From contig PLYK01000079.1 in the NCBI GenBank assembly GCA_003151775.1, positions 9,864-61,127 on the forward strand: DNA of 51,264 nucleotides. Direction: 5' to 3'. Made by a program: the position numbers and the translations under genes. Source of the DNA: Geobacter sp. Lineage in GTDB: Bacteria; Desulfobacterota; Desulfuromonadia; Geobacterales; Pseudopelobacteraceae. The notes beneath the pieces are model-generated. The model worked only from the letters and a program-made list of their open reading frames with translations. It was not told where the DNA came from and did no database searches. Shown in pieces: positions 1 through 51,264 of the stretch (position 1 is its first letter; the number at the start of each line of letters is the position of its first letter).

Positions 1-140
1 CGGCAAATATGGCCTGAAGATGAGATGTAAAACGGTATATTGGTTAGTTCCGAGTCCCTAAGGCCAACTCGCCTTCCAAAAGTTCAAAAGCTTCGGTGTG
101 AAAGTACTGATCATTATGTCCCGTTCGAGGTAGAAGCAGC

Positions 141-1580
141 ATGGCAATGGAGATGCGCCAACAACTGAAGATGACCCAGCAACTGGTGATGACTCCACAG
201 TTGCAACAGGCCATCAAGCTGCTCCAGTTGACCCGCCTGGAACTTCAGGATGTCGTGCGCCTGGAGCTGGAGGAAAATCCGCTCCTGGAAGAAAGTATTG
301 ATGTTGAAGAGGTCCGCGAACCGGAATCTCTGGAGATTGCCGAGAAGGAGAGCGAGCCCGAACAGAGCGGCGATGAATTCCACGAGGTTGAAACCGGTGA
401 AGACACCCTGCGGGATTGGGACAGCTATCTGGACGGCTACAACTACAGTTCCGGCGAACAGTACAGCGGAGAGGACGAACGGCCTTCATTCGAGAGCATG
501 CTGACCCGCAAGGCAACCTTGATCGACCATCTGCTCTGGCAGCTTCATATGGGGCGTTTTTCGCATGCCGAAGTCCTTATCGGAGAGGAGATCATCGGCA
601 ATATCGATGAGAGCGGCTACCTGCGCGCCTCGGTGGAGGAGATTGCCCAGGCCTGCAATTGCGATAGCGAGAAGGTGCCGCCGGTTCTGGAGCGTATTAA
701 GGAGTTCGATCCGACCGGCGTGGGCGCCAGCGACCTACGGGAATGTCTTTTGATCCAGGCCCGCTTTCTGGGGATGCAGGGAAGCGTCGTCGAACGGCTG
801 CTGCAAAACCACTTAAATGACCTGGAAACTCGCAAGTACAAACAGATTGCCCGCGATCTGGGGGTCGATATCAACCAGGTGTTGATGGCGTCCAAGATCA
901 TTGCCGGTTTCGATCCGCGACCGGGCAGGATTTACGGTTCCGAAGAGGTGCAGTACATCTCGGCGGATATCTTCGTCTACAAGGTAGGCGAAGAATATGT
1001 GGTCATGCTGAACGATGAGGGGTTGCCCAGTCTCCGGCTGAGTCCCTATTACAGCGAGGTCAAGGGCAACGCCAACGTCGATTCCCGGGCCGAGGAGTAT
1101 ATCAACGAAAAGGTCCGTTCGGCCATGTGGCTGATTAAAAGCATCCAGCAGCGCCAGCGCACCATCTACAAGGTTGCCAAGAGCATCATCAGGTTTCAGA
1201 GCGAGTTTCTCGACCGGGGCATCGAATGTCTGCGTCCCTTGGTGCTGCGGGATGTGGCCGACGATATCGGCATGCATGAATCCACGATCAGCCGGGTCAC
1301 CACCAACAAATATATGCAGACCCCCCAAGGGCTGTTTGAGTTGAAATATTTTTTCAACAGCGGCCTTTCGACCAGCGAGGGGGATTTCGTCGCTTCGGAG
1401 AGCGTTAAGAACCGCATCAAGGAGATTATCGAAAAGGAGGATACGCGCAAGCCGCTCTCAGATCAGAAGATCGCCGAGTTGCTTTCCGGGCAGACCGTCA
1501 ATATTGCCCGGCGCACGGTCACCAAGTACCGCGAGCTCCTGAGGATCGGTTCTTCATCTGAACGGAAACGGCATTTCTAA
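141..1580 (+). CDS. rpoN: RNA polymerase sigma-54 factor
   Basis: Sigma-54 directs core RNA polymerase to -24/-12 promoters and needs an AAA+ activator to open them. The 479-residue product has the usual family length. Residues 1-50 are the glutamine- and leucine-rich activator-interaction region, followed by an acidic linker (about 50-115), a core-binding region, a helix-turn-helix around 365-390 and, at 456-465, the RpoN box ARRTVTKYRE that contacts the -24 element. GAGG at 127-130 lies 10 bases before the ATG and supports this start. The gene leads a run continuing into hpf and hprK, a classic rpoN neighbourhood. A sigma-54-dependent type activator is encoded 7 kb downstream in the same run. 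Family assignment is secure. Confidence 0.98.
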   Translation: MAMEMRQQLKMTQQLVMTPQLQQAIKLLQLTRLELQDVVRLELEENPLLEESIDVEEVREPESLEIAEKESEPEQSGDEFHEVETGEDTLRDWDSYLDGYNYSSGEQYSGEDERPSFESMLTRKATLIDHLLWQLHMGRFSHAEVLIGEEIIGNIDESGYLRASVEEIAQACNCDSEKVPPVLERIKEFDPTGVGASDLRECLLIQARFLGMQGSVVERLLQNHLNDLETRKYKQIARDLGVDINQVLMASKIIAGFDPRPGRIYGSEEVQYISADIFVYKVGEEYVVMLNDEGLPSLRLSPYYSEVKGNANVDSRAEEYINEKVRSAMWLIKSIQQRQRTIYKVAKSIIRFQSEFLDRGIECLRPLVLRDVADDIGMHESTISRVTTNKYMQTPQGLFELKYFFNSGLSTSEGDFVASESVKNRIKEIIEKEDTRKPLSDQKIAELLSGQTVNIARRTVTKYRELLRIGSSSERKRHF

Positions 1581-1638
1581 ACCTCGTTTGTCCGAGGCGC
1601 TATTATTACATCACGATATATTACACGAGGAGGATGGT

Positions 1639-2187
1639 ATGCAGGTAACGATGACATTCAGGCACATGGAACAGAGCGACGCCCTCAAGTCCTATGCCGA
1701 GGAAAAACTTGAGCGACTGACAAAATATATTGATGAGCCGATCACCGCCCAAGTCTTTCTTACGGTTGAAAAAAAGATTCGCCATATCGTGGAGATCGTC
1801 ATAAACGCAAAGGGCGTCAACACCAAGGCCTCCGAGGCGACCAACGATATGTACGCCGCCATTGATGCCGTGATCGACAAGATGGAGCGCCAGCTCAAGC
1901 GCTACAAGGAAAAGATCAAAGCCCACAAACCCAATGGTGATGAACGCGGGCGCCAACTGACCAAGAAGGTGTTCGAGGCCGAGAGTATAGAATCCAGCGG
2001 CGAGCCGGTTGTCATCAAGGCCAGGACGGAGACGGCCAAGCCAATGTCGGTGGAGGAAGCGGTCATGCAGATGGATCTTTTGCACAAGGATTTCATCGTC
2101 TTTACTGATTCCACAAGTAGCGAGATCAACGTCCTCTATCGTCGCAAAGACGGTAACTATGGCCTGATCGAACCTCAGAGGGCGTAA
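1639..2187 (+). CDS. hpf: Ribosome hibernation promoting factor, long form
   Basis: Long HPF binds the 30S decoding region in stationary phase and promotes 100S ribosome dimers. The N-terminal half (about 1-100) is the S30EA/YfiA fold with its basic helix; the C-terminal part (about 125-183) carries the dimerisation domain ending in VLYRRKDGNYGLIEPQ, so this is the long rather than the short type. The frame is open further upstream, to 1588, but AGGAGG at 1628-1633 is correctly spaced for the ATG at 1639, giving 183 residues. It sits 58 bases after rpoN and 22 bases before the proposed hprK start, as in many proteobacteria. Confidence 0.95.
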   Translation: MQVTMTFRHMEQSDALKSYAEEKLERLTKYIDEPITAQVFLTVEKKIRHIVEIVINAKGVNTKASEATNDMYAAIDAVIDKMERQLKRYKEKIKAHKPNGDERGRQLTKKVFEAESIESSGEPVVIKARTETAKPMSVEEAVMQMDLLHKDFIVFTDSTSSEINVLYRRKDGNYGLIEPQRA

Positions 2188-2215
2188 TTGCCGGACTGGC
2201 GCGCTGGAGGTGCAA

Positions 2216-3175
2216 TTGGACGGAATCAGCCTTTCCATACAGGAAATCCAGGACGACAGCGAGTACGGGCTGGGCCTGAAACTGCTTGCCGGTCAGCGGG
2301 GGATGGGTAACCGGATTTCCAGTCCACGCATTCAGAAACCGGGCCTTGCTCTGAGTGGTTACATCGAGCACCTGCATCCCGAGCGGATTCAGGTGCTCGG
2401 CAACACTGAAATATCCTATCTCAGCCAGATCGACGACCATCTGGCCTCGGAAAACATCAAGACGCTCTGCATGTTTCCGATCGCCTGCTTTATCATCACC
2501 AAGGGGCTCTTTCCGCCGCAATGTCTGCTGGATGCGGCGGAGAACGCCGCCATACCGATCCTCGGCACCCATCACCAATCCTCGACCTTTATTTCACTGA
2601 TCACCAAATTTCTTGAGGAACGTCTGCTCCCCACCACCCACCTGCACGGCGTGCTGGTGGACGTTCTGGGGGTCGGAATCCTGCTGACCGGCAAGAGCGG
2701 CATCGGTAAAAGCGAATGTGCCCTTGACCTTGTCATCCGTGGGCATCGTCTGGTGGCCGACGACATGGTCTTTATCAAGAAAAAAGTGCCGGCTGCGCTC
2801 GTCGGCCAGGCCGAGGAGGCTATCCAGCATCTTATGGAGATCCGCGGTCTGGGCATCATTAACATCAAAGATCTCTATGGCGTGTCGTCCATCCGGGAAA
2901 AGAAGATCATCGACATGGTTCTGGAACTGGTTGAATGGGATCCCGGCCAGGAATACGACCGTCTCGGCCTGGATGATCGCCGGGAAACCATCCTGGGGGT
3001 CGATATCCCCCATATCTGCATTCCTGTCAGACCGGGACGCAACCTGGGATCAATTATCGAGGTGGCTGCCCGTAACTTCCTGCTCAAGGGGATGGGGTAT
3101 CATTCAGCACGGGATTTTCAGGAGCGTCTCATGTCGCGGATTGAGGTGCAGCCCTTGGGTAATGAGGTGGAGTAG
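2216..3175 (+). CDS. hprK: HPr kinase/phosphorylase
   Basis: HprK phosphorylates and dephosphorylates HPr at Ser46 in response to ATP, phosphate and metabolites. The P-loop GKSGIGKS falls at residues 159-166, where the family has it. THHQSS in the N-terminal half and EIRGLGIINIKDLYG after the P-loop are family signatures. The reading frame opens at a GTG (2210), but the GGAGG at 2206-2210 overlaps that codon and is ideally placed for the TTG at 2216, which I prefer (319 residues). The partner HPr, encoded 1.3 kb downstream at 4467, does carry a serine at position 46. The next gene, rapZ, begins 3 bases after the stop. Confidence 0.96.
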   Translation: MDGISLSIQEIQDDSEYGLGLKLLAGQRGMGNRISSPRIQKPGLALSGYIEHLHPERIQVLGNTEISYLSQIDDHLASENIKTLCMFPIACFIITKGLFPPQCLLDAAENAAIPILGTHHQSSTFISLITKFLEERLLPTTHLHGVLVDVLGVGILLTGKSGIGKSECALDLVIRGHRLVADDMVFIKKKVPAALVGQAEEAIQHLMEIRGLGIINIKDLYGVSSIREKKIIDMVLELVEWDPGQEYDRLGLDDRRETILGVDIPHICIPVRPGRNLGSIIEVAARNFLLKGMGYHSARDFQERLMSRIEVQPLGNEVE

Positions 3176-3178
3176 GCC

Positions 3179-4042
3179 ATGCGGATCATTGTGATAACCG
3201 GTATGTCCGGCTCGGGAAAATCCACGGCGGTCAGGGCTTTGGAGGATGAGGGGTTTTATTGCATCGATAACCTGCCGGTTCGGCTCTTCAGGCGCTTTGT
3301 CGATCTGATCTGGAAATCGGGCGAGTCCTTCAAGGGGATCGTACTGGTTGCCGATATCCGTGGCCGTGAATTCTTCAAAGGCTACGAGAGCGCCTTTCAG
3401 AAGATCCGTAATGCCGGCCACAGCGTCGAGATCTTTTTCTTCGATGCCCTCGATGAAACCCTTATCAGACGTTTCTCCGAAACCCGCCGGCGCCATCCGG
3501 CCGCTGAGCACTGTTCGGTCAGCGAGGGGATTCGCATCGAGCGTGAACAGCTTTCCGGACTGCGTCAAATAGCATCCGCTATCATTGACACCACCGAGTT
3601 CAATGTCCATCAGCTCAAAGATTTCGTCCTGCGGATCGTCAGGGGCGAGGGGGGAGACAGCCCGTTTGTGGTGGAGGTCCAGTCCTTCGGTTTTCGCTAT
3701 GGCATTCCTATGGAGTCGAGCATTGTCATGGATGTGCGTTTTCTTCCCAACCCATTTTTTTTTCCGGAGATGAAAAATCTGTCGGGACTCGACCCGGAGG
3801 TGAGGAACTATGTCCTGGAACTGCCGGAAACGAAGACATTCATCGACCACTTTTTCCCGCTGGTAAACATGTTGATACCGGCGTATCAACGGGAGGGGAA
3901 GGCATACCTGACCATCTCGATCGGATGCACGGGGGGGCGGCACCGTTCGGTCGCCGTTGCCGAGGCAACGGTGGAATATCTGCGACGCAGTTTTTCCGTA
4001 GTGCGCATCACTCACAGAGATATTGAAAAGGGACAACAATGA
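3179..4042 (+). CDS. rapZ: RNase adapter protein RapZ (YvcJ/YhbJ family P-loop protein)
   Basis: RapZ in enterobacteria binds small RNAs and hands them to RNase E to control glucosamine-6-phosphate synthase; in other phyla its role is less clear. The 287-residue product has the Walker A motif GMSGSGKS at residues 8-15 and the C-terminal signature IGCTGGRHRSVAVAE, both diagnostic. The ATG follows the hprK stop by 3 bases, and its own stop overlaps the next start (ATGA at 4039-4042), so the genes are almost certainly co-translated. Which RNA it acts on in this organism cannot be told from the sequence. Confidence 0.95.
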   Translation: MRIIVITGMSGSGKSTAVRALEDEGFYCIDNLPVRLFRRFVDLIWKSGESFKGIVLVADIRGREFFKGYESAFQKIRNAGHSVEIFFFDALDETLIRRFSETRRRHPAAEHCSVSEGIRIEREQLSGLRQIASAIIDTTEFNVHQLKDFVLRIVRGEGGDSPFVVEVQSFGFRYGIPMESSIVMDVRFLPNPFFFPEMKNLSGLDPEVRNYVLELPETKTFIDHFFPLVNMLIPAYQREGKAYLTISIGCTGGRHRSVAVAEATVEYLRRSFSVVRITHRDIEKGQQ

Positions 4043-4434
4043 CAGGACTGGTTCTTGTAACACATGCGGGCTTGGCAGGGGCGCTGCTGCATACGGCAGA
4101 GCTGATCGTCGGCCGGATCGACGCCTGCGAAAAGGTAGAGGTCGATGCTGATGAACGTTCCGAGCAGATCATGGCCAGGGTGGTTGCCGCCGTGGGAAAG
4201 GTGAGCGCCGAAGGCGCCGTCATCATGACCGATCTGTTTGGCGGAACCCCCTCCAACATGGCCATGGCGTTTTTGAAAGACGACGCCGTGGAAGTGCTGA
4301 CCGGCGTCAACCTGCCCATGATAATCGAATTTTGTTCAAAGCGCGCCAGGTTGGGTGTCCCCGAACTTGCTGTCGAGCTTCAGCGCTGCGGTCGCGAAGG
4401 CATCATCATAGCAGGAGAATTTCTGAAAAAGTAA
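4039..4434 (+). CDS. PTS EIIA component, mannose/sorbose family, lone domain
   Basis: This 131-residue protein is a single EIIA-Man domain. His9 in LVLVTHAGLAG is the expected phosphorylation site, and the DLFGGTPSN motif around residues 68-76 is the family signature. In sugar-transporting systems this domain is fused or adjacent to EIIB, EIIC and EIID; none of those is in the window. Phosphate would come from HPr, encoded next. The start overlaps the rapZ stop. The likely role is regulatory, reporting the phosphorylation state of the PTS, but its output target is unknown. Confidence 0.93.
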   Translation: MTGLVLVTHAGLAGALLHTAELIVGRIDACEKVEVDADERSEQIMARVVAAVGKVSAEGAVIMTDLFGGTPSNMAMAFLKDDAVEVLTGVNLPMIIEFCSKRARLGVPELAVELQRCGREGIIIAGEFLKK

Positions 4435-4466
4435 CGCAGTGCGCTCCCACGAGGTCATACCACGCA

Positions 4467-4733
4467 ATGCTCCACAAGGAATTTATGATTGTCAACAAGC
4501 TCGGCCTGCATGCCCGGGCCTCGGCCCTGTTCGTCAAGACGGCCAGCCGGTTCGTCGCCGAAATCCATTTGGAAAAGGAAGGGGTCGAGGTAAATGGCAA
4601 GAGCATCATGGGTATCATGATGCTGGCGGCTTCAAAGGGGTCAACGGTCCGTCTGAGCGTGAGCGGCGCCGACGAGGCAGAGGCCTTGCAAACCATGGGG
4701 GACCTGATCGCCAATGGTTTCGGCGAAGATTGA
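4467..4733 (+). CDS. ptsH: Phosphocarrier protein HPr
   Basis: HPr relays phosphate from enzyme I to EIIA. The ATG at 4467 gives an 88-residue protein with the catalytic histidine at position 15 (LGLHARAS) and the regulatory serine at position 46 (NGKSIMGIM), exactly the canonical numbering, which is why I chose it over the longer upstream reading (from 4332) and over the in-frame ATG at 4485. The ribosome-binding site is modest: GAGG at 4451-4454, 12 bases away. Ser46 matches the presence of hprK. The stop precedes the ptsI ATG by one base. Confidence 0.96.
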   Translation: MLHKEFMIVNKLGLHARASALFVKTASRFVAEIHLEKEGVEVNGKSIMGIMMLAASKGSTVRLSVSGADEAEALQTMGDLIANGFGED

Positions 4734-4734
4734 T

Positions 4735-6477
4735 ATGCGCCTGTTTTCCGGTATCGCAACGTCCCCCGGCATTGCGGTCGGACGGCTGCGGGTCGTTGAC
4801 CGCCAAAGCCTGACGGTTGAGGACTATTCCGTTGAGCACGACAGCATAAACAGCGAGATCGAACGGTTGCGGACCGCTATCGACCAAACCCGCACCGAGC
4901 TTGAAGCGATCAGGACACGACTCGCTGAAGATACAGGCTCCGACCACCTCATTTTCATAGAAACCCACCTGCTGATCATGTCCGATGACCGCCTGTTCAG
5001 CGAATCAGCGGCAATCATCGAAAGCTCGCTTATCAACGCCGAAGGCGCTCTGCGCCGCACCCTTCTCAAATACCGGGAATATTTCGCCGGCATTGAGGAC
5101 GCGTACCTGCGTGAACGCATCAGTGACATAGAGGCGGTTATCGAAAGGATCCTGCTCACCCTGACCGGCCAGGTTCATGGGCCGATCTCCGCGGAGCATG
5201 GCCGGACCATTGTTGTTGCCCATGATCTTACGCCTCCCGATATCCTGCAAATGGAAAAGGAGGGCATCATCGGCATGGTCACGGAGGCCGGCGGCCGAAC
5301 GACCCATGCCGCAATACTCGCCCGCGCGTTCCGGCTGCCGGCCGTGGCGGGGATCGACGACGTTGCCGATCCGGCGTACGACAATGCCCCGGCCATTCTT
5401 GACGGCATCAGCGGCCGCCTGATCGTGTACCCCGGCCAGGCGACCTTCCGTCGCTATCTCAAGCTGAAGCAGCGTTATGAAAACGATGAGCTGGCATTGC
5501 TCACGAGCGCCGCATTGCCCCCGGTGACGCTTGATGGCCATCGCCTTGAACTCAGGGGTAACGTGGAGGCGCCGGAAGAAGGGCAATTCGTGCTCAGCCA
5601 TGGAGGGGAGGGGGTCGGGCTGTACCGCACCGAGATGCTCTTCATGAATCGGCAGGAGATGCCGGAAGAGGAAGAGCAGTACCGGATTTACAGCGCCATG
5701 CAGCAGGCCGTATTTCCCCATCCGCTTACCATCCGGACGCTGGATGCCGGCGGCGACAAGCTTTTGGCCGGAACCCGGCTCAACGTGGAACAAAACCCCG
5801 CCATGGGGGTGCGCGCCATCAGGCTGGCGCTGGCCATGCCGGATGAGTTCAAAAAACAGTTGCGCGCCATACTGCGGGTAAGCGCCAACGGCGCTACCCG
5901 CATCATGTTCCCCATGATCTCGGGCCTGGAGGAGTTGCGGCGCGCGCGGGCCTTGCTGGATGAGGCCCAAAGAGAGCTTGCGGCGGCAAAAATTCCCTTT
6001 GACAGGGCAATCCAGGTCGGTATTATGGTCGAGATACCCTCGGCAGTGACCATCGCCGACCTTCTGGCGAAAGAGGCGGACTTTTTCAGTGTCGGCACCA
6101 ACGACCTGATCCAATATTCCCTTGCCATCGACCGCTCCAACGAGCACCTGGCGGCAATGTACCAGCCGCTGCACCCTGCGGTGCTCCGCTCACTGCGACA
6201 GGTGGTCGGGGCAGCCCATAAGGCCGGCATACCGGCCTGCATCTGTGGGGAGATGGCCGGGGACCCGTTTTTTCTGCCGATCCTTCTCGGACTCGGCTTT
6301 GACGAACTTTCCATGAACGCCTCTACGATCCCGCGGGTCAAACAGATGGTGCGCCGTTGCAGCAGGGAACGCGCAAAAGAGATCGCCGACGCCTGTTTTT
6401 CCTTTGCCACAGCCGATGAGATCGAAGAGTTCCTGAAAACACAGATTGCCATCCATTTCCCGACAGGTCGAAAATGA
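4735..6477 (+). CDS. ptsI: PTS enzyme I (phosphoenolpyruvate-protein phosphotransferase)
   Basis: Enzyme I takes phosphate from PEP onto a histidine and passes it to HPr. The active-site histidine is H191 in GGRTTHAAILAR; the PEP-binding barrel carries GVGLYRTEMLFMNR, and the catalytic cysteine is C504 in CICGEMAGDP. Both lie two residues from their Escherichia coli positions. The 580-residue length is normal. I place the start at the ATG one base after the ptsH stop, which begins MRLFSGIATSPGIAVG; an in-frame ATG at 4714 would add seven residues. Its stop overlaps the pilD start. Confidence 0.97.
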   Translation: MRLFSGIATSPGIAVGRLRVVDRQSLTVEDYSVEHDSINSEIERLRTAIDQTRTELEAIRTRLAEDTGSDHLIFIETHLLIMSDDRLFSESAAIIESSLINAEGALRRTLLKYREYFAGIEDAYLRERISDIEAVIERILLTLTGQVHGPISAEHGRTIVVAHDLTPPDILQMEKEGIIGMVTEAGGRTTHAAILARAFRLPAVAGIDDVADPAYDNAPAILDGISGRLIVYPGQATFRRYLKLKQRYENDELALLTSAALPPVTLDGHRLELRGNVEAPEEGQFVLSHGGEGVGLYRTEMLFMNRQEMPEEEEQYRIYSAMQQAVFPHPLTIRTLDAGGDKLLAGTRLNVEQNPAMGVRAIRLALAMPDEFKKQLRAILRVSANGATRIMFPMISGLEELRRARALLDEAQRELAAAKIPFDRAIQVGIMVEIPSAVTIADLLAKEADFFSVGTNDLIQYSLAIDRSNEHLAAMYQPLHPAVLRSLRQVVGAAHKAGIPACICGEMAGDPFFLPILLGLGFDELSMNASTIPRVKQMVRRCSRERAKEIADACFSFATADEIEEFLKTQIAIHFPTGRK

Positions 6478-7262
6478 TGTCCCCCATCCTCGTCCTCCGT
6501 GTTTACGCCTTTGCATTCGGCCTGGTAACCGGCTCATTCCTGAATGTCTGCATCTGCCGCATACCTAAAAACGAATCGGTCGTATTTCCACCGTCCCATT
6601 GCCCCCACTGCAATTACCGCATCAGATGGTATGACAACATACCGCTTGTGAGCTACCTGCTGTTGCGGGGCAGATGCCGCGGCTGCGGGGCGCACATCTC
6701 GCTCATCTATCCGCTGGTGGAGTTTTTAAACGGCCTTTTGACCTTGGCCCTGTTCTGGCGCTTCGGGTTTTCCCTGAGCTTTGCGGCGCTGTTTCTGTTC
6801 TGCTGTGCCCTGATGGTAATTACCTTTATTGATATGGAACACCAGATTATCCCGGACGGGATCTCCCTGTCCGGAATCGTGGCCGGCTTCCTGTTCTCCT
6901 TCTTTCTCCCCCAGCACACCTGGGTCGGCTCCCTGCTGGGGATCCTTCTGGGGGGGGGCAGCCTGCTGCTGGTGGCCTCCTGTTATCAGTGGCTGACCGG
7001 CAAGGAGGGCATGGGAGGGGGAGATATCAAGCTTTTGGCCATGATGGGCGCCTTCCTGGGATGGGAAGCCGTTTTGTTCATCATCTTTGTCAGTTCCCTG
7101 GCCGGTTCGGTGGTAGGGGTATCCATGATGCTGATCCAGAAGAAGGATTCCAAGCTGGCCATCCCCTTCGGCCCCTACCTGGCCTTCGGCGCGGTGCTGT
7201 ACATCTTCTACGGCGGGCAGCTCATAAAGTGGTATCTCCACATGGGCAGTTTCGTCAGGTGA
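6474..7262 (+). CDS. pilD: Prepilin peptidase / N-methyltransferase
   Basis: This bitopic inner-membrane aspartyl protease removes type IV prepilin leaders and methylates the new N-terminal residue. The 262-residue protein has the N-terminal zinc-type cysteine pairs C43-x2-C46 and C68-x2-C71, so it should be bifunctional, then about seven hydrophobic segments. Conserved aspartates occur in FIDMEHQIIPD (D120, D127) and in GGGDIKLLAMMG (D184). The gene overlaps ptsI and touches the histidine kinase. Its probable substrates, four pilin-like proteins, are encoded from 17567 onward. It may also serve a type II secretion system encoded elsewhere. Confidence 0.95.
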   Translation: MMSPILVLRVYAFAFGLVTGSFLNVCICRIPKNESVVFPPSHCPHCNYRIRWYDNIPLVSYLLLRGRCRGCGAHISLIYPLVEFLNGLLTLALFWRFGFSLSFAALFLFCCALMVITFIDMEHQIIPDGISLSGIVAGFLFSFFLPQHTWVGSLLGILLGGGSLLLVASCYQWLTGKEGMGGGDIKLLAMMGAFLGWEAVLFIIFVSSLAGSVVGVSMMLIQKKDSKLAIPFGPYLAFGAVLYIFYGGQLIKWYLHMGSFVR

Positions 7263-8785
7263 TGGCGATGGCTACGGTCCGACTCAGCCTGACGGTATCC
7301 ATCCTTGCATTTCTGACCTGCATGCTGCTTTTGGCATGGCTACTCTTCAGCACGCTGGCCTTCAAGACCTCCGCCAATGACCTCTATTCCCAGAAGGGCG
7401 AGTATGGCCGGACCCTGTTGGACGTCTTTGCCGCCCAATTGCCCGATGTGGTGCCGGCCTTTCCGGAGGGAATGATCTTAGCCTTGTCCCCTCCGGCGGT
7501 ATTCGCCCAAAAACTGGCCGATGAGGGCGCATTCGTACGGCTCAGCCTGCTCGACGCCAACGGGAAAATCATCTTTACCGCGGGCAAGGAACCGGGCGAC
7601 ATCTACCTACCCTTCAGCGGTTCCCTCAAGTCTCAGGATCGGGGCGCCGTCCTGCAGGGCGGAGGGGCTGTTGCCCGCGTGATTCCTGTGGTCAGAAACG
7701 GCGTCACCGTCGGCAGAGCGGGGATCGTGCTGTCGCTTGCCGCGGAAAATGAGCGCCTGCAGCGTTCGCAGAAGCTCTTCATGGCCTATTTCGTCATCGA
7801 CTTCATTCTCCTGTTGGGCATTGGTTCCTATGTCCTGTCGCAGATCGTGGTGAAACCCATCAACCGCCTCCTGGCCGCCACTGAAAAGATCACCGGCGGC
7901 CATTACGGCCAAAAGGTGCGTGTCTCCGGCAGCGCGGAACTTGTCCGCCTGGCGGAATCCTTTAACGGCATGTCCCTCTCCCTTCTCAACAAGGAACGGC
8001 AGGTCTTTGAACATGTCGCTGCCCTCGAAAGGGCCAACGAGGAGTTGCGCCAGGCACGGGAAGAGGCGGTTCATACCGAGAAAATGGCCTCCATCGGCCT
8101 TTTGGCGGCCGGGATGGCCCATGAGGTCGGCACGCCGCTGGCGTCCATCATGGGATACGCCGAGCTGCTTTCCGGCGAACATCCGGTCAATCCCGTTATT
8201 CAGGATTACGCGCAACGCATCTCAGGGGATTGCAGCCGCATCGACCGCATTGTGCGGGGACTCCTGGATTTTGCCCGGCCCAGCGGCAGCGCCGTGGAGG
8301 CCTGCGATGTCAACCATCTGGTCTCCGAGTCGCTCCAGTTGCTCGCGCAGCAGGGTGCGTTCAAGCTCATCAAGGTTGCCACCCAACCGGGAGAGCGCCT
8401 GCCCATGGCGCTGGTGGACCCCCACAAGCTTCAGCAGGTGCTGTTCAATCTGATTCTCAACAGCCGGGACGCCATGCCGGGCGGCGGGAAGCTGGCCATA
8501 AGGACCATGCGGGACGCCTGCCCGGCATTCCATAGGCAGACATCCTGCTGTCTGCGTCTGGATGTGATGGACAGCGGCGAGGGCATACCCGAGGAACATC
8601 TTGCGCGCATCTTTGACCCGTTTTTCACCACCAAGCCGCCCGGAAAGGGGACCGGCCTGGGGCTGGCCATATCAGCGCGCATCATCGAGGCCTTTGGCGG
8701 CAGGATCACCGTCAAGAGCATTCCGGGTGACGGCAGTTGCTTTACCCTGTGGCTTCCAGCCCAGGTCAAGGGAGAGGCAACATGA
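7262..8785 (+). CDS. Membrane sensor histidine kinase, NtrB-like
   Basis: This is a 507-residue two-component kinase. A first membrane segment spans about residues 9-33, an extracytoplasmic sensor region about 35-170 with no recognisable ligand-binding motif, and a second membrane segment about 173-195. A HAMP linker follows, then a coiled segment, the phosphoacceptor H287 in MAHEVGTPLAS, the N box LILNSRDAMPGGG near 395 and the G boxes DSGEGIP and GTGLGLA. The ATG overlaps the pilD stop; the long upstream extension of this frame is the shadow of pilD. Its stop overlaps the next gene, the cognate regulator. The signal it senses is unknown; proximity to pilD and the pilus operon hints at surface functions. 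Confidence 0.94.
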   Translation: MAMATVRLSLTVSILAFLTCMLLLAWLLFSTLAFKTSANDLYSQKGEYGRTLLDVFAAQLPDVVPAFPEGMILALSPPAVFAQKLADEGAFVRLSLLDANGKIIFTAGKEPGDIYLPFSGSLKSQDRGAVLQGGGAVARVIPVVRNGVTVGRAGIVLSLAAENERLQRSQKLFMAYFVIDFILLLGIGSYVLSQIVVKPINRLLAATEKITGGHYGQKVRVSGSAELVRLAESFNGMSLSLLNKERQVFEHVAALERANEELRQAREEAVHTEKMASIGLLAAGMAHEVGTPLASIMGYAELLSGEHPVNPVIQDYAQRISGDCSRIDRIVRGLLDFARPSGSAVEACDVNHLVSESLQLLAQQGAFKLIKVATQPGERLPMALVDPHKLQQVLFNLILNSRDAMPGGGKLAIRTMRDACPAFHRQTSCCLRLDVMDSGEGIPEEHLARIFDPFFTTKPPGKGTGLGLAISARIIEAFGGRITVKSIPGDGSCFTLWLPAQVKGEAT

Positions 8786-10152
8786 CGGACAGACCCAAAC
8801 ATATCCTGATCATCGACGACGAGGAAAACCTGCGCCACATGCTCTCGGTCATGCTGACGCGCCAGGGATACATGGCCGATACGGCCGCCAACGGCGTTTT
8901 TGGCCTGGAACGTCTCGAATCGGCGATGTACGATTTTGTCCTCTGCGACATCCGCATGCCGGAGATGGACGGCAAGGCCCTCCTGGCCAGGGCGTTGGAG
9001 GCGCGCATCGCCTCGCCGTTTATCATGATGTCCGCCTACGGAACGGTGGACACCGCGGTGGAGTGCATGAAGATGGGAGCCTACGACTTCATCTCCAAGC
9101 CGTTCAAAAAAGACGAGATTGTGATGGTCTTGAAAAAGGCGGAGGAGCGGGAGCGTCTCAAGTCGGAAAACAAGCGGCTGCGGGAGCTTGTTGCCGGCAA
9201 GGAGGGCTTCTGCGGCATCATCAGCCGCAATCCGGCCATGCAGGAGATCTTCTCCCAGATCAAAAGGATTGCCGGCCTCAAGACCACCGCGCTGATCCTG
9301 GGAGAATCCGGCACCGGCAAGGAACTCGTGGCAAGCGCCATTCACACGTGCGGGAACAGGGCAAAGAAGCCGTTCGTGGCGGTCAACTGCGGCGCCATCC
9401 CCGAGAATCTGCTGGAAAGCGAGCTGTTCGGCCATGTGCGTGGCGCCTTCACCGATGCATCCGGCAACAAGACCGGCCTGTTCGAACAGGCCGACAACGG
9501 AACGCTCTTCCTCGACGAGATCGGCGAGATGCCGCCGGCCCTGCAGGTCAAGCTCCTGCGCGTGCTCCAGGAGGAAGAGATCCGCCAGGTGGGGGCCGCT
9601 GTATCCCGAAAGGTCAATGTGCGTGTCGTCTCGGCCACGTCCCGGGACCTGGAGGCGGATGTGCGCTCAGGCCGCTTTCGCGAGGATCTCTACTTCCGGC
9701 TCAACGTCTTCAGCATCAGCCTGCCGCCGCTGCGGGAGCGGATCGAGGACATCCCCATGCTGGCGGAACATTTCATTGCCAAATATAAGGCCTTTGACGG
9801 CGCCGCGCCTGCCAGGATCACCCCGGACGCCATGCGCAGGCTGACGGCATACGATTGGCCCGGCAATATCCGTGAGCTGGAAAATGTCATTGAGCGCGCA
9901 ACCATCCTCTGCGTGGACGCCGCGGTCACCGCCGAATGCCTGCCGCCCAGGGTCGGCGGCGGTATGGGAACCGCGGCGGCGCACCGGCCGGACGAAAATC
10001 TCTCCATCAAGAAGGCTGAAGACGCCCTGGAGCGGGATCTCATCCGCAAGGCCCTGGCCAAGACCGGCGGCAACCGCACCAAGGCGGCCAAGATCCTGGA
10101 GATCAGCCTCCGTTCCCTGCTCTATAAGCTCAAGGAGTTCGGGATCGAGTAA
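8782..10152 (+). CDS. Sigma-54-type response regulator, NtrC family, GAFTDA variant
   Basis: This 456-residue activator has a receiver domain (residues 1-120; acidic pocket D12/D13, phosphoacceptor D56 in [11 protein letters not shown]), an AAA+ domain (Walker A GESGTGKE at 174-181, Walker [11 protein letters not shown] near 241) and a Fis-type helix-turn-helix at the C terminus (about 423-456). The sigma-54 contact loop reads GAFTDA (221-226) rather than GAFTGA. GGAGAGG at 8771-8777 supports the ATG, which overlaps the kinase stop (ATGA). It should be phosphorylated by that kinase and act with the rpoN product encoded in the same run. Targets are unknown; the downstream pilus operon is an obvious candidate. 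Confidence 0.95.
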
Positions 10153-10165
10153 GTTTCTAAAAAGT

Positions 10166-10190
10166 CCCCCCGCCCCTTGCGGGAGGGGGG
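10166..10190 (+). terminator. GC-rich hairpin after the rpoN-PTS run
   Basis: Ten-base arms CCCCCCGCCC and GGGAGGGGGG pair with one mismatch around a five-base loop, 13 bases after the regulator stop codon. There is no downstream T-run, so it is not a textbook intrinsic terminator. It may stop transcription together with the second hairpin, or stabilise the 3' end of the message. Confidence 0.5.
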
Positions 10191-10214
10191 TGGGGGAAGG
10201 CACCACATATCCAA

Positions 10215-10247
10215 AGACCCTAAAGGTTTTTTAAACCTTTAGGGTCT
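10215..10247. terminator. Perfect 15-bp inverted repeat, terminator-like
   Basis: AGACCCTAAAGGTTT at 10215-10229 and its exact complement at 10233-10247 are separated by three T bases. The stem is strong and symmetrical, so it could act in both directions. It lies between the regulator gene and the DsbC-like gene and is the natural boundary between the two transcription units. No T-run follows on the + strand. Confidence 0.55.
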
Positions 10248-10430
10248 GAACCCCCGAGTAGGCAAAAAATGCGTGGTTGTTGAGGCGTTCAAGGGACCAG
10301 GTGTGAAAAAAATGCGGAGCAATCAAAATCTGTTTTGAAAAACATTTTAAAATCAATATGTTATCTTTCTTGTGTTTACGGGCACTTATTTTGCTTCACC
10401 AAAACAACATTTCCAGAAAGGAATCATCTC

Positions 10431-11219
10431 ATGCTCAAGGTACTTGTTTCCGTTATCGCATGTGTCACCCTTTTCACCACGCCGTTATTCGCCATGGATA
10501 AAGAGGGGCACAAAAGTGACTGCACGTCATGCCACACCCTTTCGACCAAAGAGGCCTCGGAACTTCTCAAGGCCACCGGCGGAACGGTCAAATCCATCAA
10601 ATATGCCCCAATAAAGGGGATGTATGAGATTCTGATGGAGAAGGACGGCAAGCAGGGTCTCGTCTATGTCGATTTTGCCAAGAAGCACATCATGCAGGGC
10701 TTCACCATCGACCTGGCAACCATGCAGCCGGTCACGGCACACACGCAGCAGGAGTTGCCCCAGCAAAAACAGCCGGCCTCCCTCGACGTCAAGACCATCC
10801 CGCTGGAAAACTCCATCGTCATGGGCAACCCCAAGGGCGCCAAAAAGATCTATGTCTTTACCGACCCGGATTGTCCCTACTGCCGCAAATTCCATGCTGA
10901 ACTGAAGGCGCTCGCGAAATCGGCACCGGATGTGGCGATTTACATAATGCCGTTCCCGCTGGCCATGCATCCGGGCGCCTACGACAAGGCGCGGGCGGTC
11001 CTGGAGGCCAAGACCCTGGACGTACTGGACAACGCCTTTGAAGGCAAGGATGTTCCCAAGCCGGCAAAGGATGCCAGCAAGGCCCAGGTCGATTCCAACA
11101 TCAAGTTCGGCAATGCCAACGGCATCACGGGTACTCCGACGCTGGTCCTGCCGGACGGCAAGATCATAGTGGGCGGCAGGGATGCGGATGCGTTGAAGAA
11201 GATGCTGGAAGGTAAGTAA
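10431..11219 (+). CDS. DsbC/DsbG-like periplasmic thiol protein with an N-terminal CxxCH motif
   Basis: This 262-residue secreted protein has a signal peptide (residues 1 to about 21), a CTSCH motif at 31-35, a DsbC-like N-terminal region (about 38-90) and a thioredoxin fold with the active site C148-P-Y-C151 and the cis-proline segment TGTPT near 230-235. DsbC-type proteins isomerise disulfides or keep cysteines reduced. CTSCH has the form of a haem c site, which is not part of ordinary DsbC. AAAGGA at 10417-10422 supports the ATG at 10431; the longer in-frame reading from 10335 lacks such a site. Standing just before the pilY1 operon and near a multihaem cytochrome, it may mature cysteine-rich exported proteins; that is inference. 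Confidence 0.88.
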   Translation: MLKVLVSVIACVTLFTTPLFAMDKEGHKSDCTSCHTLSTKEASELLKATGGTVKSIKYAPIKGMYEILMEKDGKQGLVYVDFAKKHIMQGFTIDLATMQPVTAHTQQELPQQKQPASLDVKTIPLENSIVMGNPKGAKKIYVFTDPDCPYCRKFHAELKALAKSAPDVAIYIMPFPLAMHPGAYDKARAVLEAKTLDVLDNAFEGKDVPKPAKDASKAQVDSNIKFGNANGITGTPTLVLPDGKIIVGGRDADALKKMLEGK

Positions 11220-11259
11220 CCAGGTCCATTAGGAAAAATAACAATTGGGGGGTGAACTT

Positions 11260-11610
11260 ATGCTATCATCATTGCGGTATATCACGGTTGTTTTCTGTTG
11301 TTTGATGCTGCATGTCACTCTCCTGGAGCGCCACGGCTTCGCCAATATGTCAACCGGCTTTCGGGTACCAGTCGATCGCGAAGCGGTCAACTGCTTTTTT
11401 GGCGCGCTGCGAAAGGATGGCAGGATAATGGTCAACATGGTCCCAGGTGCTGCCGGCATGGTGTATAGCATCACTCCGACTACCCCTGTGACGTTGAATG
11501 GTTCTCCGGTAGGACTGAATTATTTGGCAAATGGGATGCCGATTGTTTTGATCCTGAACAGACAAAAGATTGTTGACGAGATCAAGGTTAGACCGGTTGG
11601 AGGCAATTAA
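11260..11610 (+). CDS. Small secreted protein of unknown function upstream of pilY1
   Basis: I do not recognise a family. The 116-residue product starts with a hydrophobic stretch (about residues 5-24) resembling a signal peptide, followed by a soluble, glycine- and valine-rich part containing one cysteine and the segment PVTLNGSPVGLNYLANG. A GGGGGGTG run at 11247-11254 supports the ATG at 11260 over the TTG at 11245. It ends one base before the pilY1 ATG and is evidently co-transcribed with it, so a role in pilus tip assembly or PilY1 export is plausible but unproven. Confidence 0.75.
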   Translation: MLSSLRYITVVFCCLMLHVTLLERHGFANMSTGFRVPVDREAVNCFFGALRKDGRIMVNMVPGAAGMVYSITPTTPVTLNGSPVGLNYLANGMPIVLILNRQKIVDEIKVRPVGGN

Positions 11611-11611
11611 T

Positions 11612-14600
11612 ATGAAGCGGCTCATTACAGCAACTCTCGTGATGTTTGTGTTGGTGTTTTCTTCATTTCAAACGGTTTTAGCAGCTAGTGCTCCGTCCGC
11701 CCCGACCGCCAATCCAGCTACTTCACTCACAAGCACCAGTTTTTCCGCCAACTGGTCAGCATCTTCCGGAGCTACTTCTTACTATATCGATGTTGGCACG
11801 ACCAGCGGAGGCACCGACATAAAATCCAATGTGAGTGTTAGCAGCGGTACAACCTATTCGGTTACCGGACTGACTGGAGGGATAACCTACTATTACCAAG
11901 TGAGAGCACATAACAGCAGTGGCACCAGCGGGAATTCCAACGTTGTTAGTCAGTTGACCTATTCTCCCGCTCCGGTTGCAACAGCCGCAACCACATACCT
12001 TCCCGACGGCAGCGGATTCACGGCAAACTGGAACGCATCGACCTCAGCGACAGCGTATGCTCTTGATGTATCAAACAATAGTAGCTTTCCCACCAGCTAT
12101 TATACTACCACTTATCCAAGCGTAACCTCCGCAACCGTCACGGGTCTTTTGCCAGGGACAAACTATTACTACCGGGTCCGCGCTATCGACAACTCGGGAA
12201 CCAATCCGACCAACTCTAACGTCATCACCGCATTGACAATCCCGGCCGCGCCGGTGCCTACCGGCCAAACAACAACAACCACCACCTCTTTTAAGGTCAC
12301 ATGGACAGCTTCCCCCACCGCTACAGGGTATTATCTCGATGTGGCAACGGACAGCGGCTTTGTCAACATGCTGGCCGGTTACAATAATTTGAACGTTAAT
12401 AACGTTACCTCGTATACCGTGACCGGTGTCACCCCGGTCACTAACTACTACTACCGCGTGCGCGCCTACAATGGGAGCGGCACCGGTAACTCTTCAGCCG
12501 GCACATATGTTGACTATATCGCGCCGACGCTGGTCAGCCTGACGGTTGGAACAAGCAGCTCCGATGCTAATCCGGTGTTGATCAGCAATGGGATAAGCTT
12601 TAACGGGGGGCCGTATATCAGAACAGCCACTCCGTATCTGACTGCCACCTTCAGCGAACCGGTGCTCGGAGTTCAATATAGCGTCGCGAGTCAAGGCATC
12701 ACGCTGACAAATTCCGGCGGAACTATAAAAGCCCTGGCAACACCGTACACACCGGCCAACAGCACCACAGCAACCCCCGGAAGCGCCGGAAGCCCGTCGT
12801 CAGCGACGTTTCAACCGGCTACGGCCCTGGCAACCACCACATGTGCAACGTCGAAGTATACCGTCACATTCTCCGGCGGTCAAACCACCACCACCATTCA
12901 TGATGCTGGGTCGACTACCCCGACGTACGATAACGCCATGACATCGGCCGGCCCATTCTCCTTTACCGTTGATACGACCAATCCGACAGTCAGTTCCGTA
13001 TCACCTGCGACCGGCGCGACCGGGATAGCCGTCACCCAGGCTGTCACGGTTGTGTTTACGGAAAATTGCTCTATGGATTATACCGGCTATAACTCTACAA
13101 ATATCCAGTTGACCAATAGCAGCGGAACGGTGATTCCTGTCGCAATTGCCTGGTCTCCGTCTGCTCCCTATACGACGTTGACCTTGACACCCGCTGCCAA
13201 TCTCGACTACAACACTACCTATACATTGACACTTAACAACATTAAAGACGCCGCCGGAAATTTGTTGAGTGGAACCGGTTCGTTTACTTCCCAGTTCACA
13301 ACTCAGGAACTAAGCGCCTCAGCCTATAGTGTTATTCCATCGTTTCTCTCCTCGCCGGTTACGCCGAACGTGCTGATTGTCCTGGACAACTCCAACAGCA
13401 TGGATGAGACCCTCAACACCGGGGACGCCATCGGCTCATTCAACTGCACCGACCCGAATAATTCGAATACCTGCAGCCGGTCCGTGCTTGCCAGGCAGGC
13501 ATTGATCAACCTGATCAATACCTATGCCGGCAAGATAAATATCGGCTTGATGTCCTACTACCTGCCGGACGCTACCAGTAAATCCTGGTACGTTTACAAC
13601 AATTTCTACTTTGTTTCGTATGACCCGCGCACCTATTGCGGCATAATTCCCCCGCCCACGGCATGTTACAATTACTGCTTAAATGAAAATCCCCAATCGG
13701 TGCCCAACACGGACTATGGATTCGGTATTGCAGGCACGAATTATACCCCGTCTGCGAATGAAGCGGCTTGTGACAATGCCTGCCGCGGCAATGACCCGAA
13801 TTACACCGGAATCTTCAATGCCAATTTTCAGGCAAACTTCAGGGAGCCGATCATAAACGGGTCATCCGACTCTAACGGCAGCGCTCCGGGCGGCGCGAAA
13901 CGCGCGAACTACTGCGCCAATATCTACCCGAAAACAGTTGCCTATAATTACACCGATAATTCGGGGCATACCGGAACATTGTACCACAGCATTGTAGGCA
14001 CGTTTTATTCTACTAGCAACTCACAGGGAACGGCCTTCCTGAACGCCGAGAGCCCGCAGGGGACGCCGAACTACAGTACGAATGAGAGTCATACCAGTTC
14101 GTCAAACTACTATTACTACCAGAATAAAGTGACGCCCAACACGTACCCGTATAATATAGGGTACTCATCACCCTTTAATAATTCTGCATTTCAGGGAACG
14201 GATGACGACCTGGCAAATGGTTTCCTGAATTATGGTCAGTCGAACATGTGGTATCCTCCGTATAATGGAGCAGCGGCACCCACATGGTCGGCGAACCCGT
14301 ATACGGTGTCCAGTGGCATGACCGGTGGTTTTCTGCACGTGCCGGCAGCAATCAATAATCCGAGCAATAATACGCAACTGAACGCATTATTGAATAAACT
14401 CGGGGCCAACGGCTTCAAGAATGATGCGACTGACTATATGGCTTGCTCATCATCCGGCTCCAATGCAAATCGCTGCAGCTACATCGTGAACGCCGGCCCC
14501 ACCCCCACGGCATCAACATTGCAAAATGCTATCGATTATTTAAACGGAACATTAGCCGCCGGAAGAACACAAGCCAATTCCACTCCGAGCACGCCCATTC

Positions 14601-17566
14601 AATACAGTTGTCAGAAGTCCTTTATTATCTACGTAACAGATGGCCTGCCGAGTGTTGATAACGGCGCCGGGTCTGTTACCGATGCAACCGCGCTTGTAAC
14701 CGGAAAAGACGCCAGCGGTAACCCGGTAACCGTGCCGGGAGGCACTGCACTGGACAAACTGAAGCTACTGCGCTGCCCGGCCAGTCCGATTGCTGGTGTC
14801 AATTGTGGAGTTGCTCCCACGATAAACGGCGCGCAAGTCAAATCAGACGTCATGACCTATGTTCTCGGATTGGCTATGACACCCAAGGCTGGTACGCTGC
14901 TCGACCAAATGGCTGTGACCGGCGGTACGGCGACTGCGGCCGGCCATGCCTACTATGCCAATGACCCGACCTCATTGAACAACTCGCTGATAACCATTTT
15001 TCAAAATATACTTGCGCAGCTTTCAGCCGGTACAGCCGCGTCGATTCTCAACAATAGCGAGGGTAGCGGCGCCAACCTGCTGCAAGCGGTCTTCTACCCG
15101 AATAAGACATTTGACTCGAACACGCAGTGTGGATGGACCGGCGAAATGCAGAATCTGTGGTATTACGTGGATCCGTCCCTCAATAATTCCACAATTCGGG
15201 AAGATACAAACAATGATGACGAATTGAATCTGAAATACGATAAGATTGTCCATTTTTATTTCGATAACACCCAAAACAAGACATTGGTGAATATTTATTC
15301 GGATGCAAACGGAGATGGCATAGCTGATTCGACTACACCGGACAGCACCGTTGCTCCGGACTATGTCAAAAGTCTTTGGAAAGCCGGCGTACTATTGTGG
15401 AGGCGAGATGTTACCGCAGACCCGAGAACGATTTACACCGGCCTGTTTTCATCAGCCGGCGCCACGCCAAGTCTGTTGGCGCTCTCGCTGTTCAACACAA
15501 ATCCGAATCTGGATCTACTGCAAATACCTGCTGCGCTCACATTGGTCCAGAGACAGGCTAAAGCCACAACGCTGATCAACTGGGTTTACGGCTCAGATCA
15601 AGGCAATGACTCCGATGGTACCGTGTACCGGGCGCGCACGATCACCATGAACACCTGTTCGAATGACATGTCGTTGCGGTGCTCGACGAACAGCGACTGC
15701 CTGATTAAAGGCGTTGCCGGAACCTGCAGCAGTCTGAATAGCGAATGGAGGCTGGGTGACATTATCTCATCGACACCAAAGCTTGTCGCGAATGTGAAGC
15801 TGAACAGCTATGACCTTATGGCGCCGAGCGGCTATAGCGATACGTCATACGCCGGTTTTACAACAACCACAACGTACCAGAACCGGGGAATGGCCTTCGT
15901 CGGGGGCAACGATGGCATGCTGCACGCATTTAAATTAGGCACCCTTCAGGAACTAACCGGAAGATATGACAAGACACAAATCACCGGCACGAATCTTGGC
16001 CGCGAAGAATGGGCTTATGTCCCCCAAAGTGTTCTGCCGTATCTGACGTACTTGACAAGCGCATCCTATCAGCATATTTACCTTGTAGATAAAACCCCCA
16101 CTGTCACCGATGTTAGCATTGGCCTTCCGACCGGGTGTTCCACGGATTATTCCGCCTGCGCCAAAGACCCGACGACGTGGCGCACAGTACTCATTGGCGG
16201 CATGGGCATTGGAGGCGCCGTTAAATTGGATGCCGATTCATGCACGGCGCCGGCTAACTGTGTAAAGACCCCTGTCACGGATTCCAGGTTTCCGGGAATC
16301 GGCCTGTCATCTTATTTTGCACTAGATGTCACTAACCCGGAAGCGCCTAAATACCTATGGGAATTCAATGGTGACCCCAGCAACTCAAATTTTCTCGGAT
16401 ACACCACAACAGGGCCGGCAATCGTCCGTATCGCCATGAAGGACTCTAACGGGAATCCAGACAACACCAAAAACGGCAAATGGTTCGCAGTGTTTGCGTC
16501 CGGACCAACCGGGCCGATCAACACGACCCTGCAGTCCTTTTTGGGTCAATCAGACCAGAACCTGAAAATCTTCATTGTAGATCTGGCTACCGGAACTCTG
16601 GTCAAGACGATCGACACCCTCATCCCAAATGCATTTGCCGGCACTCTCAGCACCAACGTGATCGATGTCGACCGCGCCAATTCGTCGTCACAAGGTTTCT
16701 ACAGTGACGACGCCGTGTACATAGGTTACACGCAATTGGACTCGACAACGGGTACCTGGACAAAAGGCGGTGTCCTTCGTTTGTTGACTCAGGAAAGTTC
16801 CGATCCCGGGAGTTCGAGTTCGACAAAACAATGGCAGTTGAGCACGCTGATCAGCGGCATCGGACCGGTCACAACCGCTGTGGCAAAACTGCAGGACAGG
16901 GCGAATGCAAACCTTTGGATTTATTTCGGAACCGGCAGATATTTTTTCAAAGGAGATGATCCGACAACAACGACACAAAAATTATACGGCGTTAAAGAGC
17001 CATGCTACAACACAAATAATAAATTCAACCTCTCGTGCACCTCGTCTGTGACAACTGCAACCACCACCAATTGCTCCACTGTGTTGGGAAACGCAACCGG
17101 TCTGTGCGACCAATCGGGTACGACATCGACCGCTCCTTCATTAACATTGGACGGCACTATTGCAGGATGGTTCATTACACTGGACGCCGCGGGCGGCACA
17201 TCCTACTCGGAGCGTGTGATCACGGACCCGGTCGCGTTGACCAACGGCAACGTATTTTTCACGACATTCAAACCAAATTCGGATGTGTGCGCCTTTGGCG
17301 GTAATTCACTGATCTGGGCGCTGAACTATAACACCGGCGGAGTACCGCGGAGTGCAACGATGCAGGGGACCGCGCTGATGCAATCCTCAACCGGCGCATT
17401 CGCTGAACTCTCATTGGCATCGGCATTTTCAAACCCCGGAAATAGCCGGCTGGATGGACGTCGTTCGTCAGCAACGATTCAAGGGGTACCACCAACACAA
17501 CAAGGTCTCGTATTGGTAAAGAATCCGACACCGGTAAAGAAATTTCTGCATGTGCGGGAAAAATAA
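11612..17566 (+). CDS. pilY1: PilY1-type type IV pilus tip/adhesion protein with fibronectin repeats
   Basis: PilY1 proteins sit at the pilus tip or cell surface and govern pilus extension, adhesion and surface sensing. This 1984-residue protein has a signal peptide (1 to about 26), three fibronectin type III repeats (about 27-310, each starting near APxxP and ending in YYYxVRAxxxSGT), an SbsA-type Ig-like domain (about 455-565), a von Willebrand A-like region whose metal site D592-x-S594-x-S596 is in LIVLDNSNSMDE, a calcium loop DANGDGIAD (1231-1239), and the PilY1 beta-propeller with GGNDGMLHAF (1431-1440). GGAGG at 11599-11603 fixes the start; an upstream in-frame ATG at 11570 lies inside the previous gene. 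It heads a minor-pilin operon and is longer than the Pseudomonas protein because of the N-terminal repeats. Confidence 0.95.
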   Translation: MKRLITATLVMFVLVFSSFQTVLAASAPSAPTANPATSLTSTSFSANWSASSGATSYYIDVGTTSGGTDIKSNVSVSSGTTYSVTGLTGGITYYYQVRAHNSSGTSGNSNVVSQLTYSPAPVATAATTYLPDGSGFTANWNASTSATAYALDVSNNSSFPTSYYTTTYPSVTSATVTGLLPGTNYYYRVRAIDNSGTNPTNSNVITALTIPAAPVPTGQTTTTTTSFKVTWTASPTATGYYLDVATDSGFVNMLAGYNNLNVNNVTSYTVTGVTPVTNYYYRVRAYNGSGTGNSSAGTYVDYIAPTLVSLTVGTSSSDANPVLISNGISFNGGPYIRTATPYLTATFSEPVLGVQYSVASQGITLTNSGGTIKALATPYTPANSTTATPGSAGSPSSATFQPATALATTTCATSKYTVTFSGGQTTTTIHDAGSTTPTYDNAMTSAGPFSFTVDTTNPTVSSVSPATGATGIAVTQAVTVVFTENCSMDYTGYNSTNIQLTNSSGTVIPVAIAWSPSAPYTTLTLTPAANLDYNTTYTLTLNNIKDAAGNLLSGTGSFTSQFTTQELSASAYSVIPSFLSSPVTPNVLIVLDNSNSMDETLNTGDAIGSFNCTDPNNSNTCSRSVLARQALINLINTYAGKINIGLMSYYLPDATSKSWYVYNNFYFVSYDPRTYCGIIPPPTACYNYCLNENPQSVPNTDYGFGIAGTNYTPSANEAACDNACRGNDPNYTGIFNANFQANFREPIINGSSDSNGSAPGGAKRANYCANIYPKTVAYNYTDNSGHTGTLYHSIVGTFYSTSNSQGTAFLNAESPQGTPNYSTNESHTSSSNYYYYQNKVTPNTYPYNIGYSSPFNNSAFQGTDDDLANGFLNYGQSNMWYPPYNGAAAPTWSANPYTVSSGMTGGFLHVPAAINNPSNNTQLNALLNKLGANGFKNDATDYMACSSSGSNANRCSYIVNAGPTPTASTLQNAIDYLNGTLAAGRTQANSTPSTPIQYSCQKSFIIYVTDGLPSVDNGAGSVTDATALVTGKDASGNPVTVPGGTALDKLKLLRCPASPIAGVNCGVAPTINGAQVKSDVMTYVLGLAMTPKAGTLLDQMAVTGGTATAAGHAYYANDPTSLNNSLITIFQNILAQLSAGTAASILNNSEGSGANLLQAVFYPNKTFDSNTQCGWTGEMQNLWYYVDPSLNNSTIREDTNNDDELNLKYDKIVHFYFDNTQNKTLVNIYSDANGDGIADSTTPDSTVAPDYVKSLWKAGVLLWRRDVTADPRTIYTGLFSSAGATPSLLALSLFNTNPNLDLLQIPAALTLVQRQAKATTLINWVYGSDQGNDSDGTVYRARTITMNTCSNDMSLRCSTNSDCLIKGVAGTCSSLNSEWRLGDIISSTPKLVANVKLNSYDLMAPSGYSDTSYAGFTTTTTYQNRGMAFVGGNDGMLHAFKLGTLQELTGRYDKTQITGTNLGREEWAYVPQSVLPYLTYLTSASYQHIYLVDKTPTVTDVSIGLPTGCSTDYSACAKDPTTWRTVLIGGMGIGGAVKLDADSCTAPANCVKTPVTDSRFPGIGLSSYFALDVTNPEAPKYLWEFNGDPSNSNFLGYTTTGPAIVRIAMKDSNGNPDNTKNGKWFAVFASGPTGPINTTLQSFLGQSDQNLKIFIVDLATGTLVKTIDTLIPNAFAGTLSTNVIDVDRANSSSQGFYSDDAVYIGYTQLDSTTGTWTKGGVLRLLTQESSDPGSSSSTKQWQLSTLISGIGPVTTAVAKLQDRANANLWIYFGTGRYFFKGDDPTTTTQKLYGVKEPCYNTNNKFNLSCTSSVTTATTTNCSTVLGNATGLCDQSGTTSTAPSLTLDGTIAGWFITLDAAGGTSYSERVITDPVALTNGNVFFTTFKPNSDVCAFGGNSLIWALNYNTGGVPRSATMQGTALMQSSTGAFAELSLASAFSNPGNSRLDGRRSSATIQGVPPTQQGLVLVKNPTPVKKFLHVREK

Positions 17567-18043
17567 ATGAAAAATGCTGGATTTACACTGGTCGAATTAT
17601 TAGTAGTAATTGGGCTTATCGCTATTATTTCGGCAATCGCTACGATGAATTTCAACTCATGGCAGAAAAAAGCCCAGATTGAAAGCCAAACCAGAACATT
17701 ATTTGCGAGTTTGAATCAGGCCCGCATTGACGCCATGCAACATAAACTGCCGAGGAGCATTGTGTTGTATCCGAATATGTATACGTATCGCCAATACACA
17801 TCTGAAAATGAGGCTCGTGCCGCCGGCAAAGTTATTCAGACACAACCTGTGGCATACACACTGACTGAAATCTCGGGGCCGGCCGACAATATAACGCTCT
17901 TCGATGTCAGAGGCTACACCGATGACACCGGAACAATCCAGATAAATCCAGCCGGTACCTCCGCGGCGGTTGACTGCGTCTTCGTATCCACCGGACGAAC
18001 AAACATAGGGAAAATGGCAAATGGCGCATGCACAATTAATTAA
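17567..18043 (+). CDS. Type IV pilin-like protein, FimT/GspH family
   Basis: This 158-residue pseudopilin has a five-residue leader MKNAG followed by FTLVELLVVIGLIAIISAI, the class III prepilin cleavage site (after G5, with Glu at +5) and hydrophobic helix. The globular part resembles GspH/FimT. The ATG follows the pilY1 stop immediately with no gap, so translation is probably coupled. It would be cleaved by PilD and take part in the minor pilin complex that primes pilus assembly with PilV, PilW, PilX and PilY1. Confidence 0.92.
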   Translation: MKNAGFTLVELLVVIGLIAIISAIATMNFNSWQKKAQIESQTRTLFASLNQARIDAMQHKLPRSIVLYPNMYTYRQYTSENEARAAGKVIQTQPVAYTLTEISGPADNITLFDVRGYTDDTGTIQINPAGTSAAVDCVFVSTGRTNIGKMANGACTIN

Positions 18044-18419
18044 CAGGTCCGGGTTCACCCTGATCGAATTCCTGGTTGCAATAGTTATCCTGATGGTCGG
18101 GATGCTTGGGTTATTGCAGGGAGTAAATGTTTCCATCAACGCCGGCCGGCAAAATCAGCTTCGCAACGAGGCCTCGCTTGTGGCGGACCAATGGCTTGCA
18201 ACTGAACTTGCGAAAGGTTTCAATAATGTGTCCACAACACCTCTATCCGGGAATGCGTATTCGTCTCGACGAATAGTGAATGGTTTTGTAAATTTTTCCG
18301 TGGCGCGATCCGGTGCGGTGTTTCAGAAATCGAAATCAGTTCAGTTCCAAGTCTCCTGGTATTACCGTGGAGCGAGATATGTCTGCAACGCAGGCGGGGT
18401 AGCGAGTAATACAAAATGA
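18021..18419 (+). CDS. pilV: Minor pilin PilV-like
   Basis: This 132-residue protein has a prepilin leader ending at G11, then FTLIEFLVAIVILMVGMLGL, typical of PilV. The helix continues into a short globular domain. The start overlaps the preceding pilin gene by 23 bases. A shorter start is not available without losing the leader. Order and overlap place it in the minor-pilin operon; function as a component of the pilus-priming complex follows from the family. Confidence 0.9.
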   Translation: MAHAQLINRSGFTLIEFLVAIVILMVGMLGLLQGVNVSINAGRQNQLRNEASLVADQWLATELAKGFNNVSTTPLSGNAYSSRRIVNGFVNFSVARSGAVFQKSKSVQFQVSWYYRGARYVCNAGGVASNTK

Positions 18420-19636
18420 TGAGCGACAGCCAGGCAATGTTTCGGCAAAAAAGCGGCTTTACCCTGATTGAGCTTGTTGTGGTGATGGCGCTCTTCATTA
18501 CGGTTCTCCTAATCTCGGCCAGCGCATTTAATACCATACTGCAGAACGCAACGAAACTGTTCAAGAGCGAGGAAAGCAATATTGAAGGCATTGTCGGGCT
18601 TGAGATGTTTCGCCACGATCTGCAGCAGGCAGGATACGGTCTCTATACGGAGCCCTTTACGTATGCAAGCGAAGCTGCCAGCTCATTGCCGGCACTCAAC
18701 AACGACTCGCCCAACAATGTCCCTCGTCCACTGGTGTTCCTGACTAAAACTCTCGACGGCACAATGTCAGTGGATTCAAATACTCCGCTGGTTAATTCCG
18801 ATTATATTTCAATCAAAGGTACCTCTCTCAGCCGTGCGCCTGCTGCACAAAAATGGACGTACCTCAACATCGATACAAAGACTGTTACTCCGCACTCCTG
18901 GCCATCGGCGGCAGAGAACTTCGCAACGAGCGACAATGTGGTAGTGCTTCTAAAACAGTTTGACACCGCACAACGGTCCACATTGATACCCAACCAAACC
19001 GGCGGGTTCTCCTACAACTTCGGAAACTCGGTCTTTGCGAATCTTTCGTCGCAAATGAGCGGCATGTACGCAGTCTACGGCATCGATAGTGTGAACCTAC
19101 GGTTTCCCTTTAACCGTACTGATTATTTTGTGGCTACTCCGGCGTCGGCCGCGCAACTTCCATCCTATTGCGCTCCTGGAACCGGGGTCCTCTACAAGGC
19201 CACCGTCAATCAAGCCGATGGCAATTTAACCTATCTTCCTGTCCTGGATTGCGTCCTCGGTATGCAGGTCGTGCTTGGCTGGGACACAACCGGCACTGGT
19301 CTCATCGATACCTGGTCCAGCTCAGATGGTTCTGCTGTTAACGGTCTCGCCACAACATCTGTCGTGCAAAGTGCCTTGGGCTCAGCCAATAACAATTCGC
19401 TCTCAACCGTACCTAATATTCGCAGCAGCCTGAAAATGGTCAAGGTATACGTTCTGGCGCAAAACGGCAGGAAAGACCCCGATTATATCAGCACGTCGCC
19501 ACTGCAAGTCTGTGATACCGGCGAAACGAGTCTTACTCTACCAGTCGGCCTAACCTTGACACCGGCACAGTTGAGTTATCGCTGGAAGCTTTACCGGATT
19601 GTTGTCAGGCCCAAAAACCTGTTGGCGAATCAGTAG
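18416..19636 (+). CDS. pilW: Minor pilin PilW-like
   Basis: This 406-residue protein starts with a prepilin leader cleaved after G14 and the helix FTLIELVVVMALFITVLLIS, then a large globular region, as expected of PilW, the largest of the minor pilins. RHDLQQAGYGL near residues 64-74 is typical of the family. The ATG overlaps the pilV stop. A second in-frame ATG directly follows the first, so the exact start may differ by one codon. It likely acts with PilV and PilX in initiating pilus assembly. Confidence 0.92.
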   Translation: MMSDSQAMFRQKSGFTLIELVVVMALFITVLLISASAFNTILQNATKLFKSEESNIEGIVGLEMFRHDLQQAGYGLYTEPFTYASEAASSLPALNNDSPNNVPRPLVFLTKTLDGTMSVDSNTPLVNSDYISIKGTSLSRAPAAQKWTYLNIDTKTVTPHSWPSAAENFATSDNVVVLLKQFDTAQRSTLIPNQTGGFSYNFGNSVFANLSSQMSGMYAVYGIDSVNLRFPFNRTDYFVATPASAAQLPSYCAPGTGVLYKATVNQADGNLTYLPVLDCVLGMQVVLGWDTTGTGLIDTWSSSDGSAVNGLATTSVVQSALGSANNNSLSTVPNIRSSLKMVKVYVLAQNGRKDPDYISTSPLQVCDTGETSLTLPVGLTLTPAQLSYRWKLYRIVVRPKNLLANQ

Positions 19637-19655
19637 CACATTGCCGGGGAAATTA

Positions 19656-20327
19656 ATGCGCAACTACCTAAAGTATATCTCATCACAATCATTGCCGCGT
19701 CCTCGGAAACTACTGGGTGACACGAGCGGGTTTGCATTGGTTACCGCGCTGATGTTTACTCTCATCTCATTGACTATAGTGTCGGCGTTGCTGTACATCA
19801 TGACCCAGAGCACCAAGGTTTCCGGCGCAAACAAACGTTACAAAACCGCCATCGAGGCAAGTTACGGCGGAGCAGAACTTTTTACAAAGGACATACTGCC
19901 GTTCTTAATGCAAAATCAGAATTTGACAAACACTGCCCTTGCAACACTTGCCAATACAGCATTTAACGCCGTGGGCTTGCAACTGACTAACGTAAATGCC
20001 GCTTGCTTGCAGTTAAAACTATTGAATCCTTCGCCGTGGAGTTCGGTAGCGAATTGCAGCAACAGTTCAAAGCCGACGGACAACCCGGATATGACGTTCA
20101 AGCTTTTATCCAATACCGGCAATCCTTACACGATCTCCGCAAAGATAGTTGAAACAAAGGTCGGAAATTCAGATGTCAGCGGTTTGCAACTTGAGGGGGG
20201 CGGTGTATCCGAAACAAGTCCTGGGATAACACCAATGCATAATCCCTATATTTACCGTCTTGAAGTACAAGGCTCGCAATCCACGACTTCAGAACGGGCA
20301 AACATCGAGGTGCTCTACGCGTACTAA
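19656..20327 (+). CDS. pilX: Minor pilin PilX-like
   Basis: This 223-residue protein has a long, basic N-terminal leader with a prepilin-like site after G25, then FALVTALMFTLISLTIVSAL. The residue at +5 is threonine rather than the glutamate found in major pilins, as is common in PilX/GspK-type subunits that cap the tip complex. GGGGA at 19646-19650 supports the ATG at 19656; the upstream reading in this frame is inside pilW. It is the last gene of the pilY1 operon. Confidence 0.88.
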   Translation: MRNYLKYISSQSLPRPRKLLGDTSGFALVTALMFTLISLTIVSALLYIMTQSTKVSGANKRYKTAIEASYGGAELFTKDILPFLMQNQNLTNTALATLANTAFNAVGLQLTNVNAACLQLKLLNPSPWSSVANCSNSSKPTDNPDMTFKLLSNTGNPYTISAKIVETKVGNSDVSGLQLEGGGVSETSPGITPMHNPYIYRLEVQGSQSTTSERANIEVLYAY

Positions 20328-20488
20328 TGAGAGGAGCAGTTGCTTCAACAAAATTTGACTATCTCGTTCTGCATTAACAATAACTTAAAGTGATACATAC
20401 AAATAAACGCTTGACAAATAGCCACATACATGATTTGTAAACAATATTGCATTGTTGATGATCTTGATTGCCTGGGAGGGATTGTACT
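20328..20488 (+). promoter_or_regulatory. Upstream region of the cytochrome gene: candidate promoter and small palindrome
   Basis: TTGACA at 20411-20416 is a perfect -35 hexamer; 17-18 bases on lies a poor -10 (TTTGTA/TTGTAA, 20434-20440). AACAAT (20440-20445) and ATTGTT (20451-20456) form an inverted repeat around ATTGC that could be an operator. GGGAGGG at 20474-20480 is a strong ribosome-binding site, 8 bases before the GTG at 20489. The promoter call is tentative because the -10 is weak. Confidence 0.4.
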
Positions 20489-21847
20489 GTGCGCAGAAAG
20501 ATGCCCTGTAGTGTGCTTGTTCTGTTTGTGATTGCTGCCTGTGTGCAGCTCCTTTCGTTTCCCGGCCTTGAAGGTTATGCCTTTGCCGCATCCGGCCAAT
20601 CATCCCCCCCGAAAGCGTCCTGCGTTACCGCCGATTGCCATGGGAAAATGGGCACCGAGAGGTATGTGCACGGTCCCGTTGCAACGGGCGACTGCACCTT
20701 CTGCCACAAGCCGACGGGAAAGCATGCGTTTACAGCGATTAATGACACGGGCAAGCTGTGCGCCGAGTGCCACGAGCGGCTTGATACCCACAAGTACGTA
20801 CACGCCCCGGTCAAACAGGGGAAATGCTTCACCTGCCACGATTCCCACCAGTCCCCCAACAAATTCCAGCTTCGCGCGGCCGGGGCGGAACTCTGCTTCA
20901 AGTGCCATGACCGGTCCATAATGAAGGGCAAGTTCGTCCATGGGCCGGTTGCCGTCGGAAGCTGCTCCACCTGCCACGACGTGCACCAGGCGGATTTCCC
21001 CAAGTTGCTGCGGACGACCGTCAATGCCGTCTGTTTCGAATGCCATGCCGATAAGGCCGAGGCATTCAAGAACAAGAAGTTTACCCACGTCCCGGTCCAG
21101 AAGTCCTGCACCCAGTGTCACGACGCCCATAGCGGCGCGTTCCGGTACACCCTCAAAGCCGATGGTTCAGAGGATCTCTGCCTTACCTGCCACAAGGAAA
21201 AGCAGGCGGATATCAACTCGGCAACCGTGAAGCACAAGGGGCTCGTGACGGAAAAGAAATGCCTTGCCTGCCATGACCCCCATGTGTCCGATTACGTCAA
21301 ACAGTTGACCATGCAGCCGGCGGACCTCTGCATGAGCTGCCATAACAAGGAGTATGTGTCCGGTACGAAGCGCGTGGCAAACATGAAGGCCCTGCTGGAT
21401 ACCAATACCGAACTTCACGGCCCGATAAAACAGAAGGATTGCTCGGGGTGCCACAACACCCACGGCTCCAACAATTTCAGGATCCTGCGCGAAAACTTCC
21501 CACCGGTTTTTTATGCCGGCTATAACCAGGAAAACTACAAACTCTGTTTCATGTGCCATGAAAAATCCCTGGCCGACAACGAACGGACAACGAAATTGAC
21601 CTCCTTTAGAAACGGGGATCAAAACCTGCATTTCGTCCATGTCAACAAGACGGTGAAGGGGCGCACCTGCCGGGCATGCCATGATGCCCATGCGACCAAC
21701 AACGCGCGCCACATCCGGGATTCGGTCCCCTTCAACGCCTGGAAGCTGCCGGTCGGTTTTGAGAAGACCGCTGATGGCGGACAATGCCTTCCCGGATGCC
21801 ATAAGCTGTTCGCCTACGACAGAAAACATGCGGTAAAGAATCAATAA
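20489..21847 (+). CDS. Periplasmic multihaem c-type cytochrome (13 CxxCH, 2 atypical sites)
   Basis: This is a 452-residue exported cytochrome with a signal peptide (cleavage near residue 34). I count 13 CxxCH motifs, plus CVTADCH at residues 45-51 (CX4CH) and CLPGCH at 433-438 (CX3CH), so up to 15 haems. The motifs alternate in the doubled-CxxCH pattern, with intervening HGPV/HxPV elements whose histidines could be distal ligands. Such proteins store or relay electrons across the periplasm or outer surface in metal-reducing bacteria. The start is the GTG at 20489, chosen for its ribosome-binding site. It is followed by a 318-base gap and two TPR proteins. The partner quinol dehydrogenase or porin is not in the window. 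Confidence 0.93.
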   Translation: MRRKMPCSVLVLFVIAACVQLLSFPGLEGYAFAASGQSSPPKASCVTADCHGKMGTERYVHGPVATGDCTFCHKPTGKHAFTAINDTGKLCAECHERLDTHKYVHAPVKQGKCFTCHDSHQSPNKFQLRAAGAELCFKCHDRSIMKGKFVHGPVAVGSCSTCHDVHQADFPKLLRTTVNAVCFECHADKAEAFKNKKFTHVPVQKSCTQCHDAHSGAFRYTLKADGSEDLCLTCHKEKQADINSATVKHKGLVTEKKCLACHDPHVSDYVKQLTMQPADLCMSCHNKEYVSGTKRVANMKALLDTNTELHGPIKQKDCSGCHNTHGSNNFRILRENFPPVFYAGYNQENYKLCFMCHEKSLADNERTTKLTSFRNGDQNLHFVHVNKTVKGRTCRACHDAHATNNARHIRDSVPFNAWKLPVGFEKTADGGQCLPGCHKLFAYDRKHAVKNQ

Positions 21848-21865
21848 ACCTAAAAACGGCTGTTA

Positions 21866-22147
21866 TTAACCACAAAGACACAAAGGGCACAAAGAAATTT
21901 ATGTAATCCGACACAAAAAGGCAAAACCTGAAAAGGCATATGGAACTGGGATGAATAGGATAAACGCCGATAGATTCTAATCCCGATTAAATTCTGGTTT
22001 TGACGTTATCGGCGTTCATCCTATTCATCGGCGGTTACATGAATTTGATGTTGATTTTGATAATAAAGATTCGAACCAATCAGGTGAAAGACTTTGGTAA
22101 GACAACTGACTGATTTTCCATCGCGTTCTTTGCGTCTATGCGGTTCA
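21866..22147. repeat. Nested palindromic intergenic element
   Basis: The gap after the cytochrome holds two nested inverted repeats. The inner pair (21950-21972 and 22007-22029) has 23-base arms with one mismatch, built on GATGAATAGGAT and ATCCTATTCATC, around a 34-base loop. The outer pair is looser: ACCACAAAGACACAAAGGGC starting at 21869 against TTCTTTGCGTCTATGCGGTT at 22126-22145. The element has the look of a dispersed non-coding repeat. I see no transposase or promoter in it. Confidence 0.7.
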
Positions 22148-22165
22148 AATGCTTTTTTTAGGATA

Positions 22166-22663
22166 ATGGCGGCCGCCTGCCTTGTTGCCGCACTCACTTC
22201 CCCATACTCCTTTGCCGCGGAGGGGAGGGCGCCCCAAGGGTCTGCCCCGGAAAAAGAGCCGCCAACCGCCACCGGCCCGGCAAACCCAAGCTCACAGGAG
22301 AATGAGATTCGCAGCGTGCGCGAGCGGATAGCGAAGTCGCCGGATGATGTCCTCCTGTATGTGCGTCTCGGATACCTGCTGCTGAACGCCGGTGCGCCGG
22401 CAGAGGCGAAAACGGCCTTTGACGAGGCACTGAAACGCAACGAACATTCCCATGCCGCCATGACAGGGGAGGGGATTGTCCTGGCCCGCGCAGGCAACCT
22501 CAAGGAGGCTGAGCAGGTATTGAAGGCGGCCCTGGTGCGCAACCCTGATCCGGTCAGGACACTCTACGAGCTGGGGCTTGTGTATGAAAAAGCGGGCGAT
22601 CCTGAAAAAGCGCTGGCAGAGTATAAAGAGGGCATAGCCAAGTACCAGCTGGGAAGAAAGTAA
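22166..22663 (+). CDS. Exported TPR protein of unknown function
   Basis: The 165-residue product (from the ATG at 22166) has a hydrophobic N terminus ending in SFA-AEG, a proline-rich linker, then three tetratricopeptide repeats (about residues 50-160; for example LLYVRLGYLLLNAGAPAEA and TLYELGLVYEKAGDPEKALA). TPR arrays bind other proteins. The frame is open back to a TTG at 22094, but that stretch is made of the flanking repeat element, and AGGA lies just before 22166. The chosen signal peptide lacks a basic n-region, so the true start is uncertain. It lies between a multihaem cytochrome and a thioredoxin-like TPR protein. Confidence 0.75.
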   Translation: MAAACLVAALTSPYSFAAEGRAPQGSAPEKEPPTATGPANPSSQENEIRSVRERIAKSPDDVLLYVRLGYLLLNAGAPAEAKTAFDEALKRNEHSHAAMTGEGIVLARAGNLKEAEQVLKAALVRNPDPVRTLYELGLVYEKAGDPEKALAEYKEGIAKYQLGRK

Positions 22664-22725
22664 CGACCCGATCCCGCCGATTTCACCCACCTCATTATGA
22701 TTTTCACTACCTATTAGAAGGAACG

Positions 22726-23856
22726 ATGACTAGGCTCCCCAACAACTTTTGGCTTTTCTTGAGAAGAACGGCGCTTTTGGCAACGTTCGTTGCCGTTTAT
22801 GGCATATTCCTGTACACCCCGGCGGCCGCCACGTTGCAGCAACTCCAGGTCGGCATGGAAGCCCCTGATTTTTCCCTTCCGCTCATCTCCGGCGAGAAGA
22901 AGTCGTTTGCCGACCTGAAGGGGGACAAGCTGACTGTTCTGGTGGTCTGGTCCACATGGGACAAGAAATCGGAAAAGGCCCTTGCCCGGATGCAGAAGCT
23001 GTATCAGAAGTACCATGACAAAGGGCTGGCGGTTGTGGCCATCAATGCGGATGGCCGGAATGATTCAGATAGCGCCATTGCCCAGATCCGCTCGACGGTC
23101 GAGAGGCTAGGTCTTACCTATCCCGTGCTCATCGACAACGGTCTCGACTTTTTTCACGAAATCGGCATCATAGCGCTCCCCACGACAGTCATCGTGGACA
23201 GGGAGCGGATCATCAGGTATGAACTTTCCGGCTACCCCCTGGTCGGCTCGGAAGAGATGGCGGACTTCGTGACGGCTTCCATTGAAGGCACAAAGCCGGC
23301 CATGGCGGAGAAAAAGGGGTATCAGCCCAACAAGAGTGCGCTTCGGTTCTACAACATGGGCAAGAACACCCTGAGATCGGGGCGCATGGCCGAGAGCGCC
23401 GAGATGTGGTTCAAAAAATCCGCTGAGGCCGATCCGAACTTCGTCCTCCCCCATATCAGCCTTGGCATGTTCTATCTGCAGCGGGGCGACAAGGCGCTGG
23501 CCGGGGCCCAGTTCAAGGAGGCCCTTGCGAAAGAGCCGAACCATGTCATTGCTCTGTGCGAATCGGCGCTTTTGTTGATTGACGACAACCGTCCGGCAGA
23601 AGGCCAGGCCTTGCTGGAGAGTGCCCTGAAGGTGGACGAATCCTACACGCCCTGTTACTATTATGCCGGTTTTGCTTACGGAAGGCAGGACAAGCTGGAG
23701 CAGGCGCTGAAGATGTTCGACGAGGCGGAGCGGATCAACCCGCTGGACTATAACCTGTATGTGTACAAGGGGCGGGTATTCGAAGGGCAGAAGAAGCAGC
23801 AGGAGGCAGTGGCCGCCTACAGGAAGGCACTGGAAACCATCCTCCGGATCCACTAG
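22726..23856 (+). CDS. TlpA/ResA-like thioredoxin-fold protein fused to TPR repeats, without redox cysteines
   Basis: The 376-residue protein has an N-terminal membrane anchor or signal (about 12-33), a TlpA/AhpC-type thioredoxin fold (about 42-195; GMEAPDFSLPLISGE, then ALPTTVIVD with the cis-proline), and four or so TPR repeats (about 205-370). Where ResA and TlpA have WCxxC, this protein reads W75-S-T-W78-D-K-K-S82: both cysteines are replaced, so it cannot do thiol exchange there. It probably works as a binding or scaffold protein. It follows the cytochrome and TPR genes on the same strand, which suggests a part in cytochrome or envelope assembly. Confidence 0.87.
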   Translation: MTRLPNNFWLFLRRTALLATFVAVYGIFLYTPAAATLQQLQVGMEAPDFSLPLISGEKKSFADLKGDKLTVLVVWSTWDKKSEKALARMQKLYQKYHDKGLAVVAINADGRNDSDSAIAQIRSTVERLGLTYPVLIDNGLDFFHEIGIIALPTTVIVDRERIIRYELSGYPLVGSEEMADFVTASIEGTKPAMAEKKGYQPNKSALRFYNMGKNTLRSGRMAESAEMWFKKSAEADPNFVLPHISLGMFYLQRGDKALAGAQFKEALAKEPNHVIALCESALLLIDDNRPAEGQALLESALKVDESYTPCYYYAGFAYGRQDKLEQALKMFDEAERINPLDYNLYVYKGRVFEGQKKQQEAVAAYRKALETILRIH

Positions 23857-23859
23857 CAA

Positions 23860-25296
23860 TTATTTTTTTTGATATTCGAGGATAAAGGCCTTCTCTATGT
23901 CGGTTGCCTTAACATCCAGACTGGTCAGGGAAAGATAACGAAGCCCTCCTTCGATCGTGTTTTCACACACGCTGAGCGGTCCGTCATGCGGGTCCCTGAC
24001 CTCCTCGTTCTGTGTTCCGATCACCAGCAGGGTGTTATCGTAGAGCGTCCCTTTGATATTGATCTTCTGGTTGGCGCGCTCATCGGTCTTTAAGCGCATG
24101 GCCATGATGCGGTCCGTCAGGGATGCCCTTTCCCGGCGCGACTCCTCGATCTCCTTAAGCGATGATGTCTGCCCGATCTGCTTGTGATTTTTTGCAAGTT
24201 CATCCATGAGTCTTTCGAGTTCCTCTGCGTCATGATAATCGACGCCGACGGTCAGAGTTGTCCTGACCGAGGCCAGCGATCCGATCTTTTTGGCCTCAAT
24301 CCCTCCCAAGGCGGTATAGCAGCCTCCGGCAATCGCCCCTTTGTTGACAATGATCCTGCCCAGGGTCTTGACGATGCAGTTATGCAGTTCCACCTCGACA
24401 ACGAGATCACCAGCGCATTCGATGATGCTGTCGTGGATGAATTGCGCCTTGATGCTGCTGCCGCACACGATAGTCCCCTTGCCTCGGCCATCCATGCCGC
24501 AGAGGGCAATGTCTCCGCCGCTCGTTATGGCGCAGTTCCCTATATTGCCGCTGACGCGCAGCCCTTTGGCGGCACTGACGCCGAAATCATCGAGCACATC
24601 GCCCCGCACCTCCACCACACCGTTGAAAATGATCGAACCGACCCTGAAGTTGACGTCTCCGGCCACAACGTACTCTTCTTCAACGGATATCTCCCCGGAG
24701 ACCAGGCAAACCCTGCCGGCAGCGGCGGAAACAAGCCGCTTCCCGTTGTCCTCGGCGGTGACGTTTTTGCCGATCTTGAGGGCCAGGGGCTTGCCGGGCA
24801 GAGGTGGAAGGTTCTCACCGGTCACCCCCCTGCCGGCGGCTCCGGGTTCGGGGGGGATGATGCGGGCGATTTCGTCGCCCGGCATAACGTTGATAAATGT
24901 CTGGACCTGGTGCAGGTCAATGTCTCCCTTTTCGTCACCAACCGTTTGGACCGGGACGGATGGTTGCACCGTATAGGACAGCCAGCCGTCGATGCCGTTG
25001 ACGGCCGGAGTGCCGGTTGCCATCGCCACATTGCGCAGTGATTGTCCGGCAGCGGCATTGACCGCAAAGGTGTTGAGGGAGTCTTCGTCAAGGCCTTCTT
25101 TCACTCCGGTAGCGGCGAGGTAGCCATTCAGCTCATTCCGGGTCATCATGGAGCCCTGCTGGCGCGGCACATAGCTGCATCGGCATTCCAGTTTGTCCTT
25201 GGATATGGCAACGAACAAGCTGTAACCGAGTTTTTTGTATTCTTTGCCCGGAATACTTTCCTTGGCCCCATCTTGTGCGGAGGTGTCGTTCACCAT
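23860..25296 (-). CDS. FapA-family (DUF342) beta-helix polymer-type protein
   Basis: The 478-residue protein has an N-terminal domain of about 150 residues, the FapA core (about 155-375) with the phrase PPEPGAAGRGVTGENLPPLPGK and repeated short beta-strands (VVEVRGDVLDDFGV, LRVSGNIGNCAITSGGDI) that suggest a right-handed beta-helix, and a C-terminal coiled segment. FapA-type proteins occur in many bacteria; some relate to flagellar or polar functions, but the biochemical role is poorly known. It starts 18 bases after the htpG stop on the same strand, so the two are probably co-transcribed. It converges on the thioredoxin-TPR gene with 3 bases between them. Confidence 0.85.
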   Translation of the reverse strand: MVNDTSAQDGAKESIPGKEYKKLGYSLFVAISKDKLECRCSYVPRQQGSMMTRNELNGYLAATGVKEGLDEDSLNTFAVNAAAGQSLRNVAMATGTPAVNGIDGWLSYTVQPSVPVQTVGDEKGDIDLHQVQTFINVMPGDEIARIIPPEPGAAGRGVTGENLPPLPGKPLALKIGKNVTAEDNGKRLVSAAAGRVCLVSGEISVEEEYVVAGDVNFRVGSIIFNGVVEVRGDVLDDFGVSAAKGLRVSGNIGNCAITSGGDIALCGMDGRGKGTIVCGSSIKAQFIHDSIIECAGDLVVEVELHNCIVKTLGRIIVNKGAIAGGCYTALGGIEAKKIGSLASVRTTLTVGVDYHDAEELERLMDELAKNHKQIGQTSSLKEIEESRRERASLTDRIMAMRLKTDERANQKINIKGTLYDNTLLVIGTQNEEVRDPHDGPLSVCENTIEGGLRYLSLTSLDVKATDIEKAFILEYQKK

Positions 25297-25314
25297 GACT
25301 TGTGGCTCCGTTCG

Positions 25315-27252
25315 CTACTTCGCAGCCGCTTTGACCATCAGTTCGCTGACCAGCTTCGTGAAGCGAAGCGGGTCCTTGATGGGCGAACCCTCGGTCAGGA
25401 GGGCCTGGTCGTAGAGCAGGTCGGCATAATCGCCTATGGTGGGGGCATCCTTTTCTTTTGCGTGGAGTTCTGCCATGGCCTTGAGGATGGCGTGATCCGG
25501 GTTCAGCTCCAGGATGCGTTTGGATTCGGGTACGCTCTGGTTGAGCGACTTCATGATGCGTTCCATGTTGGCGTTCATGCCGTATTCATCGGCAACCAGG
25601 CAACAGGCGCTGTCGGTCAGCCGGTTCGAAAAGCGTACCTCCTTGACCTTGTCCTTCAGCCGGTCCGTTATGAGTGAAATAAGGCCGGAGAACTCTTTCT
25701 GGGCCTCTTCGCGTTTTTTCTCCTTTTCTTTCTTCTCCTCCTCACTGTCGATACTGATGTCACCGCGGTCAACCGCTTTAAGCTGTTTGCCGTCGTACTC
25801 GGTGAGCGATTGAACCACCCACTCGTCAACCGGGTCGGTCATGAACAATACCTCGAAACCCTTTGACCGGAAAACCTCCAGATGCGGCGATTGCTCCAGG
25901 GCCTCTCGGCTGGAGCCGGTGATGAAGTAGATTTCCTTCTGTGCCCCGGGCATGCGTTCGACATACTCTTTCAACGACACAAAGGAGCCGTTATCGGTCC
26001 TGGTGCTTTCGAACAGCGCCAGGTCCTGGAGCTTCTCCTTGTTGGCAAAATCGAAGTGGATTCCTTCCTTGATTACCTGGCCGAATTCCTTCCAGAACGC
26101 CACATACTCATCGTAGCTCTTGTCCTTTACCTCGGACAGTATGGAGAGGACCTTGCCGACCAGGTTCTTCTGGATGCGCTTGATCTGCACGTCCTCCTGC
26201 AGGATTTCGCGGGAGACATTGAGCGGCAGGTCGGAAGAATCCACCACCCCTTTAACAAAGCGCAGGTAGTCGGGGATCAACTCCTCGCACTTGTCGGTGA
26301 TGAACACCCGTTTGACATAGAGTTGCAAACCCTTTTTGCGGTCGGCGAAGAACATGTCGAACGGTTTGCGGGCCGGCAGGTACAGCAGGGCCTTGAACTC
26401 GCTGGTGCCTTCGGCCGAGAAGTGGATGGTGCGGAAGGGTGCGTCGAAGTCATGGGAGATATGTTTGTAGAACTCGGTGTACTCCTCTTCGGTCACATCG
26501 CTTTTGGAACGCGCCCAGATGGCCTTCATGGAGTTGAGGGTTTCCTCTTCCGTCTTCTCGATGGCGCCGGCCCCTTCGATCTCCTTGCCGTCCACCCCCT
26601 TGGGCACTTCGGTACGGGTGACGTCCATCACCACCGGGTACTGGATGTAATCCGAGTATTTTTTGACAATGGAGCGGATCTTCCATTCATCCAGGTACTC
26701 TTTGAATTCTTCCTTCAGGTGCAGGATGATCTCGGTGCCGCGCCGTTCCCGGCTGCACTCCTCGATGGTATAGGAACCATCGCCGGTGGATTCCCAGCAG
26801 CACCCCGCCTCGATGGAGCCGGCTGTGCGCGTGAAGAGCGTAACCTTGTCGGCAACCATGAATGAGGCGTAAAAGCCGACCCCGAACTGGCCGATCATTT
26901 CCGGATTGTCGGTGGATGCCTTGTCCTTGAGGCTCTGCATAAAGGCCTTGGTGCCGGAGCGGGCGATGGTGCCGATGTTCTCTTCAACCTCGGCCATGCT
27001 CATGCCGATGCCATTGTCATGGATGGTCAGGGTGCCTGCATCCTTATTGGGGATGAGTTTGATCTTCCAGTCGCTGTTTCCCTCCAGCACCGTTTCGTTG
27101 GAATGGGCTTCAAAGCGTACCTTATCGATGGCGTCGGATGCATTGGAGATCAGTTCCCGCAGAAAGATGTCGCGGTTGGAATAGAGGGAATGGATGACCA
27201 GGTCGAGAAGTTGCTGCACCTCGGTCTGAAACTGCTTGGTGGTCTTGGACAT
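25315..27252 (-). CDS. htpG: Molecular chaperone HtpG (Hsp90)
   Basis: This is bacterial Hsp90, an ATP-dependent homodimeric chaperone of the cytoplasm. The 645-residue product has the N-terminal GHKL ATPase domain with [20 protein letters not shown] and [13 protein letters not shown], the middle domain (for example [15 protein letters not shown] and [11 protein letters not shown]), a charged [10 protein letters not shown] linker-like insert and a C-terminal dimerisation domain. The frame extends upstream to 27432 without a sensible N terminus; the ATG at 27252 begins [20 protein letters not shown] as the family does and has AGGAGA upstream. A heat-shock-like -35 lies further upstream. Confidence 0.97.
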
Positions 27253-27312
27253 GCGTATATGCTCTCCTTTATGGGATGGGATCGATACAAAAGCAACGTA
27301 ATCATCACTGGG

Positions 27313-27328
27313 GAATTTTTCAAGGGGG
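27313..27328 (-). promoter_or_regulatory. Candidate heat-shock (sigma-32-like) -35 element for htpG
   Basis: Read on the minus strand, CCCCCTTGAAAAATTCC precedes htpG by about 65 bases. CCCTTGAA matches the -35 of sigma-32 promoters. A convincing -10 of the CCCCAT type at the right spacing is not present, so this is only a candidate, supported mainly by its position before a heat-shock gene. Confidence 0.3.
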
Positions 27329-27389
27329 GAAGTTTTCATAATGCGGGCCGCGTCACAAGCGGCACACGCCGGATGCAAATCCAATAAAC

Positions 27390-27484
27390 CGTAGGGGCGA
27401 TCCCAACGGGTCGCCCTTGGTGCAATGGGCAACTACGGTGGATATTGCAGAAAAGGCGTGTGAGCCGTTGGCGTCGCCCCTACG
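27390..27484. repeat. GTAGGGGCG palindromic element, copy 1
   Basis: Eleven-base perfect arms CGTAGGGGCGA (27390-27400) and TCGCCCCTACG (27474-27484) enclose a second small hairpin, GGGCGATCCC with GGGTCGCCC (27395-27416). The 333-base gap between htpG and the YtxH-like gene otherwise shows only promoter candidates. A second element with the same GTAGGGGCG and CGCCCCTAC ends lies at 33690-33744, so this is a repeat family. Confidence 0.75.
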
Positions 27485-27585
27485 ATCAAATTTGTAATGT
27501 ATGACAGGGGATGCGGGCTGGGGTAGTGGATTTTTCCTGTCAGTAGGGTACAATAGTATCAACTACGCAAAAAAGGAGGATGATC

Positions 27586-27927
27586 ATGGAGTGTAGAGAT
27601 AATAAGGTTGCAGCGGCGGCATTGCTGATAGTTGCGGGTGGGATCCTTGGGGCCGGGCTGGCGCTGCTTTTGGCGCCACAGTCCGGTCGGCGCACCCGCC
27701 GGGATATCTCGCGCTATGCCGGCCGTGTCAAGACCCGGGCCGATGAAGCCGTGGAGGACCTTACCACCAATATCAACGACCTTGTTGAGTCCATCGGCGA
27801 AAAGACCGATGAACTGGTTGAAAAAGGTAAAGATGTGGCCGGGGGCGCCCGCAAGGACCTGATGCGATTGATCGAAGAGGGCGCATCGCGCCTTGAGAGG
27901 TTTCGCACCAAGCTGAGCAGGATGTAG
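27586..27927 (+). CDS. YtxH-like gas-vesicle/stress-type membrane protein
   Basis: The 113-residue protein has one membrane segment near the N terminus (about 7-28, VAAAALLIVAGGILGAGLALLL) followed by APQSGRRTRRDISRYA, the YtxH family signature, and a long amphipathic helix likely to form a coiled coil. YtxH proteins are small envelope-stress-type proteins of unknown biochemical role. AGGAGG at 27574-27579 fits the ATG at 27586 and overlaps the alternative ATG at 27580. A TACAAT hexamer at 27549-27554 may be the -10. The gene converges on the DUF3047 gene one base downstream. Confidence 0.85.
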   Translation: MECRDNKVAAAALLIVAGGILGAGLALLLAPQSGRRTRRDISRYAGRVKTRADEAVEDLTTNINDLVESIGEKTDELVEKGKDVAGGARKDLMRLIEEGASRLERFRTKLSRM

Positions 27928-27928
27928 C

Positions 27929-28639
27929 TTACTTTTGGTTTTGAGCTGGGGGAGGAGCATTTTGCTCTTCCTCCTTGGCATCCGGGAGCAAGGTTATGTC
28001 GCCGAAGTAGCCGGTTGACGACTCATGGGTGTTGTCGCTGTCGGTCATGATGGCGATTGCGCCGGCCTTGGGGGACTCCTCGCCAAAGGCTGTGCGATAG
28101 TCATCGGCAAAATTGCGGCTATGGACGGTCCATTGTCCTGCCTGTTCATCACCGCCATCCACTGCGATCATGGCCGCATTCTTCGAGTAGGGGCTGCGGA
28201 TGCTCTCCCCCTTGCGCAAGACATTGCCCCAGACATACTCAATAGCACGGGTCCGGGAAAACAATCCCCTGGGAAACACCACGTAGAGGCGGGCTGCAAA
28301 GTCGTGCCCGTCCTTGGTCCTCTCGTTGCCCTTCCTGACCGTGTGATCGATCTTCCATGACCACATGACAATCGGGTAGGTCTTGGGATCGATATCGATC
28401 TTGTAGAGCAATCCCGAAGCCGAATCGTTGCTCTTCCCCATCAGAACGGTTTTTCCGTTGTCCTTTACAAAGGCGTACGTTGATTTTTTTGAGCCGAAAA
28501 CGGTCTGTTCTTTCCATCCCGTGAGCTCTGCCGAGCTGAACTTGCCGATACGCAGTTCGGGTTCGGCTGCCGGGGCGGGCAGACTGGCCAGGAATGAAAC
28601 CATGATAACGGTTATGCGTATCGTCCGGTAAGGTAGCAT
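27929..28639 (-). CDS. DUF3047 exported protein
   Basis: The 236-residue product has a signal peptide (1 to about 25, ending PAPAAEP) and matches the DUF3047 pattern: WSWKIDHTVRKGNERTKDGHDFAARLYVVFP, with YVWGNVLRKGE later. The family is widespread in proteobacteria, periplasmic, and of unknown function; the fold is probably a beta-sandwich. It has a charged, proline-rich tail. It lies 5 bases after the nucleotidase gene on the same strand and is probably co-transcribed with it. Confidence 0.85.
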   Translation of the reverse strand: MLPYRTIRITVIMVSFLASLPAPAAEPELRIGKFSSAELTGWKEQTVFGSKKSTYAFVKDNGKTVLMGKSNDSASGLLYKIDIDPKTYPIVMWSWKIDHTVRKGNERTKDGHDFAARLYVVFPRGLFSRTRAIEYVWGNVLRKGESIRSPYSKNAAMIAVDGGDEQAGQWTVHSRNFADDYRTAFGEESPKAGAIAIMTDSDNTHESSTGYFGDITLLPDAKEEEQNAPPPAQNQK

Positions 28640-28644
28640 TGAGG

Positions 28645-29334
28645 TTAACCTTTCGAGATGGTGACGGTTGTTTCACCGTCACCGGGGATCAGGGCGCTGA
28701 AGTACTCGATCGAGGCGAAGGCGGGTGAGGGTTTCGGCCGAATCGCGGAACTGAAACGGCTGATGTACACCAGGTATCCGATGCCGTACTGCTCCGCCGT
28801 GGCAAGGTTGGTTTCACTGTCTTCTCCCAACAGGGTTCGGCCGGGATCATAGCTTACGAACCTCTGGAGCGCTTCCCAGAAGCGGCGATCTTCCTTGGGC
28901 AGGCCGACCTGATGTGCCGAGACGATGCCGTCGAAGTATGCCCCGATACGGGTGGTTTTCATCTTCAGGTCCAGGGTCTTGGAATGGGCGTTGGTCACCA
29001 GCCAGATGTTTTTGCGGTGCTGCCTCAGAAACAGCAGGAATTCCAACACAAAGGGATGAACGGCTATCAGGTGCTCTACCTCCCGTTTGAGCTGGGGGAT
29101 GTCGAGCCTCAGGCGCTGTGACCAGTAGTCCAGATCAGTCCAGTTGAGGGTTTGTTCCTGGGATTTGAACAGGGCGTGCAGTTGCGTCCGGGCATGGTCG
29201 ATACTCGTGCCGTTTCGGGCGGCCCAACGTTTGGGAACGTGTTCCAGCCAGAAATGGTCGTCGAAGTGTCTGTCCAGCAGGGTCCCGTCCATATCCAGGA
29301 GGACGGTGTCGATGGTGTTCCAATCAATAATCAT
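28645..29334 (-). CDS. HAD-family nucleotidase, YrfG-like (GMP/IMP nucleotidase)
   Basis: The 229-residue protein is a haloacid-dehalogenase-type phosphatase. Motif I is LLDMDGTLLD (about 12-21), followed by HFDDHFWLEHVPKRW, which together with LNWTDLDYWSQRLRLDI closely follows enterobacterial YrfG, a purine 5'-nucleotidase acting on GMP and IMP. Motif II is LVTNAHSKTLDLKM and motif III/IV includes PKEDRRFW and LLGEDSETNLATAEQYGI. The usual DDS of motif IV reads EDS here. Substrate assignment rests on this resemblance. Confidence 0.87.
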   Translation of the reverse strand: MIIDWNTIDTVLLDMDGTLLDRHFDDHFWLEHVPKRWAARNGTSIDHARTQLHALFKSQEQTLNWTDLDYWSQRLRLDIPQLKREVEHLIAVHPFVLEFLLFLRQHRKNIWLVTNAHSKTLDLKMKTTRIGAYFDGIVSAHQVGLPKEDRRFWEALQRFVSYDPGRTLLGEDSETNLATAEQYGIGYLVYISRFSSAIRPKPSPAFASIEYFSALIPGDGETTVTISKG

Positions 29335-29367
29335 GAACGTAATGGGCGCGTTATTTTCTTATCTTGA

Positions 29368-29916
29368 TCATGGAAACAGATCCGCTTCCTTGAATCGTGT
29401 GCCGTCGCGGTCCTTGGCGGAAACGGTCGGCGCTTCGGCGGCAAGGGGCCACGCGATTGCCAGGTCGGGATCGTTCCAAACGATGCAACGTTCATGTTCC
29501 GGCGCCCAGTAGTCGGTGGTCAGGTAGAGAAACTCGGCATACTCCGAGGTGACGAAGAAGCCGTGGGCAAACCCCGCCGGCACCCACATCTGGAGCTTGT
29601 TTTCCGCGGAAAGGCGGGTCCCGTACCAGGCGCCGAACGTGGGTGAGCTGCGGCGGATATCCACCGCCAGGTCGAAAACCTCGCCGGAGACGACCCGCAC
29701 CAGTTTTCCCTGGGGATGCTGGATCTGGTAGTGGAGCCCACGCAGGACTCCCCCGGCCGAACGTGAGTGGTTGTGCTGGACAAAGGTGACGTCGAGTCCG
29801 GTCAACTGGCGCCAGGCCCGTTCGTTGAAGCTCTCGAAGAAAAACCCGCGCTCGTCGCCGAATACCTTGGGTTCTAGGATAAGGACATCGGGAATGGTCG
29901 TTCTGATGATGTTCAT
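29368..29916 (-). CDS. rfbC: dTDP-4-dehydrorhamnose 3,5-epimerase
   Basis: RfbC converts dTDP-4-keto-6-deoxyglucose to dTDP-4-keto-rhamnose, the third step of dTDP-L-rhamnose synthesis. The 182-residue product has the cupin signatures PKVFGDERGFFFESFN, FVQHNHSRSAGGVLRGLHYQ with the catalytic histidine region, and VPAGFAHGF. The ATG at 29916 has GGAG eight bases upstream; the long in-frame extension is not coding. It is unusual in being about 20 kb away from rfbB and rfbD and on the opposite strand. It is divergent from the M16 peptidase across a 129-base gap. Confidence 0.96.
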   Translation of the reverse strand: MNIIRTTIPDVLILEPKVFGDERGFFFESFNERAWRQLTGLDVTFVQHNHSRSAGGVLRGLHYQIQHPQGKLVRVVSGEVFDLAVDIRRSSPTFGAWYGTRLSAENKLQMWVPAGFAHGFFVTSEYAEFLYLTTDYWAPEHERCIVWNDPDLAIAWPLAAEAPTVSAKDRDGTRFKEADLFP

Positions 29917-30045
29917 GGCTGCTCCGGAGAAAATGAGATGAATAACCTTTCTAACAAATTTCCGGAGCATGCCGCAAGAGATACTTTTTTTGAGCACGCC
30001 CCTAAACAGGGTGGATTTTTCTGAAAAGAGCGGTATGATTTCGTC

Positions 30046-31311
30046 ATGATAAATTCTACAATCCTGTCCAACGGCGTCAGGCTCATCAGCCAGCGTGTCG
30101 AACATATGCACACCGTATCCATCGGCATCTGGGTGGCCAACGGCACGCGTAACGAATCACCGGACCATAACGGCATTGCCCACTTCATCGAGCATCTCCT
30201 CTTCAAGGGAACCAAACGGCGCACCGCACGGCAGATATCCCAAGAGATCGACTCCATGGGGGGCATCTTAAACGCCTTCACCGGCCACGAATATGTCTGC
30301 TATTACGCCAAGGTGCTGGCCTCTTTCCTCCCCAGGGTGGCGGAACTCCTGACAGATATCTTCTTCCATTCAAATTTTCCGGCCGACGAGATCGAGCGCG
30401 AACGGAAGGTCATCCTCCAGGAGATCAAGATGCGGGATGACGCGCCGGAAGAGTGCATCCACGACCATTTTCACCAGAGCTTCTGGAAGGGACATCCCCT
30501 GGGGCTATCAGTGCTTGGCTCGGAAGAGACCATCAGCCGGATCTCCCGTGACGACATCGTCGCGTACAAACAGAGCCGTTACCGCCCCGAGGATATCATC
30601 ATCTCTGCTGCCGGCAACATGAACCACGGCGAGTTGATCAATCTCATGAAAACGGCTTTTTCGGGGATTTCATCAAGCTGGGTCCCCCCGGGACATAGCG
30701 GGGAGCTTGTCACTCCACCCGGCAGGAGCATCAATCTTATCGAGCGCGACCTGGAACAGTCCCTGATCTGTATGGGAACCCGGGCTCTGCCCCAGGATCA
30801 TCCCGACCGCTTTGCCCTGTTTCTGCTCAACACCATCCTTGGTGGCGGCATGAGCTCGCGTCTCTTTGAGGAGGTGCGCGAGAAAAAAGGCTTGGCCTAC
30901 TCGGTCTATTCCTATGTCATCTCCCACGCCGATTCGGGGTCGCTGGTGGTTTACGCCGGAACGGAACAGGGAAATTGCCGTGAGGTCATCGACATAGCCC
31001 TGAGGGAGATGGGGCGGATGAAGCGTGAAGCGGTTCCGGCGGACGAACTCAATTCCGCTAGGGAGCAACTAAAGGGAAAGATCCTCATGTCCTTGGAAAG
31101 CACCGACAGTCTGATGACCCGCCTGGCCAAGAATGAGATATATCTCAAGCATTATCAGGCGGTTGAGGAGGTTTTAGCCGGCTTTGACGCCGTCAAAGCC
31201 GATGACATCCTGGCCTTGGCGAGCGAACTGTTTGACGGCAGCAGGCTGAATCTCGAAGTGATGGGCAAAACGGCCTCTCTTGATCTGGACGAGGAACGCC
31301 TGGTCTTTTGA
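30046..31311 (+). CDS. M16-family zinc metallopeptidase (processing-peptidase type)
   Basis: The 421-residue protein is a single M16 unit pair. The inverted zinc motif HFIEH (H46, E49, H50) is intact, and the C-terminal half has GGGMSSRLFEEVREKKGLAYSV, the substrate-binding signature. Single-chain bacterial enzymes of this kind resemble the mitochondrial processing peptidase beta subunit and form homodimers that degrade or trim peptides. The dUTPase gene follows on the opposite strand. The ribosome-binding site is weak, and the start is chosen for the family-typical MINSTILSNGVRLI. Confidence 0.93.
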   Translation: MINSTILSNGVRLISQRVEHMHTVSIGIWVANGTRNESPDHNGIAHFIEHLLFKGTKRRTARQISQEIDSMGGILNAFTGHEYVCYYAKVLASFLPRVAELLTDIFFHSNFPADEIERERKVILQEIKMRDDAPEECIHDHFHQSFWKGHPLGLSVLGSEETISRISRDDIVAYKQSRYRPEDIIISAAGNMNHGELINLMKTAFSGISSSWVPPGHSGELVTPPGRSINLIERDLEQSLICMGTRALPQDHPDRFALFLLNTILGGGMSSRLFEEVREKKGLAYSVYSYVISHADSGSLVVYAGTEQGNCREVIDIALREMGRMKREAVPADELNSAREQLKGKILMSLESTDSLMTRLAKNEIYLKHYQAVEEVLAGFDAVKADDILALASELFDGSRLNLEVMGKTASLDLDEERLVF

Positions 31312-31365
31312 GGTCGCCTCCGCTTTAATCTCTCCGGGTACAATTCCCCGAAGCTTGCTTCGATG

Positions 31366-31466
31366 AGAGTGAATAAGTGAATGGTGAATAGTGAATAGTG
31401 AAATCGAATTCTAGCCTTTAACCATTCACCTTTCACGATTCACCATTCACGATTCACCATTCACGA
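31366..31466. repeat. Inverted repeat built of short GTGAATA / ATTCACC units
   Basis: The left arm (about 31366-31407) repeats GTGAATA/GTGAATGG; the right arm (about 31418-31466) repeats ATTCACC/ATTCACG, its complement. Within the right arm GATTCACCATTCAC occurs twice in tandem (31437-31450 and 31451-31464). The element fills the gap between the convergent M16 peptidase and dut genes and could form a hairpin that ends both transcripts. Confidence 0.7.
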
Positions 31467-31469
31467 TGT

Positions 31470-31934
31470 TCAACCCCTGCCGGTGTGACCAAAACCTCCT
31501 GCGCCGCGTGAACTGTTCTGGCCGAACTCTTCAACAATACTCAATTCCGCCTGCGCTACCGGCACGAACAGCATCTGGCAGATTCGCTCACCGGGCTCCA
31601 CGGTGTATGCCGCCGCGCCCCGGTTGAGGATACCGATGCCGATTTCCCCCTGGTAGTCCGAATCGATAACCCCGACACTGTTTGCCAGCACAATTCCGTG
31701 CTTGATCCCCAGTCCGGAGCGCGGCACCAGGAGCGCCACCAGACTTTGGTCGCGGATGCTGATGGCTATGCCGCTGGGGATCAGCACGGTCTCGCCCGGC
31801 TGCACCGTCAGGGGGGCGTCCAGGCAGGCCCTCAGGTCCATGGCAGCCGAACCTCCGGTGGCATAGGTCGGGAGCGGGATGCGCGACCCCATCAAGGGGC
31901 TCATGATTTTGGTTTCAATTTTGTGCCTGTTCAT
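31470..31934 (-). CDS. dut: dUTP diphosphatase (dUTPase)
   Basis: Dut hydrolyses dUTP to dUMP and diphosphate, keeping uracil out of DNA and feeding dTMP synthesis. The 154-residue homotrimer-type enzyme shows all five motifs in order: [38 protein letters not shown] and the C-terminal arm [10 protein letters not shown]. The length is typical. It converges on the M16 peptidase gene across an inverted-repeat element. Confidence 0.97.
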
Positions 31935-32038
31935 GGTAGTTTTCCCGGCGATTCAGAATAAATGGGTTTGGCTGCTACCATAACCAGAGCTGTTGCCAAG
32001 CGCAACCAAAATCTGACGGTGCAAAGGAATCGTAAGCG

Positions 32039-33136
32039 ATGAAAGATCCTAGAATCACTCAGTTCGCAGAGATACTTGTGGACTATTCAACGCGGGTGAA
32101 AAAGGGCGATGTGGTGCTGATCAACGCCGCCGGACTCGAAGCGCTTCCCCTGGTCAAGGAACTCCACTACCTTTGCCTCAAACGGGGCGCCGCGTATGTC
32201 GAGTATGCCTTCTCCGTTCCCGAGATCGACCGCAATTTCTACAACCTGGCCAACAAGCAGCAGTTGGACCATTTTCCCCAGCACAAACTGGACTTCTTCA
32301 AGACGCTGACCGTCTACATCGGCATTGCGGCCGGCGACAACTCCATGGTCATGGCCAATGCCCGCCAGGAGGCCATGGTTGCCTACCAGAAGCTCACCAA
32401 GCCGCTGGTGGACCAGCGGGTCAAGCATACCCGCTGGGTGGTTACCCGCTACCCGACCCACGCCGCTGCCCAGGAAGCCGGGATGAGCCTGGATGAGTAC
32501 GAGGATTACCTGTTTTCGGCCTGCTGCATCGACTGGAACGCAGAGTCGAAAAAACAGGCAAGACTCAAGAAACTGATAGACAAAACCAAAGAGATCCGTA
32601 TCGTTGCGCCGGATACGGATCTGACCTTCAGCATCGAAGGCCTGCCGGGGATCAAATGCGACGGACGTTTGAACATGCCGGACGGCGAGGTGTTCACCGC
32701 ACCGGTCAGGGATTCGGTCCAGGGGCATATCACCTATAATTGCCCCAGCATCTACCAGGGCAAGGAATTCAACGGCGTACGGTTCGAGTTCAAGGACGGC
32801 AGGATCGTCAAGGCCTGCGCCGAGGCGGGCATGAGCGGGGCTCTCAACAAGATCCTGGATACCGATGAGGGGGCCCGCTACATCGGCGAGTTCTCCCTGG
32901 GTATCAATCCGGGCATTCGCCGGCCGATGAGGAATATCCTCTTTGACGAGAAGATCTTCGGTTCGATCCATTTCACCCCGGGCCAGGCCTACGATGAGTG
33001 CGACAACGGCAACCGCTCCGCCGTGCACTGGGACCTGGTCAGAATCCTTTCCGACGGCGAAATCCGGTTTGACGGCGTCCTGATCCAGAAACTGGGCAGA
33101 TTTGTCCACAAGGACCTGCTGGTACTGAATCCGTGA
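32039..33136 (+). CDS. M29-family metallo-aminopeptidase
   Basis: The 365-residue protein fits the thermophilic aminopeptidase family M29 (AmpS/AmpT type), which cleaves N-terminal residues using two metal ions. The family pattern is seen in RLNMPDGEVFTAPV (glutamate ligand), IGEFSLGINPG, SIHFTPGQAY and SAVHWDLV (histidine and aspartate ligands). The ATG at 32039 begins MKDPRITQFAEILVDYS, as expected. The following small gene starts 10 bases later and may be co-transcribed. Confidence 0.93.
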   Translation: MKDPRITQFAEILVDYSTRVKKGDVVLINAAGLEALPLVKELHYLCLKRGAAYVEYAFSVPEIDRNFYNLANKQQLDHFPQHKLDFFKTLTVYIGIAAGDNSMVMANARQEAMVAYQKLTKPLVDQRVKHTRWVVTRYPTHAAAQEAGMSLDEYEDYLFSACCIDWNAESKKQARLKKLIDKTKEIRIVAPDTDLTFSIEGLPGIKCDGRLNMPDGEVFTAPVRDSVQGHITYNCPSIYQGKEFNGVRFEFKDGRIVKACAEAGMSGALNKILDTDEGARYIGEFSLGINPGIRRPMRNILFDEKIFGSIHFTPGQAYDECDNGNRSAVHWDLVRILSDGEIRFDGVLIQKLGRFVHKDLLVLNP

Positions 33137-33146
33137 CAGGAGTTAC

Positions 33147-33659
33147 ATGGCTCGTATGAGTGGACTGAAGCAACCCGAAATAGTATTTGAACACGATGAT
33201 TTTGAGTGTGTGTCTCTCGACGATGAACTACGGGTGGATGAGCGCTGCCGGGAATTGCTCAAAGGATTTTACCTGAATTTGGTCAAAAGCGGCATGACGC
33301 CGGAAGAGGCATCGGAATTGGCCTTCAGCGCCGATCTCTACCTGCGGGACTATATCGTGGATTTTGCCCGCCGGAACGTGGTTCGGCCGCAACCGGGCAT
33401 TGTCAGGCGCTTTGCGGCGACGTGGTTCATTACCCATACGCTCGATCCTAAGATGCGCATTCTGGAGCGGCATCTGGATGGTGTCCGGGAGTTGTATCGC
33501 TATCTAGCCGGGCAGCGCCTGATCTCCGGGGAAGAGCTGGATTTTCTTGAGGATGAGGCGGCGCAGACCGACTATTACCGCCGGCGTATCGAGAGCTTCA
33601 TTGCCATCGTCGGTGATGGCTATTTTGCCTGGGAGGCGGAGTGTCCTCTTCGGGACTAA
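33147..33659 (+). CDS. Conserved-looking helical protein of unknown function
   Basis: I do not recognise a family. The 170-residue product is mostly helical and acidic at its N terminus (about 10-35), with arginine- and tyrosine-rich helices later (YRYLAGQRLISGEELDFLEDE; TDYYRRRIESFIAI). It has no signal peptide or membrane segment and only three cysteines, so it should be cytoplasmic. AGGAG (33139-33143) gives a short-spaced ribosome-binding site. It sits directly after the aminopeptidase gene, and a GTAGGGGCG repeat follows it. Confidence 0.75.
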   Translation: MARMSGLKQPEIVFEHDDFECVSLDDELRVDERCRELLKGFYLNLVKSGMTPEEASELAFSADLYLRDYIVDFARRNVVRPQPGIVRRFAATWFITHTLDPKMRILERHLDGVRELYRYLAGQRLISGEELDFLEDEAAQTDYYRRRIESFIAIVGDGYFAWEAECPLRD

Positions 33660-33689
33660 TCAATGTTTCGGTGGTTAAATATCTGAATC

Positions 33690-33744
33690 GTAGGGGCGAA
33701 CTGCTGTTCGCCCAATAATCAGGGCGCATGCAATGCGCCCCTAC
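33690..33744. repeat. GTAGGGGCG palindromic element, copy 2
   Basis: GTAGGGGCG (33690-33698) and CGCCCCTAC (33736-33744) bound two small perfect hairpins: GGGCGAAC with GTTCGCCC (33694-33713 region) and GGGCGCAT with ATGCGCCC (33722-33740). The ends match the element at 27390-27484, but the interior differs. It lies between two unknown genes and has no coding content. Confidence 0.75.
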
Positions 33745-33806
33745 ACCAGGATTTGCATATTTAATCGCCGAAGCAATAATTTACCGTGCAAAGGGGTTGA
33801 CGGACT

Positions 33807-34208
33807 ATGGCAGGCAAACGATTGAAAGAGATGACCATAATGATCCTGGCCCAGGAACACATCCGGAAGGAGTGGTATTTCGACTTCGACGCAGAGGTCT
33901 TTCGGCATTTTTGCGAGAATCTGTCGCGGGACATGAAAAGGCTGGGCGTTCTTCTCAACATTGTACATAACCGCGATACTACCATCAAGATCACAAGCTA
34001 TGCCGACCTGTTGAACAGCGTCAGGATATCCTCGCCCGATGACGGCCATGCCAACCAGTGTGTCGGGCATATCATCGGCAAGAGCGAACATCTCGACATC
34101 ATGGATGATATCGGCACAGCGGTGCGGCGGGTCGCCTTTGCCCCGGAAACCATCGCGCCGTCCAGCGAGTTTCGAAAGGTATGCCACAACTGCGGTTGCG
34201 GGTGCTGA
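33807..34208 (+). CDS. Small protein with a C-terminal cysteine cluster, upstream of an ATPase
   Basis: I do not recognise a family. The 133-residue protein is soluble, with HDE-rich stretches, and ends in VCHNCGCGC, giving cysteines at 126, 129, 131 and 133 on the extreme C terminus plus C36 and C85. The tail looks suited to binding metal or an iron-sulfur centre, or to being a maturation signal. AAGGGG at 33791-33796 supports the start. The DUF815 ATPase begins 9 bases after the stop, so the two probably act together. Confidence 0.78.
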   Translation: MAGKRLKEMTIMILAQEHIRKEWYFDFDAEVFRHFCENLSRDMKRLGVLLNIVHNRDTTIKITSYADLLNSVRISSPDDGHANQCVGHIIGKSEHLDIMDDIGTAVRRVAFAPETIAPSSEFRKVCHNCGCGC

Positions 34209-34217
34209 AAAAGAGCT

Positions 34218-35102
34218 ATGATAGTTAGCGCAGACAGATTCGAAGCATTGCTGGAAAGGGTGGAGAGGCTCATCGAAGGGATGATGCCTGCCGCACCCGC
34301 CTCCCCTGATTTTGAACATTTTCTGGCGTTTCGCTGGGAGCAGACGGGCGAGCGGGGCCGGCTGGCGCCGGTTAAATACCCCCATCTCTACGACCTGGAC
34401 GAGTTGGTGGGCGTTGACGACATCAAGGAAGAGGTCATTCGCAACACCACCCAGTTCGTTTTGGGGCTGCCGGCCAACAATGTACTCCTGTGGGGCGAGC
34501 GGGGATGCGGCAAATCGTCGTTGGTCAAGGGGCTCCTGAAGCCGTTCGCCTCCCGGGGATTGCGGATCGTTGAACTCAAACGCTGGGATATCATGTCGCT
34601 CCCCCACATCACTTCCCTGCTGCGGGATGCTCCGTACCGTTTTCTCCTGTTCTGTGACGACCTTTCATTCGACGAAGGGGAGGGGGATTTTCGCGCCCTC
34701 AAGACCCTGTTGGACGGTGATATCGAGGAGCGCCCCGGCAATGTGCTGATCTATGCCACCTCAAACCGTCGTCATCTCATGCCGGAACGGATGGGGGACA
34801 ACACCGGCGAACTGGAGATACATCCCGAGGAGGCCGTGGGGGAAAAGCTGGCTTTGTCCGACCGCTTTGGCTTGACCTTCGGTTTTTACAGTCTCGACCA
34901 GGATGAGTATCTTGAAGTGGTCCGCTGTTATGCGGCCCGCAGGGGACTTTTGGTAAAAGACCCGGAATTGTGCGCCATGGCGTTGAAGTGGTCGTTGTAT
35001 AGCGCCCGCCGCAGCGGGCGTTCGGCCCGCCAGTTCGTGGATGATCTTGAAGGGCGTCTGGGTCTGTCAAAAAATGGCAGGCGAGCGAGGCCCTCTGCTT
35101 GA
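34218..35102 (+). CDS. DUF815-family AAA-type ATPase
   Basis: The 294-residue protein belongs to the DUF815 ATPases. The Walker A motif is GERGCGKS (93-100), the Walker B FLLFCDDLSF (143-151) and the sensor-like YATSNRRHL follows at about 180. The family phrase DLDELVGVDDIKEEVIRNT precedes the P-loop. These are cytoplasmic AAA+ relatives of unassigned function, often thought of as remodelling proteins. The preceding gene, encoding a Cys-tailed protein, is 9 bases away and is the natural candidate partner or substrate. Confidence 0.88.
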   Translation: MIVSADRFEALLERVERLIEGMMPAAPASPDFEHFLAFRWEQTGERGRLAPVKYPHLYDLDELVGVDDIKEEVIRNTTQFVLGLPANNVLLWGERGCGKSSLVKGLLKPFASRGLRIVELKRWDIMSLPHITSLLRDAPYRFLLFCDDLSFDEGEGDFRALKTLLDGDIEERPGNVLIYATSNRRHLMPERMGDNTGELEIHPEEAVGEKLALSDRFGLTFGFYSLDQDEYLEVVRCYAARRGLLVKDPELCAMALKWSLYSARRSGRSARQFVDDLEGRLGLSKNGRRARPSA

Positions 35103-35198
35103 CCGGTTCATGTGATGTTTACGACGAGAGCGAACCTTGGAAAGTAGTAGCTTTAAAAGACCTTATGGTGTATTTTTTCAGCGAAGGAGATGCTGTTT

Positions 35199-36038
35199 AT
35201 GACCACCGCCATACCGGAAACAGTCAGGAAGCTTTTGGCATCACAACCTATTGAGCTGCCGATCTTTCATCCTGTTGCCATCAAGCTGCAGCGAATGCTT
35301 TCCGATTATGACTTTACGGTGGATGAGGTTGCCCAAGTGGCGATCGAGGACCAGTCTCTGGCGACCCAGATGCTGAAAATGGCCAATTCGCCCATGTACA
35401 TGGGGCGCACCAAGGTCGCCACCATCAAGGAGGCCGTCATCCGCCTGGGGGCGCAGCAGGTCATCAATCTTGCCATAGCCGCATCCCAGGCTGCCATACA
35501 TACATCCCGGAATGAGGCGCTCGACCGTTACATGAAGCAGCTTTGGCTCCATAGTCACGGCTCGGCCCTCGGCGCGCGCTGGCTTGCCCATGCCTGCGGC
35601 ATGCGCGGTGTTGCGGACGAAACCTACCTGGCAGCCCTTCTGCACGATGTGGGCAAGCTCTACCTGCTAAAGGCAATCGAGCGTCTGGTGGATGCCGGCG
35701 TGATCAGCTCCATGTTCGACGAAGAACTGATCGCCGACATCTTCGAAGTCATGCACGTCGAACAGGGCTACCGCCTGATGCTGCACTGGAACTTCCCGAC
35801 CATGTACTGTGATGTGGTCCGGGATCACCATATCGAGCAGTGGGATGTGGTCAACAAGATGCTGGCTATCGTCCGTTTCGTCAACCTGGCCTGCCACAGG
35901 ATCGGTCTCGGCCTGATACACGAACCCGAATTGGCGCTGGGTGCGACCAGAGAGGCTGAAGTCCTCGATCTCAGCGATTTCCAGATTGCAGAGCTTGAAG
36001 CGCTGTTGGAAGAATCCCGGGAAGTCGGGTTTGCCTGA
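35199..36038 (+). CDS. HDOD-domain signalling protein
   Basis: The 279-residue protein is an HDOD domain (residues about 12-210): LPIFHPVAIKLQRMLSDYD, LATQMLKMANSPMYMG, AVIRLGAQQVINLA and LLHDVGKLYLL are typical. HDOD proteins lack full phosphodiesterase activity and act as signalling scaffolds in motility, chemotaxis or stress. A partial HD sequence (HDVGK) remains. AAGGAGA at 35184-35190 points to the ATG at 35199; the ATG at 35190 overlaps that site. No other domain is attached. Confidence 0.9.
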   Translation: MTTAIPETVRKLLASQPIELPIFHPVAIKLQRMLSDYDFTVDEVAQVAIEDQSLATQMLKMANSPMYMGRTKVATIKEAVIRLGAQQVINLAIAASQAAIHTSRNEALDRYMKQLWLHSHGSALGARWLAHACGMRGVADETYLAALLHDVGKLYLLKAIERLVDAGVISSMFDEELIADIFEVMHVEQGYRLMLHWNFPTMYCDVVRDHHIEQWDVVNKMLAIVRFVNLACHRIGLGLIHEPELALGATREAEVLDLSDFQIAELEALLEESREVGFA

Positions 36039-36084
36039 CCCCAGCTGGATTACTTTTTCGATTTGCAATCAAGACCATACCAAT

Positions 36085-36179
36085 ATGAGAGATGAGTTGG
36101 AACCGATGAGAGATGAGAGATGAGACAGGCGGAAAAAAAATTAGTCTCTCATCCCTCATCCCTCGTCTCTCATCCGCCT
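36085..36179. repeat. Inverted repeat of GATGAGA / TCTCATC units
   Basis: The left arm (about 36085-36126) consists of GATGAGA repeats; the right arm (36144-36174) consists of TCTCATC and CCTCATC repeats, and the flanks GGCGG and CCGCC (about 36128 and 36173) also pair. The A-rich loop lies between. The element overlaps the first 20 codons of the UbiA-type gene, supplying its only conventional start codon. Confidence 0.7.
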
Positions 36180-37040
36180 TTATTAACCCGCCTCCGCTGC
36201 TACCTTTCGCTTCTTCGGCCGGCACAATGGCTGAAAAACCTGATGATCTACTTTCCCCCCTTTCTGGGGGGAACGTTCTTCACGTCCGTTCTCCGCCCCG
36301 CTGCGTTGATCCCGTTCGTATCCTTCTGTCTGGCGTCAAGCGCTACCTATATCCTCAATGATCTTCTGGATATTGAAAATGATCGCAGCCATCCCGAAAA
36401 GAGGTTGCGGCCGTTGCCGTCCGGCCGGATACCATCCGGCTCCGCCGTGATGCTCGCCCTTGCACTCGCTCTTGTCGCCGTCGCCCTTGCCTGGACGGTA
36501 TCCCCTTTGTTTCTGTTGTTTTTGCTGGTTTACGGCCTCGTCTCCTGCGCCTATTCGATCAGATTGAAAGAATATGCGCTGGTTGATATCTTTTGCATAT
36601 CGGCCGGGTTTCTGCTGAGACTCGAAGCCGGGGGGGCTGCTTTCGGGGTGACGATCTCGGAGTGGCTTTTCCTGAGCGTGTTTCTGCTGGCGATCTTCCT
36701 CAGCACCGGCAAGCGCCTCAGCGAGAAGAACCGTCTGGGGGTAGCCGCCGCCAACCACCGCAAGGCCCTTGCCGCCTATCCCGAAGGCTTCTTAAACGGA
36801 ACCATGTACATGACCGGCGCAGCCGCGCTGGTGACCTATACACTCTACGTGATCACGCGTCACAGGGCGGTGCTCATTTACTCGGTTCCGCTCTGCTGTT
36901 TCGGGCTATTGCGCTATATACTAAGGATCCAGTCCGGAAAGGGGGGGGACCCGACCGAGTCGCTGCTCAGGGATTTGCCCCTCTTTATTGTCGGGCTTGT
37001 TTGGGCGATGATGGTGGGGTGGGGGGTATACGCACCATGA
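36120..37040 (+). CDS. UbiA-family prenyltransferase, phosphoribosyltransferase-like
   Basis: The 306-residue protein is a polytopic UbiA enzyme with about eight membrane segments. The first aspartate-rich motif N80-D-x2-D84-x3-D88 in LNDLLDIENDRSHPEKR and the later KRLSEKN follow the subgroup that includes decaprenyl-phosphate phosphoribosyltransferase, which moves phosphoribose onto a polyprenyl phosphate. That would supply a lipid-linked pentose or a lipid carrier to the glycan pathway; the substrate is inference. The start lies in a repeat element, so residues 1-20 are atypical and may not be original. The stop overlaps the next gene, a glycosyltransferase. Confidence 0.82.
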   Translation: MRQAEKKLVSHPSSLVSHPPLLTRLRCYLSLLRPAQWLKNLMIYFPPFLGGTFFTSVLRPAALIPFVSFCLASSATYILNDLLDIENDRSHPEKRLRPLPSGRIPSGSAVMLALALALVAVALAWTVSPLFLLFLLVYGLVSCAYSIRLKEYALVDIFCISAGFLLRLEAGGAAFGVTISEWLFLSVFLLAIFLSTGKRLSEKNRLGVAAANHRKALAAYPEGFLNGTMYMTGAAALVTYTLYVITRHRAVLIYSVPLCCFGLLRYILRIQSGKGGDPTESLLRDLPLFIVGLVWAMMVGWGVYAP

Positions 37041-37939
37041 GACGGCTTCTGCTCAAGTGGCTCTATAAGCTTTTTCCGTTCGATTTGTCAGGGGATTGTT
37101 CCGTGCCGCCGGCGCGTGATGGTATCCGGATATCCTGTATCATCAATTTTTACGGCCGGCTCGACCTGCTTTCCGGTATTCTTTATTCTCTTGCCCAGCA
37201 GCAATACAGCAGGGAGCGTTTTGAAGTCATCCTCGTAGAAGATCGAAACGGCACGGACAAAGGCTGGCAATTAGCGGAACAGTTCAAAGGCGATCTTCCT
37301 ATAGTCTATCTCCCCCTTGACACGAACTTCGGGAAAATGGGATATTCGAGGAACTTCGGTTTGTGCCGGTCCCGTGGCGAGCTCGTTCTTTTTCTGGACG
37401 ACGATACCACCATTTTGCAGCAAGATTTTCTCAAGGTTCTCGACGACCGATTTGAGCAAAAGACCAACTTGGATGCGGTGGTACCCCATGGCCATGCCAG
37501 CTTTGCCCTGATCCTGGGGCGCTACAGCTTCCATGATCCCTATTTCATGACCAGCCGTTGTACTGCCTATCGACGGGATGTTTTGGCTGAGTTGGGGGGG
37601 TTTATGGCTCACTTTATCGGCCAGGAAGACGTGGAGTTCGTTGTCAGGTTTCTCATGGCGGCCAAGTGCTCTGAAAACGTTCCGGAACTGAACTATTTTC
37701 ATCCCCCGTTGCTGGTGCCGAATTTTCGCAAGCCAAAATCCGTGGGGCATTCTTTCTATGGTTTGCGGTCGAAATACCCGCTTTTTACTTGGCTCATCGT
37801 CATTCTCAACTGTTCCCGGCAGGCGCCGTTATACCTGCTTCCCATCAGGCGATACCGCGAGATGGGGCGCTTCGGCATCGGTTTTTTTGCCGGGGTGTTT
37901 GTTTCCCTTTTCAAAAAGGAAGGCTTTCAGTACAATTGA
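37037..37939 (+). CDS. GT2-family glycosyltransferase
   Basis: The 300-residue protein has a GT-A fold of family GT2: ISCIINFYGRLDLLSGILYSL at the start, VEDRNGTDKGW, then LFLDDDTTIL with the metal-binding aspartates and FIGQEDVEFVVRF as the acceptor-side acidic motif. The C terminus has basic and hydrophobic stretches. The ATG overlaps the UbiA stop (ATGA); the long upstream reading in this frame is a shadow. Donor sugar and linkage cannot be read from the sequence. The gap to the ABC permease is 68 bases and holds a small reading frame. Confidence 0.88.
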   Translation: MRRLLLKWLYKLFPFDLSGDCSVPPARDGIRISCIINFYGRLDLLSGILYSLAQQQYSRERFEVILVEDRNGTDKGWQLAEQFKGDLPIVYLPLDTNFGKMGYSRNFGLCRSRGELVLFLDDDTTILQQDFLKVLDDRFEQKTNLDAVVPHGHASFALILGRYSFHDPYFMTSRCTAYRRDVLAELGGFMAHFIGQEDVEFVVRFLMAAKCSENVPELNYFHPPLLVPNFRKPKSVGHSFYGLRSKYPLFTWLIVILNCSRQAPLYLLPIRRYREMGRFGIGFFAGVFVSLFKKEGFQYN

Positions 37940-37943
37940 AACG

Positions 37944-38015
37944 ATGGAACTATCTGAGAAGGTCACAAAACCATTGATACGGATTTTAATTCAAAGCTGG
38001 ATTCGCCGTGGTTAA
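37944..38015 (+). CDS. Possible 23-residue leader peptide before the ABC permease
   Basis: A small frame ATG...TAA encodes a basic, amphipathic peptide beginning MELSEKVTKPLIR. It ends 8 bases inside the permease, whose GTG start has almost no ribosome-binding site, so coupled translation would explain how the permease starts. It may equally be chance. Confidence 0.25.
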   Translation: MELSEKVTKPLIRILIQSWIRRG

Positions 38016-38781
38016 ACGCCTCTATGCCTATAAAGATCTTTTGTTTGTATTTATATGGCGGGAATTTTTGATCCGCTATAAGCAGACGACAATTGGCATT
38101 CTTTGGGCGATTCTACAGCCGCTCAGCCTTATGTTACTTTTTACCTTTATTTTTGGTGTTGTTTTACATACGAACCATAAAGATTATCCCTACGTTCTTT
38201 TCTTTTATGCCGGTGTCCTCCCGTGGACATTTTTTTCCGGATCAACCAACTTTGCGGTCTCCAGCCTCTCAAGTAATTTTAATTTAGTTACCAAAATTTA
38301 TTTTCCACGTGAGATCATTCCCCTTTCCGGCGTCGCCATTAACCTAATTGATTACCTCATTGGTCTTTTGGTGTATTTTGTTCTATTAATATTTTATCGG
38401 ACGCCGCTAACCTGGAATTTTCTCTGGTTGTTTCCTCTCATGGCGATGTTGATTGTGTACACAACCTCAATCTCGTTCTTTTTGGCAGCCCTCAATGTTT
38501 ATTATCGAGATGTCAAGCTGGCTTCAGCCTTTCTGTTACAATTCCTGTTTTTCGCCACACCGGTAATCTACTCTATTGATACGGTCGAAAACCGTTGGAA
38601 AACCTTGTTGTTCCTTAATCCTCTGGTTTTCATCGTTGAAAATATGCGGCGAGTTACCATTGAGGGTAGGGGCATCATTCTGTGGCAGATGGCCGTAGAG
38701 TTGCTTGGCATTATCGTCCTCTACCTGATAATTTATCGCATATTCATTCGTATAGAGAGGGCATTTGCGGATGTCATCTGA
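38008..38781 (+). CDS. ABC-2 type polysaccharide exporter, membrane subunit (Wzm-like)
   Basis: The 257-residue protein has six predicted membrane segments and the ABC-2 permease opening YKDLLFVFIWREFLIRYKQT, typical of Wzm/TagG subunits that export lipid-linked O-antigen or teichoic-type polymers across the inner membrane. LTTSISFFLAALNVYYRDVK-like sequence near 150-170 is also characteristic. The only in-frame start is the GTG at 38008; TAA precedes it at 37987-37989. The stop lies 11 bases inside the ATPase gene. The region is richer in A+T than the preceding genes. Confidence 0.92.
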   Translation: MVKRLYAYKDLLFVFIWREFLIRYKQTTIGILWAILQPLSLMLLFTFIFGVVLHTNHKDYPYVLFFYAGVLPWTFFSGSTNFAVSSLSSNFNLVTKIYFPREIIPLSGVAINLIDYLIGLLVYFVLLIFYRTPLTWNFLWLFPLMAMLIVYTTSISFFLAALNVYYRDVKLASAFLLQFLFFATPVIYSIDTVENRWKTLLFLNPLVFIVENMRRVTIEGRGIILWQMAVELLGIIVLYLIIYRIFIRIERAFADVI

Positions 38782-39487
38782 ACCGGTTATCGAGTTCAAC
38801 AACGTCTGGAAGAAGTATTCAAAACAGCAGGTTTTAAATAACTCCCTGCGTGAGGAACTGGTTTCCATCATTACTGGCAAGAAGTGCCGTGAAGACTTGG
38901 CAGATGGAGAGTTCTGGGCGCTCAAGAATGTTTCATTTGTTGTTGAGAGGGGAGAGTGTATTGGCCTGTGTGGCCCAAATGGATCAGGTAAGAGTACGAT
39001 CCTTAAATTGATATCCAACGTAACCTTTTCGACCAAAGGTTTTATTAAAGTGCATGGGAGGGTTGCACCTCTTATTGAGCTTGGCGCAGGTATGCACCCT
39101 GATTTGACGGGCATTGAAAATATTTACATGAATGGAACAATTCTGGGACTATCTATTCGGGAACTGAAAAATAAGTGTAGCGATATCGTTGAGTTCTCTG
39201 GACTTAGTGATTTTATTAACGTCCCTGTAAAAAAATATTCTTCAGGGATGTATCTGCGACTGGCTTTTTCGATCGCAGTGCATAGTACTGCTGATATTTT
39301 GCTTTTTGATGAAGTCCTGACGGTTGGAGATCAGGAATTCAGAGATCGCTGTGCGCAAAAGATAGCGGAATTGATAGCCTTGGAAAAGACGATTATCATT
39401 GTTAGCCACGAAACAAAGATGTTGGATCTGTTTGCAGACAAAATAGTTAAACTGGAGCATGGCATTATAACAACGGGATACGCGTGA
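38771..39487 (+). CDS. ABC exporter ATPase (Wzt-like, without C-terminal domain)
   Basis: The 238-residue protein is the nucleotide-binding subunit paired with the preceding permease. Walker A is CGPNGSGKST (about 63-72), the signature YSSGMYLRLAF, and the Walker B ILLFDEVLTVGDQ. Classical Wzt proteins that recognise a modified O-antigen end carry a C-terminal carbohydrate-binding domain of about 150 residues; it is missing here. GAGAGG at 38755-38760 supports the ATG at 38771 over the TTG at 38765. The short form suggests export without recognition of a capped end, as in TagH/KpsT-like systems. Confidence 0.92.
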   Translation: MSSEPVIEFNNVWKKYSKQQVLNNSLREELVSIITGKKCREDLADGEFWALKNVSFVVERGECIGLCGPNGSGKSTILKLISNVTFSTKGFIKVHGRVAPLIELGAGMHPDLTGIENIYMNGTILGLSIRELKNKCSDIVEFSGLSDFINVPVKKYSSGMYLRLAFSIAVHSTADILLFDEVLTVGDQEFRDRCAQKIAELIALEKTIIIVSHETKMLDLFADKIVKLEHGIITTGYA

Positions 39488-39534
39488 AGAAATGCTGATT
39501 TTGGCAGAGTGGACTGAAAATTTAGGATAAATGA

Positions 39535-40575
39535 ATGCCCAAGGTATCCGTCATCATGCCCGTTTACAATGGGGAAAAATATCTTGGGTGTGCTATTGAA
39601 AGCGTCCTGAACCAGACGTACAAAGATTTCGAGTTGATAATCATCGACGACGGCTCGATCGACGGCAGCGCAAATATCGTTTCTCAGTATGCTGATCCAC
39701 GTATTACCCTGATACAGAATGAATCGAATTTTGGGACTGCTGTGACCAGAAATGTCGGACTTGCTAATGCGAATGGGAAATATGTCGCATTATTGGATTG
39801 TGATGATATTGCGAGTCCGGATCGTCTTTCGGTTCAAATTGACTTTCTGGAAAACCACAGGGAAATTGTAATGATCGGTTCTCGTGTGGCAATTATTGAT
39901 GAAGACGGGAACTCAACCGGAATGTTATGGGAGTATCCGGCACCCGCTGCACAGATACCTTCAATCCTTCTTTTTCATAACTATTTTGCTCAATCGGCGA
40001 TATGCGCAAGAATGTCCTGCTTGGTTCAAAACAGGTACCGGCCTGAATATCCCCTCGCGGAAGATTATGACTTATGGGTACGCGTGGCTAGGATGGGAAA
40101 GGTCTGGAATCTGCCAAAGTGTTTGGTGCAATATCGAGAGCATCCCGGAGGGATAAGTAAGATTCGCGCCGATGCGCTCGAGCGTTCAGTAGTTATGATT
40201 CTGAAGAACCTGCTCAACGATTTCGGAGTGGAAGCAACTTCCGACGAGATACATATACATCGGCGGGTCGGTGACGCATTTGCGTGCGACTGGACACTGC
40301 AACAACTCGATGAACTTGAGGCTTGGCTGATGAAACTAGAAGATGTGAATGATCGTGCTCGTGTATTCCCGGTTGATATCTTCAAGCGACAATTGGGTGA
40401 CAGGTGGTTTGCAGCATGCTCTGCAGCAAACATCGGGTTGCAAGGCGCGCACAGAAAGTATTCGAGTTCGAGGTTGTCTCATATAATATCTGACGCACCG
40501 TTCAGGACATTGAGGGTGGGGTTGTCATCATTTGTTTGGCAGGTTCGCCGAATGAAAGGTGTAGCAACCAGATGA
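39535..40575 (+). CDS. GT2-family glycosyltransferase
   Basis: The 346-residue enzyme begins with VSVIMPVYNGEKYLGCAIESV and has IDDGSIDGS, NFGTAVTRNVGL and the metal-binding LLDCDDIASPDR, all standard for GT2 inverting transferases. The EDYDLWVRVARMG motif marks the acceptor side. A helical C-terminal part of about 110 residues has no recognisable motif. Donor unknown. It follows the exporter genes by 47 bases. Confidence 0.88.
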   Translation: MPKVSVIMPVYNGEKYLGCAIESVLNQTYKDFELIIIDDGSIDGSANIVSQYADPRITLIQNESNFGTAVTRNVGLANANGKYVALLDCDDIASPDRLSVQIDFLENHREIVMIGSRVAIIDEDGNSTGMLWEYPAPAAQIPSILLFHNYFAQSAICARMSCLVQNRYRPEYPLAEDYDLWVRVARMGKVWNLPKCLVQYREHPGGISKIRADALERSVVMILKNLLNDFGVEATSDEIHIHRRVGDAFACDWTLQQLDELEAWLMKLEDVNDRARVFPVDIFKRQLGDRWFAACSAANIGLQGAHRKYSSSRLSHIISDAPFRTLRVGLSSFVWQVRRMKGVATR

Positions 40576-40657
40576 AACCAGCGACATTCAGGATAGTCGC
40601 CATAATGTCGGCATACAACGGTATGATCAAATATATTATGTTTGACATAAAAACTAT

Positions 40658-42904
40658 ATGAAATACTTCAACGGTACAGACTTCAGCAATACACCAGTCT
40701 TTAGTAATAGACCAAAGTTCCATTATTCATTGTTATATTCTGAATGTATACCTGTTGTTTCTATTGTCACACCCTACTACAACCCTGGTGCTGTTTTCAG
40801 AGAAACATTTGACTGCATCCTTAATCAATCGCTTCAGCAGTGGCAATGGATTATTGTAAATGATGGATCAACTGACGATGCTTCCCTAATACTTCTTGAT
40901 GAAATCCGAAATAACGGCGACTTACGCATCAAAATTATTGATCATTGTATCAACAAGGGCCTTTCAGCGGCGCGTAACACCGGCTACCGGCATGCAAGCG
41001 CTTCCATGGTTATGCAGCTTGATAGCGACGATTTGCTGGAAGCTACAGCACTGGAAAAATTAGTCTGGAGTCTGGTGACAAGGCCTGAAAGTTCTTTTGT
41101 TAGTAGTTATACGGTCGGTTTTGGGGATATGCACTATCTTTGGACTCGTGGATTTCACGAGGGTAAGGCATTCCTTAAAGATAATTTAGTGACTGCTAAT
41201 TGCTTGATCCGAAAAGAAGTGTTTACAACCATTGGGGGGTTTGATGAGAGCCGCAGGCAGGGACTGGAAGACTGGGATTTCTGGCTGCGATGCGCTAATG
41301 CCGGTTACTGGGGGCATACCGTTAATGAATTTCTTGAGTGGTATCGTCGTAGAGAGTCTCATGCTGACCGCTGGGCTGAGTTTAAGGAAGAAGGGATTGC
41401 TGCTTTCCGTAAAAATATAAATAAAAAATATCATAATATTGAATCAAAAGGCTTCCCGAAAATTAATGACTCAGAAAAAAATAGTATTTTTAATGATCTC
41501 CTGCCATTCACAAATAATCTTTATAAAGATAAAAAAAGGATTCTGCTTATCCTACCTTGGCTTGTAATGGGGGGAGCCGATCATTTTAACCTGTCACTTG
41601 TTAGGGAGTTGGTAAACCGCAAATATGAATTGACACTCGCAACGACTGTGCCGGGAGAAGATGGCTGGTGCCATGAATTCGCTTGCTATACTAGTGACAT
41701 CTTTATGCTGCACCGATTTTTAGAGTTGAAGGATTTCCCAAGATTCTTACGTTACCTGGTCGAATCCCGCAAGCCGGATATTGTGATCATCAGTAACTCC
41801 GAGCTTGGTTATTTGCTTCTACCTTATCTAAGAAGCCATTGCCCGGCTCCTACCTATTTAGACTATTGCCATATGGAAGAGACTGAGTGGCGGCAGGGCG
41901 GTTTTCCTGGCCTTTCAATTCAGTATCGTCAGTACCTTGATGCGACCATGGTGGCGAGTCAACACCTAAAGCGGTGGATGTCGGAACGAGGCGGAGATGG
42001 TGAAAGGATTCACGTTTGCAGGATTAACGTTGATGCCGAACAGTGGCGGCCGGATTTGGAGTTGCGACAATCACAGCGAGATGAACTTGGAATTAATAAG
42101 GGTTCTATTGTTATACTTTATGCTGCAAGATTGTGCCGGCAAAAATTGCCATTATTTTTTTCTGAGATAATCCGTGAGCTGTCGATTAAGAATTCAGAAT
42201 CTTTTGTGGCCTTGGTTGTAGGTGACGGAGAAGATGGACCTGCTTTAGCTCGTTTTATCAAGAAGAACCGTCTTCAAAATTGTCTAAGACTTATGGGTAA
42301 GCTTCCGATTGATCGAATGCGTAGACTCATGACGGCTGCAGATATCTTTCTGCTCCCTTCACAAAATGAAGGGATATCTCTTGCCCTTTACGAGGCGATG
42401 GCCACAGGACTGGCTGTTGTTGCAGCTAATGTTGGTGGGCAAAAGGAACTGGTTACCGAAGGGGCTGGTATCCTACTTCCTGCGGGGGGTGATTCAACAG
42501 TTAAAAAACTGTATGTAGAGGTCTTGGATCGACTTCTCAATGAAGCGGGAGAACGTGAACAACTTGGGAAGGCTGCGCGTGCAAGGATTGAAAATGGTTT
42601 TTTATTAAAGCATATGGTTGATAACTTTGAGCAAATATTAGGTTACGCTGCTACTAACAAGCGTTCGATTGTTGAAGTTGAAAATGTTGCAATTGTTGCA
42701 GCCAATGCAGTCCAGTATGTAAGAGCATTTGGCAAGGTCCGTGAACCATTGGCAAAAGTTGATATGTCCGTGATGGTAAGAGGATATGCTTTTTTGACTC
42801 GTTTATTGGGGCCGTTGTATTACTGGTGTCTTAATAATAGGTTTAATTGGGTCATTTCGTTAAAGAATTTAGTCAGAAAACGTATGGGTGTTGATGAGTT
42901 ATGA
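40658..42904 (+). CDS. Two-domain glycosyltransferase, GT2 fused to GT4
   Basis: The 748-residue protein joins two catalytic domains. Residues about 30-275 are GT2: VSIVTPYYNPGAVFRETFD, VNDGSTDDAS, LSAARNTGYRHA, LDSDDLLEA and GLEDWDFWLR. Residues about 290-680 are GT4: RILLILPWLVMGGADHFNL, ILYAARLCRQKLP and the nucleotide-binding LLPSQNEGISLALYEAMATG. It could add two successive sugars to the growing unit. The gene is distinctly A+T-rich compared with its flanks, which suggests transfer from elsewhere. It overlaps the next gene slightly. Confidence 0.9.
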   Translation: MKYFNGTDFSNTPVFSNRPKFHYSLLYSECIPVVSIVTPYYNPGAVFRETFDCILNQSLQQWQWIIVNDGSTDDASLILLDEIRNNGDLRIKIIDHCINKGLSAARNTGYRHASASMVMQLDSDDLLEATALEKLVWSLVTRPESSFVSSYTVGFGDMHYLWTRGFHEGKAFLKDNLVTANCLIRKEVFTTIGGFDESRRQGLEDWDFWLRCANAGYWGHTVNEFLEWYRRRESHADRWAEFKEEGIAAFRKNINKKYHNIESKGFPKINDSEKNSIFNDLLPFTNNLYKDKKRILLILPWLVMGGADHFNLSLVRELVNRKYELTLATTVPGEDGWCHEFACYTSDIFMLHRFLELKDFPRFLRYLVESRKPDIVIISNSELGYLLLPYLRSHCPAPTYLDYCHMEETEWRQGGFPGLSIQYRQYLDATMVASQHLKRWMSERGGDGERIHVCRINVDAEQWRPDLELRQSQRDELGINKGSIVILYAARLCRQKLPLFFSEIIRELSIKNSESFVALVVGDGEDGPALARFIKKNRLQNCLRLMGKLPIDRMRRLMTAADIFLLPSQNEGISLALYEAMATGLAVVAANVGGQKELVTEGAGILLPAGGDSTVKKLYVEVLDRLLNEAGEREQLGKAARARIENGFLLKHMVDNFEQILGYAATNKRSIVEVENVAIVAANAVQYVRAFGKVREPLAKVDMSVMVRGYAFLTRLLGPLYYWCLNNRFNWVISLKNLVRKRMGVDEL

Positions 42905-44333
42905 GATGATTTATATGGGTCTTCCACAGATAGTTGATTTGATAGGAATTATAGTTGTCGTCCACAACCGGAGGGAAGATCTTTTCAAACTTCTATTGTC
43001 TTTGCAACGTCAGCATTACTCTGCCTATGAGATTCTGATCATTGATAATTGTTCGACGGATGACATTTCAGATGTGCAGCATCTTCCCGCTGTTGAATAT
43101 ATGAGACTTGAGGAGAATATTGGTTTCGTATCGGGTATGATCAAGGGGATCAATTATCTCCTTAGCAAAAACAGGTTTCGATTCATCTGGGTTCTCGATT
43201 CCGATCTTGAAGTCGCCCCGACAGCTTTGGAGCGCTTGGTCGCGGTGATGCAGGAACAAAGGGATATTGGTGTGGCAGGATGCGTCATCTACAACACCTA
43301 TGACCGTGATGTTGTGGTTGAAGCCGGAGCTGACGTCAATCTGCGCACAGGAATTGTCTCAGCTAAATTCTGCAATGAGCGGCTGCCATCGATGAACAGT
43401 ATTGTTGATTGTGATTTTATCGCTTCGGGGGGTGGGGGGTCGCTGTTCAGTGTTGAGGCCCTGAATGCCGCAGGTCTTCACGACGAGCGCTATCATTTTC
43501 TCTGGGAAGACACTGATTACGGCTTATGTCTGAAGAAACACGGTTTTCGTGTCGTGGTCGTCTCGGATGCCGTGGTGTATCATCCGCCGTTCACAGAGAA
43601 ACGCAATCCGAATATCTACGCATATTATGGTGTGCGAAATCCATTGTTGACCGTCGCCAAATATTCCTCTGGTTTGCGCATGCCGTACTATCTTTTCGTC
43701 AATCTCTGCCGTTACCTCCGTATCGGGCTGCTCATGTTGTTTTCCGGTAGAAAAAAATTTGCCCAGTTGACATTCAGCGCCATTTCCGACTATGTGTCGG
43801 GGCGCTTCGGCAAGGCTGATCTCATGGAAATAGAACAAACAGATCCTCCTGTGGGGGAGGGAGGACTGAAGGTGGAGAAGCGGGTCGTTATTCTCGGCAT
43901 GGGGAGCAAAAGCGCAGTCCAATCGGCGGTAGAGTTCGTAAGGGCCGCTTGCCGCGGGGAGATAATTTTAATCGTGCAGTGCTATCGCCGGGAACTGCTT
44001 GCGGATCTGGCGGTGGATAGGATTATTACCTACGATGACCGCGCTCCCGATCTCTTCCGGGAATATTGGAAAACCGGCATGGCGATTATGCATCATGGCG
44101 GATGTCTCATCAATACAGATCTGAGGGTTGTTTCGCTATTGAGCTACTTTGGTTATAGAACATTTGATTGGGACCATCGCGAGGGGAAACTCTTTCGTTC
44201 ACGATACGGGCTTCTCGCCGCATGGAGGCCTGCTGCCGCGGTTGTTCTTGCCCACATTCTGGCCCTGTTTATCCTGCCAATGGTTTGGCTGGCTTCGTTG
44301 AAGCATAAAGCGAAACAGCCGGTGCTACCTTGA
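42894..44333 (+). CDS. GT2-family glycosyltransferase with C-terminal accessory domain (first of a tandem pair)
   Basis: The 479-residue protein has a rhamnosyl/galactofuranosyl-type GT2 domain (about 15-290): IGIIVVVHNRREDLFKLLLSL, IDNCSTDDIS, WVLDSDLEVAPTALE and FLWEDTDYGLCLKKHG. From about residue 328 a separate domain begins with KRVVILGMGSKSAVQSAVEF, a Rossmann-like opening, and ends in a hydrophobic segment (AHILALFILPMVWL) that may anchor it to the membrane. The neighbouring gene has the same layout. The start is uncertain: GTG 42888, ATG 42894, 42906 and 42915 are in frame, none with a good ribosome-binding site. The overlap with the previous gene suggests coupling. Confidence 0.87.
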   Translation: MSYEMIYMGLPQIVDLIGIIVVVHNRREDLFKLLLSLQRQHYSAYEILIIDNCSTDDISDVQHLPAVEYMRLEENIGFVSGMIKGINYLLSKNRFRFIWVLDSDLEVAPTALERLVAVMQEQRDIGVAGCVIYNTYDRDVVVEAGADVNLRTGIVSAKFCNERLPSMNSIVDCDFIASGGGGSLFSVEALNAAGLHDERYHFLWEDTDYGLCLKKHGFRVVVVSDAVVYHPPFTEKRNPNIYAYYGVRNPLLTVAKYSSGLRMPYYLFVNLCRYLRIGLLMLFSGRKKFAQLTFSAISDYVSGRFGKADLMEIEQTDPPVGEGGLKVEKRVVILGMGSKSAVQSAVEFVRAACRGEIILIVQCYRRELLADLAVDRIITYDDRAPDLFREYWKTGMAIMHHGGCLINTDLRVVSLLSYFGYRTFDWDHREGKLFRSRYGLLAAWRPAAAVVLAHILALFILPMVWLASLKHKAKQPVLP

Positions 44334-45757
44334 ATATGCAGCCTTGTGTTTCCATTGTCGTCGTAACCTGGAACAGCCGCGACTGCGTGCTGAACATGCT
44401 GGATTCGCTCCGGACGATCAGCTATCGCAACGTACATGTCATTGTTGTCGACAACGCCTCCACCGATGATTCGCTTACTGTCATACGTCAGCACCCGCTT
44501 CAGGTAATTCTTCTGGAAAACCGTGAGAACCTTGGCGGAAGCGGAGGGTTCAATGCCGGCATCAAATACGCGCTGAAAGAACTTGACCAGGATTACATCT
44601 GGCTGCTTGATAATGACGCCGAGGTTTCAGTGGATACCCTGGAGTCTATGATTCGGGTAATGGAGCGAGACCACTCGATCGGAATAGTCGGTTCCTGTGT
44701 TCTGAGCCCCGAAGATCACGATCTGATTGTCGAGGCCGGAGGGCGCATCGACATCAACAAGGGCGTCTGGATGCCGCATCGGCGCTATGAACGTTACGAA
44801 CATTCAAGCGGCAAGGGGCTTGTCGAGGATGTCGATTATGTGCCGGCGTGTTCAGCATTAATCCGTACCGAGGCGTTTCAACGCATTGGCCTGCTCGATG
44901 AAAGATTTTTTCTGCACTGGGATGATATAGACTTTTGCGTCAGAATGCGAAGGTCGGGGATGAGAGTTGTTACGGCCCTGGATGCAAAGGTCTATCACGG
45001 TGCGGAAAAAGGGTATAGTTCCGTAACACTCTATTACGACTTCAGAAATGCCTTGCTGTTCTTTTCCAAGCATTTTCATGGGGTCGGATTCATCCGTGTC
45101 GCCATTGCCATTCTGAAAAAATATATGTCATCGTACGGTTATTTGTGGTTGTTGGGGAAACGTCGCAGCGCATCTTACCTGCTTTCCGGACTGAAGCATT
45201 TTATGTCGGGTCGTTACGGAAGGGCTTCCGTGACACCGGCCGACTTGTTGCAGGATAGTTCGCGTTCCGCATTGATCTGTACGGAGCGCCCGACGGAATT
45301 CAAAAGGGTTGTTGTCTTTGCCGTTGGGTCGTTTGAAACTGTCGTCGCCACGGTTTTGGCTATCAGGGCAACTTCACCCGGTTGCCGGATTGTCGTGGCG
45401 GCAGCTTCCGACCGGATCGCAGCATACCGGATTCCGGGAGTAGATGATCTTTTTGGCTATAATCTGAGTTGTGACGGTATGGCCAGAAAATTGGCAACAG
45501 CCGCAAAGTTTTTGTTTGGGGGATACGACGCCGGCGTAACAGCGGGATCAGTTTTTATGGTGCCCTATAGTTTTCTGATTCGTAGAAATTTCGAGTATCA
45601 TGTTGCTGAGGAGTCGTTTTCCCGTATCGGTGTTTCACGCCGGTCTCTCTGGAAGATACCTGCGTCAATGCTGGCCGGTTGGCTGATGCTCGCCTGGTAT
45701 ATTCTGCCGGTCCTCGTTGTGGCAAGATCAAACTATTGCACCAGGAAGTCGCAATGA
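44330..45757 (+). CDS. GlfT2-like GT2 glycosyltransferase with C-terminal accessory domain (second of the pair)
   Basis: The 475-residue protein has VSIVVVTWNSRDCVLNMLDSL, VDNASTDDS, NLGGSGGFNAGIKYAL, WLLDNDAEVSVDTLE and FLHWDDIDFCVRM. The NLGGSGGFNxG and DNDAEV phrases are those of galactofuranosyl and rhamnosyl transferases of family GT2. A second domain starts at about residue 325 (KRVVVFAVGSFETVVATVLA) and ends in a membrane-like helix (LAGWLMLAWYILPVLVVA). The ATG overlaps the previous stop, and its own stop overlaps the UDP-galactopyranose mutase gene, which suggests UDP-galactofuranose as donor. Confidence 0.88.
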   Translation: MNMQPCVSIVVVTWNSRDCVLNMLDSLRTISYRNVHVIVVDNASTDDSLTVIRQHPLQVILLENRENLGGSGGFNAGIKYALKELDQDYIWLLDNDAEVSVDTLESMIRVMERDHSIGIVGSCVLSPEDHDLIVEAGGRIDINKGVWMPHRRYERYEHSSGKGLVEDVDYVPACSALIRTEAFQRIGLLDERFFLHWDDIDFCVRMRRSGMRVVTALDAKVYHGAEKGYSSVTLYYDFRNALLFFSKHFHGVGFIRVAIAILKKYMSSYGYLWLLGKRRSASYLLSGLKHFMSGRYGRASVTPADLLQDSSRSALICTERPTEFKRVVVFAVGSFETVVATVLAIRATSPGCRIVVAAASDRIAAYRIPGVDDLFGYNLSCDGMARKLATAAKFLFGGYDAGVTAGSVFMVPYSFLIRRNFEYHVAEESFSRIGVSRRSLWKIPASMLAGWLMLAWYILPVLVVARSNYCTRKSQ

Positions 45758-47109
45758 ACATTCTCATTCTCGGCGCCGGCCCCACCGGTCTCGGCGCCGC
45801 CTATCATCTCCATAAACTCGGACATGCCACCTGGCAGCTCTTCGAAAGCGACAATCATGTCGGCGGCCTTTCCGCTTCTTTTCTCGACGATTCAGGCTTT
45901 ACCTGGGACGTCGGCGGGCATGTCCTGTTCTCTCACTACGATTATTTCGACAAGGCCGTTGCCGAAGCCTTGGGCGACTCGTACTACGAGCACCAGCGGG
46001 AGAGTTGGGTCCGCATCCTGCAAACCTGGGTGCCGTATCCCTTTCAGAACAACGTCCGCTACCTGCCCGACGATGCATTGCTGGAATGTGTCGAAGGATT
46101 GCGTAATCTGCAGGGGAATCCATTGCAGGCAGCCAATTTCCGCGACTGGATGGATATGGTCTTTGGCAGCGGCATCGTCAAGTATTTCATGGCGCCCTAC
46201 AACCGCAAGGTGTGGGGCGTGCCGTTGGAAACCATGGGCAAGGAGTGGATCGCCGAACGGGTCAGCGTGGTTGATCCGGCCCGCATTGAGCGCAACATTG
46301 CCGAGCAGCGGGACGACCTGGGCTGGGGGCCGAACAATACCTTCAGGTTCCCAAAACAGGGGGGTACCGGGGCCATATACGAAGGAGTGGCCGATTCGTT
46401 CAGGGACAGGATTCATCTGAATCACGAAATGCTGGCGGTAGATCTGGAGGCAAAACAGGTCAGGTTTGCCAACGGCAGGGTCGAGTCGTACGATGTGCTG
46501 ATCAATACGGCCCCACTTGACGTGTTTGTCAGGTCATGCTACTCCATGCCGGAAGCGGTTCTTTCAGCCACGGAGGGCTTGGTCCACAATGGCGGGCTCA
46601 TTGTGGGATTGGGGTTTGAAGGGCGCCGGGACGATACAAAATGCTGGATGTACTTTCCGGAAAACAACGCTCCCTTTTACCGGGTGACAAACTTTCATAA
46701 CTATTCCCCCTTTAATGTGCCGCACGGCGACACGGAACGCTCTTTTTCCCTCATGTGCGAGACCACCTATTCGGCGCACAAGCCTGAATCTCCGTCAACG
46801 ATTGTGGATACGACGATCCAGGGGCTGGTCAACAGCAAAATGATCGCACGTGAACAGGCCAAGAACATAGTCAGCCGCTATCTGCTCGATATTCCCTACT
46901 CCTATCCGGTGCCGACGCTGGGGCGCGACAAGGCGCTTGATCTGATCCAGCCGCATCTTGAATCCAGGGACGTTTATTCCCGCGGACGCTTCGGCGCGTG
47001 GAAATACGAGGTCGGCAACATGGACCATTCCTTCATGCAAGGTGTTGAGGTTATTGATCGTCTGCTGCTCGGCAAGGCCGAACAAACGGTGAATGGCGTT
47101 TCCCGATGA
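45754..47109 (+). CDS. glf: UDP-galactopyranose mutase, eukaryotic-like type
   Basis: The 451-residue flavoprotein begins with the FAD dinucleotide motif MNILILGAGPTGLGAAYHL. UDP-galactopyranose mutase converts UDP-Galp to UDP-Galf, using reduced FAD. Diagnostic blocks are GGHVLFSH (histidine loop, G54-G55-H56), WVPYPFQNNVRYLP, YNRKVWGVP, GWGPNNTFRFPKQGGTGAIY, CWMYFPENNAPFYRVTNFHN and, near the C terminus, GRFGAWKYEVGNMDHSFMQG. From memory these match the Aspergillus/Leishmania enzymes rather than the shorter classical bacterial Glf. It lies between two glycosyltransferases with overlapping stops and starts. A related protoporphyrinogen-oxidase-like role is less likely. Confidence 0.85.
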   Translation: MNILILGAGPTGLGAAYHLHKLGHATWQLFESDNHVGGLSASFLDDSGFTWDVGGHVLFSHYDYFDKAVAEALGDSYYEHQRESWVRILQTWVPYPFQNNVRYLPDDALLECVEGLRNLQGNPLQAANFRDWMDMVFGSGIVKYFMAPYNRKVWGVPLETMGKEWIAERVSVVDPARIERNIAEQRDDLGWGPNNTFRFPKQGGTGAIYEGVADSFRDRIHLNHEMLAVDLEAKQVRFANGRVESYDVLINTAPLDVFVRSCYSMPEAVLSATEGLVHNGGLIVGLGFEGRRDDTKCWMYFPENNAPFYRVTNFHNYSPFNVPHGDTERSFSLMCETTYSAHKPESPSTIVDTTIQGLVNSKMIAREQAKNIVSRYLLDIPYSYPVPTLGRDKALDLIQPHLESRDVYSRGRFGAWKYEVGNMDHSFMQGVEVIDRLLLGKAEQTVNGVSR

Positions 47110-48236
47110 ATATCGGCATGATGAAATCCCTGGACGCCGTAATCGGGCGGCTGGCAGCCAAGCTTTTGGCCCGGCCGGGCATGAAGGCCAAGCCTTATCC
47201 AATCAACACCATCCTCCTCATCCGTCCAGGCGGCATCGGCGACGCCGTACACCTGATACCCGCAATCAACGCCATCAAGGCGGCATACCCGGACGCAGTT
47301 ATTGACATCCTCGCCGAAAAACGCAACAGCGCCATCTTCAGGCTCTCCACCCATGTCCGCCATGTTTTTAGCTATGACAGGCTGTGCGATCTGTTCCAAG
47401 TCTTGCGCACCACCTACGACGTGGTCATCGACACCGAACAGTGGCACCGCCTGTCGGCCGTGGTTGCACGCATGACCCGCGCGCCCATGCTGATCGGCTA
47501 TGACACCAACGAGCGCGCACGCCTGTTTACTCATAAAGCGCCCTATTCTCAGGACGATTATGAGATAGAGAGCTTTTTCAGGCTGCTTGAGCCGCTTTGC
47601 ATCGAGCCGCGTGAGGTTTCTCGACCCTTTCTCGCTGTTCCCAACGAGGCAACACAACGAGGGGACGCACTTCTGGGTGAGCTCAAAGGGAGGGCCTTCG
47701 TAACGATCTTCCCCGGAGCCAGTATCCCGGAACGGCAATGGGGAGCGGATAAATTCGGAAAAGTGGCAGAGATGCTGGCTGTCCTGGGGGTCGCGGTAGT
47801 CGTGGTGGGGAGCGGGGACGACAAGGGGCATGGGGAGGTGATCGTTGCCGGCACAGCGGGGCTGAATCTGGCGGGTCGGACCTCGTTGTCCGAAACCGCG
47901 GCGGTTATTCAGAAGAGCGTCCTTTTGTTAAGCGGCGATTCCGGGGTGCTGCACATCGCAATGGGGCTGGGGGTTCCCACCGTGTCCCTGTTTGGCCCTG
48001 GGAGGGCCGGGAAATGGGCGCCGCGGGGAGAGCGCCATATCGTGATCAACAAGGGGCTCTCCTGTTCGCCCTGCACGACCTTCGGCACCACGCCGCCTTG
48101 CCCCATCTCTGCGCAGTGCCTGAACGACATTACGGTCGATGAGGTCTTTAACGCCGTAGCCGTCCTTTTGACCGCTACCGGAGGACTTTCCTCCGCCTGT
48201 TGCAAGAAAGAGTGGATCGAAATCTCAAACGTCTAG
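47106..48236 (+). CDS. GT9-family (heptosyltransferase-like) glycosyltransferase
   Basis: The 376-residue protein is a GT-B enzyme of family GT9, which adds heptose (or another ADP/GDP-activated sugar) to lipid A core or O-antigen. LLIRPGGIGDAVHLIPAINAI (about 38-58) is the N-terminal signature; FPGASIPERQWG and GDSGVLHIAMGLGVPTVSLFGP in the C-terminal half bind the nucleotide sugar. The ATG overlaps the glf stop. It closes the + strand glycosyltransferase run and converges on a small cysteine-rich gene with a 4-base overlap. Confidence 0.9.
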   Translation: MNIGMMKSLDAVIGRLAAKLLARPGMKAKPYPINTILLIRPGGIGDAVHLIPAINAIKAAYPDAVIDILAEKRNSAIFRLSTHVRHVFSYDRLCDLFQVLRTTYDVVIDTEQWHRLSAVVARMTRAPMLIGYDTNERARLFTHKAPYSQDDYEIESFFRLLEPLCIEPREVSRPFLAVPNEATQRGDALLGELKGRAFVTIFPGASIPERQWGADKFGKVAEMLAVLGVAVVVVGSGDDKGHGEVIVAGTAGLNLAGRTSLSETAAVIQKSVLLLSGDSGVLHIAMGLGVPTVSLFGPGRAGKWAPRGERHIVINKGLSCSPCTTFGTTPPCPISAQCLNDITVDEVFNAVAVLLTATGGLSSACCKKEWIEISNV

Positions 48237-48415
48237 GCCTCGATGGGAGCCGGTTCACAAAGATTCTCGGCGCAGTTGGCCTCAGCGGCGCAGGTGAAAC
48301 AATAGAATTTGGGATCGGTGGTGATGCGTGCGATCTCTTCCGTTTTCCCGTTGCTTCTGAGCATGCACATGTGGCTGTGATCGGTCTTGCCGCAACGGCA
48401 GGTTGCTTTTGTCAT
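48233..48415 (-). CDS. Small cysteine-rich, probably metal-binding protein
   Basis: The 60-residue protein has seven cysteines: C6-x-C8 and C17 with H13 and H15 in the first third, and C39-x2-C42, C48 and C53 in the last. This suggests two zinc or other metal sites. I do not recognise a family. The start ATG lies at the edge of a 30-bp sequence that is repeated 743 bases upstream; that repeat contains its purine-rich ribosome-binding site. The higBA module lies immediately upstream and may have been inserted between this gene and its old promoter. Confidence 0.65.
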   Translation of the reverse strand: MTKATCRCGKTDHSHMCMLRSNGKTEEIARITTDPKFYCFTCAAEANCAENLCEPAPIEA

Positions 48416-48443
48416 GGTTTTCTCTTCTCTGTAGAGATATTTT
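48414..48443. repeat. 30-bp direct repeat flanking higBA, copy 1
   Basis: This sequence and 49157-49186 differ at one of 30 positions (T/C at base 12 of the repeat). Each contains the small hairpin CTCTGTAGAG. Copy 1 carries the start codon and ribosome-binding site of the small cysteine-rich gene; copy 2 lies beyond the toxin promoter. They bracket the higBA genes exactly. Confidence 0.8.
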
Positions 48444-48452
48444 CCTTAAACG

Positions 48453-48764
48453 CTATGCGTGACAATGTGTCCCATAAACAGGTCGAACGTTCAATACTCT
48501 TTTAGCTAGAAACTTCTCAGCGGTCTTTATGTCATAAGAGGCTTGTAGGTTCATCCAGTATTGTGGTGTCTGGTCAAAGGCTTTGCCAAAGAGAACAGCA
48601 AGTTCAGCCGTTACAGGCCGGTCCCCGTGAATGACGTGGGATATACGCATTGCAGATACGCCAATAGCCTTTGCAAAAGCATTCTGCGACATGTCTAGTT
48701 CTTCAAGGATCTCTTTCAGAAACTCTCCTGGATGTACCGGAGGCATTCCGTTTTTTGTTGCCAT
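48453..48764 (-). CDS. higA: HigA-type antitoxin
   Basis: The 103-residue protein has the HigA pattern HPGEFLKEILEELDMSQNAFA followed by an XRE-type helix-turn-helix (GVSAMRISHVIHGDRPVTAELAVLFGKAF) and WMNLQASYD. It neutralises the HigB ribosome-dependent RNase and represses the operon. It lies 29 bases downstream of the toxin gene: toxin first, antitoxin second, as in other higBA loci. Confidence 0.94.
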   Translation of the reverse strand: MATKNGMPPVHPGEFLKEILEELDMSQNAFAKAIGVSAMRISHVIHGDRPVTAELAVLFGKAFDQTPQYWMNLQASYDIKTAEKFLAKRVLNVRPVYGTHCHA

Positions 48765-48793
48765 GATATTTTCTCCAGTTCTATTAGTTCTTG

Positions 48794-49075
48794 TCAGTGG
48801 TAATCCGTGATTTCAGCATTCATTGCTTTACCGTCATTAAATCCGAAGCATACCCGCCATTGGTCATTGATCCTGATACTCCACTGTCCGTCTCTTTTTC
48901 CGGTAAGCTGTTCCAAGTGATTCGACGGCGGCATACGGAGATCGTCAACTACAAACGCATTATCAAGCTGCGTCAATCGCCTGATAGCACGGGTTATAAT
49001 CTCGGGCGGAAACTTTTTTGACTTACCGGTGGAGTACAGTCTTTCCGTTTCTTTGTCGGCAAATGACATGATCAT
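48794..49075 (-). CDS. higB: HigB-type toxin (RelE family)
   Basis: The 93-residue protein is a RelE-fold mRNA interferase: MIMSFADKETERLY, PPSNHLEQLTGKRDGQWSIRIND and QWRVCFGF are HigB signatures, with the arginine- and histidine-rich surface needed for mRNA cleavage in the ribosome. I keep the ATG at 49075 because MIxSF is the usual N terminus; ATG 49069 is also possible. The predicted transcription start falls almost at the first ATG, so the message may be leaderless. Confidence 0.93.
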   Translation of the reverse strand: MIMSFADKETERLYSTGKSKKFPPEIITRAIRRLTQLDNAFVVDDLRMPPSNHLEQLTGKRDGQWSIRINDQWRVCFGFNDGKAMNAEITDYH

Positions 49076-49082
49076 GGATCAT

Positions 49083-49110
49083 GATATAAACAATTTGTTT
49101 AGATTGTCAA
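49083..49110 (-). promoter_or_regulatory. higBA promoter with operator palindrome in the spacer
   Basis: On the minus strand TTGACA (49110-49105) is followed 16 bases later by TATATC (49088-49083), a good sigma-70 pair. AAACAATTTGTTT (49088-49100), a perfect 13-base palindrome, fills most of the spacer and is the likely HigA operator. A second, imperfect palindrome ATGATCATGGATCAT lies over the start codon (49069-49083). Confidence 0.7.
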
Positions 49111-49156
49111 GACTATTACTCAACGGCGCAGAAGAAGAAACCAGAAGGGCCATGGG

Positions 49157-49186
49157 ATGGTTTTCTCCTCTCTGTAGAGATATTTT
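49157..49186. repeat. 30-bp direct repeat flanking higBA, copy 2
   Basis: This is the partner of 48414-48443, in the same orientation and with 29 of 30 bases identical. In this copy the ATG of copy 1 reads ATC on the minus strand, so no gene starts here. The gap up to rfbB (49111-49344) otherwise shows no feature I can support. Confidence 0.8.
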
Positions 49187-49344
49187 TTTCGTTATATATA
49201 CCAACATCATCAAACGGGCAAGCGCCGGGTGCTGCCGCTTGCCCCGCGATCCTACCCGCGCGCGTTTTTTTATTCGCAGCCCAAACGTAAATATGGTACA
49301 TTTTTTTGATTATTACCTTTTATCCTTGAGGGAGAACCGCCGAG

Positions 49345-50415
49345 ATGCCATTCAAACCGACATCCATTCTCGTGACCGGAGGCGCCGGTTTCATCGGCTC
49401 CAATTTTATCCACTCCTTTATTGCCGCCAATCCCGGCTGCGATGTGACCAACCTGGATTGCCTGACCTATGCCGGCAACCTGAAGAATCTGGCTGCGGAA
49501 AAAGACAATCCCCGCTACCGCTTCGTCAAGGGCGACATCTGCGATGCCCCGCTGGTGGCGGCGATCCTGAAGGAACGGACAATCGATGCGGTCGTCCATT
49601 TTGCCGCCGAATCCCACGTGGACCGCTCCATTACCGGACCGGAGATCTTTGTGCGCACCAACGTGCTGGGGACGCAGATCCTGCTGGAGGAGAGCCGCCG
49701 GCATTGGCAGTCCGGGGCAATGCCTGATTTCCGCTATCTCCAGATATCTACGGACGAGGTGTACGGTAGTCTTGGCGAAACCGGCTATTTTACCGAAGAG
49801 ACGCCCCTGGCCGCCAATTCTCCCTATTCGGCCAGCAAGGCCGGCGCTGACCTGTTGGTGCGGGCCTATCATGAAACCTACGGCATGCCTACCCTCAACA
49901 CGCGCTGTTCCAACAACTACGGCCCCTACCATTTCCCCGAAAAACTGATCCCGCTCCTGATCCACAATATCATCACCGGAAAGCCGTTGCCGGTCTACGG
50001 TGACGGCCTCAACGTGCGCGACTGGCTGCATGTGCGCGACCACGCCGTGGCGGTGGAAACGGTCCTGAAATATGCCGCACCCGGCTCGGTCTACAACATC
50101 GGCGGCAACAACGAATGGAAGAACATCGATATCGTCCATCTGGTCTGCGACCTGCTGGATGCGCGGCTCGGCCATCCTGCCGGCGAAAACCGCGGCCTTA
50201 TCACCTTTGTCAAGGATCGCCCCGGCCACGACCGCCGCTATGCCATCGATGCCTCAAGGCTGAAGCGTGATCTGGGCTGGGGTCCGGCCTACACCTTTGA
50301 ACAGGGCATTGCCGGGACCATCGATTGGTATCTGGCCAATCAGGAGTGGGTGGCCGGGGTTACCTCCGGCGCGTACCGCGAGTACTACACGCAGCAATAC
50401 GGGGGCAAGCCATGA
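49345..50415 (+). CDS. rfbB: dTDP-glucose 4,6-dehydratase
   Basis: RfbB converts dTDP-glucose to dTDP-4-keto-6-deoxyglucose with NAD+, the second step of dTDP-L-rhamnose synthesis. The 356-residue short-chain dehydrogenase has GGAGFIGSN (12-20), the STDEVYGSLGE catalytic loop, YSASKAGADLL with the YxxxK pair, and RCSNNYGPYHFPEKLIPL, all RfbB hallmarks. The stop overlaps rfbD. rfbA is not adjacent within the window and may lie just beyond 51264. Confidence 0.97.
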   Translation: MPFKPTSILVTGGAGFIGSNFIHSFIAANPGCDVTNLDCLTYAGNLKNLAAEKDNPRYRFVKGDICDAPLVAAILKERTIDAVVHFAAESHVDRSITGPEIFVRTNVLGTQILLEESRRHWQSGAMPDFRYLQISTDEVYGSLGETGYFTEETPLAANSPYSASKAGADLLVRAYHETYGMPTLNTRCSNNYGPYHFPEKLIPLLIHNIITGKPLPVYGDGLNVRDWLHVRDHAVAVETVLKYAAPGSVYNIGGNNEWKNIDIVHLVCDLLDARLGHPAGENRGLITFVKDRPGHDRRYAIDASRLKRDLGWGPAYTFEQGIAGTIDWYLANQEWVAGVTSGAYREYYTQQYGGKP

Positions 50416-51239
50416 TCCTGGTCATTGGAGCCAACGGCATGCTGGGCCGGGATATGACGGCGCTGCTCGGCGACCGCGGAAGGGGTGTGGATATCGACGG
50501 GATCGACATCACCTCGCTTGAGTCCGTCGAGCGCGTTCTCACGGCTTTGCGCCCGTCCGTGGTGGTCAATTGCGCCGCGTACACCGATGTGGACGGTTGC
50601 GAGAGCAACCAGGAGACCGCCATGCAGGTTAATGGCGAAGGTGTTGCGCACCTGGCCATGGCAACCCGCACGATCGGAGCGCGCCTGGTCCAGGTCAGCA
50701 CCGATTATGTCTTCGACGGCAGCAAGGGAGCACCCTACCAGGAAGACGACGCCCCCCATCCCCTCAATGTCTACGGCGAATCCAAGCTGGCCGGCGAGAT
50801 GAATGCTGTATTCAACCCCGACCACCTGATCGTCCGCACCCAGTGGCTGTACGGCCTGAACGGCAAGAACTTCGTCGAGACCATGCTGCGCTTAGGCTCT
50901 GAGCGGGACGAACTCTCGGTGGTGGACGACCAGATCGGTTCACCCACCTGGACCGTGGACCTGGCCCACGTCATTCTGGCGCTGGTTGAAAAGGGGCGCC
51001 AAGGCGTATATCATGCCGCCAATGAAGGGTACTGTTCGTGGAATGCGTTTGCCCGGGCCATTTTCCAGGAGGCCGGGATGAAGGTCTCGGTCAACGCCAT
51101 GACCACCGGGCAACTGAACCGTCCGGCGCGGCGGCCGCTTCATTCGCCGCTGGATTGCAGCAAGCTGGCGCATGATTGCGGCTATCGGCCGCAACCGTGG
51201 CGGGATGCGTTGCGGTCTTATTTGAAATTGAGAAAATAA
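50412..51239 (+). CDS. rfbD: dTDP-4-dehydrorhamnose reductase
   Basis: RfbD performs the last step of dTDP-L-rhamnose synthesis, an NAD(P)H-dependent reduction. The 275-residue product begins MILVIGANGMLGRDM, with VVNCAAYTDVDGCE, STDYVFDGS and the YGESKLAGE catalytic YxxxK. The ATG at 50412 overlaps the rfbB stop (ATGA); the upstream frame extension is a shadow of rfbB. With rfbB and the distant rfbC it covers three of the four enzymes of the pathway. Confidence 0.97.
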   Translation: MILVIGANGMLGRDMTALLGDRGRGVDIDGIDITSLESVERVLTALRPSVVVNCAAYTDVDGCESNQETAMQVNGEGVAHLAMATRTIGARLVQVSTDYVFDGSKGAPYQEDDAPHPLNVYGESKLAGEMNAVFNPDHLIVRTQWLYGLNGKNFVETMLRLGSERDELSVVDDQIGSPTWTVDLAHVILALVEKGRQGVYHAANEGYCSWNAFARAIFQEAGMKVSVNAMTTGQLNRPARRPLHSPLDCSKLAHDCGYRPQPWRDALRSYLKLRK

Positions 51240-51264
51240 CTCAGCGTTGTCCGGTTAGGAAATT

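Follow-up and report, generated by a model that had tools for sequence, protein, structure and literature searches.

An undescribed small protein with an invariant cysteine-rich C terminus in Desulfuromonadia, and its DUF815 ATPase neighbour

A short locus within a 51,264-nucleotide stretch of Geobacter sp. DNA (contig PLYK01000079.1, hereafter the window) raises the question of whether a small protein ending in a run of cysteines works together with the AAA+ ATPase encoded immediately behind it. The original prediction had joined a metal- or cluster-binding tail to a remodelling ATPase in a two-component system for maturation or repair. The arrangement itself was confirmed. The small protein, P0001, closes with RKVCHNCGCGC, and 9 bases separate its stop codon from the start of the gene for P0002. 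The latter belongs to DUF815, matching PF05673 with 334.4 bits over 247 positions (Pfam cut-off, 23.8 bits) and having a P-loop. The helical reading frame upstream, P0003, and the HDOD protein downstream are likewise present (Table 1).

Table 1. Features of the locus, in window positions.
Feature	Position	Strand	Remarks
P0003, 170 aa	33147..33659	+	all-helical; predicted tyrosine-recombinase core-binding fold, without catalytic domain
P0001, 133 aa	33807..34208	+	ATG-to-TGA ORF; predicted thioredoxin-like domain (residues 7-111) and invariant C-terminal CHNCGCGC
C85-x-G-H88 codons of P0001	34059..34070	+	invariant motif; candidate ligand pair
CHNCGCGC tail codons (P0001 residues 126-133)	34182..34205	+	
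DUF815 AAA+ ATPase P0002, 294 aa	34218..35102	+	PF05673; Walker A GERGCGKS, Walker B LLFCDD
HDOD-domain protein	35190..36038	+	PF08668; downstream neighbour

Relatives of P0001 were first gathered by scanning 84,980 species with peptide patterns, which yielded 75 homologous loci, and the protein ended in KVCHNCGCGC in all 76 sequences when the window was included. One of the scan patterns included part of the tail, and the test was therefore repeated with a whole-protein profile. Each of the 127 distinct homologues found by the profile, with the tail not used, had CH[N/D]CGCGC as its exact end before the stop (N in 125, D in 2), so that the check on the terminal cysteines proposed with the original prediction turned up no homologue lacking them. 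Every listed profile match among 277 Desulfuromonadia genomes reached the last profile position. At the DNA level, the eight tail codons and the stop were spelled in 110 ways among 133 P0001 genes, with all three stop codons in use, and what is selected is therefore the peptide together with its exact end; the conservation of the tail is not due to chance. Invariant columns also included K124-V125 and C85-x-G-H88, and there were further invariant residues outside the tail.

The same profile detected P0001 as a single copy in 200 of the 277 Desulfuromonadia genomes, representing 63 of 82 genera, and in 150 of the 187 genomes of high quality (about 80%). Beyond the class, in a 395-genome sample of the phylum, strong matches were confined to two genomes of one other family (G302 and G472); both loci (L124 and L125) encode the full tail with E about 1e-56, and horizontal transfer is suggested. 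One further relative (L058) lies on a short contig filed as Candidatus Eisenbacteria, which is probably mis-binned Geobacteraceae DNA. P0001 was absent from f21 and from G258, which we take to be Syntrophotalea-like and Pelobacter propionicus, respectively; on these inferred identities, the protein would be missing from fermentative relatives.

Cytochromes have been lost from fermentative Pelobacter, as has the monomeric isocitrate dehydrogenase that their respiratory relatives have (Butler et al. 2009, PMC2669807). Gene content was compared across a panel of 78 high-quality genomes, in which the median number of cytochrome c7 matches was 4 without P0001 and 14 with it (Mann-Whitney p 9e-7, which ignores shared ancestry). 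Monomeric isocitrate dehydrogenase was found in 19 of 37 genomes without P0001 and in 40 of 41 with it (Fisher p 1.5e-6, again ignoring shared ancestry). From these differences it follows that P0001 sits mainly in respiring lineages, a correlation that ignores shared ancestry and has exceptions: G192 has 24 cytochrome c7 matches and no P0001, and G276 has a single match together with P0001. Extracellular electron transfer is studied in Desulfuromonadia (Geobacter and its relatives) as model organisms, and a protein of this class with an essentially invariant cysteine tail may bear on whether the assembly of respiratory metalloproteins has an unrecognised step.

P0001 is an undescribed protein without a family in the two general libraries: it matched nothing in Pfam at E up to 1 and nothing meaningful in NCBIfam, and 67 members of its family gave no reproducible Pfam match at E up to 5. 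No sequence match was found in the PDB, a literature search for the string CHNCGCGC found no occurrence, and one on CXXCXCXC themes returned nothing useful. An AlphaFold2 model built with 67 homologues (pLDDT 87, pTM 0.83; the tail at low confidence) has the element order strand-helix-strand-helix-strand-strand-helix. Foldseek retrieved nothing significant with this model, and a viral structure library gave only weak generic thioredoxin-like matches. The best VIA-align matches were mostly thioredoxin-like proteins of the L51/S25/CI-B8 group (Z 5-5.7, rmsd 2.8-4.7), a weak fold match that, with a best Z of 5.7, may reflect no more than a common arrangement. Thioredoxins have their active-site CxxC where the first helix starts; neither P0001 nor the family consensus has a cysteine there, and no cysteine before C85 is invariant. 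P0001 is predicted to be a thioredoxin-like domain without CxxC that carries a flexible cysteine arm. The strand-helix order predicted for P0001 is similar to that of L51/S25/CI-B8 domains such as mL43 and NDUFA2, which also do without CxxC, but they are ribosome or complex I subunits, unlike P0001, and no sequence similarity to them was detectable for P0001 (E up to 1) or its 67 members (E up to 5).

Metal or cluster binding would be the most likely chemistry of P0001, because four cysteines and a histidine fall within its eight terminal residues and C85 and H88 are invariant as well. Cys126, 129, 131, and 133 of the arm with His127, perhaps joined by C85 and H88, may bind a metal ion or an Fe-S cluster, which the arm could then deliver or sense for respiratory metabolism. 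A-type Fe-S carriers (IscA, ErpA, SufA) have a C-terminal CGC(G) motif that resembles the CGCGC of P0001; the predicted fold of P0001 is instead thioredoxin-like, and neither it nor its 67 members matched the Fe-S biosynthesis (HesB-like) profile. With moderate confidence, we regard P0001 as a protein of the cytoplasm of respiratory Desulfuromonadia that binds a metal or cluster and possibly carries sulfur, the ATPase being a positional neighbour. We are a good deal more hesitant about a bolder version, in which the CHNCGCGC arm would be a new kind of cofactor-carrying C terminus. P0001 would then hold and pass on a metal or cluster, or would be modified itself, in the service of respiration in Desulfuromonadia; this function would lie outside the known metallochaperone families, and the loss of P0001 would go with the switch to fermentation.

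The chief rival reading makes the arm a thiol or sulfane-sulfur relay, whose tail cysteines would carry persulfides or disulfide electrons to or from sulfur or redox enzymes without holding a stable metal. DsrC and TusE, small sulfur carriers with a flexible C-terminal arm and conserved cysteines, would be the precedent, although the likeness is only in manner of working, the arm of P0001 differing in sequence and having four cysteines. The exactly C-terminal position of the cysteines and the modelled flexibility of the arm would suit a relay, as would the fact that Desulfuromonadia commonly reduce sulfur. The CxxCxCxC spacing, with four close-set cysteines and a histidine, suits a metal better, however, and no DsrC/TusE Pfam match occurred in the 67 members. 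Moreover, P0001 is lacking in f21, taken as Syntrophotalea-like, one member of which, P. carbinolicus, is able to pass electrons to sulfur according to a published report (PMC3543383). Taken together, a relay seems to us unlikely, though the best of the alternatives.

Rather less probable is a purely structural role for the tail, which would fold back to form a zinc site stabilising the domain and leave the function to the thioredoxin-like surface with its SYxDLLN and AFAPE motifs. CHNCG does resemble the CxxCG of zinc knuckles, and the invariant residues outside the tail would fit a functional surface, but a site that is only structural rarely needs all its residues and its exact terminus to be invariant. 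Metal or cluster binding by a working arm is still the reading that we prefer, one of which the four invariant cysteines and the histidine are only suggestive. The pairing of the tail with an ATPase was examined by comparing gene neighbourhoods.

Examination of the deep-branching families revealed the order (rpsO, pnp, M16 protease) dut - DUF493 - Sua5/YrdC-like - (PDZ) - P0001, in which the genes are often 0-40 bp apart, and the ancestral place of P0001 is behind dut-DUF493-Sua5/YrdC. The P0001 gene of Geobacteraceae proper stands between a response regulator gene before it and a YfcE-like phosphoesterase gene after it, the latter on the opposite strand. The M16 and dut genes are still a few genes upstream in the window, where P0001 would therefore be near its old place, and M29 aminopeptidase, P0003, and DUF815 would be newer neighbours. 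Of the 75 loci, 22 have DUF815 adjoining P0001; these 22 belong to a single family-level clade, and each has P0003 directly upstream of P0001. Most members of the class carry P0001 in another place. P0003 adjoins P0001 in 48 of the 75, and in 26-27 loci neither P0003 nor DUF815 is next to P0001. DUF815 is encoded in 263 of the 277 genomes of the class, in 1-4 copies, whether P0001 is present or not, and several genomes have P0001 without a detected DUF815 (for example, G037, G081, G082, and G127). The ATPase is a recent positional neighbour of P0001 and not a conserved partner.

P0003 is the older neighbour of the window's DUF815 copy, and the P0001 gene lies between them in one family-level clade. 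At least 23 of the 54 listed Geobacterales genomes outside that clade have P0003 and DUF815 on the same strand within about 1.2 kb, with P0001 elsewhere or missing. In the contexts fetched, P0003 and DUF815 were 35-48 bp apart, or else separated by about 0.9 kb in which an M48-like peptidase gene, so named from its sequence, was located. When 56 DUF815 proteins were placed in a tree, one branch (96/86) set all 38 copies linked to P0003 on the same side, and the P0003-P0001-DUF815 arrangement was nested among them; the proteins had been picked for these contexts, and the tree shows nesting and gives no frequency. P0002 of the window falls in this P0003-linked sub-clade of Geobacterales, separate from the other DUF815 paralogue, for which no conserved partner was seen in 18 contexts. 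Within the clade, P0001 is missing once more from three genomes (G258/G259 and G221; loci L160, L210, and L211), in which P0003 and DUF815 stay adjacent and which constitute natural deletion strains.

That P0001 and DUF815 form a conserved pair is ruled out by the linkage in only 22 of the 75 loci and by the nesting in the tree. A two-component system for maturation or repair, in which the ATPase would remodel the cysteine-tailed protein or its client, can still point to the close spacing in the window and to the adjacency kept throughout one clade, yet we consider it very unlikely given that the adjacency is missing in 53 of 75 loci, that P0003-DUF815 pairs occur without P0001, and that P0001 occurs in genomes with no detected DUF815. 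The ATPase of the window would rather belong with P0003, and P0001 and the ATPase would not make up one machine. The side suggestion about P0003 was the better one, this gene being the older partner of the window's DUF815 copy; the HDOD gene follows only in the window's family-level clade. In sum, what had originally been observed was confirmed, and its reading held up in part: the tail is exceptional, and no support was found for a two-component system with the ATPase.

Least probable of all is that the invariant C-terminal peptide is a precursor core, led by the folded domain, on which GeoRSP or another radical SAM/SPASM enzyme would act. P0001 does occur in 20 of the 22 panel genomes with a GeoRSP enzyme (in one of the 20, the enzyme is present only as fragments below cut-off; Fisher p 1.4e-5, which ignores phylogeny). 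Half of the panel genomes with P0001, among them that of the window's own genus (G253), nevertheless lack the enzyme over cut-off, which rules it out as an obligate maturase, and in the contexts examined no radical SAM gene was recognised next to P0001.

P0003 was found in 240 of the 277 genomes of the class, with more distant matches in two families of the same phylum (f46 and f69). It has no Pfam or NCBIfam match, and one weak Phage_int_SAM match was the only one among 49 members. The first 28 rows of the VIA search with its AlphaFold model (pLDDT 90) were all tyrosine recombinases or integrases, with Z from 10.3 to 6.3 before a drop to 5.2 at row 29; 3nrw gave Z 10.3 and rmsd 2.3 over 103 residues, and XerD (1a0p) gave Z 10.0 over 90. 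P0003 is thus predicted to have the core-binding (SAM-like) fold of tyrosine recombinases, which, unlike this stand-alone protein ending at residue 170, carry a C-terminal catalytic domain. A literature search on the core-binding theme gave nothing useful, and titles and abstracts held only incidental mentions of DUF815. A stand-alone, recombinase-like core-binding domain beside the ATPase gives one DUF815 protein a concrete candidate for a partner.

The assembly of the window holds a second P0003-DUF815 pair without P0001 (L159, G000:C41:17000-25471), which the DUF815 tree shows to be of the f3/f4 type and which is either a xenologue or on a mis-binned contig. In several Geobacteraceae (L147, L150, and L151), P0003 is followed, directly or after DUF815, by TilS-/FtsH-like genes, named from sequence. 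Elsewhere in the window, an ORF of 1998 aa at 11570-17566 contains domains of the fibronectin type III and the bacterial Ig-like (Big_5) kind and probably encodes a surface or secreted repeat protein.
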